This document shows, one piece after another, positions 1-64,000 of a stretch of 64,000 nt of DNA (its first letter is position 1; every line of letters starts with the position of its first letter). The notes under the pieces are model-generated. The model searched no databases and was not told the DNA's origin. It was given only the letters and a program-made list of their open reading frames with translations. Both the position numbers and the translations under genes were made by a program. Source of the stretch: Acidobacteriota bacterium (GTDB taxonomy: Bacteria > Acidobacteriota > Blastocatellia > UBA7656); the NCBI GenBank assembly GCA_040754075.1, contig JBFMDH010000015.1, positions 62,001-126,000 on the forward strand, written 5' to 3'.

Positions 1-2
1 TG

Positions 3-425
3 TTTGTTCCGAAAGCCACCATGCAAACTCAGCCGACGCTTGCCGGCAGGTGGCAGATTCGTTCGACACCGATTAACGACGAAAAAGTTTCCAACAAAGG
101 CAACACCCTTGGCTTTCCCGACCGCGATATGCATTTCAGCGAAGATGGCGGCATTCGCACAGGATTCGTTGACCGCGAAGATGTCGGCACCAGCGTTCAC
201 CCGCTTGGTGTCTGGCGTATGGATGGCAATCGCTTCAGCGCCACCTTTCAACTGTGGTGCCCGGATGACAATTTCCCCTGCGGGTCGGTGGTGATGCGCG
301 GCGAATTCGTCAATGACAATCGCGTCAGAGGAACGATGACGGCTTTTTTTGATGTGACGGATACGACGCGCCCGACCGGTTATGACACCTGGCCCTTCGC
401 GTTTACCGGCGACCGTATCGAATAA
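3..425 (+). CDS. Secreted small beta-type protein, 5' end outside window (partial)
   Basis: The frame is open to the left edge of the window, so the 5' end is missing. An internal ATG at 21 could start a 134-residue product, but the visible sequence opens with a GRW motif of the kind that directly follows a signal peptide in the next gene, so the export signal probably lies upstream. Shared features with the downstream protein are an early G-K/R-W, a central GVW, and a C-x(2-6)-C pair followed by SxVM-x-G, which makes them paralogues. No catalytic motif was recognised and no function is assigned. The stop is 11 nt before the next ATG, so the two are probably co-transcribed. Confidence 0.6.
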   Translation, partial: FVPKATMQTQPTLAGRWQIRSTPINDEKVSNKGNTLGFPDRDMHFSEDGGIRTGFVDREDVGTSVHPLGVWRMDGNRFSATFQLWCPDDNFPCGSVVMRGEFVNDNRVRGTMTAFFDVTDTTRPTGYDTWPFAFTGDRIE

Positions 426-436
426 GGAGACAAGCG

Positions 437-892
437 ATGATGAACAATAGACGACCCCTGCTTGCTTTAACTACGATTTCACTTTGCCTGCTGTTGGTCT
501 TTCCGGTTTTGGCGGCTCCGAAATTTCAAGGCAAATGGCGACTCACCGTCAACCTACCCGAGGCGCCGGGCAGCAACGTGACGCGCACAATGGTTTTTAT
601 GGTTGACGCCAGCCCTCGCATCGAAAGTCTGCATGGGCGTATGACCTTGACCGATGAAGCCAGTCGCACGGTCGGCGGCGTCTGGCGACAGGTTGCCAAG
701 CGCGTGTCGATTACCACTGAATTGCCGTGTTCGCCCGATGTGCCGTGCGCCTCACTGGTGATGATTGGAAAAATCAAAGGCGAGGTGATTAAAAAAGGCG
801 ATGTGATTGTGATGTGGGATACGCTTAATCCGAACAATCACGCGCAATATGATACCTCTAACGGAACCTTCTCGGCGGTGCGTTTGCCGTAG
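437..892 (+). CDS. Secreted small protein, paralogue of upstream gene
   Basis: This is a 151-residue protein with a clear Sec signal peptide: basic MMNNRR, then a hydrophobic stretch ending in VLAAP around residue 27. The mature part is beta-rich and polar, with two cysteines in SPDVPC that match a similarly placed pair in the preceding protein. AAGGAGA lies just before the tandem ATGATG start. The family was not recognised. The pair looks like a local duplication of a small, possibly lipocalin-like, periplasmic or secreted protein; this fold is a guess from length and composition. It converges on the phosphatase gene, with an inverted repeat in the gap. Confidence 0.6.
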   Translation: MMNNRRPLLALTTISLCLLLVFPVLAAPKFQGKWRLTVNLPEAPGSNVTRTMVFMVDASPRIESLHGRMTLTDEASRTVGGVWRQVAKRVSITTELPCSPDVPCASLVMIGKIKGEVIKKGDVIVMWDTLNPNNHAQYDTSNGTFSAVRLP

Positions 893-957
893 GCAGTTCG
901 CCTATGCGGTTGTTCGTTGAAAAATATTCCAACAGGCAAGTCGATAAATTGGAAAGC

Positions 958-1047
958 GAATTAAACACCAGGATTGCGAAGAGGACACCAGGCTGAGCAA
1001 ACCGATTGGTCTGGTTTAATTTCGTGTTCTTCGCGGCATTGGTGTTC
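958..1047. repeat. Inverted repeat of ~9-nt units between convergent genes
   Basis: Two imperfectly complementary arms (about 958-992 and 1014-1047) lie between the convergent genes ending at 892 and 1092. Each arm divides into units near 9 nt of the type GAACACCAA / TGCCGCGAA / GAACACGAA. It resembles the array at 39120-39187 in unit type. It may act as a bidirectional transcription stop; no long T-run is present. Confidence 0.6.
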
Positions 1048-1091
1048 TATCTTGAGAATTTCAAGTTGCTCGACCAGTCTTCTCCTCAGGC

Positions 1092-2747
1092 TCATTTGAC
1101 CTTCACAACCACGAAGGTCAAATCATCGTGTTGCGGCGCGCCTTCGCACCACATCTGCACTTCGCGCACAATCGCTTCGCGGATTTCTTCGACCGGAAGA
1201 TGCGCCACCCGCGACACCGCTTCAATCAAGCGTTCTTCGCTGAACTCTTCGCCTATTGCGCTCAACGCTTCGCTCACGCCATCCGTGAAAGCGATTAAAA
1301 TATCGCCGCTTTGCAACGGGATAGTCTCTTCTTCATAAAGGCAGGAATCGAACATGCCGATTACTGAGCCGCCGGTGGTCATCTTCAAATAGTCTTCGCC
1401 GTCGGGCGCTTTGCGTAAAATGAACGGCGGATTATGTCCGGCGTTGACATAGGTCATCATGCGACTCGCGCCATCAATCTGCGCATAGAAAAACGTCACA
1501 TAGGTCGAAGACCCGGTCGATTGGCAGAGCAGTTTATTGAGGGTTGAAACCATTTCAACGATTGAACTGCGTTTGTGCCCGTTGCTCGGATGCGCCATCG
1601 TCTGACTTCTCAGCGATGCCTGCACATTTGACATGACCAAGGCTGCGGAAATTCCTTTGCCCGAAACATCGGCAATCGCGAAACCGATTTTGTCATTTTC
1701 AAATGGCAGAAAATCATAATAATCGCCGCCAATGCCGCGTGCCGGTTGGCAAAATCCCGTCAGATCAACGACCGATGAAACCGGCGCTTTTTCAGGGAAA
1801 AGGCGTTTCTGCACATCCGCCGCCAGCATAATTTCGCGGCGCAATTTTTCTTCGGCAACGATGCGTTCGATGAGTTTCGAGTTTTCGATAACCAAAGCGA
1901 CCTGACTGGCGATGGACATCAGCATCTCCTGGTCGCGTTCCGAATATTGATGTTCGCCGCGCCGGGGTCCCAGTGAAATCAAGCCGATGATTTGCTCTTT
2001 CAGCGTGAGCTTAATGAGCAATCGCGTTCGGATGCGTTTTAAGATGGCGCTTTCGCGCATTCGGGCTTCGCGTGTTTCGGAAGCAAAAGTAGTAAGGGCT
2101 TTTTCCCAGGCTTCATATTCAGCCGTGGTGACGGGCATCGGTTTTGTAAGATATTGCAATCGCTTGATGACGAACGCCTCTTTTGCAATGGTCAGATCGG
2201 GATTGAAGGAATTCTCTTTGAGGTCGCCTGATTGCGAAGTTTCACTATCGCTTAACGTATCCGACGAAATGCGACAGAGGAAATTGCCGGTCGCATCATC
2301 GCGCACAAAAATGGAAACGTTTTCGCTTTTCAAGGCTTCGCCGATTTGCCTGACCAGCGATTGATAGAGTTGAGAAATATTTTTTGCCTTATGGGCTTCC
2401 TGTCCGAAATCAAAGAGAATGCGGCGTTCATCATAAACCGGCGGCGATAATTTTTGATTGATCCACGGAATGATTTTGCGCGTCGTCACCAGATGCAAGA
2501 GAAAGAAGACTATCAATATGGCGCTTAAAACCAGCAAATCGTATCGCGCGCCGTGCCGGTCAAGCCAACTGGCGCGACTGCCCGTGAAAATAAAGATTAA
2601 AGCGGCAGCAAGCAGCAGCATTTCAATGAGCAAGGCGATGACGGGCACGGTGAAATAACGCCGCAAGCGTTTAAGGTGGCGAATCATCGGGTTAATCTTT
2701 GGCATCACGAAACGCGGAATGATTCTCATCTTCATGCCTTCATTCAT
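1092..2747 (-). CDS. PP2C-type phosphatase, membrane-anchored GAF-SpoIIE (RsbU-like)
   Basis: A 551-residue protein. Two membrane segments lie near residues 33-56 and 70-88, a GAF domain near 115-295, and a SpoIIE/RsbU PP2C-type phosphatase domain from about 325 to the end. Metal-binding motifs are visible: GDYYD (341-345), AIADVSGKG, AFTDGVSEA and DDLTFVVV near the C-terminus. The family dephosphorylates anti-sigma-factor antagonists and so controls partner-switching sigma regulation; the target here is unknown. The first ATG overlaps the stop of the upstream ADOP permease by 8 nt. AAGG lies 7 nt before the third in-frame ATG (Met7, at 2729), which may be the true start. The overlap implies translational coupling to the permease. 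Confidence 0.9.
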   Translation of the reverse strand: MNEGMKMRIIPRFVMPKINPMIRHLKRLRRYFTVPVIALLIEMLLLAAALIFIFTGSRASWLDRHGARYDLLVLSAILIVFFLLHLVTTRKIIPWINQKLSPPVYDERRILFDFGQEAHKAKNISQLYQSLVRQIGEALKSENVSIFVRDDATGNFLCRISSDTLSDSETSQSGDLKENSFNPDLTIAKEAFVIKRLQYLTKPMPVTTAEYEAWEKALTTFASETREARMRESAILKRIRTRLLIKLTLKEQIIGLISLGPRRGEHQYSERDQEMLMSIASQVALVIENSKLIERIVAEEKLRREIMLAADVQKRLFPEKAPVSSVVDLTGFCQPARGIGGDYYDFLPFENDKIGFAIADVSGKGISAALVMSNVQASLRSQTMAHPSNGHKRSSIVEMVSTLNKLLCQSTGSSTYVTFFYAQIDGASRMMTYVNAGHNPPFILRKAPDGEDYLKMTTGGSVIGMFDSCLYEEETIPLQSGDILIAFTDGVSEALSAIGEEFSEERLIEAVSRVAHLPVEEIREAIVREVQMWCEGAPQHDDLTFVVVKVK

Positions 2748-5151
2748 TTCTGAGCGCCATCATCGGGTCAACTTTCGTGGCGCGTCGCGCAGGCAAAAAA
2801 CATGCCAGCATGGCAACCGAAATTAAAATGACAGACACCAGAACGAAGGTTGCCGGGTCGGTTGGCGATATATTGAACAATGCGCTGGACATCACCCGCG
2901 TTAAGGCAAAAGAGCCGAAGATGCCCAAAGCAATTCCCGTAAGCGTCAATACGAGTCCGCGTCTCATAACCATTTTAAGAATGTCGCTTTGTTGCGCGCC
3001 AAGCGCGATGCGAATGCCGATTTCCCTGGTGGATTGCGTCACGGTGTAAGACATCACCGCGTAAATACCGACTGTTGCCAGCAAGACGGCAAGCCCCGCA
3101 AAAACGATAAGCAACAGCATATTGAATTGCGGACGCCTGAGCGTTGAAGTAACGAAGTAATCAAAAGTTCTTACATTGGTGACGATGATTTCAGGGTCGA
3201 GATTCGCCAGGCGGGCGCGCGCGGCGGATTCAATATTTGGCGAAGTTGCGTCGGTTCGCACGGCAAAGAAGGTCGCCCCTCTGGGCTTTTGCATAAAAGG
3301 GTAATAGATTTCAGGCTCGACTTTTGCTCCCAATCCGTAACGCCTCATATCGCCGACCACGCCCACCACTTCAACCGCGCCGTTCTCTCTTACCAACTGC
3401 ACACGCTTGCCTATCGGGTTTTGGTTTTTGAAAAACTGTTTAGCCATGGTCTCGTTGATAATGGCGACGGGAACTGATGATGCATTGTCTTGAGCGTTAA
3501 ATTCGCGTCCCATCATTACAGGAACCTCGAGCGTGTGAAAATAATCCGCGCCAATGTTGAAATATCTGGCTTGTGGATAAATGCCGGAAGCGGGAGCGGC
3601 TTGTCCTTCAACAAGAAAATCAACAGGCTCAAAGCCGCCGAATTGCGGTCCCGCAGAAGTCGCGCCGACCGATTGAACGCCGGGTATGGATTTCAACTCT
3701 TCTGCAATTTTTTGATAGGTGTCGGAAATCTGCTGCCGGGTTTTGTATTTGTCCATAGGCAGAAACAGACTGACGGTGTGCAGGTTTTCAGGATTAAAGC
3801 CCGTTTGAATATTCATCAACCTGAAAAAAGTTTGCCCTAACAAAGCTGCGCCGATTAACAAAACCAAAGCTATGGCTATTTGTGAGATTACCAGGAAACT
3901 GCGAAACCTGAACCCCGACCACTTTGCGTAACGGCTCTGTCCTTCTTTCAACTCTTCAACCAAATTGAGCTTTGATGATTGCAGCGCCGGAACCAACCCT
4001 AAAATCATTCCCGTTAAAATCGAAAGCGCGGAAGTAAAAGCCAAGACCGCGCCGTCTACTTTGACCTGAGCAACTCGCGGTATGTTGTCGGGACTGATGG
4101 CGATGAACAAATCAACCAACCAGAAGGCGAGGAAGAAACCCATTAACCCGCCCATTGCCGATAGCAGCACGCTTTCCGTCAGCAATTGCCGAATCATTTG
4201 CCATTGACCTGCGCCAAGCGCGCTGCGAATCGCAAACTCTTTTCGCCGCGTTGCCGCTTTAGCAAGCATCAGATTGGCGATGTTGGCGCAGGCAATTAAC
4301 AACACCAATCCGACTGCGCCCAAAAAGATGAAAAGCGTTGAACGATATTCGCCAACCACATTTTCCATTAAGGGAGTAAGGGAAACCTCCCAACCCGCAT
4401 TGTCCTTTGGGTATTGTTGCGTGAGTTGTTGAGCGATGAGGCTCATTTCGGCTTGCGCTTCATTGATAGAAACGCCGTCTTTCAATCGCCCATAAACTCT
4501 GCGGTTTCTCAAAGAGCGGTCAAGGAATTGATCGGGGTCAACGGTGAGCGGTGCCCAGATTTTGAAAGAACCTAAATCGAGCGATTCCATTTCCGGCGGC
4601 AAAACTCCCACGATTGTGAAACTCTCTTTGTCCAAAATCATTGATTGACCGACGATGTTGGTGTCGCCGCCGAATTGGCTTTTCCAAAAACTATGACTAA
4701 TCAAAATCACATGGTCGCGTCCTTTCTGGTTTTCTTCGGTTAAGAACACGCGACCCAAAACGGGCTTAACTTTGAGCGCCAGAAACAAACCCGGAGAGGC
4801 GATGCCGCTTGCAATCAGCCGCTTTCCTTCGGCAGTAGAAATGCCGAATCGCCAATCGCGCCAGGCTCCGAATTGTTCTATGGTTTGACTCTGCTTTTCC
4901 CAATCTTCCAGATTGCGAGGCGAAGCGACGCTTATCGAAGAACCTTTTTCAGGATTATTTTCGCCAATGACCATCAATTGTTCAGGCTCATCGAAAGGCA
5001 GCGGCTTTAATAATACGCCGTTGACGAAACTGAAGATTGCGGTATTCGCGCCGATGCCGAGCGCAAGAATAATTATGATGATGAACGCAAATAGAGGATT
5101 GTGTTTTACCCCGCGAAGAGAATAGCGAATATCTTGCAACAGGTTTGCCAT
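2740..5151 (-). CDS. ADOP-type duplicated orphan ABC permease (MacB/FtsX)
   Basis: An 803-residue permease from the ATG at 5151, which has AAGGAG 8 nt upstream; an in-frame TTG lies 6 nt further up. Two MacB_PCD plus FtsX units are arranged in tandem. Each starts with a membrane helix (LALGIGANTAIFSFVNGVLL in the first), has a periplasmic beta-rich portion, and ends with a three-helix FtsX core containing TREIGIRIALGA or RKEFAIRSALGA. This is the architecture of acidobacterial duplicated orphan permeases. These are called orphan because no ATP-binding subunit is encoded next to them, and none is seen here. The substrate is unknown; family members are thought to handle peptides, lipids or macrolides. 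The second ADOP gene lies directly upstream on the same strand. Confidence 0.9.
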   Translation of the reverse strand: MANLLQDIRYSLRGVKHNPLFAFIIIIILALGIGANTAIFSFVNGVLLKPLPFDEPEQLMVIGENNPEKGSSISVASPRNLEDWEKQSQTIEQFGAWRDWRFGISTAEGKRLIASGIASPGLFLALKVKPVLGRVFLTEENQKGRDHVILISHSFWKSQFGGDTNIVGQSMILDKESFTIVGVLPPEMESLDLGSFKIWAPLTVDPDQFLDRSLRNRRVYGRLKDGVSINEAQAEMSLIAQQLTQQYPKDNAGWEVSLTPLMENVVGEYRSTLFIFLGAVGLVLLIACANIANLMLAKAATRRKEFAIRSALGAGQWQMIRQLLTESVLLSAMGGLMGFFLAFWLVDLFIAISPDNIPRVAQVKVDGAVLAFTSALSILTGMILGLVPALQSSKLNLVEELKEGQSRYAKWSGFRFRSFLVISQIAIALVLLIGAALLGQTFFRLMNIQTGFNPENLHTVSLFLPMDKYKTRQQISDTYQKIAEELKSIPGVQSVGATSAGPQFGGFEPVDFLVEGQAAPASGIYPQARYFNIGADYFHTLEVPVMMGREFNAQDNASSVPVAIINETMAKQFFKNQNPIGKRVQLVRENGAVEVVGVVGDMRRYGLGAKVEPEIYYPFMQKPRGATFFAVRTDATSPNIESAARARLANLDPEIIVTNVRTFDYFVTSTLRRPQFNMLLLIVFAGLAVLLATVGIYAVMSYTVTQSTREIGIRIALGAQQSDILKMVMRRGLVLTLTGIALGIFGSFALTRVMSSALFNISPTDPATFVLVSVILISVAMLACFLPARRATKVDPMMALRNE

Positions 5152-5225
5152 AATCAAATCTCCTTTTTCAAATGCCGATTCTCTTTAAGCCAAAAACTGC
5201 ATCATCAGCTTACGCGGTTTTCGGC

Positions 5226-7640
5226 TCATTCGTATCTGAGGGCAATGATCGGGTCAACTTTGATTGCGCGTCTGGCAGGAACCAGACAGGCAGCCAACGC
5301 TACGATAATCAAAATCACCGACACGGCAATGAAAACCACCGGGTCGGTTGCCTTCACGCCAAACAATAGACCGGACATCAAGCCCGTTAAAGCGTATGCT
5401 CCGGCAATGCCGATTGCAATACCGATAAGCGTCAGCACGAAACCCTGTCCGAGAACGAGTTTCAAAACATTCAAGGTGTCCGCGCCAAGCGCCAGTCGAA
5501 TGCCGATTTCTTTGGTGGATTGGGTGACGGTGTAAGACATCACGCTGTAGATTCCGATTACCGCAAGGATGATGGCAAGCCCCGCGAAAATCGTCAGCAG
5601 CGTCATGTTCAAACGATTGCCGGCGACCGAATCACTAATGACCTCTTCCATAGTTTTGACATTGTGAATCGGTTGCATCGGGTCAATCGCTTGAATTTCG
5701 TGACGAATGGCTGAAGTTAAAGCGGTGGGATTCGTCGTTGTCTGCACCACCAGACTGATGCTGTTGATGGGAAAACCGGATTGGTTGATGGGCACATAAA
5801 TTTCCGGCATCGGTTCTCTGGTGATGCCGTTTTGTCTGATGTCTTCAACAACGCCAACGATGACGCGCCAATCAACATTATCTCCGACATTGATGCGTTT
5901 GCCGACAACGCTGTCGCTATCCATGAATTTCTTGACGAATGTTTTGTTGACCATGACCACCGGCGTAGACTTTTCCTGGTCTTGTGAAGTGAAAGTTCTG
6001 CCTTCCGCCACGGCGATTCCTAATGCTTTAAAATAATCGCCGATTATCGAACGTTTTTCAGCGATGGGTTCCTGACCGACGGGGTAAGGCGGTTTGCCTT
6101 CGATTTCAAATGACCCGTTATTGCCGGTCTGTTGAATGGGAAGCATATTAATGATTCCTACGGAATTGACGGTCGGCAACGCCGCAAGCCGTTCAAGAAT
6201 CTGGCGATGAAAAGCCGCCGCCGTTTGCTGGGTTGAATATTTCGCCTGTGGCAGCGCAATGCCCATAGTTAAAACATTGTCGGGTTTCATGCCGGAATCA
6301 ATTTCAAGCAGATACGAAAAGCTTTTTATCAACAGTCCCGCACCAACCAGCAGCATCAGCGAAAGCGCGATTTCCGAAACCACAAAAGTGCTGCGCAACC
6401 AGTTGCGATGCGGACTGTGACCGGAACTGCCACCTTCTTTCAAAAAGCTTTGAATATTCGGTTTGGAAATTTGCAGAGCCGGAGCCAGTCCGAAAAGTAT
6501 GCCGGTGACGATGGAAATTCCCAGTGTGAAAACGATGACCCGCCAATCAAGCGAGACTTCATTGACACGCGGCAGGAAATTGGTCGCCAGGTTTAACAAC
6601 ACATCGACGCCCCAGTAAGCCAGCAGTAAACCGAGCGCGCCGCCCATCAACGAAAGCAAAACGCTTTCGGTTAAAAATTGCGCAATCAATCGAAAACGGC
6701 TTGCGCCAAGCGCCGTGCGAATAGCGATTTCTCTGGTTCTTGCGGTGGCGCGCGCCAGCAGGAGATTGGCAACATTGGTGCAGGCAATCAAGAGCACCAG
6801 ACCGACCGCGCCCAGGAGCATCAATAGCGCCGGACGAATGTTTTGCACCAACTGTTCCTGCGCCTGAATCACCAGAATGCTTCTGCCGGTCTGTTCATTG
6901 GGATATTTTTCTTCGATGCCGCGCGCGATGGCTTTCAGGTGGTCTTGCGCCTGTTCAAGCATCACGCCGTCTTTGAGTCTGGCGATAGTCAGCAAGTAAT
7001 GATAGCCGCGATTGGCGGCAAGGTCTGGCGGAATGATTAACGGTATCCAGATTTCCGTGAACCGTGAAGGGAAACCGAAGGTTGCAGGCATCACGCCGAT
7101 GATGGTATGGGTTTCGCCGCCGAGAATAATCTCTTTATTGACGATGTCGGGGTCAGCCGCAAAATTGCGTTGCCAGAGTTGATAACTCAAAATCGCGACA
7201 TGGTTTTTGCCCTGCTGGTCTTCGCCCTGCAAAAATATGCGACCTTTGAGGGGTTGCACACCGAGCACATCGAAAAATTCGCTTGAAACCATCGCGCCGC
7301 GAATGCGTTCGGGTTGCTCTGCGGTTTGCAGACTCAGGTTGGTGAACTGATAGGCAGAAAGTCCTGTGAAGACTTCGTTTTGTTCGCGCCAATCAAAGTA
7401 ATTTGGCGCAGAGACCGAACCTTGAAAGGTTATGCCCTGGCTGCTCTCGAATCGCGCTTCCCAGAGATTGACGACCTTGTCAGGGTCAGGCAGTGAAAGC
7501 GGGCGCAACAACACGCCATAAACGACGCTGAAGATGGCGCTGGTTGCGCCGATGCCAAGCGCCAACGTCAGGATGGCAATAAAGGTGAAAGCCGGTTGTT
7601 TAACAAACATTCTGAATGCGAATCGCAGGTCTTGCAGCAC
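5226..7640 (-). CDS. ADOP-type duplicated orphan ABC permease (MacB/FtsX)
   Basis: The open frame reaches 7883, but the start is best placed at GTG 7640, which has GGGAGGA about 10 nt upstream and gives an 804-residue protein beginning VLQDLRFAFRMF, colinear with its 803-residue neighbour. The upstream 81 codons run through the terminator of the next gene and look non-coding. The architecture is again two MacB_PCD-FtsX units, with ALGIGATSAIFSVVYGVLL near the N-terminus, TREIAIRTALGASRFR in the middle and TKEIGIRLALGAD near the end. It is a tandem paralogue of the following gene, separated by 74 nt. No ATPase gene is adjacent. Confidence 0.9.
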   Translation of the reverse strand: MLQDLRFAFRMFVKQPAFTFIAILTLALGIGATSAIFSVVYGVLLRPLSLPDPDKVVNLWEARFESSQGITFQGSVSAPNYFDWREQNEVFTGLSAYQFTNLSLQTAEQPERIRGAMVSSEFFDVLGVQPLKGRIFLQGEDQQGKNHVAILSYQLWQRNFAADPDIVNKEIILGGETHTIIGVMPATFGFPSRFTEIWIPLIIPPDLAANRGYHYLLTIARLKDGVMLEQAQDHLKAIARGIEEKYPNEQTGRSILVIQAQEQLVQNIRPALLMLLGAVGLVLLIACTNVANLLLARATARTREIAIRTALGASRFRLIAQFLTESVLLSLMGGALGLLLAYWGVDVLLNLATNFLPRVNEVSLDWRVIVFTLGISIVTGILFGLAPALQISKPNIQSFLKEGGSSGHSPHRNWLRSTFVVSEIALSLMLLVGAGLLIKSFSYLLEIDSGMKPDNVLTMGIALPQAKYSTQQTAAAFHRQILERLAALPTVNSVGIINMLPIQQTGNNGSFEIEGKPPYPVGQEPIAEKRSIIGDYFKALGIAVAEGRTFTSQDQEKSTPVVMVNKTFVKKFMDSDSVVGKRINVGDNVDWRVIVGVVEDIRQNGITREPMPEIYVPINQSGFPINSISLVVQTTTNPTALTSAIRHEIQAIDPMQPIHNVKTMEEVISDSVAGNRLNMTLLTIFAGLAIILAVIGIYSVMSYTVTQSTKEIGIRLALGADTLNVLKLVLGQGFVLTLIGIAIGIAGAYALTGLMSGLLFGVKATDPVVFIAVSVILIIVALAACLVPARRAIKVDPIIALRYE

Positions 7641-7799
7641 GATTTTGAGTTCCTCCCAAAAGATTTTGTTGGCAGTAAGTGGCAATAAATAGACTTGCGT
7701 TTCGCTACCGGAATGTTTTTGCAACTTTTTACAATTGCCATAAAGAGGCTGGCAGGATTGGTTGAAAAGGGTATTGAACCAATCTGATGAATAAATAAA

Positions 7800-7819
7800 T
7801 TTTAACCGGCGGGTTAAAA
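7800..7819. promoter_or_regulatory. Palindrome upstream of ADOP gene, candidate operator
   Basis: A perfect 8+4+8 dyad (TTTTAACC, spacer, GGTTAAAA) lies about 160 nt upstream of the GTG start of the ADOP permease, in an A/T-rich patch that is otherwise gene-free. Its size and position fit a dimeric repressor or activator site. No regulator is identified. Confidence 0.35.
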
Positions 7820-7837
7820 ATCTATCATCACGAAAAA

Positions 7838-7874
7838 GCCGGAGCGCAAGCGATTGCAACCCTGGCGCTCCGGC
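7838..7874 (-). terminator. Rho-independent terminator of the cytochrome-MbnP-MbnH gene
   Basis: Ten perfectly paired bases (GCCGGAGCGC with GCGCTCCGGC) flank a 17-nt loop. On the minus strand the stem is followed by CTTTTTC. It lies 85 nt after the stop at 7959. The gap 7641-7958 holds only this hairpin and the palindrome at 7800. Confidence 0.8.
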
Positions 7875-7958
7875 AGACCGCATTCCCGCGCCAACCAGGA
7901 GAAAGTCGCGTAATGGCTTTTAAATGGCGCGGGTGGTTCGGTCATTTTTCAATTGCGG

Positions 7959-10331
7959 TCAATCTTTTTTCCAGGGGTCGCTAAGGCGTGCATCGGTGAT
8001 GAACAGTTCATCGGTCAGGCTCTTTAAAAAATTCACCAAATCCGTTTTCTCCTGCGCGGTCAGCTTGAAACCTTTCACGAAACTGCTCTTGAAGGGATTG
8101 TCGCGTCCGACCCCCGCATACTCGCCTGATTTAATTGTCCGTCCGCCCGCTGCATAATGGTCAATCGCTTCTTCCAGAGTTTGAATGCTGCCATCGTGCA
8201 TAAACGGCGCGGTCAACGCGATGTTGCGCAGCGTCGGCGCTTTGAATTTGCCCATATCTTCGGCATTTTTGCTGAAATCAAAGATGCCGGTGTTAGTCGC
8301 AGGGTACGCGCCTTTGCTGTCGATGTTGTAGAGACCGGTGTTATGAAATTCGATCTCGGCAAAAGCTTTGCCAACGTGGTCAACGGTTTCGGTGAAATTG
8401 AAACCGCCGTGACAGTGAAAGCATTCCAGGCGTTCGCTGAAAAACAGGTTCTCGCCGCGTTTTGCCGAAGCCGAAATCGCATTTTTGTCGCCACTATAAC
8501 GGTAACGGTCATAAGGCGAATTGCCGGAAATCAATGTGCGTTCAAACGAAGCGAGCGCTTTGGTGAGATTGCCGAGTGTAAACGGGTCGCGGTCTTCGGG
8601 GAAGGCTGCGGCAAAAAGTTTTTGATAAATTGGTTCGCCTTTCAACCTCTGCAACACTTCCACATCTTTTCCTGAAAGTCCGAGTTCGATGGGATGTTCG
8701 CCGAACATCGGCACCAGGGCTTGTTTTTCCAACTGTCGCATATTGGGATTTGACCAGGTGAGCACGGGGCTATAGGCGATGTTGGTCAATCCCATGCTGT
8801 TGCGCGGATGATGTTCGCCGGTCGCGCCCACTGCCAACGGATTTTCATCGGCAAAAGCGCGCTCCTGTTTATGACACGAAGCGCAGGCGAATTTGCCGGT
8901 GATGGAGAGTTGTTTGTCATAAAACAGGTAACGTCCGAGTTCGACTTTTTCGGCGGTCATCGGATTGTCTTCGGGAACCCTTGGGGTCGGAAACCCTTTC
9001 GGCAAATTCCACTCATAGGCTGCGGCGCGCGCTTTCATCACTTCACCTTCTGTAGTCGCGCTCGCCGTTTTCGTAGATTTTTCAAGATGAAAAAAGCTCT
9101 GTCCGGTGGCGGCGACGCCGGCAAACGGCAAGCCTAAATTCTTAAATATTCCCGCGCAATCCGCGTCCTGTGACGCCGACATACAACCGACCGCAGTATT
9201 CGGTTGATTGACATCGACGTTGGTGTCTTTGAGCAGCGCCTTCAAATCGGCAATCACCACATCGCCTTGCGGATTGAAATTTTTCAAAGTGATTTCCGGG
9301 CGATTGCCGTTGGCGCAGGCGGTCGGCACGGTGTTGGGCGAAGTGTTCGGCATACAACTGGTGCTGCCGAGATGCAACACGAAGCCTTTCGGCTGACCTG
9401 TGGTTTTCATGTCGATGCGGGCGAATTTATAACCGGCATTCCAGTTCCAAAACATACGACTGAGATTCAATGGCGAAGGTTGCGTGGTCGGGTCATTGTG
9501 ATTTTTATCGAAAGGCAAGCCGACAATAAAGCGCAAGCCGACATAATTGCCGACGGGCGCTTTGCCGCGAATCGTGTCGTTTATCTCTTTGGTGCCGTTG
9601 GCGCAATTGCCTTCGCCGTTTTCAAAATCCAACAAAGCGACATTGTCATATTGCCATTTGCCGTCTTGTGCGAGTTGCAAAGGAACTTCATTGCCTCGAC
9701 TGTCAATCAACCGCAGGTTATGAACATAGAGGCGAAAATCCGAAACCGTGATGGTTGAACCCGTCGTGCCAATCCCCTCGTAGCTTGATGAACAAGTGAA
9801 ATTCTGGTCGCCGACCATCGCGCGAAAATTGATGGCGAGGTCTTGGGTTTGTGATGACGAGGTTGCAGAGGTTTTAGGGTTTTGCGGTTCGTCATCTTTG
9901 TAAGGGTAGAACTGGCGGACATACGAGACCACCTGCCAGCGTTCGCGTTCGCTCATTTTGGTTTTATAGGCAGGCATTCCGCTTGTGCGTATGCCATTGG
10001 CGATGACCCAGTAAATTTCGCCGTCTTTGAGAAAGTGTGTGTGATGGTCGGTTAAATCCGTCGGTTTTTTCTTCAGTGCTTTAGCGGCGGCGGTTTGTGC
10101 TTTGCCGTCCGCGCCGTGACACGAAGCGCAATGCTGGTTGTAAAGCGCGCGCCCGTTGATTAAATCGGCTTCCGTAAGGTTCAAGGGGTTTTGCAATTTT
10201 TTGGCGGCGGCAGGGGCGTGGGCTTTGCCATCGTGCGCCGCAACGTTGGTTTCAAACTTGATCAACGCGGCGAAGATTGCCAGCGTGATGATAATAAGAA
10301 GAGCGATGATTTTGATATTTTTGATTTTCAT
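7959..10331 (-). CDS. Tripartite fusion: cytochrome c - MbnP-like copper protein - MbnH/MauG-like diheme peroxidase
   Basis: A single 790-residue frame. Residues 1-25 are a membrane anchor or signal. Residues 45-145 form a class I cytochrome c (CASCH at 68-72, candidate Met ligand in SGMPAY at 119). Residues about 165-417 match the MbnP/MXAN_0976 type: it opens INFRAMVGDQNF, then has SDFRLYVHNLRL, RMFWNWNAGYKF with Trp295 and Trp297, and HLGSTSC followed by a second Cys. Residues about 432-790 are a diheme cytochrome c peroxidase of the MbnH/MauG group (CASCH 483-487, CFHCH 637-641, and FMHDGSIQTLEEAIDHY). In methanotrophs MbnH is a separate enzyme that oxidises a tryptophan of MbnP to kynurenine. 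Here enzyme, substrate and an electron-carrying heme are one chain. AAGGA lies 7 nt before the ATG, and the CusF-like gene ends 16 nt upstream. Confidence 0.88.
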   Translation of the reverse strand: MKIKNIKIIALLIIITLAIFAALIKFETNVAAHDGKAHAPAAAKKLQNPLNLTEADLINGRALYNQHCASCHGADGKAQTAAAKALKKKPTDLTDHHTHFLKDGEIYWVIANGIRTSGMPAYKTKMSERERWQVVSYVRQFYPYKDDEPQNPKTSATSSSQTQDLAINFRAMVGDQNFTCSSSYEGIGTTGSTITVSDFRLYVHNLRLIDSRGNEVPLQLAQDGKWQYDNVALLDFENGEGNCANGTKEINDTIRGKAPVGNYVGLRFIVGLPFDKNHNDPTTQPSPLNLSRMFWNWNAGYKFARIDMKTTGQPKGFVLHLGSTSCMPNTSPNTVPTACANGNRPEITLKNFNPQGDVVIADLKALLKDTNVDVNQPNTAVGCMSASQDADCAGIFKNLGLPFAGVAATGQSFFHLEKSTKTASATTEGEVMKARAAAYEWNLPKGFPTPRVPEDNPMTAEKVELGRYLFYDKQLSITGKFACASCHKQERAFADENPLAVGATGEHHPRNSMGLTNIAYSPVLTWSNPNMRQLEKQALVPMFGEHPIELGLSGKDVEVLQRLKGEPIYQKLFAAAFPEDRDPFTLGNLTKALASFERTLISGNSPYDRYRYSGDKNAISASAKRGENLFFSERLECFHCHGGFNFTETVDHVGKAFAEIEFHNTGLYNIDSKGAYPATNTGIFDFSKNAEDMGKFKAPTLRNIALTAPFMHDGSIQTLEEAIDHYAAGGRTIKSGEYAGVGRDNPFKSSFVKGFKLTAQEKTDLVNFLKSLTDELFITDARLSDPWKKD

Positions 10332-10347
10332 AATTTATTCCTTACGG

Positions 10348-10899
10348 TTAATGGCTGTGAGCCGTGTGATCTTCATGACGATTGCTTGACGCAGCGTCGC
10401 CCGTTGATGTCGGTTTGCTTGCCGCCGGTTTACCGGGCGGTTTGGTTGCGCGCGTAGATAAAGCTTTCTTCGACGCGCCGGCATTTTTTTCTACAGCCAT
10501 TTGTTCATCAGGTTTTTCGCCAGGCGCGTCAACCGCTGTTGGATTGATGACGACATCTTCAAGCCAGGACTCATCGTTGCGTAGAATGAGCGTCGCCTGA
10601 ATCCGGTCGCCGGGTTTCAATGGCTTAAAATCAGTTTCTTTGTTGACCGCATAATCCATCGTCATGGCTTCCATATAACCGGCAACCGCTTCATGAGTAA
10701 TCGTGAGGCGATGGCTTGGCGCATTGATGGATTTGATTTCACCACTCAATGAATAGCGCCGGGTTTCGGCGACGGTTGACGGGCGACAGGCGGTCAGACA
10801 CAAAAGAAAACCGATCACCAGAAAACCTTTTGTGCCTGTGGTTATCCAATGAAAAAGCTGCCATAGGGGATTTTTGAGTTGCAAAATATTATGTTGCAT
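10348..10899 (-). CDS. CusF-like copper-binding lipoprotein
   Basis: From ATG 10899 this is a 183-residue protein; a TTG at 10911 with AAAGG 8 nt upstream is an equally good start. A lipoprotein signal ends LLCLTAC. The following ~75 residues fit the CusF fold: GEIKSINAPSHRLTITH and the metal-site stretch GYMEAMTMDY, whose Met residues correspond to periplasmic Cu(I)/Ag(I) ligands, then KPGDRIQATL. A Lys/Pro/Ala-rich tail ends in a His-rich patch (HEDHTAHSH) that could add metal sites. It is co-directional with the cytochrome-MbnP-MbnH fusion and 16 nt from it, so they very likely form one operon. Role inferred: delivering or buffering periplasmic copper for that protein. Confidence 0.8.
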   Translation of the reverse strand: MQHNILQLKNPLWQLFHWITTGTKGFLVIGFLLCLTACRPSTVAETRRYSLSGEIKSINAPSHRLTITHEAVAGYMEAMTMDYAVNKETDFKPLKPGDRIQATLILRNDESWLEDVVINPTAVDAPGEKPDEQMAVEKNAGASKKALSTRATKPPGKPAASKPTSTGDAASSNRHEDHTAHSH

Positions 10900-10911
10900 T
10901 TGCTGGTTCAA

Positions 10912-11269
10912 TACCTTTTCCTTTCGCGTGACAGAGATTATCTTCACGCCTTTTCCAGCGGTTCCATCCACACCACATAACCCAGGCTGAGTTTTGAGTT
11001 GGTCAGCGTTGCAAGCCGATGCCCTTCGCAACGCTTGTAACGGATGGTGGATGACCCGATGGATGTGAACGGATATCGAGTTGCAAAATAAACGGCGTAA
11101 GTTGAGCGTTAGCCTTTGACTGACGACCGACGCAGTCATTGACTACTTCAGAAGGTATGCCGCGAATTTTGTTTTGCAACACGGTATGAGTTGTTCAAGA
11201 CCCCAAACCTCTGCCATCACACGAACAGCGAGTTTCGGTTGAAACAACCAAGTCGGTAGATTAGTGAAT
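10912..11269. other. Gene-free stretch with a small hairpin
   Basis: No convincing coding frame; the open minus frame reaching 11139 lacks a start with a ribosome-binding site. A stem of 8 bp (AGCGTTGC with GCAACGCT) lies at 11005-11035. It may hold the 5' leader of the CusF-like gene. No known riboswitch or promoter consensus was recognised. Confidence 0.4.
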
Positions 11270-11692
11270 TCAGCAAAGCGGAGGCGCGCGCGGCGATAAA
11301 GCGGTTAAATCAAAAGTCTCTTTTGCATTTGGCGGCGGTTGTGAATAGGTGATGAGGGTGGTGAATAAAACGGCATGCGTGACTGCTTTGTGGATGACGT
11401 TGCGCGAAACCGTTTTTACCGTCGATGTTGATGCAGCGCAGTTTTCCGAACAGGGCTTGGCGATTTCTGTTTGCGTTAAACTGGTTTTACCGTCGTGAGG
11501 TTGCCCTTTAACAAAGGCTTTTTTGATGGTGCAACAGCAATTGCCTTCGCTTATACAGCACGCCATCGCGCAAACGTTCTCTGCCGGTTGCAAAGCGAGC
11601 GCGACGGCTGGGCTGAGCGCACTCAGCACAATTGCCAGTACGCCGGTGGCTGCGCGGATTTTGATTAACCAGTTGAGTGCTTGGGAGGTCAC
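11270..11692 (-). CDS. Exported Cys-rich small protein near copper genes
   Basis: A 140-residue protein with an N-terminal signal (hydrophobic residues about 13-34, ending ALALQP). A dense cysteine cluster follows (CAMACC, then GNCCC), with a second pair in KPCSENC and a last Cys at the C-terminus. A hydrophobic stretch near residue 105 may be a second membrane segment, and the end has an SPRAPP pattern. Family not recognised. The cysteine cluster in an exported protein beside a CusF-like lipoprotein and an MbnP-like protein suggests metal binding, but this is inference from context. It is transcribed toward the CusF gene, 370 nt away. Confidence 0.6.
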   Translation of the reverse strand: MTSQALNWLIKIRAATGVLAIVLSALSPAVALALQPAENVCAMACCISEGNCCCTIKKAFVKGQPHDGKTSLTQTEIAKPCSENCAASTSTVKTVSRNVIHKAVTHAVLFTTLITYSQPPPNAKETFDLTALSPRAPPLC

Positions 11693-11995
11693 GACGTGGT
11701 AAATCTAGCACGAAGCTTTTCTTGCGTAAAATAATTTTAGAGAAAGTGTGCCTGCCAATTCGCTTGCAGGGTATAGCGATGTGCAAATGCGTGTAAGGAC
11801 AAGTGCTGTCAAATAGTCCGGTTCTTCAAACTGAGGCGGATGGCTTGCCACCTGACAAAACGTGACGACCTGAAGCTGATACTCAACGACATTCAAGCGC
11901 CAACGGCTCTATTGACCTGCCGGAATTTTTAAAGTTTATAAATCATTGTTTGCTTCCACCTCGTTGTCATTCAACGGATGAATCCATAAACCGCA
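11693..11995. other. Gene-free stretch upstream of the Cys-rich protein
   Basis: About 300 nt with only short shadow frames. It must contain the promoter of the minus-strand Cys-rich gene and the 3' end of the HTH protein transcript, but no clear -35/-10 pair or terminator hairpin was found. Confidence 0.4.
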
Positions 11996-12502
11996 TCAAT
12001 GCGCCGCCAGCCAGTCGCTGAAAATTTTCGCCTCTTCCAGTTTGTTGCTCCAGCGCGCGCGGTTCTTGCCGGTTAAAGCCAATAGCATGGCGTGATGTTG
12101 GCCCGCGCGGTCACCGATGCGCTCGAAGTAGGAATAAAGCCGGTCAATCTTCTCGATGGATTGCTGCGCGGCTTCGACATTTTTAAAAGCGAGAATGTTG
12201 CGAAAATAACGTGAATAAATATTCTGCTCGCTTGCGGTCGTCGTATAGAGGTCAAAATAACCGGTGAGTAATCCCGCCTGACGCAAGACCTCGGCAACAT
12301 ATGAAGGCGATGCATCAACCAGATAAGCGACCTCGGCAACATCGGTGATGCCGTCTTGATGGAGTTGTAGAATCTGCTCCTTTTTACTTGGATGATCACT
12401 TGATGACGATGCGTTTAATCGCGGGTCACCTTCATCATCTACTTTTCCGACTTTTGGTGAAGCCTGCGATGCTTGATTTGAATGTTCCTGTTTCATAACC
12501 AC
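11996..12502 (-). CDS. Putative HTH-containing protein
   Basis: A 168-residue hydrophilic protein. The first ~45 residues are polar and probably disordered. A predicted helix-turn-helix follows (QILQLHQDGITDVAEVAYLV, with a turn before SPSYVAEVLRQAGLL), resembling the short response or Trp-repressor type of HTH. The remaining ~80 residues are helical with many aromatic residues and an IEKIDRLYSYF segment. No enzymatic motif was seen. The start ATG is preceded by GGAGTGG. It may be a DNA-binding protein, but the family was not recognised. It lies with small stress-type genes (hemerythrin and a 60-residue basic protein) on the same strand. Confidence 0.6.
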   Translation of the reverse strand: MVMKQEHSNQASQASPKVGKVDDEGDPRLNASSSSDHPSKKEQILQLHQDGITDVAEVAYLVDASPSYVAEVLRQAGLLTGYFDLYTTTASEQNIYSRYFRNILAFKNVEAAQQSIEKIDRLYSYFERIGDRAGQHHAMLLALTGKNRARWSNKLEEAKIFSDWLAAH

Positions 12503-12525
12503 TCCTTTAATAAAAAAAACGAAAA

Positions 12526-12735
12526 TCAGTTTTTATATTTATAGCGTCTATGCCAAAACCTACCCCCTATGCCAACAATCGCGCCGATGAAAACAACCGG
12601 ATTGGTGATGAATAACCATTTGTAAACCTCTTCACTGATGCCGTCCTGCCATTGTTTATAAACCTGCTTAAATAACCTGAGAGTGAATATCAAAGAACTA
12701 ATCCAGCCGATAACATTTTTCTTACGCTCTGGCAT
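12526..12735 (-). CDS. Small membrane protein, 69 residues
   Basis: The product has two likely membrane segments (about residues 9-22 and 42-59: ITNPVVFIGAIVGIGG) separated by a short polar loop, with a basic C-terminus (RRYKYKN). The ribosome-binding site is weak. It lies between the hemerythrin gene terminator and the HTH gene, 23 nt before the latter, so may be co-transcribed with it. Function unknown. Confidence is moderate because of length and the weak start signal. Confidence 0.5.
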   Translation of the reverse strand: MPERKKNVIGWISSLIFTLRLFKQVYKQWQDGISEEVYKWLFITNPVVFIGAIVGIGGRFWHRRYKYKN

Positions 12736-12759
12736 TAGCGCGGTTTTCTCAAAAGCGAT

Positions 12760-12789
12760 GAGGGCAATGCATTTGATTGCGTTGCCCTC
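12760..12789 (-). terminator. Hairpin after the hemerythrin gene
   Basis: Eleven base pairs with one G:U (GAGGGCAATGC with GCGTTGCCCTC) and an 8-nt loop, 10 nt after the hemerythrin stop at 12799. The minus-strand continuation has a short TTTT. It is probably a transcription terminator that separates hemerythrin from the 69-residue membrane protein. Confidence 0.65.
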
Positions 12790-12798
12790 AATGTCCGG

Positions 12799-13260
12799 TT
12801 ATTTTCTACCTGACGTTGCTTTGTAGGCTTTTTGAAATTCCTGTTTTGCCGTCATCATCTCGTTGCCGAGATTTTCCAATTCCTCCTCTTCGATAATATC
12901 TTCGACTTGAGGAAACAACTCACCCTCTTCTTCCTCGACGTGATGCTCAACATTTTCCTGTAACACGTTTAACTTGGCATCCAGCAATACGCTGCCTCTG
13001 GCGAGTTGCTCAATTTCGCGAAGTAAGGTTTTAACCTGTTTATGTTCTTCATAGGCTTGCGTAATCAGGTCTTGCAATTCTTCATAGTCTTCCAGCATGG
13101 GGTAGAACAAGGTTTCTTCAATATGGGTGTGGGTTTCCAACTCGGTTTTAATTTTCCCGAAAAGATTCAATCGGGCACTCTCGCTTTCGCTGTCTTCGAG
13201 TTGCGAGAATAGTTCTGCTACTTTTTCGTGGTCTTCTGTTAATAGCTCCAAAGCATTCAT
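12799..13260 (-). CDS. Hemerythrin HHE domain protein
   Basis: A 153-residue acidic protein with the four-helix hemerythrin pattern: LLTEDHEKVAELF, THTHIEETLFYPML, AYEEHKQVKTLL and NVEHHVEEEEGELFP. The His and Glu residues are those that hold the di-iron site. Family members bind oxygen, nitric oxide or iron, or act in oxidative and nitrosative stress. The length is close to stand-alone HHE proteins of environmental bacteria. AGGAG lies before the ATG at 13260. It is followed by a terminator hairpin and preceded by a 60-residue basic protein, so probably forms its own unit. Confidence 0.85.
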   Translation of the reverse strand: MNALELLTEDHEKVAELFSQLEDSESESARLNLFGKIKTELETHTHIEETLFYPMLEDYEELQDLITQAYEEHKQVKTLLREIEQLARGSVLLDAKLNVLQENVEHHVEEEEGELFPQVEDIIEEEELENLGNEMMTAKQEFQKAYKATSGRK

Positions 13261-13306
13261 AAGTTCTCCTTTCGCTCCTCTTCATAAAAGAGGTGGGTTG
13301 AATGGG

Positions 13307-13489
13307 TTAAGCATTTGCTTTGCGGTTTTGGGGACTGCGGGCATCCGAACCGCCGACTTTAGGTCTGCCTTTTTCATCGGACGCAGATAAATCGCGTTTT
13401 ATCTCGGCATAGGCTTCAGCCTCTCTGCGGGCTTGATTTTCTTTATTTTTATCGCTGCTATCTTTTTTCAAACGCTGCTTTTCAGACAT
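13307..13489 (-). CDS. Small hydrophilic basic protein, 60 residues
   Basis: The frame is open to 13651, but ATG 13489 has a good AAGGAG 8 nt upstream and gives a 60-residue protein made almost only of charged and small residues (KQRLKKDSSDKNKENQARRE at its start, DARSPQNRKANA at its end). There is no hydrophobic core, so it is probably disordered or nucleic-acid-associated. Family not recognised. It lies 46 nt upstream of the hemerythrin gene on the same strand. Confidence 0.6.
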   Translation of the reverse strand: MSEKQRLKKDSSDKNKENQARREAEAYAEIKRDLSASDEKGRPKVGGSDARSPQNRKANA

Positions 13490-13732
13490 AAAAAAACTCC
13501 TTGCGTAGTATGGTGAAACCCTGAATTTCAGGGGCAAGCCCTGTGCCAATTTTTTCACGGAAAAATGCCGGAAATCCGAATAAGGAAGGAGGTTGCTTTT
13601 ATTTTGCGGTTCACAAAGCCGCGCTTTAAGCGAAGAAAATGGAAACGCCAATTTCTAAAGCTATTCTCTAAACATACACAATGGGATTAATTCATACACT
13701 GCGGCTGTATAGATTTTGTTCGTCAATTGCAA

Positions 13733-14782
13733 TTAAAGTTCCGGCAAGGCTTCGTTTAACCATTCATCGGTCAAACGGTCTTCAAGTTCCTGAGTGGCTT
13801 TGTGGTAGCGTTCGACCAGTACGCGCTCTCTTGAACGCGGAATGACCGGCGGGAAGGCTTCTTCGATTGAGGGTTCGCTGTCAACGCCGCGTTCGAGAAA
13901 CCATTCGATGGTGTCGCGCAAGGCTTGCGCATAAGGGGTTGCAGCAAATTGTAAATCGGCGCGAACCGCGCGCGTGTCGATTAAAATCAATTCATCATTG
14001 GGTAAGGCATAGGGAAAATGCGCCAGATTGAAGCCCAGACGTTCAAGCAGGCGCGATGGAATGTGCAGGATTTTAACCGGCGTCTGGATGAGGCGCGCAA
14101 TGTTGGCGATGTGTTGATTGATGGTGACGACTTCCGGTTGCGACAGGTTATAACACCTGCCCTCAACATTTTTGGCGCTTACCGCATTGGCTAATACCTT
14201 TGCCAAATCCTTCACATAAACTGCCCAGATGGGAACCGCCCCACTATCGGGGACGATAATCGCATCATCTGAAATCATGCGTTTCAGATAATAATTTTCG
14301 CGTGACAGGCGGTCGCGTTCGCCATACACCGCGCTCGGACGAATGCAGACATAGGGGAAGCGGCTTTTGGCATAAGCCCAGCGCAAGGCGCGTTCGCATT
14401 CGGCTTTATCATAGGCGTAACCGGCATTCGGGTTGGTCACCATTGCATCGTCTTCGGTAACCGGAATGCTTGAACGTTGACAAACCGCCAGAGTGCTTAA
14501 ATGGACGAAGCGCGAGATGAAACCATCGAAAGTTTTAATGATGAGTTGGGTTGCTTCGCGTGTGTAGGCGTTGATGTCAATGATGGCATCGAAATGCTCG
14601 GCGCGCAGTCGGATTAAATCGTCCGGGCTGTGCCGGTCGCCTTTGATGATTCGGGTATTGGTAGGGAGTTGGTGGGTGGTGATGCCGCGAACCAGTATGC
14701 AAACTTCATAACCGCGCCGCAACAGTTCTTCTACTGTGTGGCTGCCGATATATCCGCTTCCACCTATGACAAGAACTTTCAT
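13733..14782 (-). CDS. NAD-dependent epimerase/dehydratase (extended SDR)
   Basis: A 349-residue extended short-chain dehydrogenase. The nucleotide-binding GGSGYIGS is at residues 7-14, the substrate-side serine region is LSTLAVCQ, and the catalytic Tyr-x3-Lys occurs in GYAYDKAE. RPSAVYGERD is the usual SDR strand-loop after the active site. These enzymes epimerise or reduce nucleotide sugars, and the exact substrate cannot be told from sequence. The C-terminal ~90 residues are less conserved. The gene lies downstream of the BamD-like gene on the same strand, across a heptamer inverted repeat. Confidence 0.85.
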   Translation of the reverse strand: MKVLVIGGSGYIGSHTVEELLRRGYEVCILVRGITTHQLPTNTRIIKGDRHSPDDLIRLRAEHFDAIIDINAYTREATQLIIKTFDGFISRFVHLSTLAVCQRSSIPVTEDDAMVTNPNAGYAYDKAECERALRWAYAKSRFPYVCIRPSAVYGERDRLSRENYYLKRMISDDAIIVPDSGAVPIWAVYVKDLAKVLANAVSAKNVEGRCYNLSQPEVVTINQHIANIARLIQTPVKILHIPSRLLERLGFNLAHFPYALPNDELILIDTRAVRADLQFAATPYAQALRDTIEWFLERGVDSEPSIEEAFPPVIPRSRERVLVERYHKATQELEDRLTDEWLNEALPEL

Positions 14783-14787
14783 GGTTT

Positions 14788-14862
14788 GGGTGACAGGTGG
14801 CAGGCGACAGGAAACAGCATGGAATCTTTCCCTATCACCTGTTCCCTGTCACCTGTCACCTG
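14788..14862. repeat. Inverted repeat of degenerate heptamers (CAGGTGA type)
   Basis: Left arm about 14788-14818, right arm 14831-14862. In the left arm the units read CAGGTGG, CAGGCGA, CAGGAAA. The complement of the right arm reads CAGGTGA, CAGGTGA, CAGGGAA, CAGGTGA. The two arms pair imperfectly. The element lies between the BamD-like stop and the epimerase start. Confidence 0.8.
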
Positions 14863-14866
14863 ATAA

Positions 14867-16066
14867 TTAAGGATTTCTGAGAACCGAGGATTTATTGTCC
14901 TTCTTCTTTTCATCCTCTTTCTTCTTCTTATCCTTGTCTTTCTTGGTCGAAGAAGGCGTCGCTTCTTTGGTTGTTGGCGCAGAAGAGCCGGGTTTGACCT
15001 CGACATCCTGGCTTGAATCGGTGGCGCGACGCGGACGATTATCTATCTGATTGGTTGTGGTGGTGGAGCCGGGCGTGGTCGGCCCGAACTCTTTTGGCGC
15101 GCCCGCGAGTTCAACGGCGCGGGCAATGATTTCATCGGTTTTGAGGTCGCGGTCAATGATGACCCCTTTGTTCGATGTATCAATCGAAGGGCCGGACAAC
15201 ACCCCAGCCATGCGCGCGAGGATGCCTTTGCTTTCGGGTTTATCCTGTAATTTTGCAGGGTCGGGTTCGGGAACCGCTTTGCCGAATTTCTCCAGCATCT
15301 TTTTCGCTTCTTCGGTATATTTCGAGTGCGGATAATTGGCGACCAGTCGCGCAAGGTCTGCGCTTGCAGTTTCAGTGTCTTCCTGCAATGCCATCGATTG
15401 CGCGTGTAACCACAGGGCTTCATCAAAGCGCGAGAAATTCGGATATTTGTTGAGAATTTCTTCGGTGCGCATCTGCGCGGCGGTCATTGATTGGCGCAAA
15501 TCGTAATAAAACTTCGCCACTTTCAATTCATGCATGGCGAGAATTTCCTGCACATCGGTCATCAAGCCTTCAAGCCGGTCTTTTTTCTCTTTATCCATGT
15601 TGGGATAACGACGCAGGGTTTCTTTCAACTGGCGCTCGGCAAGTTTGGCGTGCGTGGTGTCGCGGTCAGGCGCTTGCACCTGTTTCAGATGAATTTCCGC
15701 CATCTTCATCATCGACTCAATGGCGAGCGGGTCATCGGGGAAAAATTCGACGAACTCGCGGTAATTGACTTCGGCTTGCGCGAGATTTTTGGTGCCGCCT
15801 TCAAGGTAAAACGAATCGGCAGCGGCGAGTTTGGCAATCTTCACCATAGGGCTTTCGGGGTAGGTGTTAATCAAGGTGCTCAGTAAGATTCTGCCGGTAT
15901 CAAAGTTGCCCTTACGAATCGCCGTGATGGCTTCGCGCGTGAGTTCTTTATCACGCCCCGGCCCTTTGGCTTCTTCGAGAGTGATTTTGTTTTTGGATTT
16001 TCCGCCGCAGGCTGCAAACGCGAGCGACACGGCGATGGCGATAATTAAAATTTTGATAAATCTCAT
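14867..16066 (-). CDS. BamD-like outer-membrane assembly lipoprotein with TPR repeats
   Basis: From ATG 16066 (TAAGGG about 10 nt upstream; an in-frame TTG lies 7 codons further up) this is a 399-residue lipoprotein. The signal ends SLAFAACGG, giving a lipidated Cys. Residues about 40-270 contain several TPR-like units with the YPESPM / FPDDPLA / YPNFSRF / YPHSKY pattern typical of BamD, which binds BamA in outer-membrane protein insertion. The C-terminal ~120 residues are low-complexity and end in a long Lys/Asp/Glu stretch, an extension that ordinary ~250-residue BamD proteins lack. It is co-directional with Rpe upstream. A more general periplasmic TPR lipoprotein cannot be excluded. Confidence 0.75.
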   Translation of the reverse strand: MRFIKILIIAIAVSLAFAACGGKSKNKITLEEAKGPGRDKELTREAITAIRKGNFDTGRILLSTLINTYPESPMVKIAKLAAADSFYLEGGTKNLAQAEVNYREFVEFFPDDPLAIESMMKMAEIHLKQVQAPDRDTTHAKLAERQLKETLRRYPNMDKEKKDRLEGLMTDVQEILAMHELKVAKFYYDLRQSMTAAQMRTEEILNKYPNFSRFDEALWLHAQSMALQEDTETASADLARLVANYPHSKYTEEAKKMLEKFGKAVPEPDPAKLQDKPESKGILARMAGVLSGPSIDTSNKGVIIDRDLKTDEIIARAVELAGAPKEFGPTTPGSTTTTNQIDNRPRRATDSSQDVEVKPGSSAPTTKEATPSSTKKDKDKKKKEDEKKKDNKSSVLRNP

Positions 16067-16089
16067 AGAAAAACTACCCTTATTCAAAG

Positions 16090-16181
16090 GATGAAGAGAT
16101 GAGCAGGTGAAGAGATGATAAGGTGAAGTAGCGGGAAAATCGCCGCTTCATCTTATCACTTCTTCACCGCTTCAACTCAGG
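16090..16181. repeat. Inverted repeat of degenerate octamers (GGTGAAGA type)
   Basis: The left arm (about 16090-16132) and the right arm (16141-16181) are imperfectly complementary. Here the period is 8: GATGAAGA, GATGAGCA, GGTGAAGA, GATGATAA on the left; GGTGAAGA, AGTGATAA, GATGAAGC in the complement of the right. It lies between the Rpe stop and the BamD-like start. Confidence 0.75.
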
Positions 16182-16190
16182 AAACACGGG

Positions 16191-16859
16191 TTAAATTGCC
16201 AGTGATTCTAAAGCTTTTTGACGCAAAGCGCGGGTTGCCGCTTCCGCATTGCCTTTGCCAAATACCGCAGAACCGGCGACAAACCATTCCGCGCCGCGTC
16301 GTGCAACTTCTGCAATATTCGGGAGGTCAATGCCTCCGTCAATTTCAATATGAATATTCAGTCCGCGATTTTGAATCATAGCGCGTAGCCGACTGACCTT
16401 GTCAAGCGCGGTCTCTATGAACGATTGCCCGCCGAAACCGGGATTGACAGACATCAGCAACACATAATCAATGAACGGCAAAATCTCTTCAAGGGTGGCA
16501 AGCGGCGTCGCAGGGTTTAAGACCACGCCGGGGCGACAACCGAGTTTGCGAATCGCTGTCACGGTGCGATGCAGATGCGCAACCGCTTCGACATGTACAG
16601 AGATGAGATTGGCTCCGGCGCGGGCGAAATCTTCGATATAGTTGTCCGGGTCGGTAATCATTAAATGACAATCGAGCGGCAGCGCGGTTACTTGACGAAC
16701 CGCTTTCACGACGAGTGGTCCGATAGTGATGTTGGGAACAAAATGACCATCCATCACATCGATATGAATGATTCCCGCGCCACCGCGTTCTGCGGCGCGC
16801 ACCTCTTCACCAAGCCTGGAAAAATCTGCGGATAGAATTGACGGGGCGATTTCAATCAT
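16191..16859 (-). CDS. rpe: Ribulose-phosphate 3-epimerase
   Basis: A 222-residue TIM barrel of normal length. It interconverts ribulose 5-phosphate and xylulose 5-phosphate in the pentose phosphate pathway. Visible motifs are PSILSADFSRLGEE at the N-terminus, HIDVMDGHFVPNITIGP (metal His and catalytic Asp), HLMITDPDNYI, MSVNPGFGGQSF (phosphate and substrate loop) and EIDGGI (second catalytic Asp). The ATG lies directly beside the heptamer repeat that separates it from the PASTA gene, and there is no strong ribosome-binding site, so translation may depend on the upstream gene. Confidence 0.95.
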   Translation of the reverse strand: MIEIAPSILSADFSRLGEEVRAAERGGAGIIHIDVMDGHFVPNITIGPLVVKAVRQVTALPLDCHLMITDPDNYIEDFARAGANLISVHVEAVAHLHRTVTAIRKLGCRPGVVLNPATPLATLEEILPFIDYVLLMSVNPGFGGQSFIETALDKVSRLRAMIQNRGLNIHIEIDGGIDLPNIAEVARRGAEWFVAGSAVFGKGNAEAATRALRQKALESLAI

Positions 16860-16863
16860 AAGT

Positions 16864-16973
16864 CGGTTTCTGGTTTATAGTTTCAGGTTGTCTAACGTTG
16901 AGTTGGCGAAATTTTTGGATAAGCAATGATGACGAGCGGCTGTTGACCAAAAACCGGAAACCAGAAACTCCTC
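16864..16973. repeat. Heptamer inverted repeat overlapping the PASTA gene 3' end
   Basis: Plus-strand arms are 16864-16892 (GGTTTCT, GGTTTAT, AGTTTCA, GGTTGTC) and about 16946-16973, whose complement reads AGTTTCT, GGTTTCC, GGTTTTT. The element starts beside the rpe ATG and runs into the PASTA coding frame: one arm encodes part of its C-terminal tail, and the other supplies its stop codon. Confidence 0.75.
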
Positions 16974-17348
16974 AGCGTCAATGCGGTTTGCGCTTTTGGT
17001 TTGCGCCGGGCCATTGCTGATGACGACCGTAACCACAGAGTTTTTCTTGACCGCGGAATTTGCCGCCGGTCGGGTTTCGATCACCGTATTCATCGCCGCC
17101 GCGTCATCGTTGCGGTGTTGTACGCGAAATTCGAGTTGCGCCGATTCAATCAACCGCTTGGCATCAATTTCGGATTTGCCCACGACATCGGGAACCCGGG
17201 TGTTGCCGCCGCGAAAGACGACATAGATGGTGACGGCGGCGCTCAGAATAAAGGCGAGCGTCAGAACCACAACCATTGCAAGCCTGCGCGAGATTGTCCA
17301 GATGATGCTGCCGGTGCTGGCGCGTTCGGATTTTGATTCGGGATTCAT
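16875..17348 (-). CDS. Single-PASTA membrane protein with repeat-derived C-terminus
   Basis: A 157-residue protein. Residues 1-25 are cytoplasmic and basic. One membrane helix spans about 26-48 (MVVVLTLAFILSAAVTIYVV). A single extracytoplasmic PASTA domain follows (TRVPDVVGKSEIDAKRLIE to NSVVTVVISNGP, about 51-112). PASTA domains bind peptidoglycan fragments or beta-lactams. No kinase domain is attached, unlike the usual PknB proteins. The last ~31 residues, from EEFLVSGFW onward, are translated heptamer-repeat DNA and have no family counterpart that I recognise. The original gene probably ended near the Ala/Lys-rich stretch just before. Confidence 0.75.
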   Translation of the reverse strand: MNPESKSERASTGSIIWTISRRLAMVVVLTLAFILSAAVTIYVVFRGGNTRVPDVVGKSEIDAKRLIESAQLEFRVQHRNDDAAAMNTVIETRPAANSAVKKNSVVTVVISNGPAQTKSANRIDAEEFLVSGFWSTAARHHCLSKNFANSTLDNLKL

Positions 17349-17406
17349 ATCGGCAAAAGTCTAGCACTCGCTTGATACGGCTTTCAACTTTTGCGCGGTA
17401 GGATAG

Positions 17407-17471
17407 TTCTCGCAAAGGAGGCGAAACGCGAAGAGGCTAACTTGATTCTTTGCCGTCCTCCTTTGCGAGAA
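17407..17471. repeat. 15-bp perfect inverted repeat
   Basis: TTCTCGCAAAGGAGG at 17407-17421 is repeated in inverse complement at 17457-17471, with a 35-nt loop. The region inside the left arm continues with CGCAAAG/GCGAAAC-like units, reminiscent of the other short-unit arrays. It lies between the 57-residue membrane protein (ending 17587) and the PASTA gene, all on the minus strand. Confidence 0.75.
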
Positions 17472-17586
17472 ATTCTGGAAAGGGAACACGATATTTGAAA
17501 TAACCGATGTTTATTGGGGTTTTCTCAAAACTTGAGTGAATGAAAATTTAAATACGCAACTGGATAAACGAAATTTTATTGATTGA

Positions 17587-17760
17587 TTAACCGATGCCGA
17601 CGACGCGCGCATGTTGTTCGGCGGCTAAACCGGCAAGCCAGATTAAATTGTAGAGTCCATATAAACCGATGCCGAATGCCGCCAGCATAATCAAATAATA
17701 AACCACCGCTACGACGCTTAATGACCGCTCTTCAATAAATTCTTCCGATAACGAATTCAT
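17587..17760 (-). CDS. 57-residue membrane protein
   Basis: This small frame has an excellent ribosome-binding site: GGAGGAG lies 4-5 nt before its ATG at 17760. The protein starts MNSLSEEFIEERSLS and is then largely hydrophobic for residues 16-47 (VVAVVYYLIMLAAFGIGLYG is part of this), followed by AAEQHARVVGIG. One or two membrane helices are likely. No family was recognised. It stands alone between the PASTA gene and the DUF1028 gene terminator on the minus strand. Confidence 0.65.
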   Translation of the reverse strand: MNSLSEEFIEERSLSVVAVVYYLIMLAAFGIGLYGLYNLIWLAGLAAEQHARVVGIG

Positions 17761-17839
17761 TGCTCTCCTCCAAATGTTTTTTGTTGTTTTGAACTACGTT
17801 TGCAATTACGCGAGGCTGGATGCGGTCGGATTTCAGGTT

Positions 17840-17883
17840 TTAAAAAATAAATGAGCCGCAAAACATTCGATGATTTTGCGGCT
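17840..17883 (-). terminator. Terminator after the DUF1028 gene
   Basis: A perfect 10-bp stem (AGCCGCAAAA with TTTTGCGGCT at 17854-17883). On the minus strand it is followed by ATTTATTTTTTAAAA. It lies about 80 nt after the DUF1028 stop at 17962. Confidence 0.75.
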
Positions 17884-17961
17884 TGCGTTGGGAGATGATT
17901 TCGCGTGAGAAGCTTGGAAAACGATTGGCGATTGAGAAAATAAAAACCCTTTAGAGAGCCT

Positions 17962-19032
17962 TTAACTTCCGGCTTTGAGAATGCGTTCGATGAGTTTGGC
18001 GTCGTCGGGCAAGAGTCCCACCTTCGCGAGTCGTGGCGTCAGCGTCATCCAGTTTTTATCCATTGCAAAAACCTTTTTAAAAAGCGGCAATGATTCATCC
18101 ACACGTTTCATATTCACCAGCGCCACGGCGTGCCAGTAAACCATCTCGGCATTGTCGGGGACGAGCCGCGCGGCGGCGCTGTATTCGCGGAGCGCCGCTT
18201 CGTTATCGTTCTTTTCAACCGCAAGGTCGCCTGCATTCATGTGATTGTAAGCGCGATGCACCAGCAATAAGCGGCGCAATTCTTTGAGCGGTTCGGGACT
18301 ATCATCCACACGAATATCAAAGATTTTATCCGCCCAGGGCTTGCCGGTTGATTTACCCGCGACGACAATCAAGGCGGCAGATTGTTTGCCGCGAATATCG
18401 CCGCCGACCGCTTGCGCAGCTTCAAGTGCCGCCATCATGCGTTCAGCCAGATCGCCTTTGGTTTTCTCGAAAGCCTCAGCCATCGCGCCCCACACTTTAT
18501 TGCTGAGCATGAGGTTGGCTTGCACGGAAAAATTTTTGCCGACAATATGACCGGCTTCGGGAATGTCTTTTGCGCCGGTATGCGCCGCGACCCGCCCCTC
18601 AGCGTCAATCATCGCGACCTGGCGCACCTCGCGCCCTTCGTCACCCGCCAGCAGAGCTTTTAAAGCATCGGGCGCGCTTTTGCCTGTGCGCATGAGTTCG
18701 AGTCCGAGTTTGCCGTAGCTTGGGTCAACGAAGGATTGCGTAGCGACCGCGCCAACACCGGCTTCCGCCCACGGGACGGTTGAGCCGACATTGAACCAGT
18801 GCGATTGTACAGCTACGCCGATTTGTCCGGTTTCCGCATCCCGCGCCACGATGGAATAGGTATGCACCGGGCGCAACGGTTTGCGAGAGGTTGCGAATCC
18901 GTCTTGTGCAATCTGCGTATGGTGATGGGCTAACGATTTTTTTGTATCGTTAATGGAGGGATTGGTTTGTGCGGCGATTTTGAGCGCCGCACATGAAATG
19001 AAAACTAGAACAAAAAAGCTTGGCAAACGCAT
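17962..19032 (-). CDS. DUF1028 protein with C-terminal TPR region
   Basis: A 356-residue exported protein. The signal peptide covers about residues 1-21 (to LKIAAQ). Residues about 55-245 are DUF1028, an Ntn-hydrolase-like fold: HTYSIVARDAETGQIGVAVQ, VGAVATQSFVDPSYG, GREVRQVAMIDAEGRVAAHTG and HIVGKNFSVQANLM. The last ~90 residues are TPR-like. DUF1028 proteins are suspected peptidases, but the activity is not established here. The start codon shares one base with the stop of the fatty acid hydroxylase gene (TGATG-type overlap), which indicates translational coupling. Confidence 0.85.
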   Translation of the reverse strand: MRLPSFFVLVFISCAALKIAAQTNPSINDTKKSLAHHHTQIAQDGFATSRKPLRPVHTYSIVARDAETGQIGVAVQSHWFNVGSTVPWAEAGVGAVATQSFVDPSYGKLGLELMRTGKSAPDALKALLAGDEGREVRQVAMIDAEGRVAAHTGAKDIPEAGHIVGKNFSVQANLMLSNKVWGAMAEAFEKTKGDLAERMMAALEAAQAVGGDIRGKQSAALIVVAGKSTGKPWADKIFDIRVDDSPEPLKELRRLLLVHRAYNHMNAGDLAVEKNDNEAALREYSAAARLVPDNAEMVYWHAVALVNMKRVDESLPLFKKVFAMDKNWMTLTPRLAKVGLLPDDAKLIERILKAGS

Positions 19033-19598
19033 CAGGCTAATCCTATAGCTTCCATACCGAGCCGGTCTTTTTCGCTCGGACGGCGAACCGCGCCGAGCAG
19101 GAAATCGGCAAACGGCAACACGACATTGAAATTTCTGCCGGGGTAGATATGGTGCATGTAGTGGTAACGCGCCAGGAATTTGTAAATCGCCAGACGCGAG
19201 AAAAATCTCGGTTTGGGAACGTGCATCTCGGTGTGGATGATGTTCCAGGCAAAGTGATGGAAGATAACCACTGCCACAAAAATAATGCTGCCGACTGCCG
19301 AAAAAAAGTAAATGATTCCGGCAAACGGCAAAGAGAAAAGGAAGCCCAACAGAACATTGAGCTTGAGATTCAAATGTTTGCCTTCGGGGTCGGGTTCGTC
19401 ATTAAAGGTTTTGTAATATTTGCCGTGATGCAGCAAAGCATGTTCTTCATAAATCGCGCCCCAATAGGCAATCAATTTGTAGATGAATCGGGGAAGCCCT
19501 TTGCGATGCATCATATAACGATGGACGACGTGTTCGGCAAATGACATAAAGACTGCGCTAAACACAAGCCAGCCAGCTATCGAATAAAATAATTTCAA
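19032..19598 (-). CDS. Fatty acid hydroxylase/sterol desaturase family membrane protein
   Basis: A 188-residue membrane protein with the His motifs of the di-iron hydroxylase family: HVVHRYMMHR, EHALLHHGKYY, HHFAWNIIHTEMH and YHYMHHIYPGRNF. Hydrophobic segments lie near residues 4-20, 85-110 and 111-125. Members hydroxylate or desaturate lipids such as fatty acids, carotenoids or sterols; the substrate cannot be told. It lies downstream of an acyl-CoA synthetase on the same strand, consistent with lipid metabolism, and overlaps the DUF1028 gene. Confidence 0.85.
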   Translation of the reverse strand: MKLFYSIAGWLVFSAVFMSFAEHVVHRYMMHRKGLPRFIYKLIAYWGAIYEEHALLHHGKYYKTFNDEPDPEGKHLNLKLNVLLGFLFSLPFAGIIYFFSAVGSIIFVAVVIFHHFAWNIIHTEMHVPKPRFFSRLAIYKFLARYHYMHHIYPGRNFNVVLPFADFLLGAVRRPSEKDRLGMEAIGLA

Positions 19599-19646
19599 TT
19601 AATATGGTCTCCTTAATTTAGTCTGGGTAGCGGTCGCTTTACCGGG

Positions 19647-21260
19647 TTACTCGCTGATAATTTCGAGTTCGCCTTTTTCGCGACGCGCGCGAAGCACCTT
19701 TTTATCGAATTTACCGACACTGGTCTTGGGTACTTCGCTAATAAAAGACCAGCGTTCCGGTATCCACCACTTGGCGACTTTTTTGCTTAAATAATCGCGC
19801 AACTCAGTGGCGGTTGTCATTGAACCCTCTTTGAGTACGACACAGGCGAGCGGACGTTCATCCCATTTCTCGTCGGGTACGGAAATCACTGCGGCTTCGA
19901 TAACCTCCGGGTGACCCATAATCGTGTTTTCCAATTCAACGGTGGAAATCCATTCGCCGCCCGATTTGATGACGTCTTTGGCGCGGTCGGTGATTTGAAT
20001 GAAGCCTTTGTCATTGACGGTTCCGACATCGCCGGTACGCAACCAGCCGTCATGGAATTTTTCCGGCGCATCATCGCCATAATAAGAGCCGGTAATCCAG
20101 GGTCCGCGCACTTCGATTTCACCGACCGATTCGCCATCCCAGGGCAATTCGGTTTCGTCATCCATTAAACGCAATTCAACGCCCATCGCCACGCGCCCGG
20201 TTTTGACCCGCCATTCGATCTCTTCTTCCGGGTCGATGCCTTTCGGCGGAATCGCCATTGCGCCAATCGGTGAAGTTTCCGTCATGCCCCACGCTTGAAT
20301 AATGGGTATGCCATAACGTTGTTCAAATTTTTCCATCAACACGCGCGGCACCGCCGAACCGCCACAGATGATTCTTTTCACCGAAGACAAATCCACAGGG
20401 TTGTTTTCCGCATAACGTAGAATGTCGTTCCAGATGGTCGGCACCGCGCCGGAAAAGGTTGGGCGTTCCGCAGCGATGAATTTGCAAAGCGGCTCGGCTT
20501 GCAAAAACCGATTCGGCATCAGGAAATCCGCGCCCGCCATCCAGCAGGCATACGGCAAACCCCAGGCATTCGCATGAAACATCGGCACAATTGGCAAGAC
20601 GCGGTCGCTTTGATTGAGCGCCAGCAGCATCGAAGAGGTCGCGGCAAACGAATGCAGATAATTGGAGCGATGCGAATAGACCACGCCTTTCGGATGGCCT
20701 GTAGTGCCGCTGGTATAACACATCGCTGCCGCCTGTCGTTCATCAATTTCAGGAAAAGCGAAATCACTGTCTTCATTTTCGATTAACTCTTCGTAACGCA
20801 AAACTTCAACGCCAAGCGCCGACGCATCGCCGTTGCCGACGACGATATATTTTTCAACGGTCTTTAAATCCTTGACCACGCGGGCAAGCAAGGGCACCAG
20901 CGAATCATCAACGATGATGATTTTGTCTTCGGCATGATTGGCGATGTAAGTGAGTTGGTCAGGAAACAGGCGCAGATTCAGGGTGTGCATCACAGCGCCC
21001 ATGCAGGGCACGGCAAAATAGGCTTCGAGGTGTTCCTGATTGTTCCAGCAAAAGGTCGCGACGCGGTCACTGGATTTAACACCGAGTTTGGTAAGCGCGT
21101 GGGCAAGTTTCCCGACCCGCCGGGCGACTTCCGCGTAAGCGGCGCGGCGCGACTCATCGCCCATAAAAGTGATGACTTCGCTGTCGGGATAAATCTTTCT
21201 TCCGTGTTTAAAAATTTCAGTAATCGTCAAAGGTCTATCCTGCATGGTGCTGAGCATCAT
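19647..21260 (-). CDS. Acyl-CoA synthetase (AMP-forming fatty-acid CoA ligase)
   Basis: From ATG 21260 (AGGAGA 7 nt upstream) this is a 537-residue enzyme; the frame is open 23 codons further without a start signal. ANL-superfamily motifs are present: [16 protein letters not shown] (P-loop), [36 protein letters not shown], and a C-terminal [14 protein letters not shown] with the catalytic Lys. It activates a fatty acid to its acyl-CoA thioester. Chain length is uncertain; the sequence resembles medium- to long-chain ligases. The fatty acid hydroxylase gene follows 48 nt downstream. Confidence 0.93.
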
Positions 21261-21357
21261 CTTATTTTCTCCTGTAAATGAATATAGAGAGCGGCGAGAC
21301 ATTATCTTAAACGGCGGCGTATTGAGCAACCTGACCTGAGATTTATTGTTGGGAAAT

Positions 21358-21594
21358 TTAAGGATATAACCCTAAACGAACCCAACTGAGACGGGCGACG
21401 ATTTGCGCTTCGCGGTTCATTCTTAAACGGTTTACCGTTACTGTGCCAATCGCTGTTAAGCTTTGAATCTGTCCGGTCTCAACATCGAATTGAAAATGCA
21501 TATTCCAATCATCAATGCGTGGGTTAAAAAATCGCACTTCCTCTTGCGTGAGTGCATCAACTGCGCCCGTGCTATTTGATTTATGGAGATTGCA
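21358..21594 (-). pseudogene. C-terminal relic of an HNH endonuclease
   Basis: Read on the minus strand from 21594, an uninterrupted frame of 78 codons encodes CNLHKSNSTG, then EEVRFFNPRIDDWNMHFQF, GTVTVNRLRMN and ARLSWVRLGLYP before TAA. This matches the C-terminal half of small HNH nucleases found in cyanobacteria and Acidobacteria, starting at the last His of the core. The N-terminal catalytic part and the start are missing. It joins the end of the 81-residue gene just upstream in a different frame, as if a deletion had fused the two. Confidence 0.65.
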
Positions 21595-21826
21595 AGCGCG
21601 CCATGAGTTCGCTTAAACGGGATTGTTGCGCGGCAGTGAAAAATTGGTCAGCGCGTAAATTTTGAATGACCACCAACATATTCGCTTCTTCTTCGCTCAA
21701 CTGTTTTGTGAGTTCATCAAGCGCCTCTCCTGCGGTTTTACCTACGGACTGTTTGTGTCCGGCAATGGCGCGATAAGACTTGATTTTTTCGTCAACCTGT
21801 TCAGGCAATATCGCAATTGTGGTCAT
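21581..21826 (-). CDS. Small helical protein, probably truncated partner of an HNH nuclease
   Basis: From ATG 21826 (GAGAGG about 8 nt upstream) it encodes 81 residues: MTTIAILPEQVDEKIKSYRA at the start, a helical central part DELTKQLSEEEANMLVVI, and the end SELMARLQSP. In related genomes I associate this type of protein with a longer C-terminus and a following HNH nuclease gene. Here the last four residues come from DNA that in another frame encodes the HNH remnant. It is therefore probably shortened. Role unknown; an antitoxin-like or accessory function is speculative. Confidence 0.55.
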   Translation of the reverse strand: MTTIAILPEQVDEKIKSYRAIAGHKQSVGKTAGEALDELTKQLSEEEANMLVVIQNLRADQFFTAAQQSRLSELMARLQSP

Positions 21827-21847
21827 GAGCATTTACCTCTCGGCAAA

Positions 21848-23074
21848 TTATACTGATTTGCTTTGCAAGCGCGAAGGTAAAAGTAAAAAGAGTAAACCGA
21901 CGGAAACGGTTGCCAGCGCGGCTCCGAAATAAAAGGTCGCGCTTGGATTGATTTTATCCCACAGCACCCCGGCAACGTAGCTTGCGACAATTTGTGTGAC
22001 GCCGTTGACCGCAGAAAAAATGCCGATTGCCGTGGCGCGTCCCATCTTTCCGGCGGTGTCTATCGCTAAGGCTTTGGCAACGCCATCGGTGAGCGCCGGG
22101 AAGAGTCCATAGAGGGCAAACAGCGGCCAAATCATCCACGCCTGACTTGCCGCGCCGAAACCGACATAAACCAGCGCATACATGGCGTAACCGATGACGA
22201 GAATATTGCGGCGTCCAAAACGGTCGCTGGCGCTTCCCGCAGGCATTGAACCCAAAGATGAAACTGCGTTAAACAGCGCATAAGCGAGAATCGCTGCGGT
22301 CGTTGAAAGCCCCAACTGTTTGCCGCGTAAAATCAGAAAGGAGTTTGCCGAGTTCGCCAAGCCAAAAATCGTGGTGACGATTAAAAAGCGTTTATAAGCG
22401 GGCGTGAAATTTTTAAAGACCGAAGGCTTTATTTGCGGAGTTTCAGTTGCGCCTTTACCAACGGTTGATTGATGCGCTACCGCCTCGCCGGTTTCACGAA
22501 CGGCGAGAATCATCAAGGCAGCTAAGAATGCCGGAACGCTGGCGATAAAAAAGATGTGGCGTTCGGTTAAACCAAAGCTGTTGAGAAAGAGAATACAAAG
22601 CAGCGGTCCCACAACCGAGCCTAGATAATCCATCGCCCGGTCGTAACCAAACACTTTGCCGCGTGCAGATGCCGACGCCGCTTCCGAAAGCAATGCCTGT
22701 TTTGGCGCGGAACGTATGCCTTTGCCGATGCGGTCGGCAAAGCGCGCCGCTAAAACCACACTCCAGAAATTCGCCAGCCCGACAACCGGTCTTGAAATCG
22801 CCGACAGCACAAACCCGACAAAGGCGATGGGTTTACGTTTTCCCGAACGGTCAGAGAGCCAACCGGCGATGACCGGAATAATATTGGCAAAGCCGTTGGT
22901 GATGCCTTCGATTAAACCGATGACGGTTGCGGGCGCATGTAAAACCTGTGTGAGAAAAATCGGAATCACCGGATAGATCATTTCGCTCGATGAATCCGAC
23001 AAAAAACTCACCAGCCCAATGATGATGGCGCTACGCGATAGTTTTTCTTTAGTTGAGGTTTGAGTTGCCAGCAT
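21848..23074 (-). CDS. MFS transporter
   Basis: A 408-residue major facilitator protein with about 12 hydrophobic segments. The loop between helices 2 and 3 is GWLSDRSGKRKPI, and its second-half counterpart is SASDRFGRRNILVIG. Early residues read FLSDSSSEMIYPVIPIFLTQ, a signature of a prokaryotic MFS group of uncertain substrate. A drug or small-metabolite efflux role is possible but not shown. It ends 14 nt before the ribosome-binding region of the 81-residue gene and starts 30 nt downstream of the Uma2 gene, both on the same strand. Confidence 0.9.
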   Translation of the reverse strand: MLATQTSTKEKLSRSAIIIGLVSFLSDSSSEMIYPVIPIFLTQVLHAPATVIGLIEGITNGFANIIPVIAGWLSDRSGKRKPIAFVGFVLSAISRPVVGLANFWSVVLAARFADRIGKGIRSAPKQALLSEAASASARGKVFGYDRAMDYLGSVVGPLLCILFLNSFGLTERHIFFIASVPAFLAALMILAVRETGEAVAHQSTVGKGATETPQIKPSVFKNFTPAYKRFLIVTTIFGLANSANSFLILRGKQLGLSTTAAILAYALFNAVSSLGSMPAGSASDRFGRRNILVIGYAMYALVYVGFGAASQAWMIWPLFALYGLFPALTDGVAKALAIDTAGKMGRATAIGIFSAVNGVTQIVASYVAGVLWDKINPSATFYFGAALATVSVGLLFLLLPSRLQSKSV

Positions 23075-23104
23075 GTTAGCGATTGGCGATGACGCAACAA
23101 AAGT

Positions 23105-23833
23105 TCAGCGGATTTTATCCGGTTCGTGACCCAGTTCGCGCAACTTCGCCGCCAGTTTTTCGGCGCGCTCCAGAGCGGCTTCTTTTTCAGCGCGTTCTTT
23201 CTCTTTTTCAGCGCGTGCTTGTTGAATGCTCTCTCTGCCTGTAGCAATGAGATTGCCTTGCATATCCGTCCAGCGTAACCAGGTCGCTTTCCAGCCTTCG
23301 TATTCGCCTTCCCACAAAGCCAACCCCAAGCCTACATCATCCAACTTTCTTGAGAGCTGGCGACGATACTTGAAACCGTGCAATTTATAAATCTTTAAAA
23401 CATCTTTGCCGAGTTGTTTTTCCGGGTCGAAGACGATGTAATAGACCACGCGCATGGTCGCATATTTTTTCAATTTCTCGCCGAGTTCTTCGCCAATCGT
23501 ATTCGATACCACTTCGACGACGACATCGGGCGGCTTGCCGTATTCCCAGACGAAATAGCACCGATGTTCTTTCGCCCACAAATCATCGGGCAGTTCAACA
23601 TCGAGACTCAAAAACATATCCGGCACGATGGGCGGATTTTTGGCGATGTAAAAAATGCCGACGTTTGCCATCGCCACAAAAGTTCGTTCATCGCCGGGAC
23701 CTTGCCAGGAACTGTAAAGCGGTTCCGTAAGCAGTCGCTGTTGTTTCTCCGATAAGATGTTGTCTACCGGTTCATCATCCTCCGTGATTAAATGGTCAAC
23801 ATTTGGCGCATAGATGATTAGCGGTTGAGACAT
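23105..23833 (-). CDS. Uma2 family putative nuclease (DUF820)
   Basis: A 242-residue protein. The PD-(D/E)XK core is visible: VPDMFLSLDVELPDD, then KPPDVVVEVVSN with the catalytic Asp and Glu, then EKLKKYATMRVVYYIVFDP with the Lys and an ending strand. The C-terminal ~45 residues are a charged coiled coil rich in Glu, Lys and Ala, common in Uma2 proteins. These genes occur in many copies in cyanobacteria and Acidobacteria; the biological role is unproven, though nuclease activity of possible transposon origin is often proposed. Confidence 0.85.
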   Translation of the reverse strand: MSQPLIIYAPNVDHLITEDDEPVDNILSEKQQRLLTEPLYSSWQGPGDERTFVAMANVGIFYIAKNPPIVPDMFLSLDVELPDDLWAKEHRCYFVWEYGKPPDVVVEVVSNTIGEELGEKLKKYATMRVVYYIVFDPEKQLGKDVLKIYKLHGFKYRRQLSRKLDDVGLGLALWEGEYEGWKATWLRWTDMQGNLIATGRESIQQARAEKEKERAEKEAALERAEKLAAKLRELGHEPDKIR

Positions 23834-23906
23834 TCGCCCTCCATTGGTTTTGCGATATAAGCTCTGCGCGGATTATACAACCTGAACAAAGCGCGCGGCT
23901 ACCGCT

Positions 23907-25717
<1,811 letters not shown>

Positions 25718-25721
<4 letters not shown>

Positions 25722-26116
25722 TGTTGATTTAAGTTGAAGTTGAAAGTGATGACGGTGACACGATACACCTGTGCGTTTTTGTTATTTAAAGATGAACTTG
25801 TGTATGTGCCGAACTTCCATTCCATTGCCGCTTTTTGCGCTACATCCCAGAGTAACGGATGACCCGTTAATCCACAGGCTTTAATAACATCGCCTTTTTC
25901 ATCCAGCAACACTTTAACAATAATTGAGCCTTGAATACGTGCTTCTTTGGCAAATTGCGGATATTCAGGCGCAACTCTCATTTTCTCTTTTTCATGACTT
26001 CTTCTTGTTGCTTTATATTTAGAAAAGCCGCAGTCTCGTTCTTTATCTTGCGCAAGACTCACCAAAGCGCAAGAAAACACGACAAGAAAAACTGAAAGCC
26101 TGAATTTCATCTTCAT
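25718..26116 (-). CDS. Secreted TonB C-terminal domain protein
   Basis: A 132-residue protein with a signal peptide (FRLSVFLVVFSCALVSLAQ). The mature part has a TonB-like C-terminal domain: APEYPQFAKEARIQGSIIVK, LLDEKGDVIKACGLTGHPLL, AAMEWKFGTY. There is no membrane anchor or proline-rich spacer, so it is not a classical energy transducer; stand-alone exported domains of this kind are common in Acidobacteria. Its stop overlaps the start of the peptide-binding lipoprotein. Two inverted heptamer arrays flank it. Confidence 0.8.
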
Positions 26117-26120
26117 CTGA

Positions 26121-26170
26121 ACTGCCTACCGCCTACTGCCTGCTGCCTACTGCTTCACTGTCTACTGTTC
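26121..26170. repeat. Heptamer array CTGCCTA, inverted relative to 25631-25684
   Basis: About seven units: CTGCCTA, CCGCCTA, CTGCCTG, CTGCCTA, CTGCTTC, ACTGTCT, ACTGTTC. It covers the gap between the TonB-domain gene and nagZ and extends into the last codons of nagZ, whose TAG stop (26162-26164) is in the array. It is in opposite orientation to the array 440 nt away. Confidence 0.85.
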
Positions 26171-27241
26171 CTGCAACGATTGATGCAAATCAGCAATCTG
26201 GTCGCGCAATCGGTCGATGTCGCCTTCGTGCATCGGATGTGGCGGCGACACTCGCGATTTGACGCGGGCGATGTGATCGAAGGCGCGGTTGATGTGAGTC
26301 TTGGTAATGCGTCCCATACTCGCCGCATCAACCATTTTTTGCCATGCCTCAATGGCTCGCTCTGTCGAATCGCAAACCAGAACCATGTCGTTACCGGCAT
26401 CGATTGCCATCACTGCGGCTTCGCCGATGTTATAGGATGAAATGATTGCCCCCATACCTAAATCGTCGGTGATGGAAAGTCCTTTGAAATTCAATTCGTC
26501 GCGCAGCAATCCGTTGACGATATTTTTGGAAAGCGATGCCGGAAGCGGCGGTTGATTATCGTAAGCCGTGTAATTGGCGTGCGACACCATCACCGCAACC
26601 AGTCGCGAATTGATTTTCGTAAACATTTCAATGTAAGGCAGCAAATCGCGCTTTTTTAATTCATCGCGTGATAGCGCGACTTGCGGCAATACTGCATGGG
26701 AATCGACTGCTGTTGAACCGAGTCCCGGAAAATGTTTGCCGACGCCAATCACGCCATTGCGATGCAAGCCTTCAAGATAAGCGCCCGCCAGACAAATGAC
26801 TTCACCGGGCGTGTTGCCCAGATAACGACCACGCAAGCCATTTTCCGCCTGGGTGTCGGTCGGCACATCCAGTACCGGCGCAAAGTTGATGTTGAATCCG
26901 AACGCGCGCAACGCATCGGCAGTGATTTCACCCATCCGTGTAGCGGTTGCCGCTTCGCCGCACGAAGCGAGCATTTCAGCAGAAGGCATCGGCGCGAGAA
27001 TATGTTTCAAACGGTCAACCCGCCCGCCTTCCTGGTCAATCGCAATGAGCGGCGGCACCTGTGAAAGCGAGCGAATCGTCGAGGTGAGTTCAATCAATTG
27101 GTCGGCGCTTTCGATGTTGGCTTTATCCAATAACACGCCGCCCGGTTGAATGGTTTGCAATAGTTCACGAGTTGCCGCGTCAACCTGCGTGCCCGGAAGC
27201 CCGATGATGAGTAGTTGTCCGATTTTGTGTTCCAGTTGCAT
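26162..27241 (-). CDS. nagZ: Beta-N-acetylhexosaminidase (GH3)
   Basis: A 359-residue GH3 glycosidase without a signal peptide, so cytoplasmic. The family hydrolyses GlcNAc-anhydroMurNAc in peptidoglycan recycling. Motifs: LIAIDQEGGRVDRL near residue 65, KHFPGLGSTAVDSHAVLP (the NagZ His/Asp loop) in the middle, and LSITDDLGMGAI with the catalytic Asp. The length matches the family. It is followed on the minus strand by the TonB-domain gene, and the last codons fall in a heptamer array. The start ATG is 29 nt after the mtnA stop. Confidence 0.92.
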   Translation of the reverse strand: MQLEHKIGQLLIIGLPGTQVDAATRELLQTIQPGGVLLDKANIESADQLIELTSTIRSLSQVPPLIAIDQEGGRVDRLKHILAPMPSAEMLASCGEAATATRMGEITADALRAFGFNINFAPVLDVPTDTQAENGLRGRYLGNTPGEVICLAGAYLEGLHRNGVIGVGKHFPGLGSTAVDSHAVLPQVALSRDELKKRDLLPYIEMFTKINSRLVAVMVSHANYTAYDNQPPLPASLSKNIVNGLLRDELNFKGLSITDDLGMGAIISSYNIGEAAVMAIDAGNDMVLVCDSTERAIEAWQKMVDAASMGRITKTHINRAFDHIARVKSRVSPPHPMHEGDIDRLRDQIADLHQSLQEQ

Positions 27242-27270
27242 AAATGCTTTCTGTGATTGCGCGAAAAAAT

Positions 27271-28344
27271 TTATTGTCCGCCCCCGGCATTTTTGGCTTT
27301 GTGCGCCTCAAACAACGCTTTGAGACTCTCTTTAAACGGCGGACGCGCGACGCCGGCGTCGGTGATGATCGCGGCGATGTATTGATTAGGGGTGACATCG
27401 AATGCAGGGTTTGCAATGTTTATGCCATCGGGGGTGATTTGATTGCCGCGAATGTGCGTGACTTCGGTGATGACGCGGTTTTCAATCGGGATTTCATCGC
27501 CGGATTGCAAATTCATATCGATGGTTGAAAGCGGCGCGGCGACATAAAACGGCAGATTATTGGCTTGTGCCGCAAGCGCCACCATATAAGTGCCGATTTT
27601 ATTGGCGGTATCGCCGTTTGCGGCGATGCGGTCAGCGCCTACGACCACGCAACTCACCTTACCGGCTTTCATGAAATGCCCAGCCATATTGTCTGTGATG
27701 AGGGTTACGGGGATGTTGTCTTTTGCCAGTTCCCAGGCTGTGAGTCTTGCGCCTTGCAGGAAGGGGCGGGTTTCGTCGGCGATGACGTTGACATCTTTGC
27801 CGGCTTCGACGGCGGCGCGAATGACGCCAAGCGCCGTGCCGTAACCTGCGGTCGCGAGTGCGCCGGCGTTGCAATGCGTCAAGACGGTTGCCTGTTGTGG
27901 AATCAACTCCGCGCCGAACCTGCCCATCTGTTTATTGCTTTCAACATCTTCTTCGTGAATATCGAGCGATTCATTGACGAGTTTGAATTTGATGGCTTCG
28001 ACGGATGCGCCTTCGCTTTTAACTTTGTCGAACAGGCGGCGCATGCGTTCGACTGCCCAGAAGAGGTTGACGGCAGTCGGGCGGGTGCGGGCGATGCGGT
28101 CGCTGGCGACTTGAAAATCGCGTTCCAACTCTTCAACGGTGATGGCTGCGGATTGTCGTGTGCCAAGCGCAATACCCATCGCCGCCGCAACGCCAATAGC
28201 CGGAGCGCCGCGAATCACCATCTCTTCGATGGCAACGGCAACTTCTTCGTAATTTTTGAAAACCGGATAAACTTCTTCGGCAGGCAACAGGCGCTGGTCA
28301 ATCATCACCACGCCTTCATCAGTCCATTCAATCGTTTTAATCAT
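27271..28344 (-). CDS. mtnA: S-methyl-5-thioribose-1-phosphate isomerase
   Basis: From ATG 28344 it is a 357-residue protein beginning [20 protein letters not shown], matching known MtnA N-termini; the open frame extends 57 codons upstream but carries no family sequence. Motifs: [36 protein letters not shown] (catalytic Cys), [19 protein letters not shown] (catalytic Asp) and NPAFDVTP near the end. It converts methylthioribose 1-phosphate to methylthioribulose 1-phosphate in methionine salvage. No other salvage gene is seen nearby. Confidence 0.94.
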
Positions 28345-28541
28345 AGCGCGAGGATGATAGCGAACCGCGATGCCAATTGACAACAGAGCATAAGTTAGTA
28401 CCGCTTGCCGGAGCGAACGGGCAATGCAAATTAAAAAACGCATAAATATGCGCTGCTGAAAATTTTTGGAATAAATTATATTGCCCGGTGTATTCAATAG
28501 GTAGCAGGACAACAAAGAATCCTGCGCGAAGGAGAACCACG

Positions 28542-28742
28542 ATGAAACTTTATGAACTGCTTGGCGGGCACGCGCATTACTGGGGCGTGCCGCACATAAG
28601 AGAAACCGATAACCGGATGGTGATGACCTGTTACGGGTGCAGCAAAGAACGCCTCGTGAAACTCGAACTGCACCCGCACATTCGTCTGAGTGAACATAAT
28701 TCTGTGCGCCCGGTCGCTAACTTGAAAACCGTTGCCGCATAA
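28542..28742 (+). CDS. 66-residue protein with a CxxC motif
   Basis: ATG 28542 has AAGGAG 7 nt upstream; the longer frame has no start signal. The protein begins [20 protein letters not shown] and contains [15 protein letters not shown], a possible half zinc-ribbon, plus several His residues. Family not recognised. It is divergent from mtnA, and the shared 197-nt gap should hold both promoters. A terminator follows 145 nt downstream. Confidence 0.6.
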
Positions 28743-28886
28743 CCTGCGTATAGTCGTTGAACAGATTGTAAGAATGAGTATTTTTGAGCGTAAGTGAGAG
28801 ATTTAAGGATGTGCCCAATAGCCACGTTTTAAACCGGAATTTTTGAGCAAAGCCCCCTGATTGGTTTCCTCCATGAGCCTCCTAAA

Positions 28887-28926
28887 GAGCCGCGTGAAGT
28901 ATTGCGCGGCTCCTTTTCTTTTTTTT
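28887..28926 (+). terminator. Rho-independent terminator
   Basis: Stem GAGCCGCG with CGCGGCTC (28887-28894 and 28905-28912), 10-nt loop, then a T-rich tract with one C. It ends the transcript of the 66-residue protein. The 145 nt between stop and hairpin shows no frame; it may be a long 3' untranslated region. Confidence 0.8.
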
Positions 28927-28985
28927 GTGAGTCGCGGTCAAAGACCGCTCCCTCAACTATTCCTCAAGCGGATTGGTGAGGCTGA

Positions 28986-29006
28986 TTTTAGCTTTTAGCT
29001 TTTAGC
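28986..29006. repeat. Three-unit heptamer array TTTTAGC at the arsR stop
   Basis: Three exact TTTTAGC units with a 7-nt period. On the minus strand the unit is GCTAAAA, and the TAA stop of the ArsR gene (29002-29004) is in the first unit. Further units would give a stop in all three frames. No second arm was found. Confidence 0.75.
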
Positions 29007-29340
29007 TTACCAATGCGCGGGTCTTTTCGATTTGCGCTTTTAAGACTTTGCCGATTAGTTGACAGGCTTGTTTGACTTCGGGGATGGCGAGCGAGCAATA
29101 AATCTGTTTGCCGACGCGGCGGGTTTTCAAAACTCCCGCGGATTTCAAAATCGCCAGATGTTGCGAGACATTGGTCTTCGAGGCGTTCAGTTTTTCAATC
29201 AATTCGGAAACGCCCATCTCGCCGTTGCCGAGCAAATCCAATATCTGTATGCGCGTCGGATGCGCGAAGGCTTTACAAATATTTGCCTGCATCTCGTAGA
29301 GAATCTGGTCGGTGGCGTTTTTTGGGGCTGCTTTTTTCAT
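29002..29340 (-). CDS. ArsR-family winged-helix regulator
   Basis: From ATG 29340 a 112-residue protein, the usual size; the frame also allows ATG 29409, adding 23 residues across the hairpin at 29360. Neither has a strong ribosome-binding site. The winged helix is clear: NICKAFAHPTRIQILDLLG, GVSELIEKLNASKTNVSQHL, then AGVLKTRRVGKQIYCSL. The wing lacks the classical ELCVCD metal site, but a Cys occurs in KQIYCSLA and another near the C-terminus. It is the last gene of the cytochrome/porin operon, and may sense metal, redox or sulfur species; inferred from location only. Confidence 0.85.
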   Translation of the reverse strand: MKKAAPKNATDQILYEMQANICKAFAHPTRIQILDLLGNGEMGVSELIEKLNASKTNVSQHLAILKSAGVLKTRRVGKQIYCSLAIPEVKQACQLIGKVLKAQIEKTRALVS

Positions 29341-29359
29341 GTAGAAATCGCTGATTGGC

Positions 29360-29391
29360 GGAGAAGCAGACGATAGGTCGTCTGCTTCTCC
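29360..29391. promoter_or_regulatory. Perfect 14-bp hairpin before arsR
   Basis: GGAGAAGCAGACGA and its inverse complement flank a 4-nt loop, between the octaheme cytochrome stop (29411) and the arsR ATG (29340). No T-run follows. It could be an attenuating stem, a processing site or the operator for the ArsR dimer. Confidence 0.6.
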
Positions 29392-29410
29392 TTTGAAATC
29401 AGCGCTCATT

Positions 29411-30832
29411 CTACTTTCTTGAATTGGATTTGAGCAAGACATTGAGCGGGTCTCCTTTATACCCCAATGCTTTCCAATCCACGCGCCCATTGGCGCTGTG
29501 ACAATCAAGACAGGTCAAAGCTTTCTTAGCGGGCTGTACGCCGTGAAAGATTCCCATATATCTTGAAGTGTCCGTCCAGGTAAATTGAGCGTCTTCGATT
29601 TTGTACATTGCTTTAGCTGCTTCCTTTACTGCCGGGTCAATCTTGCCGTTGGGGAAAAATTGCTCGACCATAATCGGAATCAACCAGTTCTTCTGAGCCA
29701 GGAGAGGCATCCTTCCTTTATGAAGTTTAAATGCGAACAATTTGGCTTTCGGGTCGAGGCGTGAACCTTGCGGCACCATCATCCCGACCGAGCCGTCTTT
29801 GAGCCGCGTCACCGGTTCTCCCGGCAAGTAGGCTCTGGTTAAACCGTTAAACCAGGCAAACACCGGCTTCACATCTTTTTGCAAAGTGATGCTGGCACTG
29901 TAGCGGTCGCTGGCTTCTATGTAAGCAGGTTTAGACCAATCGCGCATCATGTCTGTCGCTTCGTCGCGCGCGAAACTCGGAATATGACAGACCGTGCAAT
30001 TGATCCGCTTCGTGTGATGATTGAGCGCCTCGGCTTTGTGAGGCGTGGCGCTGTGACAACCGCTCGCGTCACAGGTGAGCGGTTTCGAGGGCATATCGCT
30101 TCCCGCAAGGTCTGCGCCGCGTCCGCGCACCCGGTGATCCTCGCCCGCGTGACAGGTGACGCATTGCATATTCTTGCCGTCGGTTGCCATATGCACATCA
30201 TAGTCGCGGTCGCAATCGGCAAGCTTGTACTCCAAATCCCCGCGCTTGAAGTTTGCGCCGCCGCCCGAGGCGTTATGACACCGCAGACACATTGCCCTTG
30301 TGGGAAGCGAAATGCGCTTGGATACCGAATCCAACCCTTCGCGGTTTTTCCAAAGCAACGGTTTCCATTCAAAAGCCCCTTCCGGCGTTTCAAAAAGTTC
30401 GCGCCGATAGCCGCTGGCGTGACAAATCAGACAATCGATGTTTTGCAACTGCGCGTCGCTCATTTTGTCGGATGGCATTTTGCCAAGCCCCGCGTGACAG
30501 GCTGAACACCCTCTGCTGATGATGTCGCCGCGCGAGTTTTTGACCAAGCCTATCCAGTTATTGGCAGGACTGGTGCAAAAATCGTTAATCGTATTCAATT
30601 TGCCAAGCTGGCGTTTTCTGGCGTTGACAATCTGTGGCGCATTGCCGCGCCATTGATAATGCTGCGAATGAAAAAAATTCTCCGCATCTTTCCGGTGACA
30701 CTGTAAACAGGTCTGGGTTCCTTCGTAATGCTCGAAGTAATCGGCGTGCGTGTACTGCTTTTCCTGGTCACGCGCGAAACCCACGACCAGCATCAACAAC
30801 AGGAATCCGATGGTTACAAGGTATTTCATCAC
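29411..30832 (-). CDS. Octaheme c-type cytochrome (tetrathionate-reductase-like)
   Basis: A 473-residue exported cytochrome, with signal peptide about 1-20. Eight heme motifs are visible in order: CLQCH, CSACH, CLICH, CLRCH, CVTCH, CDASGCH (a longer CX4CH), CTVCH and CLDCH. The stretch KRINCTVCHIPSFARDE followed by RDWSKPAY and VFAWFNGLTRAYLPG resembles the octaheme tetrathionate reductase family of Shewanella. Such proteins reduce tetrathionate, nitrite or hydroxylamine in vitro. It lies 8 nt downstream of the DUF3373 porin, in an operon with a monoheme cytochrome upstream and ArsR downstream. The physiological substrate is unknown. Confidence 0.88.
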   Translation of the reverse strand: MMKYLVTIGFLLLMLVVGFARDQEKQYTHADYFEHYEGTQTCLQCHRKDAENFFHSQHYQWRGNAPQIVNARKRQLGKLNTINDFCTSPANNWIGLVKNSRGDIISRGCSACHAGLGKMPSDKMSDAQLQNIDCLICHASGYRRELFETPEGAFEWKPLLWKNREGLDSVSKRISLPTRAMCLRCHNASGGGANFKRGDLEYKLADCDRDYDVHMATDGKNMQCVTCHAGEDHRVRGRGADLAGSDMPSKPLTCDASGCHSATPHKAEALNHHTKRINCTVCHIPSFARDEATDMMRDWSKPAYIEASDRYSASITLQKDVKPVFAWFNGLTRAYLPGEPVTRLKDGSVGMMVPQGSRLDPKAKLFAFKLHKGRMPLLAQKNWLIPIMVEQFFPNGKIDPAVKEAAKAMYKIEDAQFTWTDTSRYMGIFHGVQPAKKALTCLDCHSANGRVDWKALGYKGDPLNVLLKSNSRK

Positions 30833-30840
30833 CCACCTCC

Positions 30841-32634
30841 CTAAAAACGCGCCACTAAACCGACAGAGAATTTCGACGCTTTGCTGTAGGTCGGGAATCC
30901 CAGAATCGGCGAATCGGTCAGTTTCTTTGGCGCTCCGAGATGCCAGCCGGAGCCTGAATACTTGTAGTTGTAACGCATGAAGTCGGCTTTGAAGATGAAC
31001 CGGCTGGTGATGCGATGGGTGAAGTAGGTTTCATAAACTTCGCCGCGCGTGTTGGTTTTGGGCGAAATAATATCGTCTTCGGCTTGCGCGAAATTGAACC
31101 AGTATTTCGAGCCTTTGTTGAATTCAAAACCAATCTTGCTGCGGTCATCGTTGCCGAAACCATAACGCGCGCCGAGATAAATCATGCTGCCGTTTTGATT
31201 TTTCGGAACCTCGAACGGATCAACCCCAAGCCCGCCAAACGGCGTGGTCTTGTCGTTCGGACGAAGCCCGACGAAATTGGCGCTCACAAAGGTATCCAGA
31301 TGATTGAACTTGCGCGTGACATTCAAGCCATAGAGATTGATGTTGCCGAGATTCGTTGACGGCGTAAAGCGCATTACCACGGGCGCTCCGACAGGGTCGC
31401 CGGTCAAGGGATTATTCGGTAAAACCATCGTGCCGTTGAAGCCGTCCGTGACATCGAAAGCGCGCGCGACCGTGGCTTGAATCAACATATTTTCGGAAGT
31501 CCACAGGTCAACATTGCCGCCCAGGAAATGCACATCTTTCAAACGGTCTTGCGGGAGTTTCAACACTTCACCGTTGCCGAATCCCGATTCATAACCGACG
31601 CCGTAACAGAGTCGCAAAATCGTGTGGTCGCTGGCGCGGAAACCGAACGTCATACCGTCGAATTGATAATCAATCAATGCGCCCGATGGCGTGCCGCCGC
31701 GCAGTTCGTCTTGACGCAGATTGAGCGGCGGTCCTTCGGTTGACGGACGACGACCGATTGAGAGGAAGAACGGCGAATTGCCGATGTTATTCCAGGTGAA
31801 GTAGGCGCGTTCAACGCGCAGAATGTCGGAATTGGGAACCCCTGCGGTGGTTCCGTCTATGTTCAAGGTGTTCGGCGCGCCATTAAAGACCTGCACGCCT
31901 GTGGAATCGCCGAAAACTTTGTACATACTGAGTCGCGCAGAGACCGTCAGGTTATCCGCCAGTTGCGAATCCATGCGAATGCGCAGGCGATTGGTGTAGA
32001 GGATTTTGTTGTCGGCTTTGTATTCGGGAACGAAGGTTGCGGGCATCAACATGCCGAATAATTGTTGTTGCAACTCGGCAGGGAATTGCCCCATCGCCTG
32101 TTTGAGTTGGTCAAAAGTCAAACTGCTGGTGAAGTATTGATAATCGCTGTAATGCCCGGCGACCGCTTGATTGATTTCGTTGACGCTCGCGGGCGGGCGT
32201 CCGAGTACGTTCATGGCGAACATACTTTTGACCACCAGGTTCTGCAATTTCATGCCATCGAAATGTGCCGGGATGGTGCCTTGAATCGAGTGCGCTTCAA
32301 AGCGATAATCGCCGCCGAATTTCACCCGTTGCAAGGCGGTGTCGCGTTCGGTTTTGGTGACCCGGCGGTCGAGGTCTTTCAGTTGTTCATTGGTTTTTTG
32401 GTCAGGGGTTGTGGCTTGAACTTCAGTTTGTTTTTTTTCCTGTGCGGCAAGCCTCTCTTCAAGCGCCGAGATGGTCTTTTTTAAGAGTTCGATTTCCTGA
32501 CGGAGTTGGTCTGTAGGAGCGGTTTCTTTCTGAGCGGAAGTGGTCGGTTGGTTGACCGGAGTCGGGTTTTGCGCCCAAACCAAAGGACCTGGAAGCAATA
32601 TAAGTGCGATAAAAAGATTAATAAACTTGCGCAT
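30841..32634 (-). CDS. DUF3373-like outer-membrane porin
   Basis: A 597-residue exported protein. The signal peptide ends LVWAQ near residue 22. A coiled coil spans about 40-110 (QEIELLKKTISALEERLAAQ). The rest is a long beta-barrel with alternating strands, closing with KFSVGLVARF, a C-terminal Phe typical of outer-membrane proteins. It matches the DUF3373 type known from Geobacter-like and sulfur-cycling bacteria, often next to multiheme cytochromes. It may form the barrel of a porin-cytochrome conduit; this is inferred from neighbours. 43 nt separate it from the monoheme cytochrome gene. Confidence 0.8.
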   Translation of the reverse strand: MRKFINLFIALILLPGPLVWAQNPTPVNQPTTSAQKETAPTDQLRQEIELLKKTISALEERLAAQEKKQTEVQATTPDQKTNEQLKDLDRRVTKTERDTALQRVKFGGDYRFEAHSIQGTIPAHFDGMKLQNLVVKSMFAMNVLGRPPASVNEINQAVAGHYSDYQYFTSSLTFDQLKQAMGQFPAELQQQLFGMLMPATFVPEYKADNKILYTNRLRIRMDSQLADNLTVSARLSMYKVFGDSTGVQVFNGAPNTLNIDGTTAGVPNSDILRVERAYFTWNNIGNSPFFLSIGRRPSTEGPPLNLRQDELRGGTPSGALIDYQFDGMTFGFRASDHTILRLCYGVGYESGFGNGEVLKLPQDRLKDVHFLGGNVDLWTSENMLIQATVARAFDVTDGFNGTMVLPNNPLTGDPVGAPVVMRFTPSTNLGNINLYGLNVTRKFNHLDTFVSANFVGLRPNDKTTPFGGLGVDPFEVPKNQNGSMIYLGARYGFGNDDRSKIGFEFNKGSKYWFNFAQAEDDIISPKTNTRGEVYETYFTHRITSRFIFKADFMRYNYKYSGSGWHLGAPKKLTDSPILGFPTYSKASKFSVGLVARF

Positions 32635-32677
32635 TATCCCACCTCCTTAATTGGGTTGTAAGAGCAAGCGCCGCAAG

Positions 32678-33037
32678 CTAACTGCTACAGGTTTGCGGCT
32701 GTTCGGAATCGGCTGCGTGATCGACGCAGTATTTTTGAATGAGTTTTATCTGTTCGGGAGTCAAAGCTTCGAGCAGTTTTTTATTCTGACCCGGCAGCAT
32801 GACATCTTTATGTGTAGCGGCAAATTTTACGGTGAAAAATTTTTTCCATTGATCCTGAATCAATGTCATGGGGCTGTATTCCCCGTTTGGCGAATCCTTG
32901 GCGTGACAGACGCGACAATTCTGTTTAAACAGGTCTTTGCCACTAGTGGCGGCAGGTTTGTCATCGGCGGGCGTCACCAGTACGAGGGCTAACAGGCTGA
33001 ACAGGGCAAGCGCGATGATACGTTTCGCAAGCTGCAT
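32678..33037 (-). CDS. Monoheme c-type cytochrome
   Basis: A 119-residue exported protein with signal peptide about 1-22. One heme motif, CRVCH near residue 41, and a candidate axial Met in VMLPGQNKKLLEALTPEQ near residue 80. The last Cys residues (KYCVDHAADSE, QTCSS) are unusual for a small cytochrome. It is the first gene of the operon with the DUF3373 porin, the octaheme cytochrome and ArsR, and may carry electrons between the octaheme protein and the quinol pool. Confidence 0.82.
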   Translation of the reverse strand: MQLAKRIIALALFSLLALVLVTPADDKPAATSGKDLFKQNCRVCHAKDSPNGEYSPMTLIQDQWKKFFTVKFAATHKDVMLPGQNKKLLEALTPEQIKLIQKYCVDHAADSEQPQTCSS

Positions 33038-33430
33038 AACGGTCTCCTCTTGATTGGTGTTGGTTGGCTAACTTTCTTTTGCCATCAACCATCTAAGGCA
33101 ACGGGCATACCAGATGAGGGGTTAAGAAATTGAATCGCCGTCGCCGCGTTTTCATTCCGCTTCTTGATGGTGCAAAGACGAAACTTAGAAAGCAAGCGGC
33201 GGGAAAATAAGGGGAATTGACCACCCTTTCGTTCCCGGAATCTGCGCGAAAGTCCTCTGGGTGTAATTCAACAGTTGCGGAATTTCGCATATGTTAGATT
33301 TTAGGATTGAGGGATTATAGGTTCGTGGAGATGAGCAGTGAGCGGATGATTCTGATTAATCTAACCGCAAAAGTCCGAACCTGAAAGTGGTTTTATCCAA
33401 CCGGAAGCGCCGGAGTAACGGGGGAAAAGA
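33038..33430. other. Gene-free stretch upstream of the cytochrome operon
   Basis: About 390 nt with no good coding frame. It should hold the operon promoter. At 33297-33350 an 8-nt phased string (GATTTTAG, GATTGAGG, GATTATAG) resembles one arm of the short-unit arrays seen elsewhere, without a clear second arm. Confidence 0.4.
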
Positions 33431-34087
33431 TTACAGGCGGTGCGTTTTCCCGGATAAGACCTTAGTGATTTTCATCTCCCGGACAGTATCAAGGAGGTTG
33501 AACCAACCCGGCTTTTTCTCTGAAGCAGGTAAAGGTGCTTCAAGCCGGTTCAAGCGGATGCCGCAATGTTTACAAAAGACGGCGTTAGCGAGATTGTCGT
33601 TGCCGCACCTTGAACAATAATTTTCGGGAGTTCGGTGTTTAAGGGAATGGAATTCCTGAAATTCAACTGTTGCAGTTTGCGCTGGTAATTTAAGTTCTAA
33701 TGCCGACGAGGGGGACGTCGTGATACGCAACCCCTCGGCAGAATTGGCGCTGGTATTTGTTGGTTCCGGCATATTGGCTTTCACCCAGATGTCCATCAGT
33801 TGACGACGCGCTAAAGCGATTTTGGCATGCGGGTCAGACGTTTCGCTTGCCGGCAGGGCGATTTTTCGGGTACGCAGGCGGCGGGCGATGCGATAGGCGC
33901 GGCTGGAACCGGTTGAGGGAGATTGGCTGCGAACCTTTTCGACGATTTTAAAGAAAGCGATGCGGTCGCTTGCCCGGTCGCTGATTAGCCCTTGCAGTGT
34001 TAAAAACGCCCAGACTGCCGCGGGTTTTTGTAAATCGCAAACCGCCAGACTGGACGTGAGTAAATCCCAACATTCGGGTGATTCCAT
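33431..34087 (-). CDS. Protein with C-terminal double-CxxC zinc ribbon
   Basis: From ATG 34087 (GGAGG 5 nt upstream) a 218-residue protein. The N-terminal ~100 residues are helical (VWAFLTLQGLISDRASDRIA) and without motif; a Ser/Thr/Pro-rich linker follows. A zinc ribbon occurs near residues 157-179: YCSRCGNDNLANAVFCKHCG, with four cysteines. Such ribbons in otherwise unrelated proteins often mediate protein contacts. Function unknown. It is downstream of the OPT transporter gene, separated by a long hairpin. Confidence 0.65.
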   Translation of the reverse strand: MESPECWDLLTSSLAVCDLQKPAAVWAFLTLQGLISDRASDRIAFFKIVEKVRSQSPSTGSSRAYRIARRLRTRKIALPASETSDPHAKIALARRQLMDIWVKANMPEPTNTSANSAEGLRITTSPSSALELKLPAQTATVEFQEFHSLKHRTPENYCSRCGNDNLANAVFCKHCGIRLNRLEAPLPASEKKPGWFNLLDTVREMKITKVLSGKTHRL

Positions 34088-34103
34088 CGCTTCCTCCAAA
34101 ATT

Positions 34104-34175
34104 GAAACCGCCGGTAAATCGAGAGCCGAAACCAGACTTTGCCAGGTCTTACGTTCTCAATTTACCGGCGGTTCG
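34104..34175. repeat. Long hairpin between OPT and zinc-ribbon genes
   Basis: About 22-nt arms (34104-34125 and 34154-34175, both containing AACCGCCGGTAAAT or its complement) with a few mismatches and a 28-nt loop. It follows the OPT stop (34204) on the minus strand and may end that transcript. It does not show the short-unit period of the other elements. Confidence 0.65.
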
Positions 34176-34203
34176 CCAATTTCTAAGCAACGGAAGAATT
34201 GTT

Positions 34204-36507
34204 TTACTCTTCAGCCTGTCGTTTGCTTCGTAAAATCAACTCACGCCCGGTCAGGTAAAGCAAAACAATGAGAACCGCAAAAGGAATCAACGAAAGCAGG
34301 TCAGCACTTACGCCGCTGAAAAACGGGTTATGCGCGGCGCTTTCTTCAACCCCTTTGTTGAAACTTTCAAAAGCCGGGATACCGGCAAGGAACGCGATGA
34401 CAATACCTGCCAACGCGCCGCCTGCGATGTAGCCGGAAGCCATCAAGACACCGCCACTCTTATCGCCTTCGGCAGTAAGTTCCTCTTCGGTGAGTTTTTT
34501 GTGAGCGAATTTGCGCGCCAAATATTTATCAACCAACCAGCGAATCATGCCACCAATGAAAATCGGGCTTGAAGATGAAAGTGGCAGATAGACACCTACC
34601 GCAAATGCCAGTGAGGGAATGCCGCTCATCTCTAACACCAGCGCAATCATCACACCCAGAAGCACCAACCCCCAAGGGAGTTTTCTATCGAGAATGCCTT
34701 TAATGATGTAAGACATTAAGGTGGCTTTCGGCGCATCAAATTTTTGTACGGTTGAACCATCAGGTCGTTCTCTGAAGGTGCCATTAATGCCTGGGTCAAC
34801 CAGATAGGCAGGGGTGCCATCATCTCTAACCAGGTATTTGTGATGGTTGCCGCTTGCTTCATCGAGTTTGAAATAGACCCGATAGGTATTGGTATCGGAT
34901 GATGCCTGGACGCCCTGGAGTTTTTCCTGTGGTAAGGCTGAGGCATTATCGACACGAAAATCTGCCGATACTTTTTCGCCAACCGGCACATAAATAGTTG
35001 AGGAATCGTTCAGCTTCAAAAGAATCGGTCCCAGAATCAACGCCGACGCCAGCGCGCCAATCAAGATGGCGATTTGCTGATTGCTTGGTGTCGCGCCAAC
35101 CAGATAGCCGGTCTTCAAATCCTGTGATGTGGTGCCGCCGTTGGATGCCGCTATGCAAACGATGCCGCCGATGGAAAGCGCCGTCACGTAATAAACATTT
35201 CCCGTCCAGCCGACGATTAAAAAAATCAAACAAGTAAACAATAAGGTTGCAACCGTCATCCCCGAAATCGGATTTGATGACGACCCGATTTCACCCGTGA
35301 GTCTTGAAGACACAGTCACAAATAAAAAGCCGAACGCAATAATCAGAATTGCGCCGAGCAGATTCCATTGCAGGTTGAGTTGCGGAAAAATCATAATCAT
35401 CGCAATCAACACGATGATGCCGCCAAGCACGACTTTCATGGAAAGGTCTTTGTCTGTGCGCAAGGTCGAAGCTGCTGCGGCTTGTCCGCCTTTGAAGTCA
35501 GCGATGCCACCTTTGATGCCGTGCCAGATGGTCGGTAATGACCGCGCCAGGCTGACGATGCCGCCTGCCGCGACTGCGCCCGCGCCAATGTATAAAATAT
35601 AAGCACCGCGAATTCCGTTGGGTGACATATCGCTGATGGGTTCAGTGCCTGGCGGCAACACCGTAGTCATGCCTTCGCCAAAAAATTTGATTGCGGGAAT
35701 CAATACCAGATAAGCCAGGACGCCGCCCGCGCACATAATCGAAGCGATGCGTGGCCCGATGATATACCCAACGCCTAAGAGTTCAGGAGAAATTTCCGCA
35801 GAGATCGAACCGGCTTTGAATGGCGCGCCGAAGATTTTTTCGGGCACATCTTTCCAGCCTTTGAATGCTACCATCGCCACTTTATAAAGCAGTCCGATAC
35901 CAAAACCTGTGAAGATAGTTTTGGCGCCAGTCGCTTCGACGACTTTTTCATCGCCTAAGGATGCTGCTTGGCGCGATTCCTGTGAAGCTCCGGCTTTCAA
36001 GACTTCAGCGCAGGCTGTGCCTTCAGGGTATTTCAACAAACCGTGCTGTTGCACAATGAGCGCGCGGCGCAGCGGAATCATCATCAGGATACCAATCAAA
36101 CCGCCAAGAATTGCCACCAGCATCACGCGGGTGATTTCCAGGTCAAATCCTAAAATTAAAATCGCCGGCATCGTAACCCCGACGCCGAAAGCGATGGACT
36201 CGCCCGCCGAACCTGCGGTTTGCACAATGTTATTTTCAAGAATAGTGGCATTTTTCAATCCCAGTTTTGAAAGCATCGTAAATAAACTAATGGAAATGAC
36301 GGCGACTGGGATTGAGGCGCTGACAGTTAATCCGACTTTCAAAACCAGGTAAAGCGAAGAAGCGCCGAATACCATGCCAAGCAAGGTGCCGACGATGAGC
36401 GGCAGCGGCGTCAGTTCGCGCAATTTCGCGGATGCCGGAATATACGGCTTAAAATGGGACGTTGGCGGCGTGTCCTGCACTGCAACATTGGTAATCTCTT
36501 TATTCAT
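34204..36507 (-). CDS. OPT family oligopeptide transporter
   Basis: A 767-residue polytopic membrane protein with about 14-16 hydrophobic segments. It begins FKPYIPASAKLRELTPLPLI and contains LVGTLLG-like and MMIPLRRALIVQQHGLLKYPEGTACAEVLKAG, a signature of the bacterial OPT branch. A soluble loop of about 110 residues lies near 530-640. The family imports peptides or metal chelates using the proton gradient. GGAGGG lies 5 nt before the ATG. It is divergent from aat. Confidence 0.92.
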   Translation of the reverse strand: MNKEITNVAVQDTPPTSHFKPYIPASAKLRELTPLPLIVGTLLGMVFGASSLYLVLKVGLTVSASIPVAVISISLFTMLSKLGLKNATILENNIVQTAGSAGESIAFGVGVTMPAILILGFDLEITRVMLVAILGGLIGILMMIPLRRALIVQQHGLLKYPEGTACAEVLKAGASQESRQAASLGDEKVVEATGAKTIFTGFGIGLLYKVAMVAFKGWKDVPEKIFGAPFKAGSISAEISPELLGVGYIIGPRIASIMCAGGVLAYLVLIPAIKFFGEGMTTVLPPGTEPISDMSPNGIRGAYILYIGAGAVAAGGIVSLARSLPTIWHGIKGGIADFKGGQAAAASTLRTDKDLSMKVVLGGIIVLIAMIMIFPQLNLQWNLLGAILIIAFGFLFVTVSSRLTGEIGSSSNPISGMTVATLLFTCLIFLIVGWTGNVYYVTALSIGGIVCIAASNGGTTSQDLKTGYLVGATPSNQQIAILIGALASALILGPILLKLNDSSTIYVPVGEKVSADFRVDNASALPQEKLQGVQASSDTNTYRVYFKLDEASGNHHKYLVRDDGTPAYLVDPGINGTFRERPDGSTVQKFDAPKATLMSYIIKGILDRKLPWGLVLLGVMIALVLEMSGIPSLAFAVGVYLPLSSSSPIFIGGMIRWLVDKYLARKFAHKKLTEEELTAEGDKSGGVLMASGYIAGGALAGIVIAFLAGIPAFESFNKGVEESAAHNPFFSGVSADLLSLIPFAVLIVLLYLTGRELILRSKRQAEE

Positions 36508-36526
36508 AAAAACCCTCCGAAGCGAC

Positions 36527-36550
36527 GATTAAGTGATGCGATGATTAAGT
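36527..36550. repeat. Short octamer repeat upstream of OPT gene
   Basis: GATTAAGT occurs twice, 16 nt apart, with GATGCGAT between, an 8-nt period. It is a minor instance of the short-unit arrays, in the 195-nt divergent promoter gap between the OPT gene and aat. Confidence 0.45.
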
Positions 36551-36702
36551 GGACGCTATTTTGTCTGCGAGTTTGAAGCCCTGTCAAACGAATCGGGAAA
36601 AACTGCCTGCAAGTGACAATCGCGTTCGTTCCACCACAGGTTTGAAGACGGCGATTTTGTCGGCGTTGCCTAACCCGCACGCGGCGTGTTAATCCTTAAA
36701 GT

Positions 36703-37317
36703 ATGCGAACCCCCAGGCGGCTATCAAACATCACCCCGGAAATGATTCTCGCAGCCTACACGCGCGGCTGCTTTCCGATGGCGACCGGGCTTTACGGCGA
36801 AATCGATTGGTTTATCGCCGACCCGCGCACCATCATTCCGCTTGATGAAGGTTTTCGTGTGCGTCGTTCGCTGAGACAAGCCCTGCGAAAAATGAATTAC
36901 GAGGTTCGTTTTAATACCTGTTTTGCCGAAGTCATTCGCGCCTGTTCGAGACAAACCGAACTCAGTGAATACGAAATCTGGTTGAGCGATGAAATGATTG
37001 AGCTGTATATCGAACTCCACCGGCGCGGGGTTGCGCATTCAGTGGAAATCCGGGCGGATGGTGAACTCATCGGCGGCCTTTACGGGGTTGCCATTAAATC
37101 GGCATTTTTCGGCGAATCGATGTTTATGCGCCGACCTTACGCTTCACAAATCGCTCTGGTTGAACTGGTCAAGCGGTTGCGTGAACGCCAATTTCGTCTG
37201 CTTGACGCGCAGATGCGCACCCCGCATATCGCCCATTTCGGAGCCGTTGATCTGTCGCACATCGAATACCTGCATCGGCTTGCTGATGCGCTCGACCACG
37301 ATTGCCAATTCACTTAG
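36703..37317 (+). CDS. aat: Leucyl/phenylalanyl-tRNA-protein transferase
   Basis: A 204-residue enzyme that adds Leu or Phe to proteins with N-terminal Arg or Lys, an entry step of the bacterial N-degron pathway. Motifs: ILAAYTRGCFPMA near residue 16, AEVIRACS, ELHRRGVAHSVE and GGLYGVAIKSAFFGESMF. The active-site region is complete, although the N-terminus is shorter than in Enterobacteria. No ClpS gene is seen in the window. It is followed by a 51-residue zinc-ribbon gene. Confidence 0.93.
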   Translation: MRTPRRLSNITPEMILAAYTRGCFPMATGLYGEIDWFIADPRTIIPLDEGFRVRRSLRQALRKMNYEVRFNTCFAEVIRACSRQTELSEYEIWLSDEMIELYIELHRRGVAHSVEIRADGELIGGLYGVAIKSAFFGESMFMRRPYASQIALVELVKRLRERQFRLLDAQMRTPHIAHFGAVDLSHIEYLHRLADALDHDCQFT

Positions 37318-37390
37318 CGAAATTCTTGTCTATACTCTTATTTCTCGAAACCGGCTGCTCACTTCAATCATCAATAGGTACAATGGATTG

Positions 37391-37546
37391 ATGAATCCCA
37401 TCTGGTCACAAGTGATTGTCGAAGCCGTAAAGCGCCTCACGCGCAAGTGTCCGCACTGCAAAAAGGTCGCACATTATCCGCCGAAACAAATCGGACAATT
37501 CCATACCTGTAAACATTGTGGGCATCGTTTCAAAGAGAAAGGCTGA
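37391..37546 (+). CDS. 51-residue zinc-ribbon protein
   Basis: The product MNPIWSQVIVEAVKRLTRKC continues with CPHC and, 20 residues later, CKHCGHRFKEKG, a four-cysteine zinc ribbon. It is too basic and short for an enzyme and may bind nucleic acid or protein. The ribosome-binding site is weak. It lies 73 nt after aat and is followed by a terminator. Confidence 0.6.
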   Translation: MNPIWSQVIVEAVKRLTRKCPHCKKVAHYPPKQIGQFHTCKHCGHRFKEKG

Positions 37547-37565
37547 TGCCAGCAAGTGAACTTAT

Positions 37566-37592
37566 CCGGTTAGTCAACCCGGCTGTTTTTTT
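37566..37592 (+). terminator. Terminator after the zinc-ribbon gene
   Basis: Stem CCGGTT with AACCCGG (one bulged C), 4-nt loop, then CTG and a run of seven T. It lies 20 nt after the 51-residue gene stop and before the APC permease. Confidence 0.6.
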
Positions 37593-37701
37593 ATTGTTGC
37601 CTCCCTCAGCAAATTGCCCGCATCTTTTCTGCAACCTTGTTAGTCGATATACAGGTTGCCAAGACCCTGCCCGGTAACATAATCTTCGCAACCTCACGCT
37701 T

Positions 37702-39072
37702 ATGAAAGAAGAGACTCATCTGCTACGCAAATTCGGGCTGTTGCAGGCGACTGCCCTCAATATGTCCAATATGATTGGCATCGGCCCGTTCATCACCATT
37801 CCGCTGTTAATGTCGGCAATGAATGGCCCGCAGGCGATACTCGGCTGGTTCATCGCCCTGTTGATTGCCATCCCTGACGGCATGATCTGGAGCGAACTCG
37901 GCGCGGCGATGCCGGGTTCGGGCGGCACCTACCTTTATTTGCGCGAAGGTTACGGGCGCGAAACTTTCGGCAGGCTCATGGCATTTCTCTTCATCTGGCA
38001 ATTCATTATCAGCGGCCCGCTCGAAATTGCCTCAGGCTACATCGGCTTTTCAACCTATCTCGGTTATATCTGGCGCGGCATCACCAAAGAACAGATGATG
38101 ATGGTCTGCGCAGTTATCGGGATTATCAATATTGTTTTGCTCTATCGGCAAATTACTTCGATTGGCAAAATCACCGTGAGTTTGTGGATAGGCACGATGC
38201 TCACGACCGGCGCAGTGATTGCCACCGGCGCAGTGAATTTCAATGCCAACATCGCTTTTGATTTCCCGCCCGGCGCGTTCAAATTTTCACTTGGGTTTCT
38301 GCTTGGTCTCGGCGCAGCTTCACGTGTCGGCATCTACGATTATCTAGGTTATTACGACATCTGTTATATCGGCGAAGAGGTGCGCAATCCCGGGCGCAAC
38401 ATTCCGCGTTCGATTATCATCAGCGTCATTGCTGTGGCGTTTATCTATTTTGCAGTGAACCTTTCGATTATCGGCATTGTGCCGTGGCGCGAATTCGTGC
38501 CCGCGGATACGCACGAATCGGCAAATTATGTAGTCTCGATTTTCATGGAAAAAATTTATGGTTCACAAATCGCCACGATTTTTACGGCGATGGTGTTATG
38601 GACAGCCTTCGGTTCGGTCTTCGCCTTATTGCTCGGTTATTCGCGCATTCCTTATGCGGCGGCGCAGGATGGGTATTTCTTCAAAGTTTTTGCGCGACTG
38701 CACCCGACGAAAAATTTCCCGCACATTTCGTTAATCGTTATCGGGGTGATTTCGATTATCTGTAGTTTCTTTTCGCTCGGACTGGTGATTGATGCGTTAA
38801 TCACTACACGCATTTTGATTCAATTCATCGGGCAGATTTTCGCGGTGATGCTGCTCAGGAAACATCAACCCGATATGCCGAGACCTTATAAAATCTGGTT
38901 GTACCCGTTGCCGAATTTTGTGGCGCTCGTCGGCTGGATTTTTATTTTTGCAACCACCGATGTGAAAGTCATTCTTTTCGGGTTAGGCAGTCTTGCATTG
39001 GGTATCCTCTTTTTCTTCGTCTGGTCGTGGCAGCAGAAAAAGTGGCCGTTTGTTGAGGCTGTAGAAAACTAA
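37702..39072 (+). CDS. APC family amino acid permease
   Basis: A 456-residue polytopic protein with about 12 membrane helices. The first helix has ALNMSNMIGIGPFITIPLLM, with the GIGPF unwound segment that binds the substrate amino group in the LeuT-like fold. GSGGTYLYLREGYG is also typical, and ISEEVRNPGRNIPRSI-type sequence (GEEVRNPGRNIPRSII) marks the amino acid-polyamine-organocation family. The substrate is unknown. There is a terminator upstream, so it has its own promoter in the 155-nt gap. Confidence 0.9.
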   Translation: MKEETHLLRKFGLLQATALNMSNMIGIGPFITIPLLMSAMNGPQAILGWFIALLIAIPDGMIWSELGAAMPGSGGTYLYLREGYGRETFGRLMAFLFIWQFIISGPLEIASGYIGFSTYLGYIWRGITKEQMMMVCAVIGIINIVLLYRQITSIGKITVSLWIGTMLTTGAVIATGAVNFNANIAFDFPPGAFKFSLGFLLGLGAASRVGIYDYLGYYDICYIGEEVRNPGRNIPRSIIISVIAVAFIYFAVNLSIIGIVPWREFVPADTHESANYVVSIFMEKIYGSQIATIFTAMVLWTAFGSVFALLLGYSRIPYAAAQDGYFFKVFARLHPTKNFPHISLIVIGVISIICSFFSLGLVIDALITTRILIQFIGQIFAVMLLRKHQPDMPRPYKIWLYPLPNFVALVGWIFIFATTDVKVILFGLGSLALGILFFFVWSWQQKKWPFVEAVEN

Positions 39073-39119
39073 CTGCATTTTGAGCATTAAACAGACATCT
39101 TAATTTTTAAGATAATTTT

Positions 39120-39187
39120 GAACACAAAGGGCACAAGAAGTTCATAATATTTTTTACGCTTCGTGTCTTTCGTGCTCTTCGTGTTGC
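39120..39187. repeat. Inverted repeat of ~9-nt units (AACACGAAG type)
   Basis: The left arm (39120-39140) begins GAACACAAAGGGCACAAGAA; the complement of the right arm (39156-39187) reads AACACGAAG, AGCACGAAA, GACACGAAG. It lies between the APC and DegT genes. The unit matches the element at 958-1047. Confidence 0.75.
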
Positions 39188-39270
39188 AAACCAATTTGCT
39201 TCTGAAAAATGATGGTTGACAGATTCAAGGATTTGGCATCTTGACGATTCAAAAAATTCGAGAGTAAGAG

Positions 39271-40569
39271 ATGGCACAACTTGCAATTGCCGGTGGCACG
39301 CCGGTACGCACCAAACCGTTTACCGCTTGGCCCTTATTCGATGAACGCGAACAGCAGGGCTTGCTCGCGGTTCTCGAAAGCCGCAACTGGGGCGGCTATC
39401 CGTTCCCGAATAAATATGCGAAAGCTTTTGCCGAACGCTTTGCCGAGCGGCATACGGCGCGTTATGCCTTATGTGCGGCAAATGGCACGGTGACTATTGA
39501 AATCGCTTTGAAAGCTTGCGGCATTCGCCCCGGCGATGAAGTCATCGTCCCCGCGTACACTTTTGAAGCGACGGCTGTGCCGGTTTTGAAACTCGGCGCG
39601 ATTCCGGTTTTTGTTGATGTGACGAGTGCAAATTATTGCCTCGATGTTGAAGCGGCGCGCGCTGCTATTACTGAGCGCACGCGGGCAATCATTCCTGTGC
39701 ATCTGGCAATGAACATGGCAGATATGGATGCCATTAAAGACCTCGCGCATCAGCATGATTTACGTGTCGTTGAAGATTGCGCCCACGCCCACGGCGCGCG
39801 GTGGCGGGGGCAGGGCGCGGGGTCGCTTGGCGATGCCGGGTCATTCAGTATGCAGACCTCGAAACTTTTAACCGCAGGCGAAGGCGGCGTGGTCACGACC
39901 AATGATGATGAGCTATTTGAACGCTGCGAGTCTTATGTGAATTGCGGTCGCGCAAGTTCTACCGACCGCTTCAAGCATCGCCTGCTTGGTTACAATTATC
40001 GAATGACCGAGTTTCAAGCTGCGATGTTGCTTGCGCAACTTGAAAGACTTGATGCGCAAACTGATGTGAGAGCCGAACGCGCCGCGCGACTCGCTCAAGC
40101 CTTAGCGCAGATTGATGGCATTGAAATTTTAAAGCGTGATGAGCGACAAACCACGCAGGCAATTTACCAGTACGTTTTCAAATACAATGCGGAGGCTTTT
40201 GGCGGCGCATCGCGCAACCGTTTTGTGGCGGCGCTTGAAGCCGAAGGCGTGCCCTGTGATGGAATTTTTTACGAGCCGATGTATCGCAGCGCCTTGTTTA
40301 AAGTTGACGCGGCGGATTTTTTGCAACTGAATGCTAAAAAATTAGCATGGCAGCACGCCCATTGCCCGGTGGCGGAACGCGCCGCTTACGAAGAAGCGGT
40401 CTGGCTGCCGCATCAACTGTTGCTTGGCGATGAAACGGAGGTTGATGATATTGTCGAAGCGATTGTGAAAATTCAAAACAACCCGGATGAATTACGGAAA
40501 GCTGAGCATCGGTTGATTGATATTAAAGCGATGAATCGCGCTGAACGCCCGAAGTTTGAGGATTCTTGA
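39271..40569 (+). CDS. DegT/DnrJ/EryC1/StrS family aminotransferase
   Basis: A 432-residue PLP enzyme of the sugar aminotransferase family. Motifs: CAANGTVTIEIALKACGI, GDEVIVPAYTFEATAVP, VEDCAHAHGA (Asp-PLP ring contact), and SMQTSKLLTAGEGGVV with the Schiff-base Lys in SKLL. LGYNYRMTEFQAAMLLAQL completes the pattern. Enzymes of this family transaminate keto sugars or scyllo-inosose for antibiotic, lipopolysaccharide or exopolysaccharide formation; here it stands alone. GAGAG lies near the ATG. Confidence 0.9.
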   Translation: MAQLAIAGGTPVRTKPFTAWPLFDEREQQGLLAVLESRNWGGYPFPNKYAKAFAERFAERHTARYALCAANGTVTIEIALKACGIRPGDEVIVPAYTFEATAVPVLKLGAIPVFVDVTSANYCLDVEAARAAITERTRAIIPVHLAMNMADMDAIKDLAHQHDLRVVEDCAHAHGARWRGQGAGSLGDAGSFSMQTSKLLTAGEGGVVTTNDDELFERCESYVNCGRASSTDRFKHRLLGYNYRMTEFQAAMLLAQLERLDAQTDVRAERAARLAQALAQIDGIEILKRDERQTTQAIYQYVFKYNAEAFGGASRNRFVAALEAEGVPCDGIFYEPMYRSALFKVDAADFLQLNAKKLAWQHAHCPVAERAAYEEAVWLPHQLLLGDETEVDDIVEAIVKIQNNPDELRKAEHRLIDIKAMNRAERPKFEDS

Positions 40570-40634
40570 GCTTATTATGAAAGCCCTATAGACCGTGTAA
40601 TGAAATTCTGTTTATAATGCAAACGCTGCAAGAT

Positions 40635-40707
40635 GGCCCTGTAGCTCAGTGGATAGAGCGCCAGTCTCCGGAACTGGAGGCCGTAGGTTCGATTCCTACC
40701 AGGGTCG
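40635..40707 (+). tRNA. tRNA-Arg (CCG)
   Basis: A complete cloverleaf: acceptor GGCCCTG pairs with CAGGGTC, D-arm GCTCAGTGGATAGAGC, anticodon stem CCAGT/ACTGG with loop CTCCGGA and anticodon CCG, and T-arm TAGG-TTCGATT-CCTA. The 3' CCA is not encoded. Confidence 0.93.
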
Positions 40708-40720
40708 TCAATTAACTCGT

Positions 40721-43177
40721 TTAACTATCAAAGACAATCAATGGGTCAGGATGAATTGATGCGTCCCACCTCTCGGCATTGACCTTGGGCTTTTCAAGTG
40801 AATCAAACGCCTTGTGGGTTTTGGCTGGCAAGATGATGGGAATGTCGATGCGAGGAATTTTTAAATCATCTTTGTCTAAATTCACTTCTACCCCCAGAGT
40901 CGCATAATTTTCTGCCAGGGTTTTGGCTTTTCTGTCAGTTTCGCCCGATTGCGTAATAGCGATTAAAAATCCATTTAATTTTGATTGATTTTCCGGCGAG
41001 CCGTTGGCTTCTGCCAGCGTCGACAGGGCATGACGCAAGACATCTTCGGCAAGCGTGAGCCGCCCGTTGCGAACGTAAAGGGCGGCGGATTTCAAAGCGA
41101 TTTGCGCGGTCAGATGTTCCATTTTGCGATTTAAGGACAGGTTGGCATCAGGGGTATTTTTACTCAAACTGAAATAATTTCCGGCGTGGGTAAGCGCCGC
41201 CTCGAAGCGTTCGGTTTTTAAATTTCTTCGCGTCAAAATCACACAACCAATCAATGTCTGTTGCTGACGGTTAGCGCCGATTGCCATGCGTTCAGCCTCT
41301 TCCCAACTGTCGGTCATGGCAAGCGTTGTGATTTTTAATTCGCGAAATTGTGCAGGCGCAGCGATAGTTTCAAGTTCGGCAGTTTCTTCAAAGCCTTCGA
41401 GGATAACCTTGGTTTCCGACCAGCGTTGTTGATTGGCGAGCAGTACCGCGAGCGCCCATTTCATCCGCAGAGCTTTTGAACTATCCGGCGGCAACGCCGC
41501 AATGCCTTTTTGCCAGGCTTCTTCTGCCGCGCCGGGTTGCTCGCTTCGTTGTAGAGCAATTCCAAGATGATAGCTGACGCCGGGGTTGATCGAATTTTTA
41601 GCCAGCAAGGCGTTGCATCGTTGACTAGCCGTCGCGGTTTGCCCGGCGATTAAATCGGCAAGCGCGAGCAGGTAATCGAACTTGATATTGTCGTTGAGAT
41701 GTTTGCCATGCAACAAACATTCTTTGGCTTTTGCCGTATCCGACGGTTGCTGCTCAAGCAGGGCGATGGCGCTGATGAAATATAAATCGGCGAGCGCATT
41801 GCCGATTTTCAGGTCTTCCCCCGATGCCTGATAAAAATCTTCGAGCGGTTCGATTAACTCAACGGTTTTTCCGTGGTGAACGCCTTCAACAATACTCCAG
41901 AGTTCGGTTTGCTTGAGCGCCTGCAAGGTATTTTCGCTTGCCTGATTTTTTGTCGCCAGTTTTTTCCACGATGCCGTTGCCAACCTGTAATCGCCATTCA
42001 GAAGCGCGGTAATGCCGAGCAAATCTAAAAGCTTCGCATCCTGCGGGCGAAACTCTGCGGCTTTACGAAGCAAAGGCAGAGCGTTCAGATAATCTCTATC
42101 GCGGAACTTCATAAATCCGATGCGGGTGAGCAGGGCAGGAACCCATTTACTGTCTGGTGAAACCAGGTTGTATTCGTTAATCGCTTCTTCGGTTTTGCCT
42201 GTGCGCTCCAACTGATTGCCTTTCGCACAATGAAGCAACTCGGATTGCTTATCGAAGAGCAAAAGGTTTTCCAGAAAGCTATTGAACTTTTCGCTATTGT
42301 TGATTGACATCAACGCCAGCGCATAGCGCGCATCTTGTGCAAGGCGTCCGCCGAGATTGATGCTCGCCATATAATATTTTTCAGCTTCTTTGCATTGTCC
42401 GCTTAAATAAGCGAGGTGACCGAGTTGAATCAACGCTTCGGCGTGTTGTGTGTCAAGGGTGATGGCTTTTTCAAATTGAACCTGGGCTTCGGCAAATTCA
42501 TGGTTGTGCCCCAAAGCACAACCGAGATAATAGTGCAGTTCGTAGGATGAGCCAAAATGCAGCAACGCGCGATTGAGTATGCGGATGGCTTCATCGGGAT
42601 TGCCTTTTCGCAAATGGCAACGGGCGAGATAGGTGAGCGAAGCCGGGGAGTCTTTTATTTCCGAAAGATTGCGGATGACTTCATCATATTTGCTGTCCGC
42701 AAAATCCAACGCGGCTTGCATAACCCGCGCATGCGGATGTTTGGGACTGAGGGCAAGAATGCTTTTGATGTAATACGGAGCGAGTTTCACATAACCGCGA
42801 GCAAGCGCCAAATCCGCCATAAATTCACTGGCTTCAATCCAGTTGGGCTTGAGCGCGAAGACATCGAAGATCAGCTTTTCAGCCTGCTCAAAAAATGTCG
42901 CGCGGGTATCGATTCCGGCAGACATTTTAATTTTGCCGAGCATTGCCGAAGCCATGCGGTCAGTCCATTCTTTTTGCGGCAGATAATTATTGGTGCGCCA
43001 TTGTCTGTAGGCGTCGGATTGCAACGTTTTGATAATCGCTTCGTAAAGCGAAAGCGCTTCCTGATGATTGCCCAGAAGCCCAACACCATGTGCCTCGGCG
43101 AGCGCCGCATCGAGTCGTTCCAGTGCTGCCTGTGCTTTTCGTCTTTGCCCTAAAAGGATTGCCATTTTCCAACCCAT
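40721..43177 (-). CDS. Large TPR repeat protein
   Basis: From ATG 43177 (AGGA 9 nt upstream) an 818-residue protein; the open frame goes 35 codons further without a start signal. It has no signal peptide. TPR-like pairs of helices run nearly from end to end, e.g. NPDEAIRILNRALLHFGSSY, EAQVQFEKAITLDTQHAEAL, KTEEAINEYNLVSP, NALPLLRKAAEFRPQDAKLL. The C-terminus is a polar stretch of about 60 residues. No catalytic domain was seen. It is probably a scaffold; partner unknown. The stop lies 14 nt from the tRNA-Arg, which is on the other strand. Confidence 0.8.
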   Translation of the reverse strand: MGWKMAILLGQRRKAQAALERLDAALAEAHGVGLLGNHQEALSLYEAIIKTLQSDAYRQWRTNNYLPQKEWTDRMASAMLGKIKMSAGIDTRATFFEQAEKLIFDVFALKPNWIEASEFMADLALARGYVKLAPYYIKSILALSPKHPHARVMQAALDFADSKYDEVIRNLSEIKDSPASLTYLARCHLRKGNPDEAIRILNRALLHFGSSYELHYYLGCALGHNHEFAEAQVQFEKAITLDTQHAEALIQLGHLAYLSGQCKEAEKYYMASINLGGRLAQDARYALALMSINNSEKFNSFLENLLLFDKQSELLHCAKGNQLERTGKTEEAINEYNLVSPDSKWVPALLTRIGFMKFRDRDYLNALPLLRKAAEFRPQDAKLLDLLGITALLNGDYRLATASWKKLATKNQASENTLQALKQTELWSIVEGVHHGKTVELIEPLEDFYQASGEDLKIGNALADLYFISAIALLEQQPSDTAKAKECLLHGKHLNDNIKFDYLLALADLIAGQTATASQRCNALLAKNSINPGVSYHLGIALQRSEQPGAAEEAWQKGIAALPPDSSKALRMKWALAVLLANQQRWSETKVILEGFEETAELETIAAPAQFRELKITTLAMTDSWEEAERMAIGANRQQQTLIGCVILTRRNLKTERFEAALTHAGNYFSLSKNTPDANLSLNRKMEHLTAQIALKSAALYVRNGRLTLAEDVLRHALSTLAEANGSPENQSKLNGFLIAITQSGETDRKAKTLAENYATLGVEVNLDKDDLKIPRIDIPIILPAKTHKAFDSLEKPKVNAERWDASIHPDPLIVFDS

Positions 43178-43342
43178 TTTACAATATCCTGTCAATGATA
43201 ATGGCTTATCGGGTATTGAAAGCGCTTGAGACGAAGATAGCGATGATATATCATCGCAGCCGCTTGCATCTTTAAATGACACACGAAAGTTCGGTAAACT
43301 TTGATGGGTTACGAGAGCGAAATTTTCAAACGTGTAAAGGTG

Positions 43343-44083
43343 ATGCGCCTATTCTGCTCAATTCTGTTTATCGTTTTATCGGGCTTGCCCGCAGGCGCAA
43401 CGTCCGTGGTTTATGCGCATCAGGATGAATTTGCGAAAGCCGTCGAGAAGTTGAAGAGCCAGTCGGTTGATGAACGACGCGATGCGGTCGAGGCTTTAGG
43501 CGCGTTAGAAGACAAACGCGCGGTTGAGCCGTTGATTGCCGCGCTCAAAGACACCTCGCCGGATGTGCGTGCCGCCGCTGCAAATGCGCTCAGTTTTTAT
43601 GAAGACAAACGCGCGGTTGAACCTTTAATTGGCTTACTCAAAGATGAAATCGCGTTTGTGCGCGCGGCGGCGGCGCGTGTACTCGGACAGCTTACAGATA
43701 CGCGCGCCGTTGATTCGTTAATGGCGGCGCTGTTTGATGAAAATTCGAGCGTTCGTGGTGCGGCGGCTTTGGGACTTGGCGCAATTAAAGATGAGCGCGC
43801 CCTCGATAAATTACTGATGAAAGCCCGTGATGAAGCGCCGGATGTGCGCGCGGCAGTGGCGGCGGCGCTTGGCGGGTTACACCATAAAGGCGGGGTTCAG
43901 GCGCTCATCCAACTGCTCAAAGATGAATATAAGATGGTGCGGGTCTCTGCGGCGCTGTCGCTTGCAGACATCGGCGAAAAGAGCGCTACGACTGCCTTGC
44001 AGGACGCCATCGCCAATGAAAAAGATGAAGAGACACGCGCGCAAATGAAAGAAGCTTTGCAGAGATTGCTGGCGGCAAAATGA
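43343..44083 (+). CDS. Exported HEAT-repeat protein
   Basis: From ATG 43343 a 246-residue protein with a signal peptide (RLFCSILFIVLSGLPAGATS). ATG 43304 and TTG 43301 are alternative starts; none has a good ribosome-binding site. Six or seven HEAT (PBS lyase-like) repeats follow with the unit EDKRAVEPLIAALKDTSPDV or close variants, each about 31 residues long. Exported HEAT proteins are probably interaction platforms. The stop is followed by a heptamer inverted repeat shared with convergent rpsU. Confidence 0.8.
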   Translation: MRLFCSILFIVLSGLPAGATSVVYAHQDEFAKAVEKLKSQSVDERRDAVEALGALEDKRAVEPLIAALKDTSPDVRAAAANALSFYEDKRAVEPLIGLLKDEIAFVRAAAARVLGQLTDTRAVDSLMAALFDENSSVRGAAALGLGAIKDERALDKLLMKARDEAPDVRAAVAAALGGLHHKGGVQALIQLLKDEYKMVRVSAALSLADIGEKSATTALQDAIANEKDEETRAQMKEALQRLLAAK

Positions 44084-44090
44084 ACCTGAT

Positions 44091-44153
44091 AGTTTTCAGT
44101 TTTTAGTGCTCAGTAAAATTGCCTGAGCACTAAAAACTGAAAACCGCGAACTA
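44091..44153. repeat. Heptamer inverted repeat between convergent genes
   Basis: Left arm 44091-44118: AGTTTTC, AGTTTTT, AGTGCTC, AGTAAAA. Complement of the right arm (44121-44152): TAGTTCG, CGGTTTT, CAGTTTT, TAGTGCT. The pairing is long enough to act as a bidirectional terminator for the HEAT gene and rpsU. The rpsU TAG stop (44151-44153) is the first triplet of the right array. Confidence 0.85.
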
Positions 44154-44354
44154 CTCTTCGGTTGGACGTTTTTTCATGCTCTTGCGGGCGCGACGGCGCG
44201 CGACCTGAGATTTCAGGCGTTTCTTTTCGCCGGGTTTCAAATAGAACGAATGTTTTTTAGTATCCGTAATGATGCCTTCGCGCGCCACGGAACGTTTAAA
44301 GCGGCGAATCGCGCTCTCAATATTTTCGTTATCTCCGACTTGTACCTTAGCCAC
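44151..44354 (-). CDS. rpsU: 30S ribosomal protein S21
   Basis: The frame is open to 44579, but the true start is GTG 44354, with GGAGG 5 nt upstream, giving 67 residues. VQVGDNENIESAIRRFKRSV, then GIITDTKKHSFYLKPGEKKR and a basic end RRRARKSMKKRP are the S21 pattern. S21 sits on the small-subunit platform near the anti-Shine-Dalgarno helix and helps initiation. It is transcribed away from the tRNA-Pro on the other strand, with 130 nt between. Confidence 0.95.
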   Translation of the reverse strand: MAKVQVGDNENIESAIRRFKRSVAREGIITDTKKHSFYLKPGEKKRLKSQVARRRARKSMKKRPTEE

Positions 44355-44486
44355 AATATCCTCCAAATCAAATAAAGTAAACGCATAGATTACCGAACCA
44401 AGCGGAAAACTGTCAAACGCGGCAACGATTTTCGATTTTGCTTTTGACAATTGCCCGAACGGACGGCTATCATAACCATTCTTTTT

Positions 44487-44560
<74 letters not shown>

Positions 44561-44636
44561 CTCTTTCAGTCAAACCCAAGTCTTACGAGATTCATTGAAG
44601 AGAATATCGCAGGGCTTGGGTTTCTTAGCGTTTACG

Positions 44637-44909
44637 ATGCCAGCCAGAAGATTCATCATTCGCGGTCGGGTGCAGGGCGTGGGCTTTCGCTATTTCACGG
44701 TGCAGGCGGCAACCCGCGCAAGGGTGGTCGGCACGGTGAAGAACTTACCGGACGGCAGCGTTGAAGCAATTGCCGAAGGCTCGCTTGCAAGCCTTGCGGC
44801 ATTTTTATTGGAACTTAGGCGCGGACCAGGCTTCTCGCGGGTGACAGCGGTTGATGAGCAGGATTATCCGGCGATGGGGCATTATAAAAGTTTCGAGGTT
44901 ATCTATTAA
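44637..44909 (+). CDS. acyP: Acylphosphatase
   Basis: A 90-residue enzyme starting MPARRFIIRGRVQGVGFRYF, which includes the phosphate-binding loop and catalytic Arg in GRVQGVGFR, then VVGTVKNLPDGSVEAIAEGS with the catalytic Asn. The Lys-Ser-Phe end (YKSFEVIY) is typical. It hydrolyses acyl phosphates such as acetyl phosphate. Length matches the family. It shares direction with apt, from which it is separated by a heptamer inverted repeat. Confidence 0.92.
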   Translation: MPARRFIIRGRVQGVGFRYFTVQAATRARVVGTVKNLPDGSVEAIAEGSLASLAAFLLELRRGPGFSRVTAVDEQDYPAMGHYKSFEVIY

Positions 44910-44913
44910 TGAA

Positions 44914-45062
44914 AGTCTGGAGTCCGGAGTCGGGAGTCCTCTGAATAACCATGAAGTCTGAATGATGAATTATGAATGATAGCGCTTCTATTCCTACTTC
45001 TTCGTTTAGTATTCATACTTTGCTTATTCGGACGCCAGACTCTCGACTCTGGACTCCAGACT
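44914..45062. repeat. Composite heptamer inverted repeat
   Basis: The outer arms are at 44914-44942 (AGTCTGG, AGTCCGG, AGTCGGG, AGTCCTC) and 45030-45062 (complement AGTCTGG, AGTCCAG, AGTCGAG, AGTCTGG). Nested inside is another 7-nt string of TGAATGA/TGATGAA/TTATGAA type (about 44953-44983) with a partly complementary counterpart at 44990-45027. It lies between acyP and apt. Confidence 0.85.
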
Positions 45063-45081
45063 AAAAAAGAGGAGATAGATT

Positions 45082-45603
45082 GTGGACAGCTTAAAAGAAT
45101 TGATACGCACGGTTCCCGATTTTCCAAAACCCGGGATTCAGTTTTATGACATTACAACGTTGCTCAAAGACCCTTATGGACTCAGGACAACCATTGACCG
45201 GCTCGTCGAATTGATTCACGACAACCAGATTGATGTCGTCATCGGAATGGAAGCGCGCGGGTTTATTTTTGCCCCGGCGCTCGCTTATCGTTTAAAGGCG
45301 GGATTCGTGCCGGTTCGCAAACCGCGCAAATTACCTGCTGAAACCGAATCGGTCTCTTATGCTTTGGAATACGGGACGGATACTTTAGAGATTCACAAAG
45401 ACGCCATCGGCAACGGGCATCGCGTCTTGATTGCCGATGATTTGCTGGCAACCGGCGGCACCGCAAAAGCCGTAGTCGATTTAGTCGAAAAACTCGGTGG
45501 CATCGTCGCGGGACTGGCGTTCGTCGTGGAATTAAATTTCCTGAATGGTCGCGAAAAGTTAAAAGGTTACAAAGTCACTTCGCTGTTGCAATATGACGAA
45601 TAG
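45082..45603 (+). CDS. apt: Adenine phosphoribosyltransferase
   Basis: A 173-residue enzyme that makes AMP from adenine and PRPP. The start is GTG 45082 with GAGGAG 7 nt upstream, placed directly after the composite repeat. Motifs: [20 protein letters not shown] at the N-terminus, [42 protein letters not shown], and the PRPP loop [20 protein letters not shown]. Length and all motifs match the family. A probable terminator lies 25 nt downstream. Confidence 0.95.
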
Positions 45604-45627
45604 CGCAAGGTGTAACGGATTTTGCCG

Positions 45628-45650
45628 ACCGCTGTTGCAGAACGGTTTTT
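45628..45650 (+). terminator. Probable terminator after apt
   Basis: Stem ACCG-CTG with CAG-aa-CGGT (two-base bulge), 3-nt loop, then five T. The stem is short. No gene was seen in the remaining 200 nt up to the tRNA at 45852. Confidence 0.5.
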
Positions 45651-45851
45651 ACCAGGACTTATAGAGAAGTTAAAGAAGCAGTCAAAGACCACGATTGCCG
45701 GTCACCTCAGCGTCATTCGCTTAACCTTGGTTCGTGGCTTGACTTATCAATAACGGATAAACCATTTTTGCTTTGCTGATAGTGAACCGGCGCGAAAAAT
45801 CATTTCTTGCCTTTGTCAGTTTCAGTTTGCGATAATCGCGAGGACTGATGC

Positions 45852-45924
45852 GGGCCTGTAGCTCAAGGGATAGAGCGACGCTCTCCTAAAGCGTAGGTTG
45901 TAGGTTCAAGTCCTACCAGGCTCA
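45852..45924 (+). tRNA. tRNA-Arg (CCT)
   Basis: Acceptor GGGCCTG pairs with CAGGCTC; D-arm GCTCAAGGGATAGAGC; anticodon stem ACGCT/AGCGT with loop CTCCTAA, anticodon CCT; T-arm GTAGG-TTCAAGT-CCTAC; discriminator A. CCA is not encoded. Confidence 0.93.
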
Positions 45925-45939
45925 TTGAAACAAAAATAA

Positions 45940-45969
45940 AAAAGGGAGCAAGTTGAAATGCTCCCTTTT
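45940..45969. terminator. Bidirectional terminator between convergent tRNAs
   Basis: An 11-bp stem AAAAGGGAGCA / TGCTCCCTTTT with an 8-nt loop. It has A-runs on one side and T-runs on the other, so it serves both tRNA-Arg(CCT) on the plus strand and tRNA-Pro(TGG) on the minus strand. Confidence 0.9.
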
Positions 45970-45980
45970 TATTTTGAGGA

Positions 45981-46059
<79 letters not shown>

Positions 46060-46257
46060 GAACTTCCATTGTAAACAACTGGTTTACGGCGGTCAAAATT
46101 ATTTTCAACCAACCATGGAGTTGTTTCTTAGAGGTCAACGTAAAGGCAGAATAATTTTTGCTACGGCTTCATAAGCCGCACGTTCATTGAGTAATGTCTC
46201 CTCTGAGCCTGTTATGAGTATTCAGCTCGATTAATCTCTGTTGAGGAAAGGTAATCT

Positions 46258-47844
46258 ATGAAACACCACACAGCGATTTACTTTCTGAGTTCCATTGTCT
46301 TGATGCTTTTGATTGGCATTCGGGTTCCTGCGCAGGTTCAGCAAACAGACCCACGTCAACCGGATGACTGGCAACTTGATGACACCTTCGGGGTTGAAGT
46401 GTGGGTTGCTGCCAATCGGGTAGTTAATCCACCCAATGACCGACGCCTTTACCTCTCCATTCCACCTCAACATTTTAGCGAAGCAAATCTCAAAAAAGTT
46501 TTCAGCGGTTTTGCCACAAAATACCCTGTGCCGTTTTCACTTTGGATTTACGTTTACAGTGATAAAGATGCCTTAAAAAATTCGCGCAGTTATCAGGAAT
46601 CCGGTTCCTGCATTCTCTTTATTGATAAACGTGTAGAACGAAACTGGTATCTCAGAACCGAACCGCCGCGCCAAGGCTTTCGTTGGGCTGAGTATTACCG
46701 ACTAGATGAGCGCGAAACCTTTACCTATAACCTTGACCCGAATAAGGGAATTACTCGCACCGTTAATCTTAAACAACCTGTTGCAAACTATAATGGTGAA
46801 CCAACAGCCGATTTGCTTCTGGCAATCGAATATAACGACCTCGAAAAAGTAAAAGCGGTTATCGAATCCGGTGCGGATGTAAATAGGAACAGCAAGTATG
46901 GTGCGCCCCCTCTGATGATGGCTGTATCCAGAGGACAAACCGAAATCGTAAAAACGCTGTTAAAAGCCGGAGCCAAGGTAAACTATCGCCTGAATGTCAA
47001 TATCACCGAGGGCGAAACTTCCTTGATGAGTGCAGCCGGAAAGGGTGACAGCGAAATGATTGAACTGTTGCTCGACGCCGGAGCAAACATTGATGAGCAC
47101 AATGATGACGGCAAATATACGAACGCCGACACGCCGCTGATTATGGCAACGATGAAAGGCTATGACGCGGCGGTTCGCACGCTTGTCCGGCGTGGGGCAA
47201 ACATTGATGAACGAAATCGCTATGGCGAATCGGCTTTAATGGTTGCAGCGCTGGCGGGCTACCCAAAACTCGTTCAGTTCTTTCTCGACAATGGCACGCA
47301 GGTAGATGCCAGGGATAAAGACGGCAGCACTGCGTTAATGCTCGCGGGGGATTTCAACGAAGTGGTAGAAATTTTATTGAATGCTGGTGCGGATTTTAAG
47401 TTAAAAAACAATGAAGGGAAGACCACCTTGATGCTGGCAGTAATGGAGCATCAGTTCATTAAAATTGAGGCATTAATCAAGCGCGGTGCTGGACAGGAAT
47501 CTATTGACGCTTGCAAGGCATACGTTGCAGCTATCCGGAAGCCGAACCCCCGCGAGCAACGGATACTGAAAGAACAGGGATTTGAAATGCTCACCAGGTT
47601 GGCGCTTAAACTCGGACTGAACCATGAAGCGATTGCTGCTCGCCAGCAAGCCGTCACCGAGTTGGGTAATGATGCACTCATGATATTAAAATTGGGGCAA
47701 CTCTATCTAGAGGTTGGCGATAAAAAATCTGCTTTGGCGCAACTGGAAATTTTGCAGACCTTGCAATCGCAAACTCAGGATGCCAAGCTTGCCTATATCT
47801 ATGGTTATGCTGCGAGTGAACTGGCGAAAAAAATCGATCAGTGA
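46258..47844 (+). CDS. Exported ankyrin-repeat protein
   Basis: A 528-residue protein with a signal peptide (IYFLSSIVLMLLIGIRVPAQ). Residues about 25-170 form a region of unknown type with many aromatic residues. Ankyrin repeats run from about 180 to 430, with the pattern LLLAIEYNDLEKVKAVIESG, GAPPLMMAVSRGQTEIVKTL, GETSLMSAAGKGDSEMIELL and ESALMVAALAGYPKLVQFFL. The C-terminal ~90 residues are TPR-like. Its partner is unknown. AGGAAAGG lies upstream of the ATG. Confidence 0.85.
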   Translation: MKHHTAIYFLSSIVLMLLIGIRVPAQVQQTDPRQPDDWQLDDTFGVEVWVAANRVVNPPNDRRLYLSIPPQHFSEANLKKVFSGFATKYPVPFSLWIYVYSDKDALKNSRSYQESGSCILFIDKRVERNWYLRTEPPRQGFRWAEYYRLDERETFTYNLDPNKGITRTVNLKQPVANYNGEPTADLLLAIEYNDLEKVKAVIESGADVNRNSKYGAPPLMMAVSRGQTEIVKTLLKAGAKVNYRLNVNITEGETSLMSAAGKGDSEMIELLLDAGANIDEHNDDGKYTNADTPLIMATMKGYDAAVRTLVRRGANIDERNRYGESALMVAALAGYPKLVQFFLDNGTQVDARDKDGSTALMLAGDFNEVVEILLNAGADFKLKNNEGKTTLMLAVMEHQFIKIEALIKRGAGQESIDACKAYVAAIRKPNPREQRILKEQGFEMLTRLALKLGLNHEAIAARQQAVTELGNDALMILKLGQLYLEVGDKKSALAQLEILQTLQSQTQDAKLAYIYGYAASELAKKIDQ

Positions 47845-48158
47845 AAGGAAAGCATTTGATGAAAAAGGGATTATTTCATTAGTTTGGTTGAGTAATTGAT
47901 TGAGTAAAAGTAGAGCCTGCTGTTCAGAGGTCGTCGTCTGTGTCGCCGGTTTCGGGCGTTGCCAGTCCCGTAACCGACCGTGAAAACCGCGAAGGTTTAC
48001 AGCAAGGCGGTAAACGCGGTGCCAGCAATCAAGGAAGATCGTAATCATTGGCAATCGCTTGTGAACCCATGCTCAAGAGACGATGATTGAAACCGTCATC
48101 GGCTCTTAGCTGTTTACGCTGACGGATTTTTAAACTCGTTCGGGTTAAGGTTGCAATC
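47845..48158. other. Gene-free stretch between convergent genes
   Basis: About 310 nt between the ankyrin gene and the kinase gene, which converge here. A minus-strand frame of 115 codons (47707-48054) overlaps the ankyrin 3' end and has no recognised product. Clear hairpin-plus-T terminators were not found. Confidence 0.4.
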
Positions 48159-50570
48159 TTATTTTCCAGCGGGAATGCCGATGCGGTCGATTAAATCGAT
48201 GAAGCGTTCATCGTCGCGCAGACTATCGAACATCGGTTCGACATTGAGAAAGACTAAAAATCCTGACCGTTCTTCATAAGCTTTTTCCAACCATTCAAAG
48301 GTGAGATTTTTATCGCCAAGCCCCAGATAGATAATCGCGAAATAGTATGCCGATACATATTTCTCGCGCGCCAACTCTTCCATCTCGTTTAATACTTCCA
48401 GGGCTTCGGTCTGTTTGCCCAGTAGCGCGTAGGCGTAACCGAGATGCGCCGCATAGGCCAGGCCGCCGCCTGAAAAAGTAAAGGCTTTGCTCAAGGCAGT
48501 GATGGCTTCCTGCATCTTTTTCTGCTGTAAAAATGCCAGCCCCATAATCCAGTAGGCGAAGGTGAAATGGGCGTCCAATTCGAGCGCCTTGCGGCATTGC
48601 TCAATCGTCAAATCGTAATCTTTCGCAAAATAGTGCGCCCAGCCCAGACTGACGTAGGCAAAGGGCGAGAGCAGGTCAAGCCGTTGCGCTTGCAGACATT
48701 CTTTGATGGCATCGGCGTGCCGCCCGAGAGCTTTGAAATAAAACGCCAGCCCGTCGTGCCCATTGGCATAATTGGGGCTGAGTTCGATGCCGCGTTTGAA
48801 CTCGCGTTTGGCTTCGGCTAAATTCCAATCGTAAAGCAGAAAGGAAAATCCCAGCGCGGTATGGGCTTCGCCGAGTGCGTCATCAATTTCCAAAGCTTTC
48901 AATACCGCCGCCTTGGCTTTCGGGTAAGCCTCGCGCGGCGCCCAGCCGCCGGTCGAAGAGGCGAGAAAGGCGTAGGCATCGGCAAGCCCCGCATAGGCGA
49001 GCGCATAGTTGGGGTCGAGGTCAATCGCTTGTTGAAAAGCTTCGATGCCTTTTTTGATCCACTCCTCTGTGCGTTTGCTGGTGACGAAATAACGCCCTTT
49101 TAAATAGCACTGATAAGCCTCCGCATTTTTTGTGTAACGTTTGGTCAGGCGTTTCTTTTCTGCGCCGGTGAGTTTCAAACGCAATTTTTCGCTGATGTCT
49201 TCGGCAATCTCTTCCTGCAAGGTGAAAATGTTGGTCATCTTGCGGCGGTATTGTTCGCCCCACAGTTGCGACTCTTTGGCAATATCGACGAGTTCGGTTT
49301 TGATGATTAAAAAATCGCCGCGCACAAGAACTCTCCCGGCAAGCACTGCGCGCACGCCGAGTTCGCGTCCGACCTCCTGCGGGTCAACATCTTTACACTT
49401 ATAACGAAAGACGGTTGAGCGCGGCACCACTTTGAGTTTCGGAAGTTGCGATAAAGAATTGATGATGCTTTCGGTGATGCCGTCGGAAAGATACTCTGCA
49501 TTGACATCATCCGTAGCGTTAAAGAGCGGCAGGATGGCAAGCGAATCAATTGCCCGACGGGTTCGCGGCTTTGGTGGCGCAGGAGCCGGGAACAATTGGG
49601 TTTTTGAAACCATTTCGGTCGGCAATTGTACGGTCAGTTGACTGCTTTGATAAAAGGCTGTGGCGCTTGCGCCGGAATCGTTGACGCGCCTCAGTTCCGC
49701 TTCAAATTCCAACCGTTGTTTGAGGCGTTTCAAATCATTCAGGAGATTTTTAATGCTCGGATAACGCTCGTCGCGGTCTTTCGATAAAGCTTTCCCGATG
49801 CTCCATTCGAGTTCGGATGGGACAGCGGATAAAACGGTTGAGAGCGGCGCGGGTTGGGCGGTTAAAATCGCCGCCAGCACATCGCTGATGGTTTTCCCCG
49901 CAAAGGGATGTGCGCCCGCGAGCATTTCATAAAGCACGATACCGAGACTGAAAATGTCGCTACGGGTATCGACCTGAATGCCGCGCGCCTGTTCCGGTGA
50001 CATATAAAACACCGTGCCGATGATCGTACCGGGATTGGTCATGGTTTCGGTGATGGCAGCAACATTTTCATCGAGATTGAGGGCATCGCGCTCGGTCAAC
50101 TTCGCCAAGCCGAAATCCAGCACCTTCACATAACCATCGCCTCTCAGCATAATGTTTTCCGGTTTGATGTCGCGATGCACCAGTCCCGCTTGATGCGCCG
50201 CGCTGAGGGCATTTGCGATTTGTATGCCGATGTCGAGAACCTCGGTCAAATTGAATCGCGCCTGTTTCAATTGTTCGCGAAGCGTTCGTCCGTCAATGTA
50301 TTCGGTGGCGATGTAATGCAAGCCTTGAATGATGCCAATATCATAAATGGTTAAAATATTCGGGTGATTCAGGGCTGAAGCGGCGCGCGCTTCTCTGGTG
50401 AAGCGTTCGATGGCAGCGCGGTCTTCGACAAATTTTTGCGGCAGAATTTTAATCGCCACATCACGGTGCAGGCGTTTATCAACGGCGCGATACACTTCCC
50501 CCATGCCGCCTGCGCCGAGCGGCGCGATGATTTCGTAATGGGCTAACTTTTTGCCGGCACTCAGATTCAT
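48159..50570 (-). CDS. Ser/Thr protein kinase with FlgO-like and TPR domains
   Basis: An 803-residue protein. Residues about 10-285 are a Hanks-type kinase: LGAGGMGEVYRA (Gly loop), VAIKIL (Lys), HRDIKPENIML (catalytic loop) and DFGLAKL. Residues about 340-455 resemble the TolB/FlgO-like N-terminal module of adenylate-cyclase-type TPR proteins (LAILPLFNATDDVNAEYLSD, LGVRAVLAGRVL). TPRs run from about 475 to the end (AIDLDPNYALAYAGLADAYA, RGIELSPNYANGHDGLAFYF). No membrane helix was seen, so this kinase is probably cytoplasmic. This architecture is abundant in Acidobacteria. Confidence 0.92.
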   Translation of the reverse strand: MNLSAGKKLAHYEIIAPLGAGGMGEVYRAVDKRLHRDVAIKILPQKFVEDRAAIERFTREARAASALNHPNILTIYDIGIIQGLHYIATEYIDGRTLREQLKQARFNLTEVLDIGIQIANALSAAHQAGLVHRDIKPENIMLRGDGYVKVLDFGLAKLTERDALNLDENVAAITETMTNPGTIIGTVFYMSPEQARGIQVDTRSDIFSLGIVLYEMLAGAHPFAGKTISDVLAAILTAQPAPLSTVLSAVPSELEWSIGKALSKDRDERYPSIKNLLNDLKRLKQRLEFEAELRRVNDSGASATAFYQSSQLTVQLPTEMVSKTQLFPAPAPPKPRTRRAIDSLAILPLFNATDDVNAEYLSDGITESIINSLSQLPKLKVVPRSTVFRYKCKDVDPQEVGRELGVRAVLAGRVLVRGDFLIIKTELVDIAKESQLWGEQYRRKMTNIFTLQEEIAEDISEKLRLKLTGAEKKRLTKRYTKNAEAYQCYLKGRYFVTSKRTEEWIKKGIEAFQQAIDLDPNYALAYAGLADAYAFLASSTGGWAPREAYPKAKAAVLKALEIDDALGEAHTALGFSFLLYDWNLAEAKREFKRGIELSPNYANGHDGLAFYFKALGRHADAIKECLQAQRLDLLSPFAYVSLGWAHYFAKDYDLTIEQCRKALELDAHFTFAYWIMGLAFLQQKKMQEAITALSKAFTFSGGGLAYAAHLGYAYALLGKQTEALEVLNEMEELAREKYVSAYYFAIIYLGLGDKNLTFEWLEKAYEERSGFLVFLNVEPMFDSLRDDERFIDLIDRIGIPAGK

Positions 50571-50813
50571 AAAATCCTAAATATTTTCTGAGTCCAATAC
50601 GCTAAGGCTGAACCGAAGCGATTGTCAATTGAGCTTGCAAAAAGCGGCTTCGGCTGCGACGATTTGCCTGCCTGAAAAAAATATTTATCAATAAAAAAAA
50701 TATTTTGTAACCGGGCAAAGGTTTTTTCAGTCTATACGCACAAGACGGGCGCGTTCGTAGACGTGCTTCCACTGGCGCGGATGCGAGCGTTCCCGAAACA
50801 TCATCGTTTATTT

Positions 50814-50907
50814 AAGGCAAAAGGCAAGAGGCAAGCAGCAAAGGGCGAAATAAGGGAATTCGCCTATTGTCTGGGGCTGCCCTTTTCTCTTTTCCTGACG
50901 GTTCTCA
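50814..50907. repeat. Heptamer repeat upstream of M14 peptidase gene
   Basis: Left arm about 50814-50853: AGGCAAA, AGGCAAG, AGGCAAG, CAGCAAA, GGGCGAA. The complement of 50872-50896 reads AGGAAAA, GAGAAAA, GGGCAGC. Pairing is weaker than in the other elements. It lies in the 366-nt gap 50571-50936, which otherwise holds an A/T-rich dyad (AAAATATTT at 50678 and its complement at 50698) and no gene. Confidence 0.6.
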
Positions 50908-50936
50908 TTGTATACACCAAAATCATCGGAGGATTT

Positions 50937-53933
50937 ATGAACCCTAAACGCTTGCTTGCGCTCAAGTCTGCGTGTGCGCTGTGGCTTGTCGTACTTCTGG
51001 CGCTTTCGAGTTTTTCAACATTCGCGCAGCAGAAAAAAGAGAAAACCAAAGCGGCGACCGCTCCTGCTGCTCAAAAAATTGATGAGGGGTACACCGCAAA
51101 AATCAAAGAATATACGACCAATCCAGCCTTCCTAACCGAATTTGTAGACCATTTGCCAGCTTCGGATAAAGTGCCGACGCCGGAAAAAGTTCTCGGCTAT
51201 ATCGCCGGCACCCCGAATAAACTCACTTACACCAAAGACCTTTATCGGTATTATCGTGAACTGGAAAAAGCCACGCCGCGCGTCAGGGTTTTTGTCGCTC
51301 CTGAAAAATCTGAAGAGGGCAGAGAACAATTGACGATTCTGGTAAGCGATGAAGCCAATCTCGCCAAACTCGACCGTTACAAAGAAATCACCGCCAAGCT
51401 TGCCGACCCGCGTAAACTCACCGATGCCGAAGCCAAACCCTTAATGAGTGAAGGCAAAGCCTTTTACTGGGCATCGGGTTCAATTCATTCGCCGGAAACC
51501 GGCTCGCCTGAAATGTTGATGGAGATGGCTTATCGCCTTGCGGTGCAGGAGACGCCGTTCATCGAAGCGATTCGCAAAAATTTAATCGTGATGATTACCC
51601 CCGCGCTGGAAGTTGACGGGCGCGACCGCATGGTCGATTTGTACAACTGGCGCAAAGCCAATCCCGGCAAACAAGCGCCGTCGCTGCTCTTCTGGGGCAA
51701 GTACGTCGCCCATGACAATAACCGCGATGGCTTGGGCATGGCGCTTGCCCTGTCGCGCAATCAAATGAAAATCTTTCTCGAATATCACCCGCAGGTGCTG
51801 CACGACCTGCACGAATCGGTGCCGTTTTTGTATACCTCTACAGGCACAGGACCTTATAACGCCTGGCTTGACCCGTTGGTGGTTGATGAATGGCATGCGC
51901 TTGCCTATCACGAAATCGAAGAGATGACCAAACGCGGCGTACCCGGCGTGTGGACGCATGGATTTTATGATGGCTGGGCGCCGAATTATATGTTTTATGT
52001 GGCGAACGGGCATAACTCGATTGGCAGGTTTTATGAAACTTTCGGCAATGGCGGCGCGGACACCCAAGACCGCGTGGTCGGCGCGCAATCGCAACGCGAC
52101 TGGTTTCGCCCGAATCCGCCCTGGCCCAATGTCAAATGGTCTATACGCAACAACAACAATATGCAGCAATCGGCTATCTTGCTGGCGATGAATAAAGTTG
52201 CCAATGATAAAGAGCGGTTTCTCAATAATTTTTATATCAAGAGCAAACGCGCCATTGCCAAAGCGATGAATGAAGGGCCTGCGGCTTATGTGATTCCCGG
52301 CGATACGCCGCGACCCGTTGAAGCCGCAGACATGGTAAACCTGTTGCGTTTGATGGGCATTGAAGTCCACACCGCGACCAAAGACTTTGAAGCCAAAGGA
52401 CAGAAATTTCCCTCCGGTTCCTACATCATCCGCATGGATCAACCCTATTCGCGCATGGCGGATATGATGATGGATACGCAGTATTACAACGTCAACGACC
52501 CGCGACCTTATGACGATACGGGGTGGACGCTTGGCGCGATGCGCAACATCAAGACGGTTCGCGTCACCGATAAAAACGTGCTCAGCGCCCCGATGGTGAT
52601 GCTTACAAGCGATGCCAAAATCACCGGCAAAATGATTGGCTCAGCAAACGCCGCCTACGTCATCAATCACAACACCGACAACACCCTTGCCTCTTTACGT
52701 TTCAAGTTGAAAGACGTGAAGATGCAGGCAGCAGAAGAAGCCTTCAAAGTCGGCAATCAGGAATTCAATGCCGGTTCATTCATCATTAAATCCGAAGGCA
52801 ATCCGGCAAATCTGCGGCAACAACTCGAAAGCGCCGTCGCTGAATATGGCGTAAATGCGCTGGCGGTTGATAAAGTTCCCGAAGTCAAAACCCATGAACT
52901 CGCGGTGCCGCGCATAGCGATTTTGCACACCTGGACGAACACCCAAAATGATGGCTGGTATCGCATCGAATTTGATCGCTTCGGCATTCCTTACAAATAC
53001 ATCTCCGTGCATGAAATTCGCGACACTCTGAATCTGCGCGACAAATATGATGTGATTATCTTTCCGCCCGTAGGTGGCACGGCGCAATCCATCGTCAATG
53101 GTCTGCCAAAACGCGGCGACCCAATCCCCTGGATGAAATCCGACATTACGCCGAATTTTGCCAATTCACCCGACCAGACGGCGGATATGCGCGGCGGCAT
53201 CGAACTGCGAGGTATGGCGAACTTGCAGAAGTTCATTGAAGACGGCGGCTTGTTTATGCCGATCACCAACACCGCGAGTCTGACGATTGATTACGGCATC
53301 ACCACAGGCGTCAGCATTCAGGAATCGCGGCAATTGAATGCGCGCGGTTCAATCATGAATGCCTCATTTGTTGACCGCAAAAGTCCGATAGCCTATGGCT
53401 ACAGTGATTCGCTGCAAATCTATTTCAGTCAATCGCCGCTCCTGCAAGTCGGCGGTGGGGGATTTGCCGGTGGTGGCGGAGGCGGACAGTTTGGCGGTGG
53501 CGCAACCGGCAGACCTTCGGGGCGCGGAACGCTTACAGACCCGGATATTGTTCAGGGAATGCCGCAACCCGCGCCAATGACCGGCGGTGGTGAAGGCGGC
53601 GGACAAGGATTCGGCGGTGGCGGCGCGCCACTTCCTGCCAACATGCGACCGCGAGTGATTTTGCGTTTCGCGCAGGATGAAAAGAATTTGTTGGTGAGCG
53701 GTATGCTTGCGGGCGGCAGCGAACTTGCAGGCAAACCCGCAGTGGTTGATCTTCCTGTAGGTCGTGGTCATGTCGTGATGTTTGCGACCAATCCGATGTG
53801 GCGACATCAAACACAGGGCGAGTTCTTTTTAATTTTCAACGCGGCACTGAATTTCAATCACCTCGGCGCGGGGCTTGCGCCCGAACGCCCGCGCAGTCCG
53901 CAAGCCGGCACCGGCAATGATGACGAAAATTAA
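50937..53933 (+). CDS. M14 family zinc carboxypeptidase-like protein, exported
   Basis: From ATG 50937 (GGAGG 6 nt upstream) a 998-residue protein; the open frame extends 58 codons upstream through repeat DNA. The signal peptide ends STFAQQ. Zinc ligands of M14 peptidases can be placed at SGSIHSPETGSPEML (HxxE) and YHPQVLHDLHESVPF. Many acidobacterial M14 homologues end with a long domain of this type: TTNPMWRHQT-like sequence (ATNPMWRHQTQGEFFLIFNA) and a glycine-rich linker near residues 840-900 with runs of GGGG. It probably degrades peptides in the periplasm or outside. A terminator follows. Confidence 0.85.
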   Translation: MNPKRLLALKSACALWLVVLLALSSFSTFAQQKKEKTKAATAPAAQKIDEGYTAKIKEYTTNPAFLTEFVDHLPASDKVPTPEKVLGYIAGTPNKLTYTKDLYRYYRELEKATPRVRVFVAPEKSEEGREQLTILVSDEANLAKLDRYKEITAKLADPRKLTDAEAKPLMSEGKAFYWASGSIHSPETGSPEMLMEMAYRLAVQETPFIEAIRKNLIVMITPALEVDGRDRMVDLYNWRKANPGKQAPSLLFWGKYVAHDNNRDGLGMALALSRNQMKIFLEYHPQVLHDLHESVPFLYTSTGTGPYNAWLDPLVVDEWHALAYHEIEEMTKRGVPGVWTHGFYDGWAPNYMFYVANGHNSIGRFYETFGNGGADTQDRVVGAQSQRDWFRPNPPWPNVKWSIRNNNNMQQSAILLAMNKVANDKERFLNNFYIKSKRAIAKAMNEGPAAYVIPGDTPRPVEAADMVNLLRLMGIEVHTATKDFEAKGQKFPSGSYIIRMDQPYSRMADMMMDTQYYNVNDPRPYDDTGWTLGAMRNIKTVRVTDKNVLSAPMVMLTSDAKITGKMIGSANAAYVINHNTDNTLASLRFKLKDVKMQAAEEAFKVGNQEFNAGSFIIKSEGNPANLRQQLESAVAEYGVNALAVDKVPEVKTHELAVPRIAILHTWTNTQNDGWYRIEFDRFGIPYKYISVHEIRDTLNLRDKYDVIIFPPVGGTAQSIVNGLPKRGDPIPWMKSDITPNFANSPDQTADMRGGIELRGMANLQKFIEDGGLFMPITNTASLTIDYGITTGVSIQESRQLNARGSIMNASFVDRKSPIAYGYSDSLQIYFSQSPLLQVGGGGFAGGGGGGQFGGGATGRPSGRGTLTDPDIVQGMPQPAPMTGGGEGGGQGFGGGGAPLPANMRPRVILRFAQDEKNLLVSGMLAGGSELAGKPAVVDLPVGRGHVVMFATNPMWRHQTQGEFFLIFNAALNFNHLGAGLAPERPRSPQAGTGNDDEN
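53866..53923 (+). repeat. 58-bp direct repeat, copy 1 (M14 gene 3' end)
   Basis: This part of the M14 coding sequence recurs at 54746-54803 with two mismatches, exactly 880 nt downstream. Another part of the same 3' end (53785-53840) recurs in degraded form at 55326-55381. The two copies flank the C39-like two-gene module. Confidence 0.9.
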
Positions 53934-53957
53934 ACTAACCGACAATTCGTAACTCCG

Positions 53958-53997
53958 ACAGCCTGATTGTGGCAACATAATCGGGCTGTTATATTTT
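53958..53997 (+). terminator. Terminator after the M14 gene
   Basis: Stem ACAGCCTGATT with AATCGGGCTGT (one G:U), 10-nt loop, then TATATTTT. The following gene starts within 10 nt, so the C39-like module is not simply read through from M14. Confidence 0.7.
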
Positions 53998-54004
53998 GAG
54001 CATT

Positions 54005-54340
54005 ATGAAGCGGCAAAAAGATATTCTGCTTTACAAAACCAATCTCAATGCAGCGCAGGCGCGAGCGCGGGTGAATCGTTTATTACTGTCACAAGTCGGC
54101 AGTCAATTTTGTGCAGGAGAACCTGAACCCGATGCCATCAAGGAGCACTGGCGAGTGCCTATTTTGTTCGTGACTCCCGGCATGGTTGTGGGGCAAGTAG
54201 GAGAAGCGATAATCAACTTAAACACGCTTGAATTGAAAAGCTGCACAAACCATAAACAAATTCATGAAGCCGCTGACCGCTTGAGGAAAAAACACCATGC
54301 CGCTATTAAGACCGCCTTTATACAAACAGGAAAAAGATAA
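54005..54340 (+). CDS. Small partner protein of the C39-like module
   Basis: From ATG 54005 a 111-residue protein; a TTG at 53996 is possible. Neither has a good ribosome-binding site. It starts MKRQKDILLYKTNLNAAQAR, and the centre reads EHWRVPILFVTPGMVVGQVG followed by EAIINLNTLELKSCTN, which looks like a conserved small alpha/beta domain. The C-terminus is helical and basic. The family was not recognised. It overlaps the C39-like gene by 44 nt, so the two are coupled, possibly as a toxin/immunity-like or processing pair; that is speculation. Confidence 0.55.
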   Translation: MKRQKDILLYKTNLNAAQARARVNRLLLSQVGSQFCAGEPEPDAIKEHWRVPILFVTPGMVVGQVGEAIINLNTLELKSCTNHKQIHEAADRLRKKHHAAIKTAFIQTGKR

Positions 54341-54740
54341 CTCTTGTTTGCCTGCTTGCCTGAGAATGGTGTTGGCAGTTAAAGGCGTAATGCTCTCGGA
54401 AAAAGAGGTGCGAAAACTTTGTGATTGGTCACCGCAAGGCTCTGTAACCTCGTCAGCCATAGTCGCAGCGGCGCGGGCGCTGGGCTTTTTGCATTCGTAT
54501 GAAGATTATGGGTTGCGGCTTCAGGATTTGCGCGACGAATTGCGTTCAGGGCGGTTCCCAATTGTTGGAATTGATTTGCGAGCTTATGGACAATTCGGAT
54601 TGCACGCTCAAGTTGCGGTTTCGGTAACGACCCGCGGGGTTAGAGTGCATGATCCATTGCTTGGCTCTTTTGTCACAGGCTTGCTGGTTTTTGAACAAGC
54701 TTGGAGCGGCAGTGAATTTTTGACCATCATCGTTGCATAG
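54297..54740 (+). CDS. C39-like cysteine peptidase domain protein
   Basis: A 147-residue protein. The start of a papain-like C39 fold is clear: LYKQEKDNSCLPACLRMVLA, with the catalytic Cys in NSCLPAC. A His in QFGLHAQVAVSVT and an Asp in VRVHDPLLG complete the triad, as in bacteriocin-processing peptidases and phytochelatin-synthase-like folds. There is no signal peptide, transporter domain or ATPase. Cytoplasmic stand-alone C39 proteins are common in cyanobacteria and Acidobacteria, role unknown. GAGG lies 10 nt before the ATG, inside the upstream gene. Confidence 0.7.
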   Translation: MPLLRPPLYKQEKDNSCLPACLRMVLAVKGVMLSEKEVRKLCDWSPQGSVTSSAIVAAARALGFLHSYEDYGLRLQDLRDELRSGRFPIVGIDLRAYGQFGLHAQVAVSVTTRGVRVHDPLLGSFVTGLLVFEQAWSGSEFLTIIVA

Positions 54741-54745
54741 CTAAA

Positions 54746-54803
54746 GCGTGGGGTTTGCGCCCGAACGCCCGCGCAGTCCGCAAGCCGGCACCGGCAATGA
54801 TGA
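54746..54803 (+). repeat. 58-bp direct repeat, copy 2
   Basis: The copy of 53866-53923 (two C-to-T changes). The frame is no longer part of a gene here. Sequence similarity stops shortly after the ATGATGA end. Confidence 0.9.
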
Positions 54804-54837
54804 GAATTGATCAAATTAAAAAATGAAGTACCAACTA

Positions 54838-54866
54838 GGCGGCTGCAATTTGCCGCCTTTTTATTT
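54838..54866 (+). terminator. Terminator after the second repeat copy
   Basis: Stem GGCGGC/GCCGCC with an 8-nt loop followed by TTTTTATTTT. It may be the terminator of the C39-like module, or the original one of the M14 gene before the module was inserted. Confidence 0.75.
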
Positions 54867-54913
54867 TGGGCAATTCCGGCTTTGTATTAAACTCAACGGT
54901 AAAGAGGTGCATT

Positions 54914-55165
54914 ATGGAAAAGACCTTACCGGAAATTCGTAAAGCGCGATTGCCGCACATTGATCGTTCAAGAGAAATGGCGTGAATTGCCGAAAATCGA
55001 AGCGAATATGTAGGACAATGGGTTGCCTTGGATGGTGACCGATTGATTGCTCACGGCGATAATCCGTTGGCTTTTAAGGAAAAGATACGTTCAGCAGGTG
55101 TACAGCGACCTTTCATTGTTCACATTCAGGAAGACCAGGGAGCTTATACAGGAGGTTGGTTGTGA
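54914..55165 (+). pseudogene. DUF5678 gene interrupted by an in-frame TGA
   Basis: An 83-codon frame from ATG 54914. Residues 1-23 read MEKTLPEIRKARLPHIDRSR and on to an in-frame TGA at 54983-54985. It then continues in the same frame: NRSEYVGQWVALDGDRLIAH, then GVQRPFIVHIQED. The second part is the DUF5678 pattern. TGA may stand for an original Trp TGG. If the reading frame is intact, only one base is wrong, so the loss is recent. DUF5678 genes often precede a retropepsin-like gene, whose relic follows with overlapping stop and start. Confidence 0.7.
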
Positions 55166-55318
55166 TGGATTACAACCTCAGTTTCTTTCATCGGTATTCA
55201 TTTTTCCGAGTCCACAGAGTTTTTTGTGAATGTACTTGGGCGGCTGGGATTTCTTGATAGATTGCGAATCGGATTGCTGGATTACGAGGAACTAATTTAT
55301 CTCGGCAGGTATGAATAA
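55164..55318 (+). pseudogene. Retropepsin-like (aspartic protease family) gene with internal deletion
   Basis: The start (MDYNLS, ATG 55164) and the end are present but in incompatible frames. The second frame reads ESTEFFVNVLGRLGFLDRLR, then IGLLDYEELIYLGRY before TAA at 55316. This matches the C-terminal part of small retropepsin-like proteins. The central part with the DTGA active site is missing, so it is not functional. Confidence 0.6.
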
Positions 55319-55325
55319 GAGGCGG

Positions 55326-55381
55326 TGACCAATCCGATGTGGCGACATCAGACACCGGACGAATTCTTTTGATTTTTAATG
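55326..55381 (+). repeat. Degraded fragment of the M14 gene 3' part
   Basis: About 56 nt similar to 53785-53840, with several substitutions, encoding TNPMWRHQT before it degenerates. It stands after the retropepsin relic, so the two M14 fragments in this patch are in the reverse of their order in the intact gene. Confidence 0.75.
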
Positions 55382-55414
55382 AACCCGTTTTCACCAACCA
55401 ATATGGAGATGTAG

Positions 55415-57685
55415 CTATTTCAGTTGGAGCAGTGCCACGTCAAAGGTGGTATTAACACGGGTATACGCCAAAGCTTCACCATCGGGTGACCAGGCGTAAG
55501 CGGCGATCCACTGGTCTGCGCCCAGCGCCGTCAGCGGTCGCGCCTCCTCACCATCTAACAACTGTACCCAGATGTTTTTTGAGGTAGACTGGGAATTAAT
55601 ATAAGTCAGCGCCCGACCGTCTCGGGTCCACTCTAACTTTACTTCAGCGGCGATGTCGAAATAGCGGAATGGCTCGTTTTCGTCGAGTCGCCGCACGGCG
55701 ACCTGCATTTGCTTATTTTGCTCATCGAAGAAACTGTAGGCGAGCATCTTACCATCAGGCGAAATCGCCCAGACCTTTACCGGGGCAGCCTCGACTAACT
55801 CCTCCTTGCCGCCGGTTATCGGCACCTTCCACACCTGCCAACTTCCCTGTACATCCGCCGTGTAATACACCCATTGACTATCAGGCGATGTTTGCGGCTT
55901 GAATACTCCCACATGGGAATGAGTGAGTTGAACCGGATCGTCTCCATTCACGGTCATGCGCCAGATTTGAGCGCTGCCGGAGCGCGTTGAATAGAAGACC
56001 ATAAAGCGCCCGTCAGGGGTAACAGAGGCGTCAGCGTTGTGTCCGGGTGCGGAAGTGAGTTGTTGGCGATGACTACCATCGATTGTCATCTTACAGATTT
56101 GACTAACGCCGTTTTCGTAGGCGTTATAAACAAGTTGCTTGTCGGGTGTCCAGGACAAACCGTAATACCAGCCCCTCGAACTGCTTGCCAGTGACACAGC
56201 CTGTCTGGGGGCGTCTTTGGGCATCAACCAGAGATTGGTTGTGCCGCCGGATACTTCACTAACGACCGTGCGACCGTCAGCGGTGATCGTAAGTCCTTTG
56301 TAATTATTCCAGTCGTTGGTCAGTTGCTGTACCTCACCACCGGGATAAGCGACAAAATAGATTTGCGGGAGATTGGTTTGCGCATCAACGGCATTCATCA
56401 TCAGACCGCTCTTGTCCGGCAACCATGCCGCCGCAATAATGCGTTCGCGCCGGGGTTGAATCAGGCGATGTTCGGTGCCACCTGAAGCGGGAATTTCCGC
56501 CAGATAATGGAAGTAACCTTCTGGCGTATATTGGCGGAACACATACAGGATGTTCGTCCCATCCGGCGACCAACCGAGCGAATTGAACCTTGAGTTCGTA
56601 TCAATGGTCGAGAGAATCTGCTCGTTTGTGCCGTCTCTGTTGCAAATCATCAAGCGGGAGAGTCCCGGAATTTGATTGGTACGGATGAAGGCAATGTGCT
56701 TCCCGTCGGGCGACTCAAACGCACTATTCACATGACTGATTACCTTTTGTGAGTGCCCGCCAAGAACGGGTACACGAAAGAGCGCGCCCTGGAGATTCTC
56801 TCCATCATCGACCAGCAAATAATAGATATAGTTACTATCGGCTGAGAAAAGCACCCCCCAATAATTACAGGTCGGCTGAAGGTGGGACGGAATGGGCGGA
56901 AGAATTTCTATCGTACTCCCTGTCGACAGGTGTTGGACACGCAGGCTGCGAGTCTGAGGTCTCAACCAGATATAGACCAGATATTGCCCGTTCGGCGAAA
57001 TGGCTGCGCCGTAAACATCGCCACTGTTTGTCAAGATTGTCGGCTGGGTAATACGGATTGAAATGGCTTTGAGTTTGTTGGCTGATGAAGGGCTAGCGGT
57101 CCGCCAATAATAGCCAATGGCTCCGACAAGCAGGATGAGGGGAAGAAGCCCTACTGCGAGCCTTGCCTTAGGAGTTTTTATCACCTCCTCAATAGCGCGA
57201 TAGGGTTTCGGCGCTGACATCAGCGACCGGGAAGGCTGCGTCAATGCCGGTTCAGCAACCGGATTTGCCGACTCACGTTCTTCGATGTCTTCAATGACAA
57301 TCTTGATTCCCTCAAACTGCTCGGCAAATGCTAAATGGGGAGACGATGGCTTTGCTTCGTTTACCTTGGCAATAAAGATGTAGCCGCGTCGTGGCACGGT
57401 TTTGATCAGGTTATGCGCGTTGTCGTGCAATGCCGCCCGCGCTTCTTTCAGGCATTGAACCAGAGAATTATCGGTAACAATGGCATCCGCCCACACTACT
57501 TCGACCAATTCGTCTTTACTCACCAGGCGGTTGGAATTTTCTACCAGATAACGCAGCACTTCAAAAACTTTTGGTCGCAGTTTTACCGGTTCGCCATTGT
57601 GAAGCAGGCAACCCTGAGTCAGGTCGAGGGCGAATTCACCGAAAGAATAAATTCGAGGGGTGGTCGGCTGCATGACAGGATTCAA
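55415..57685 (-). CDS. Winged-helix regulator with membrane helix and TolB-like propeller
   Basis: A 756-residue protein of CadC-like build. Residues about 10-110 are an OmpR/PhoB-type winged helix: YSFGEFALDLTQGCLLHNGE, then VKLRPKVFEVLRYLVENSNR, VVWADAIVTDNSLVQCLKEA and TVPRRGYIFIAKV. A membrane helix is near 175-193 (LAVGLLPLILLVGAIGYYW). The rest is a periplasmic TolB/PD40 beta-propeller with ISPNGQYLVYIWL, SPDGKHIAFIR, WSPDGTNILYVF, and SPDGEALAYTR repeats. It may sense a periplasmic ligand and bind DNA directly. Direct repeats with an 11-nt period lie just upstream, a likely binding site. Confidence 0.9.
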   Translation of the reverse strand: MNPVMQPTTPRIYSFGEFALDLTQGCLLHNGEPVKLRPKVFEVLRYLVENSNRLVSKDELVEVVWADAIVTDNSLVQCLKEARAALHDNAHNLIKTVPRRGYIFIAKVNEAKPSSPHLAFAEQFEGIKIVIEDIEERESANPVAEPALTQPSRSLMSAPKPYRAIEEVIKTPKARLAVGLLPLILLVGAIGYYWRTASPSSANKLKAISIRITQPTILTNSGDVYGAAISPNGQYLVYIWLRPQTRSLRVQHLSTGSTIEILPPIPSHLQPTCNYWGVLFSADSNYIYYLLVDDGENLQGALFRVPVLGGHSQKVISHVNSAFESPDGKHIAFIRTNQIPGLSRLMICNRDGTNEQILSTIDTNSRFNSLGWSPDGTNILYVFRQYTPEGYFHYLAEIPASGGTEHRLIQPRRERIIAAAWLPDKSGLMMNAVDAQTNLPQIYFVAYPGGEVQQLTNDWNNYKGLTITADGRTVVSEVSGGTTNLWLMPKDAPRQAVSLASSSRGWYYGLSWTPDKQLVYNAYENGVSQICKMTIDGSHRQQLTSAPGHNADASVTPDGRFMVFYSTRSGSAQIWRMTVNGDDPVQLTHSHVGVFKPQTSPDSQWVYYTADVQGSWQVWKVPITGGKEELVEAAPVKVWAISPDGKMLAYSFFDEQNKQMQVAVRRLDENEPFRYFDIAAEVKLEWTRDGRALTYINSQSTSKNIWVQLLDGEEARPLTALGADQWIAAYAWSPDGEALAYTRVNTTFDVALLQLK

Positions 57686-57721
57686 GCGGCTTTATCGGAG
57701 GTTGAGGTAATGTTCCGCGTT

Positions 57722-57754
57722 TTTTCACTAAATTTTCACTGAACTTTCATTACT
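57722..57754. promoter_or_regulatory. Three 11-bp-phased direct repeats, likely winged-helix binding site
   Basis: TTTTCACTAAA, TTTTCACTGAA and CTTTCATTACT follow each other exactly, one helical turn apart, 37 nt upstream of the winged-helix/TolB gene and 135 nt upstream of the divergent 76-residue gene. OmpR/PhoB-type winged helices bind direct repeats with 10-11-bp spacing, so auto-regulation is plausible. Confidence 0.6.
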
Positions 57755-57888
57755 TTAGTTGCGGTCAACTGATAATTTCTGCGTCGTTAGTCAGACGAGA
57801 AAGCAACCTGGTGCAGACCGCCAGATGCAAGCGGCTGTGATTATAAATCCGACACCATGCAAAAATCTACTGCCAAAGGAGAAGAAGG

Positions 57889-58119
57889 TTGACGACCAAA
57901 CGCCGCATCAAAATTACGGTTTTTCGCTGCCAGCGATTCGCAAGTACAGAGGTGATTGCTGAGCCACCCTCACAACCGTCAACGACTGTCGTTACTGAAA
58001 ACCTGGTCGATGAGATATCCACACTGGTTAAACGATTGACCGGAGATTCCCTCAATCGCTTAACCGATAAACCGGCGTTAATCAGCGCGGACGACGATTC
58101 CCAAAGCAAAATTGAGTAG
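57889..58119 (+). CDS. 76-residue protein with TTG start
   Basis: TTG 57889 has AAGGAG 7 nt upstream. The protein starts MTTKRRIKITVFRCQRFAST and is polar and Thr/Ser-rich, ending in an acidic stretch (ISADDDSQSKIE). The basic KRRIKIT-type N-terminus resembles small proteins seen near regulators in Blastocatellia. Function unknown. It is divergent from the winged-helix/TolB gene. Confidence 0.5.
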   Translation: MTTKRRIKITVFRCQRFASTEVIAEPPSQPSTTVVTENLVDEISTLVKRLTGDSLNRLTDKPALISADDDSQSKIE

Positions 58120-58518
58120 AAACCTCAACGCGCGAAAATTCACCTGCCGGCAAAATTCGGGAGATAAGGTCTTGAAAAAAACGGTCACCAACCAAGCTGT
58201 CTTTATCGGTTTGACCCCGGTGCTGTTTTTTGCCCTTGATCTTGAGCAACAACAGCGGCGCGGATTGGTTGCGGCAGGCACGCATCAATGCCAATTCAAA
58301 CTCCGACTTGAGCACAACCAACGATAGCGCAAGCAAATTGATGTTGGGAGAAGCGCCGCAACCGGCGAAGCTATCGGTCAATAATCCGGATATGCCGATG
58401 ACCTGAATTCTACTCGGCGATCCGTCACTGAAACTGCACTAAGTTGTAAACCTTAATAATCCCACTATAGGGAACTCACGGTTTAATAGATTATGAACTG
58501 TTCAAGAAAGGAGAGAGT
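58120..58518. other. Gene-free stretch upstream of the WD40 gene
   Basis: About 400 nt. Frames of 71 and 99 codons on opposite strands overlap each other and show no family signature or start signal, so I call neither. AAAGGAGAG before ATG 58519 belongs to the next gene. Confidence 0.4.
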
Positions 58519-59592
58519 ATGAAAAAAGTTATTCTGGCGCTGATTTTTGCGGCTTTTTCTGTGACAGCGACGAAATCCCTGAACGCTCTCGATGGTGAAC
58601 CTTTTCCCGGCAGTTTTTTTGCGCCAAGTCCGGTTTATTCAATCGCCGTCAGCCCGGATGGCAAGATGGTTGCCAGTGGGTACGATTATGGCATCGTCCG
58701 ATTGTGGGATGTGGCAACGGGAAAAGAACTGCGGAAATTCCAGGGGCGGCAAGGGTGGGTCTTTAAAGTCGCGTTCAGCAGCGATGGCAAACTGCTGGTG
58801 AGCGGAACTGCCGATAAAGCGGTCACTATCTGGGATATTTCTGCGGGTAAAGAACTCCGCACAATTAGCGATCCCGGAATGGGAACTCAAATGGCAGTAA
58901 GCGCCGATGGGAAAATAGTGGCTCTGGCAGGGTTTTATGCCGAAAAAACCAAGAGAATAAAAATTTGGGACCTCTCCACGGGAACCGAAGTACAAACCTT
59001 CGGTTCGTTGACTGAACTCGGGGCGTACGGTCAGTTTAGTGAACTTCGCGCGATTGCCTTCAGCCCGAATGGAAAGAGTCTGGCTGCCAGTTGTGCTGAA
59101 GGCAACATTGACCGGCAAGTCAGTCAGTTCGGGGTTCATCTATGGGAGATTTCGACCGGCAAGCATCTGGGGAAAATCAATCGAAATTTTGTCAATGGCA
59201 TTGCTTTCCGGGCAGACGGGAAAATGCTTGCGGCTGCCAGCGGCGACACCTCGATTTATCTGTGGGACCTGAGCGTCGGCGCGGAACACAGTCCGCTCAA
59301 AGGCAGCGGAACCCGAGTCTGGACAGTCGCCTTTAGCCCGGATGGCAACACCCTGGCAAGTGGCGGAGGGTTTGACACTACTTATAATGAAGCCATCCTC
59401 TGGGATGTAGCCTCGGGGTTAGAAAGCCGCAGGCTCAAAAGCCACCTCAAGAATTTGACCTGTCTGGCATTCACCCCCGATGGCAAGACTTTGCTGAGCA
59501 GTAGTGCTGACGGCACCATTAAAATATGGGGAATGCCCGATGGCAGGTTGCTTCGCACCTTAGCCATCGATGCCGGTCTAATCCCACAATAA
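58519..59592 (+). CDS. Exported WD40-repeat protein
   Basis: A 357-residue protein. The signal peptide (VILALIFAAFSVTATKSLNA) is followed by a WD40 propeller of six or seven blades, e.g. SIAVSPDGKMVASGYDYGIV-RLWD, VAFSSDGKLLVSGTADKAV-TIWD, RAIAFSPNGKSLAASCAEGN, VAFSPDGNTLASGGGFD and CLAFTPDGKTLLSSSADGTI. AAAGGAGAG is just before the ATG. Such proteins are scaffolds; an export signal on a WD40 protein is common in Acidobacteria. It may be controlled by the divergent winged-helix protein, but no site was seen directly upstream. Confidence 0.88.
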   Translation: MKKVILALIFAAFSVTATKSLNALDGEPFPGSFFAPSPVYSIAVSPDGKMVASGYDYGIVRLWDVATGKELRKFQGRQGWVFKVAFSSDGKLLVSGTADKAVTIWDISAGKELRTISDPGMGTQMAVSADGKIVALAGFYAEKTKRIKIWDLSTGTEVQTFGSLTELGAYGQFSELRAIAFSPNGKSLAASCAEGNIDRQVSQFGVHLWEISTGKHLGKINRNFVNGIAFRADGKMLAAASGDTSIYLWDLSVGAEHSPLKGSGTRVWTVAFSPDGNTLASGGGFDTTYNEAILWDVASGLESRRLKSHLKNLTCLAFTPDGKTLLSSSADGTIKIWGMPDGRLLRTLAIDAGLIPQ

Positions 59593-59797
59593 AAGACCGG
59601 ATTATTCTGCCTGATTGAATCTGGTGAACTCTCCAATCGGGCTGCGAAGTCTTCAATCCATTATTGCCTGATCGAGTAAAAGCTTCTCGCTCGGGACTTG
59701 CCAATTATTTTGTTATTCACGGGACGCTTGGATGAACGTTTTCCAGGGTTCCATTCCATTGACCCGGGTATTGGCTAATCACCCTACGGAGGTAAAC

Positions 59798-60283
59798 ATG
59801 ATTTTAAAATCTTTACAATTACTGTTGCTGTTTATGGTTTCGGCAATCACCGTTTCGGCTCAACTTGACCGCGCGCGCGCCGATCCCTATGCAGACTTTA
59901 AGCGTTACTATGACGACACCGTTAAATACGCCGAGCAAAAAGATCGGGATAGCGCCTTGAAGGCGAGCAACGATTTAAGAGAACGTGCGCTTGCCGCAAT
60001 CTCTGGACTCTCGCAAGATGCGCCCAGTCGCTTGAATGATGGAAATCTTCGAGATTTGGCAAATCAGGCGCAGGCGTTCATCGAGGCGATTCGCGATTTT
60101 AGCGGAAGATTACAAAACCTTCAGGATAAGCTGAAAAGGACGGGCGAGGATTATTCATCGGAGGTATCCAGCCTGAAAAGTTCCTATGATAATTTCAATG
60201 AGAAATTCAATATCATCTGGACAAATCTACAGCTTGCAGGACGAGCTTTGAAAGCTGCCTGCATGCAGGGCTGCATCCCTTGA
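59798..60283 (+). CDS. Secreted coiled-coil protein
   Basis: From ATG 59798 (GGAGG 5 nt upstream) a 161-residue protein. The signal peptide (LQLLLLFMVSAITVSAQ) is followed by a helical, charged mature part, with a heptad-like EAIRDFSGRLQNLQDKLKRT and SEVSSLKSSYDNFNEKFNII. Two Cys near the C-terminus (AACMQGC) may form a disulfide. No family was recognised. It lies between the WD40 gene and a gene of unknown function, all on the same strand. Confidence 0.65.
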   Translation: MILKSLQLLLLFMVSAITVSAQLDRARADPYADFKRYYDDTVKYAEQKDRDSALKASNDLRERALAAISGLSQDAPSRLNDGNLRDLANQAQAFIEAIRDFSGRLQNLQDKLKRTGEDYSSEVSSLKSSYDNFNEKFNIIWTNLQLAGRALKAACMQGCIP

Positions 60284-60419
60284 ATTTGATTACCGGTTTT
60301 AACCGGAATTACTCAATCCGGATTTTATGACCGTATTGCTGATGCCGGCAGTGCGGTCTCTATCTTCAGCGTCCATGAAAAAAGGAGTGAGTAAGAAAAT
60401 GCCTACCTTCATTTGAAGG

Positions 60420-60443
60420 CACGCTCAGCGTGGTTTGTTTTTT
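60420..60443 (+). terminator. Probable terminator after the coiled-coil gene
   Basis: Stem CACGC/GCGTG with a 3-nt loop and a T-rich tract TTTGTTTTTT. Another small hairpin (CCTTC/GAAGG) is just upstream. The palindrome CCGGTTTTAACCGG lies at about 60292. Confidence 0.5.
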
Positions 60444-60510
60444 ACCTCATGAAATTAACCGGTAAACTCTTATCTATTTTCACTGCAAAGCAGCAGGAGG
60501 GAGGATAATA

Positions 60511-61713
60511 ATGCAGGCACCCCCAAGCATTTACTCCTTGGCGCAACAATATCTGCAACATCGCAAAATTAAACTGGCGCATATTCTCACCCTCGAAAAA
60601 GTCAATCAGGCGATTGCCGCCAGCGGCGCAGGGCTTGATCACACGATTGGCGAACAGGTGATTGCCCTTGGCGATGATTCATATCGTGATGAATTCGATA
60701 TGTTTTTCATGCTGACCGATAGACGACTGGCGGGGCGCGTGTTGTTTCATAATCGCCGGAGATTTTTTAATCTCGAACTCAACGACCTGGCTCGTTTGCA
60801 ATTCGACTTCTTGAATCCAGCGCCGTGTTTTCAATATTTATCCAGCCCTGAATCTCTGGCGAAGTTGTCGGCGGCGCTTGGTAAACCGACACCGGAAATC
60901 GCGCTGTTACTGGAAGACCTCATGAATCTCTTTCACCTGCCGGATGCGCTGATCGTTGAGCCGATGAAAAAGCCGTTAATCAATTTTCTTGCGGCGCTCA
61001 ATCAAATTCCCCCTGAACAACTCTTGCCGCCCAGCCAACTGCTTGTGCAACCAACTCCCGAAGACCCGACAGGCGCTCAATGGGCTTTATCGTTGACGCG
61101 ACATGCCTCATGCGTGCAGGCGCTTCAAATGGCGCTCTCAGCCTACAGGCGAGGCTGGCTGACAGCCGAACTTGCCGGAGATTTTACCTCGCGGGTGATG
61201 CTGCTCAATAAAACCCTGTTGTATGGCAGAGGCAGGATGAACGGTTGGTGGTTGAGTCCACTATCATTGAACGATTTGGTTTTCGCGTTCTGTCGTTTGT
61301 TTGGCAACCCCGCGTATTACCAGCAACAGGGCGACATTCACCTTTACGATTTCGATATCAAGAAAGGCGGCGCAGGAAAGGCGCTGGCGGCTTCGGCAGT
61401 CGGACTCGCTGCGGCAGCGATACTTGGCGTTGGCTGGGTGAGTTTGCCCGGTAAAGCCATTCACAATTTGCGTGTGAAGTTGATGGAAGCGTCATCTCTA
61501 TGCGGATTTTCCATAGCGGGTCTTTGTGAAAATAATTACCTGCCGCTTTATGCCGCGCGTTATGATTTGTTCGACAATCTCGCCCGAATGTTGATTGAAC
61601 AGGAGACGCAGCTTACTTTATTAAGGTGTGCGTTCGGATGGACTGAACCGCCACATTTACTCGCCACCAAGCCCCCGACAATGGTCGAAGCGCGGTTCGG
61701 GGAACTGCAATAA
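60511..61713 (+). CDS. Protein of unknown function with glycine/alanine membrane-like segment
   Basis: A 400-residue protein, ATG 60511 with AGGAGGGAGG upstream. No signal peptide. An N-terminal part (about 1-140) contains HTIGEQVIALGDDSYRDEFD and FFMLTDRRLAGRVLFHNRRR, reminiscent of PH-like membrane-sensor domains; the centre is helical. Near residue 290-315 a small hydrophobic segment is seen (ALAASAVGLAAAAILGVGWV). YDLFDNLARMLIEQETQLTL precedes the end. I do not recognise the family. It lies in a run of exported proteins, but its own location is uncertain. Confidence 0.6.
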   Translation: MQAPPSIYSLAQQYLQHRKIKLAHILTLEKVNQAIAASGAGLDHTIGEQVIALGDDSYRDEFDMFFMLTDRRLAGRVLFHNRRRFFNLELNDLARLQFDFLNPAPCFQYLSSPESLAKLSAALGKPTPEIALLLEDLMNLFHLPDALIVEPMKKPLINFLAALNQIPPEQLLPPSQLLVQPTPEDPTGAQWALSLTRHASCVQALQMALSAYRRGWLTAELAGDFTSRVMLLNKTLLYGRGRMNGWWLSPLSLNDLVFAFCRLFGNPAYYQQQGDIHLYDFDIKKGGAGKALAASAVGLAAAAILGVGWVSLPGKAIHNLRVKLMEASSLCGFSIAGLCENNYLPLYAARYDLFDNLARMLIEQETQLTLLRCAFGWTEPPHLLATKPPTMVEARFGELQ

Positions 61714-61901
61714 CTTTTTATCCAAGTTGACTTCGTTTTCTTTATGCGATAGAAAAGCTGTAATCGAAAAAACGACCGGAATCTTTGTTCCTCATCAAGT
61801 GATTATTTCGATGCTTGCCCCTGTGATAAATCAGAATAATTTGCACTCTCGTTGGGGTTTTGATAGAAAATCCTGACCAAAAATAATATTGGGGGCTAGT
61901 C

Positions 61902-63686
61902 ATGAGAAAACGAATCGAGCAAAAATCTGCATCGGACACCCGCGCCGATGCCTCATCCCAATCACCAGCTAAACCTGCTTCTACAGACCGCCGCGAATTC
62001 CTGGAGAAAATCGGCGCGGCTACCGTAGCGGCAAGTGTGGTCAGCATCGTTGGTGTCGAAACTGCGCAGGCGCAGGAAGCGCAAGAGATCGACACTCAGG
62101 TGCTTGGCCCGCTCGGCAGCAATAAACGCGCAAAAACCGCTTATCAAACCCGCGTATCAATGGCGGCGCAACAACGCGCTGTACCAGACCCGGGGCATCC
62201 AGACAATGGCGATGAAGCGCGATATGCCAATAAAATCGGCAGTTTTACAAAATCGTTGAAACATCACCCGACCACCGGCGAAGTTGACCCGGCGGCTTAT
62301 CAGGCGTTCATCAATGCGCTGAGCAGCGGCAAAAACGCTGATTTTGATGCGCTGGTCACCAGTGGTCATTTCGGCACCGCTGATCAGTCGCGTCGCCGTC
62401 GCCTGGTCAATCCGCAATCCGGTTACGCTTTCGATCTCGAAGGCGCGGATTCCTATAAATTGCAGATGCCTCCGTCCCCGGCTTTTGCGAGCGCCGAAGA
62501 AGCCGGGGAAATGGTTGAACTTTACTGGATGGCATTGCTTCGCGATGTTGCGTTCACAGAATACGAAACCCATCCGCTGGCTGCTGCCGCTGCCGATGAT
62601 TTATCGACGATGTCGGATTTTCACGGACCTAAGGCAGGTGGGCGCGTCACTCCGCAAATGCTTTTCCGCGATACTTATGCGGGCTGCACCACGGGTCCTT
62701 ACATTTCGCAATTTCTTTTGCAACCCGCAGGCTTTGGCGCGCAGGAAATTGACCAGCGCGTGAGAACCCATGTGCCGGGCATTGATTTCATGACCACCTT
62801 TCAGGAATGGCTCGATGTGCAAAACGGGGTTGTGCCCACGCAACAGTTCACCAATGGCGACGCCTATTTCTGTCGCAATGGTCGTGACCTCAGTTTCTAT
62901 GTTCACATAGACGTGTTGTTCCAAGCCTATTTTGTCGCCTTTCTGGTGTTGGCAAATGGCGGTTATCCGCTGGATGCGGGCAATCCTTACGGGCAAATCC
63001 TCGACGGAGGAGCCGGCAGAGCTTTGCCGGTTGGCGTTTCGGGGTCCATATCGCAAGTCGGGTTTGGCACTTTCGGCGCTCCGGCAATCGCTACGATGGT
63101 CTGTGAACCGTCATCACGCGCCCTCAAAGCCCAATGGTTCCAGAAATGGATGGTGCATCGCCGTTTGCGTCCAGAAGAGTTCGGTGGGCGTGTCGAAGTT
63201 CAACGATTGAATCGCGCTACCTATCCGTTCCATGCAGACCTGACGCGCTCAAGTGTATTGAATCAGGTGTTCAGCCAATATGGTTCGCATCTGTTGCCGC
63301 AAGTCTTCCCGGAAGGCTCACCCGTTCATACCTCTTATGGTTCGGGACACGCGACCGTTGCTGGTGCCTGCGTAACCATGCTCAAGGCTTTCTTTGATGA
63401 ATCGGCAGTCATTAAAAACCCGGTGATGCCAAGCGCCGATGGACAATCGCTGGTGCCTTACGAGGGCGAACCGCTCACCGTTGGCGGCGAATTGAATAAG
63501 ATTGCCTCGAATATTTCCCAAGGCAGAAACATCGCCGGCGTACACTGGCGCACCGATGCTACGGAAGCCAACAAACTCGGCGAAGCGGTCGCCATCAATA
63601 TTTTGCGCGATACCAAGAGTTGTTATCACGAAAGTTTCGGCGGCTTCTCCTTAACGAAATTCGACGGCACGCGCATTACCATTTAA
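61902..63686 (+). CDS. Tat-exported vanadium-dependent haloperoxidase/PAP2-like protein
   Basis: A 594-residue protein. The N-terminus has a twin-arginine motif at residues 30-31 (DRREFLEKIG) followed by a hydrophobic stretch and AQAQE. The C-terminal half shows the vanadate/phosphate site: KWMVHRRLRPEEFGG, TSYGSGHATVAGACVTMLKA (the GSGH loop) and AGVHWRTDATEANKLGEAVA. Known members oxidise halides with H2O2; some PAP2-like relatives are phosphatases, so halogenation is not certain. Length matches bacterial chloroperoxidase-type enzymes. GGGGG lies 6 nt before the ATG. Tat export suggests folding with cofactor in the cytoplasm. Confidence 0.85.
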   Translation: MRKRIEQKSASDTRADASSQSPAKPASTDRREFLEKIGAATVAASVVSIVGVETAQAQEAQEIDTQVLGPLGSNKRAKTAYQTRVSMAAQQRAVPDPGHPDNGDEARYANKIGSFTKSLKHHPTTGEVDPAAYQAFINALSSGKNADFDALVTSGHFGTADQSRRRRLVNPQSGYAFDLEGADSYKLQMPPSPAFASAEEAGEMVELYWMALLRDVAFTEYETHPLAAAAADDLSTMSDFHGPKAGGRVTPQMLFRDTYAGCTTGPYISQFLLQPAGFGAQEIDQRVRTHVPGIDFMTTFQEWLDVQNGVVPTQQFTNGDAYFCRNGRDLSFYVHIDVLFQAYFVAFLVLANGGYPLDAGNPYGQILDGGAGRALPVGVSGSISQVGFGTFGAPAIATMVCEPSSRALKAQWFQKWMVHRRLRPEEFGGRVEVQRLNRATYPFHADLTRSSVLNQVFSQYGSHLLPQVFPEGSPVHTSYGSGHATVAGACVTMLKAFFDESAVIKNPVMPSADGQSLVPYEGEPLTVGGELNKIASNISQGRNIAGVHWRTDATEANKLGEAVAINILRDTKSCYHESFGGFSLTKFDGTRITI

Positions 63687-63705
63687 GCAAAGCAAGCGTG
63701 AATTC

Positions 63706-63754
63706 AAAACCCAAAGGGGCGTGATAAGTTGCTTATCATACCCCTTTGGGTTTT
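63706..63754. terminator. Bidirectional terminator
   Basis: A 14-bp perfect outer stem (AAAACCCAAAGGGG and its complement) with an inner 7-bp stem TGATAAG/CTTATCA. T-runs on both sides serve the haloperoxidase gene (plus) and the peroxiredoxin gene (minus). Confidence 0.9.
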
Positions 63755-63761
63755 ATGGGTT

Positions 63762-64000
63762 CTAAAGCAGCGCGAGCACTTCATCCGGGTGTGTACCGGG
63801 AGTGACTTGCGCGAAGGCGTGAGCGATGTTGCCCTGCTCATCAACTACATAAGAGATGCGTTTGGCATAAACGGCGTCGGGTGTATCACAAGCCCCGTAA
63901 GCTATGCCGATTTTTCTTTCCTTATCGCAGAGTAATTTGAAAGGGAAGTCGAATTTTTGCGCGAAGGCGAGATTTTCTTCGGGAGTGTCAAAACTGACGC
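63762..64000 (-). CDS. Peroxiredoxin (AhpC/TSA, Bcp-like), C-terminal part only
   Basis: The frame enters from the right window edge and ends with TAG at 63762. About 79 residues are visible: SFDTPEENLAFAQKFDFPFK, then LCDKERKIGIAYGA, YAKRISYVVDEQGNIAHAF and the C-terminus HPDEVLALL. This is the C-terminal half of a thioredoxin-fold peroxiredoxin of the Bcp/PrxQ type, which reduces hydroperoxides. The peroxidatic Cys lies outside the window. The stop lies 8 nt from a bidirectional terminator. Confidence 0.85.
   Translation of the reverse strand, partial: VSFDTPEENLAFAQKFDFPFKLLCDKERKIGIAYGACDTPDAVYAKRISYVVDEQGNIAHAFAQVTPGTHPDEVLALL

Follow-up and report, generated by a model that had tools for sequence, protein, structure and literature searches.

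Four tightly spaced genes in the window (the whole 64,000-nt stretch of DNA analysed) probably encode a system that reduces a small, soluble sulfur oxyanion in the periplasm, and we infer that the substrate is most likely tetrathionate and the direction reductive. Based on the open reading frames (ORFs) of the window, all four lie on the minus strand in the order monoheme c-type cytochrome (119 aa, 32678..33037), DUF3373 (PF11853)/Omp50-type outer-membrane porin (597 aa, 30841..32634), octaheme c-type cytochrome of a clade resembling octaheme tetrathionate reductase (OTR; 472 aa, 29411..30829) and ArsR/SmtB-family repressor (112 aa, 29002..29340, read from ATG 29340). An earlier note on this DNA gave gaps of 43, 8 and 70 nt. 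The first (monoheme to porin) and the last (octaheme to ArsR) stand, the last shrinking to 1 nt if ArsR begins at the alternative in-frame ATG 29409. The 8-nt gap between porin and octaheme holds only with the alternative start GTG 30832; we favour ATG 30829 because GGAGGTGGGTG precedes it, and the gap is then 11 nt. Scans for promoters and terminators gave no excess over shuffles. The acidobacterial origin proposed in the same note is supported: genome G331, of the same family, matches Acidobacteria contig L103.

Over its full length the octaheme is homologous to the OTR of Shewanella oneidensis (1sp3; E 3.4e-58, residues 36-464 of 473, 33% identity). Eight haem sites were found, seven CXXCH and one CX4CH; the latter (CDASGCH, residues 253-259 of 472, minus strand 30053..30073) is the counterpart of CENCH (C209-H213) in 1sp3. 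Lys195 (codon 30245..30247, minus strand) corresponds to Lys153 of 1sp3, which we take to be the ligand of the catalytic haem, and Cys85 (30575..30577, minus strand) to Cys64, presumably an active-site residue, while Asp150 is replaced by Ala. Among octahemes of 440-800 aa with E < 1e-30 (fusions of about 1,100 aa were excluded), this Lys and this Cys are both present in 76 of 76 porin-linked sequences, the window copy counted, and in 10 of 10 unlinked homologues; the Cys, Cys and His columns of all eight haem sites are invariant across the same sequences. Of 45 distinct close octahemes (E < 1e-100, the window's included), 23 have seven CXXCH and one CX4CH, 18 have eight CXXCH and four have seven CXXCH only. 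The score against the NCBIfam OTR model TIGR04315 (295.6 bits, residues 30-457) is below the curated cut-off of 375 bits, and for this reason we do not file the protein under that family; it appears to form a sister OTR-like clade. The earlier likening to tetrathionate reductase is thus upheld by homology, haem sites and conserved residues, but not by membership in TIGR04315. The comparison with Shewanella concerns the OTR protein alone, whereas the window unit also has a porin and a monoheme with a cysteine-containing tail.

The enzyme alone does not fix the substrate, since the Shewanella OTR also reduces nitrite and hydroxylamine, as stated in the available part of PMC4484225. According to the accessible text of PMC8528874, tetrathionate reduction by OTR-type enzymes had been known solely from biochemical assays before the expression data reported there, in which otr of Ca. 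Sulfomarinibacter with tetrathionate was up 36-fold at day 8 and 1.8-fold, not significant, at day 1.

We surveyed 396 genomes belonging to the same phylum; 20 contain a near-full-length octaheme match with at least 45% identity, and in every one of these DUF3373 lies directly beside it on the same contig (the 20 exclude partial matches at this identity level in G228, G164 and G104). The arrangement is thus not due to chance, and the idea that the genes form one conserved unit is supported. When all octaheme matches are counted, DUF3373 adjoins one in 30 of 63 genomes and none in 33, which shows that OTR can do without this porin. For an OTR on a Paracoccus plasmid, the PLSDB gene lists, which are incomplete, show no porin within 6 kb, and one OTR without porin (L058) sits with a weakly PhsC-like cytochrome b and a fragment of a sulfur-transport family.

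Of 110 distinct DUF3373 genes, some from loci chosen through OTR, 106 have an OTR, a molybdoenzyme or another octaheme no more than 4 kb away, and the remaining four are at contig ends. Among 78 loci chosen by porin similarity alone, 75 have an enzyme within 4 kb (OTR in 61, molybdoenzyme in nine, other octaheme in five) and three end at a contig edge. DUF3373 was found in 69 genomes, part of which supplied loci. L031-L070 were chosen for OTR matches, L072-L091 for DUF3373 in genomes mostly without adjacent OTR, and L092-L169 by similarity to porin alignment A1, in which 13 of 21 rows come from the window or from OTR-chosen loci; some similarity-chosen loci are the same contigs as loci from the genome set. 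ORF calls in these loci are mechanical, and the partner counts omit duplicates that share their last 200 residues, genes no longer than 300 aa (among them the broken L085 copy) and partners of 120 aa or fewer. At least 15 changes of partner are seen along the porin tree; all trees were built by a quick method and carry no support values other than SH-aLRT, and 25 of 106 inner porin branches are drawn open. Gene order and porin tree together suggest that the porin, in most cases accompanied by the monoheme, forms a stable front end behind which OTR, PsrA/PhsA-like enzymes and other octahemes have repeatedly replaced each other. The gene-order comparison called for earlier shows a unit conserved in relatives with a varying enzyme partner. 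The other octaheme (689-790 aa) is left unnamed because its L099 copy had no PDB match at E 1.

The porin scores 345.8 bits against PF11853 (gathering cut-off 26.1), and AlphaFold2 models it as a barrel of 16 strands (pLDDT 73.7 on average, but below 50 in several stretches), with a predicted coiled coil at 42-102 and a helical insert at about 127-200. These results support the predicted outer-membrane barrel. The model resembles general porins (Z about 20-22 to OmpM1, PorB, Omp32, OprP/OprO and OmpF). Over the barrel the protein is detectably homologous to PDB 10aw, a '50 kDa outer membrane protein' that we take to be from Campylobacter; the solved relative comprises six chains in two entries, which would fit trimers. 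Omp50-type porins (PF11853; 10aw; TC 1.B.60, 1.B.62) thus share the Pfam family and detectable homology over the barrel with the window porin. In contrast to them, the window porin has a long helical insert, is linked through its gene neighbourhood to a periplasmic oxidoreductase, and is modelled with 16 strands, whereas the consulted part of PMC4827864 gives 18 for the Omp50 family barrel.

The earlier note had read the layout as that of a porin-cytochrome electron conduit, in which a cytochrome held inside the porin carries electrons across the outer membrane. As in MtrAB and Pcc conduits, porin and multihaem cytochrome genes are side by side, here with the porin gene between two cytochrome genes, and porins with 18-22 predicted strands have been accepted for Pcc besides the 28 of Mtr porins, according to the part of PMC4245776 available. 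The 16-strand general-porin model, the presumed trimers of the solved relative and the soluble-enzyme type of the octaheme nevertheless make a conduit scarcely credible. A molybdoenzyme that lacks c-haem sites can also occupy the place of the enzyme, which fits poorly with a haem plug. No further multihaem ORF was found near the unit: among window ORFs, more than one CXXCH is absent elsewhere within 19 kb, and the sole other ORF with more than one (three sites) is at 7962-10334. No surface cytochrome gene is nearby either; in Pcc and Mtr clusters such a gene is usual, not universal. Based on the barrel model and the enzyme swap, we dropped the conduit as the main reading; the structure prediction asked for did yield a barrel, but one like general diffusion porins. 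ExtI of Geobacter was considered as a DUF3373 protein and ruled out, as it belongs to the OprO/P family in the accessible portion of PMC5877670.

Sulfur-compound respiration, the other theme raised earlier, emerges as the likeliest, given the OTR-type octaheme and the PsrA/PhsA-like enzymes swapped in behind the same porin. Five molybdoenzymes were scanned with NCBIfam (L073, L078, L079, L082 and L091) and two more with Pfam; L137 repeats L079 and L133 repeats L072. The best match of all five is PhsA, at 505-595 bits, below the cut-off of 694. The best solved relative of the L073 protein is 2vpw, named thiosulfate reductase (E 4e-147). In Ca. Polarisedimenticola svalbardensis AM4 (L137, on the contig that also gave L079) an FeS ORF and an NrfD protein extend the module; a PsrA of this MAG falls in a polysulfide/thiosulfate clade that selenite reductases share, as described in the part of PMC8528874 seen. 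PsrABC and PhsABC reductases thus resemble the relatives' modules through the enzyme slot, but they use a molybdoenzyme rather than an octaheme and are absent from the window unit.

The same substitution bears on an alternative in which the octaheme would reduce nitrite or hydroxylamine and the porin would admit nitrite. NapC/NirT and NrfD proteins, which serve nitrogen-oxide enzymes too, are beside some relatives, and OTR reduces both compounds (PMC4484225, available part). We consider this decidedly unlikely, as PsrA/PhsA-like proteins replace the enzyme behind the same types of porin, monoheme and ArsR.

The window unit has no quinol module, and the host genome has four haem-copper oxidase (COX1) matches. 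Both observations, with the presence of the monoheme, would suit an oxidative direction, with the porin admitting thiosulfate, the octaheme coupling it to tetrathionate and the monoheme feeding a haem-copper oxidase; the tetrathionate/thiosulfate couple lies near +198 mV (PMC8528874, in the section available). In several relatives, however, b561/PhsC-like, NapC/NirT or FeS/NrfD quinol-linked genes adjoin the enzyme, and the monoheme occurs in such loci too (for example L069, L099, L137, L138 and L143). We thus regard oxidation as rather unlikely and retain reduction of a sulfur oxyanion as the preferred reading.

Judged by eye, the N-terminus of the monoheme resembles a signal peptide; its CXXCH occupies residues 41-45, and its tail reads ADSEQPQTCSS. 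It adjoins 81 of 110 distinct porins and was not found beside the other 29, Geobacteraceae and Betaproteobacteria loci among them. Residues C41, C44, H45, P56, W64, A108, D110, S111, P114, T116 and C117 are invariant in 56 aligned sequences, and the C-terminal Cys (Cys117, codon 32687..32689, minus strand) is present in 84 of 84 distinct copies in the loci examined, window copy L071 included. No Met is conserved, and seven of the 56 lack a His in the 66-92 loop, which leaves Cys117 as the only invariant candidate for distal haem ligand, a pattern that does not in itself prove ligation. The AlphaFold2 model, built without haem, has a mean pLDDT of 87.9 (58 for residues 111-119), and none of 138 chains compared, with the class I cytochrome fold in question, reached Z >= 5. 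SoxY carries a C-terminal Cys arm and TsdA/SoxA a Cys-ligated haem. A key cysteine is what these periplasmic sulfur proteins have in common with the monoheme, with no sequence relation shown; here the cysteine lies at the end of a monoheme cytochrome. More tentatively, with the odds against it, the DUF3373 porin, mostly with this monoheme, may function throughout the bacteria as a general front end for respiration of sulfur oxyanions, behind which unrelated enzymes have been swapped a dozen times or more; the monoheme may then be a new redox sulfur carrier whose C-terminal Cys, acting like the arm of SoxY or ligating the haem, accepts the product (thiosulfate or sulfane) of the enzyme in the slot.

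ArsR scores 88.7 bits against NF033788 (cut-off 55) and 57.8 bits against the BigR sulfite-sensing repressor NF040642, below its curated cut-off of 155. One ArsR type accompanies OTR, molybdoenzyme and other octaheme alike (17 loci). Its inclusion in the unit is supported. Cys22 and Cys93 are present in 17 of 17 close sequences and Cys82 in 15 (the window's has all three). The GEMGVSELIEKL stretch, the metal-binding place of classic ArsR proteins, contains no cysteine. This argues against a metalloid-sensing ArsR and another chalcogen or metalloid oxyanion (selenite, tellurite or arsenate) as substrate, as does the absence of an arsenic-resistance protein among seven window ORFs run against Pfam. 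The family of the regulator, the selenite reductases in the PsrA clade (PMC8528874, in part) and the implication of Geobacter ExtI, a porin of another family, in selenite and tellurite reduction (PMC5877670, in part) agree with such a substrate, yet we hold it to be very improbable.

In the sulfur-oxyanion system that we prefer, the porin, judging from its fold, would pass the anion through the outer membrane and the octaheme, with its catalytic residues kept, would reduce it in the periplasm. The monoheme would exchange electrons with the enzyme or handle the sulfur product through Cys117. Electrons would come from quinol; as the window unit has no quinol module, we propose that one encoded at another place in the genome, for instance a protein of NapC/NirT type, is used. 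ArsR, with paired cysteines, may act as a thiol or persulfide switch, and OTR, PsrA/PhsA-like enzymes and other octahemes would be interchangeable behind the constant porin. This reading is supported by the OTR homology and kept residues, the general-porin fold, the porin-enzyme linkage (75 of 78 loci), the PhsA/2vpw likeness of the molybdoenzymes with the FeS/NrfD continuation in L137, the b561 or NapC/NirT genes beside the enzyme in relatives, the neighbours of the porin-less OTR in L058, the single ArsR type with all three enzymes and the tetrathionate response of otr (PMC8528874, in part). Against it stand the nitrite and hydroxylamine activity of OTR (PMC4484225, in part), the 33% identity, sub-cut-off TIGR04315 score and loss of Asp150, the molybdoenzyme scores below the PhsA cut-off and the selenite reductases of the same clade (PMC8528874, in part), the octahemes with no DUF3373 beside them (33 of 63 genomes), the monoheme not found beside 29 of 110 porins, and the lack of a quinol module in the window unit together with four haem-copper oxidase matches in the genome.

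No description of this porin-enzyme module was present among the literature matches listed, in a search that mostly did not reach subscription papers, and the matches listed for Ramlibacter lithotrophicus held nothing on sulfur. The porin type stays constant while OTR and PsrA/PhsA-like enzymes are swapped, in some cases with a single ArsR type; this suggests that the enzymes have a sulfur substrate in common, an idea that thereby becomes testable. The module would be a recognisable marker of sulfur-oxyanion respiration in Acidobacteriota and several other phyla. If the reading as a general front end with a sulfur carrier is true, it would give a physiological role to OTR and to porins of DUF3373, a domain of unknown function.

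The monoheme cytochrome (119 aa, 33037-32678), DUF3373 porin (597 aa, 32634-30841), octaheme cytochrome (472 aa, 30829-29411) and ArsR repressor (112 aa, 29340-29002) follow one another in that reading order on the minus strand, separated by 43, 11 and 70 nt. This bears out the close-packed, single-strand arrangement described in the earlier note; the porin-octaheme gap is 8 nt with the GTG start chosen there and 11 nt otherwise, and an earlier in-frame ArsR start leaves only 1 nt between octaheme and ArsR. The source genome (7.58 Mb, with the window at 62001-126000 of its contig 15) contains one octaheme match and likewise one DUF3373 match. Upstream of the unit, on the same strand, are a zinc-ribbon ORF (33431-34099) and an OPT-family oligopeptide transporter (34204-36507); the upstream gene in L031, a relative's locus, is similar in size to the window's upstream neighbour. 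The sole other multi-CXXCH frame in the window is a 791-aa open frame with three CXXCH (7962-10334, minus strand).

Searches of 396 genomes from the phylum matched the octaheme in 63 and DUF3373 in 69. A DUF3373 porin adjoins the octaheme in all 20 cases where the latter is near-full-length with at least 45% identity, and this gene-order comparison supports the claim of one conserved unit. Ten further genomes have the porin beside a less similar octaheme, and in 33 of the 63 it is absent from beside the octaheme. Of 78 loci selected by DUF3373 similarity only, whose record titles cover several phyla, 75 encode a partner enzyme within 4 kb: octaheme tetrathionate reductase (OTR) in 61, a molybdoenzyme in 9 and an octaheme of 689-790 aa in 5. 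In the three others the sequence stops at a contig edge. Counting every distinct porin in the loci examined, 106 of 110 have a partner, the nearest being on the same strand in 105, and the four without one all lie <1.5 kb from a contig end.

The regulator also belongs to the unit, as had been proposed. ArsR sequences of the window type (E 5e-29 or better, n = 17 with the window itself) recur in loci of all three enzymes (OTR 7, molybdoenzyme 6, other octaheme 4); Cys22 and Cys93 are present in 17/17 and Cys82 in 15/17. This type occurs in 16 of the 110 porin loci, with the fetched stretch of the window's own locus ending before its ArsR, and the remaining loci have other ArsR types or none. 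Only four ArsR matches in the 396 genomes are this close. Those of the window's genome, G331 and G073 are near the module; in the fourth genome, G209, DUF3373 is on another, short contig.

Profile searches agree with the assignment of the octaheme to the tetrathionate reductase kind, with one CX4CH site. The NCBIfam model TIGR04315 (tetrathionate reductase family octaheme) aligns end-to-end with a score of 295.6 bits, short of the curated cut-off of 375, and Shewanella OTR (PDB 1sp3) is matched at E 3e-58. Across 86 aligned homologues, 76 of them porin-linked (including the window's own) and 10 unlinked, the eight haem sites and the counterparts of Cys64 and Lys153 (1sp3 numbering) are all invariant. 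Asn61 is kept in 67/76 linked and 10/10 unlinked sequences, and the Asp150 position is unconserved (Ala in the window); we take these four residues to have functional roles in 1sp3. The CX4CH takes the place of CENCH in 1sp3 and is found in 23 of 45 close octahemes. A tree built by a quick method has three OTR-like clades, each with porin-linked members. The first comprises 1sp3, Betaproteobacteria, Desulfobacteraceae and part of the Acidobacteriota; the window's clade comprises Acidobacteriota, Gammaproteobacteria and bins named Krumholzibacteriota, Gemmatimonas, Fibrobacter and Kiritimatiellales; the third comprises Geobacteraceae and three Acidobacteriota genomes. Three members of the 1sp3 clade (L063, L143, L156) pass the TIGR04315 cut-off at 502-575 bits, and none of the tested window-clade and Geobacter octahemes reaches it.

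OTR-like domains also occur within much larger 14-CXXCH proteins, complete at 1,094-1,130 aa in L059 (8161-11445), L060 (6739-10131) and L070 (6036-9356) and at contig ends in L056 and L057, with no DUF3373 neighbour in the fetched stretches. In L058 (7066-10133), OTR lies beside an ArsR, a Sulf_transp-family ORF and a cytochrome b resembling PhsC (108.9 bits against a cut-off of 204), with no porin nearby in the fetched stretch.

The surprising part is that this is a module with exchangeable enzymes. On a porin tree with 109 rows, of which 105 carry one of the three partner labels, the partner changes at least 15 times, the least possible being 2 and the shuffled mean 25.9; gains and losses are indistinguishable in this count. 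Taken alone, the molybdoenzyme label needs at least 13 changes, 12 of them forced by starred branches, and close porin pairs can have different partners, such as L101 (OTR) and L138 (molybdoenzyme). The 689-790 aa octaheme may, judging from a partial TIGR04315 match (35 bits, L083), be a distant OTR relative, so that a swap between unrelated enzymes is certain only for the molybdoenzyme. PhsA (thiosulfate reductase) is the best NCBIfam model for five scanned molybdoenzymes (505-595 bits, below the cut-off of 694), and the best PDB match in L073 is 2vpw (E 4e-147), followed by ArrA (4e-51). In Ca. Polarisedimenticola svalbardensis AM4 (L137, the same contig as L079), the molybdoenzyme is followed by an FeS-type ORF, recognized by eye, and an NrfD protein. 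PMC8528874 places a PsrA of this MAG in a polysulfide/thiosulfate clade that also holds selenite reductases, and we infer that this PsrA and the L137 molybdoenzyme are the same gene. The 689-790 aa octahemes (L099:2826-4931, L083:708-2774, L100, L114, L116, L122) are possibly an uncharacterised oxidoreductase family; Cytochrome_C7 is the sole Pfam match of two scanned copies, and a PDB search with the L099 protein found no relative at E 1.

The earlier note had compared the layout with that of porin-cytochrome electron conduits, and a conduit is not supported here. The porin matches PF11853 at 345.8 bits, and a profile of 21 relatives has one clear match among solved chains, 10aw (E 2e-39), which is named '50 kDa outer membrane protein'. 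An AlphaFold2 model (mean pLDDT 73.7, pTM 0.70) shows 16 barrel strands together with a coiled coil at the N-terminus and an inserted helical stretch, and its nearest solved folds among the matches listed are the general porins OmpM1, chitoporin, PorB, Omp32, OmpF/OmpC and OprP/OprO (Z about 20-22). The predicted architecture is that of a diffusion pore. PMC4827864 describes Omp50 and the DUF3373-bearing PBP family, the latter with no characterised member, as 18-strand pores sharing a subcluster, in contrast to the 16 strands of the model. PMC4245776 gives strand predictions of 18-22 for Pcc and 28 for Mtr porins. Separately, two further proteins are encoded downstream of porin-OTR in L128 (3391-6229) and L129 (3266-5966), one with 10 haems and one of 609-613 aa; a Pfam search with the latter from L128 had no match. 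These genes could be a true outer-membrane conduit adjoining the module.

The monoheme cytochrome is within 1.5 kb of 81 of the 110 porins and was not detected beside the porin in Geobacteraceae and Betaproteobacteria loci. CXXCH is present in 83 of 84 distinct relatives from the loci examined, and a cysteine in the C-terminal DS..P.TC tail in all 84 (82 by the strict pattern; L085 reads PAIC and L094 ends in ambiguous residues). Outside the haem motif, only P56, W64, A108, D110, S111, P114, T116 and C117 are invariant in 56 aligned sequences, which have no conserved Met. As the cysteine is as constant as the haem motif, its conservation suggests a chemical role, as a carrier thiol or haem ligand, in a tail modelled with low confidence. 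One homologue (L147:8693-9088) has YKMCQ instead of CXXCH and retains the cysteine tail.

Cytochrome b561 adjoins OTR in L069, L143, L162, L165 and L167 and the other octaheme in L099 and L100 (after it), and occurs with a molybdoenzyme and FeS protein in L138; a NapC/NirT protein is beside the enzyme in L136 and NrfD in L137. Neighbour genes tested in L161 and L114 had no family match. These quinol-linked genes point to quinol as the donor, and hence to reduction. The window's unit contains no b561, NapC/NirT or NrfD and its genome also has four haem-copper oxidase matches, so that for the window we can only infer this direction. Elsewhere in the genome, NapC/NirT matches occur at three places (best 55 bits). 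A multihaem island with dense Cytochrome_C7 and NapC/NirT matches is located in the same genome outside the window (G000:C14:25416-47297).

Certainty about the substrate is reduced because OTR also accepts nitrite and hydroxylamine, as stated in PMC4484225. By analogy, a sulfur oxyanion would be supported by the response of an Acidobacteriota otr to tetrathionate, which in PMC8528874 was up 36-fold at day 8 and not significant at day 1. Most likely, the unit takes up a soluble sulfur oxyanion and reduces it.
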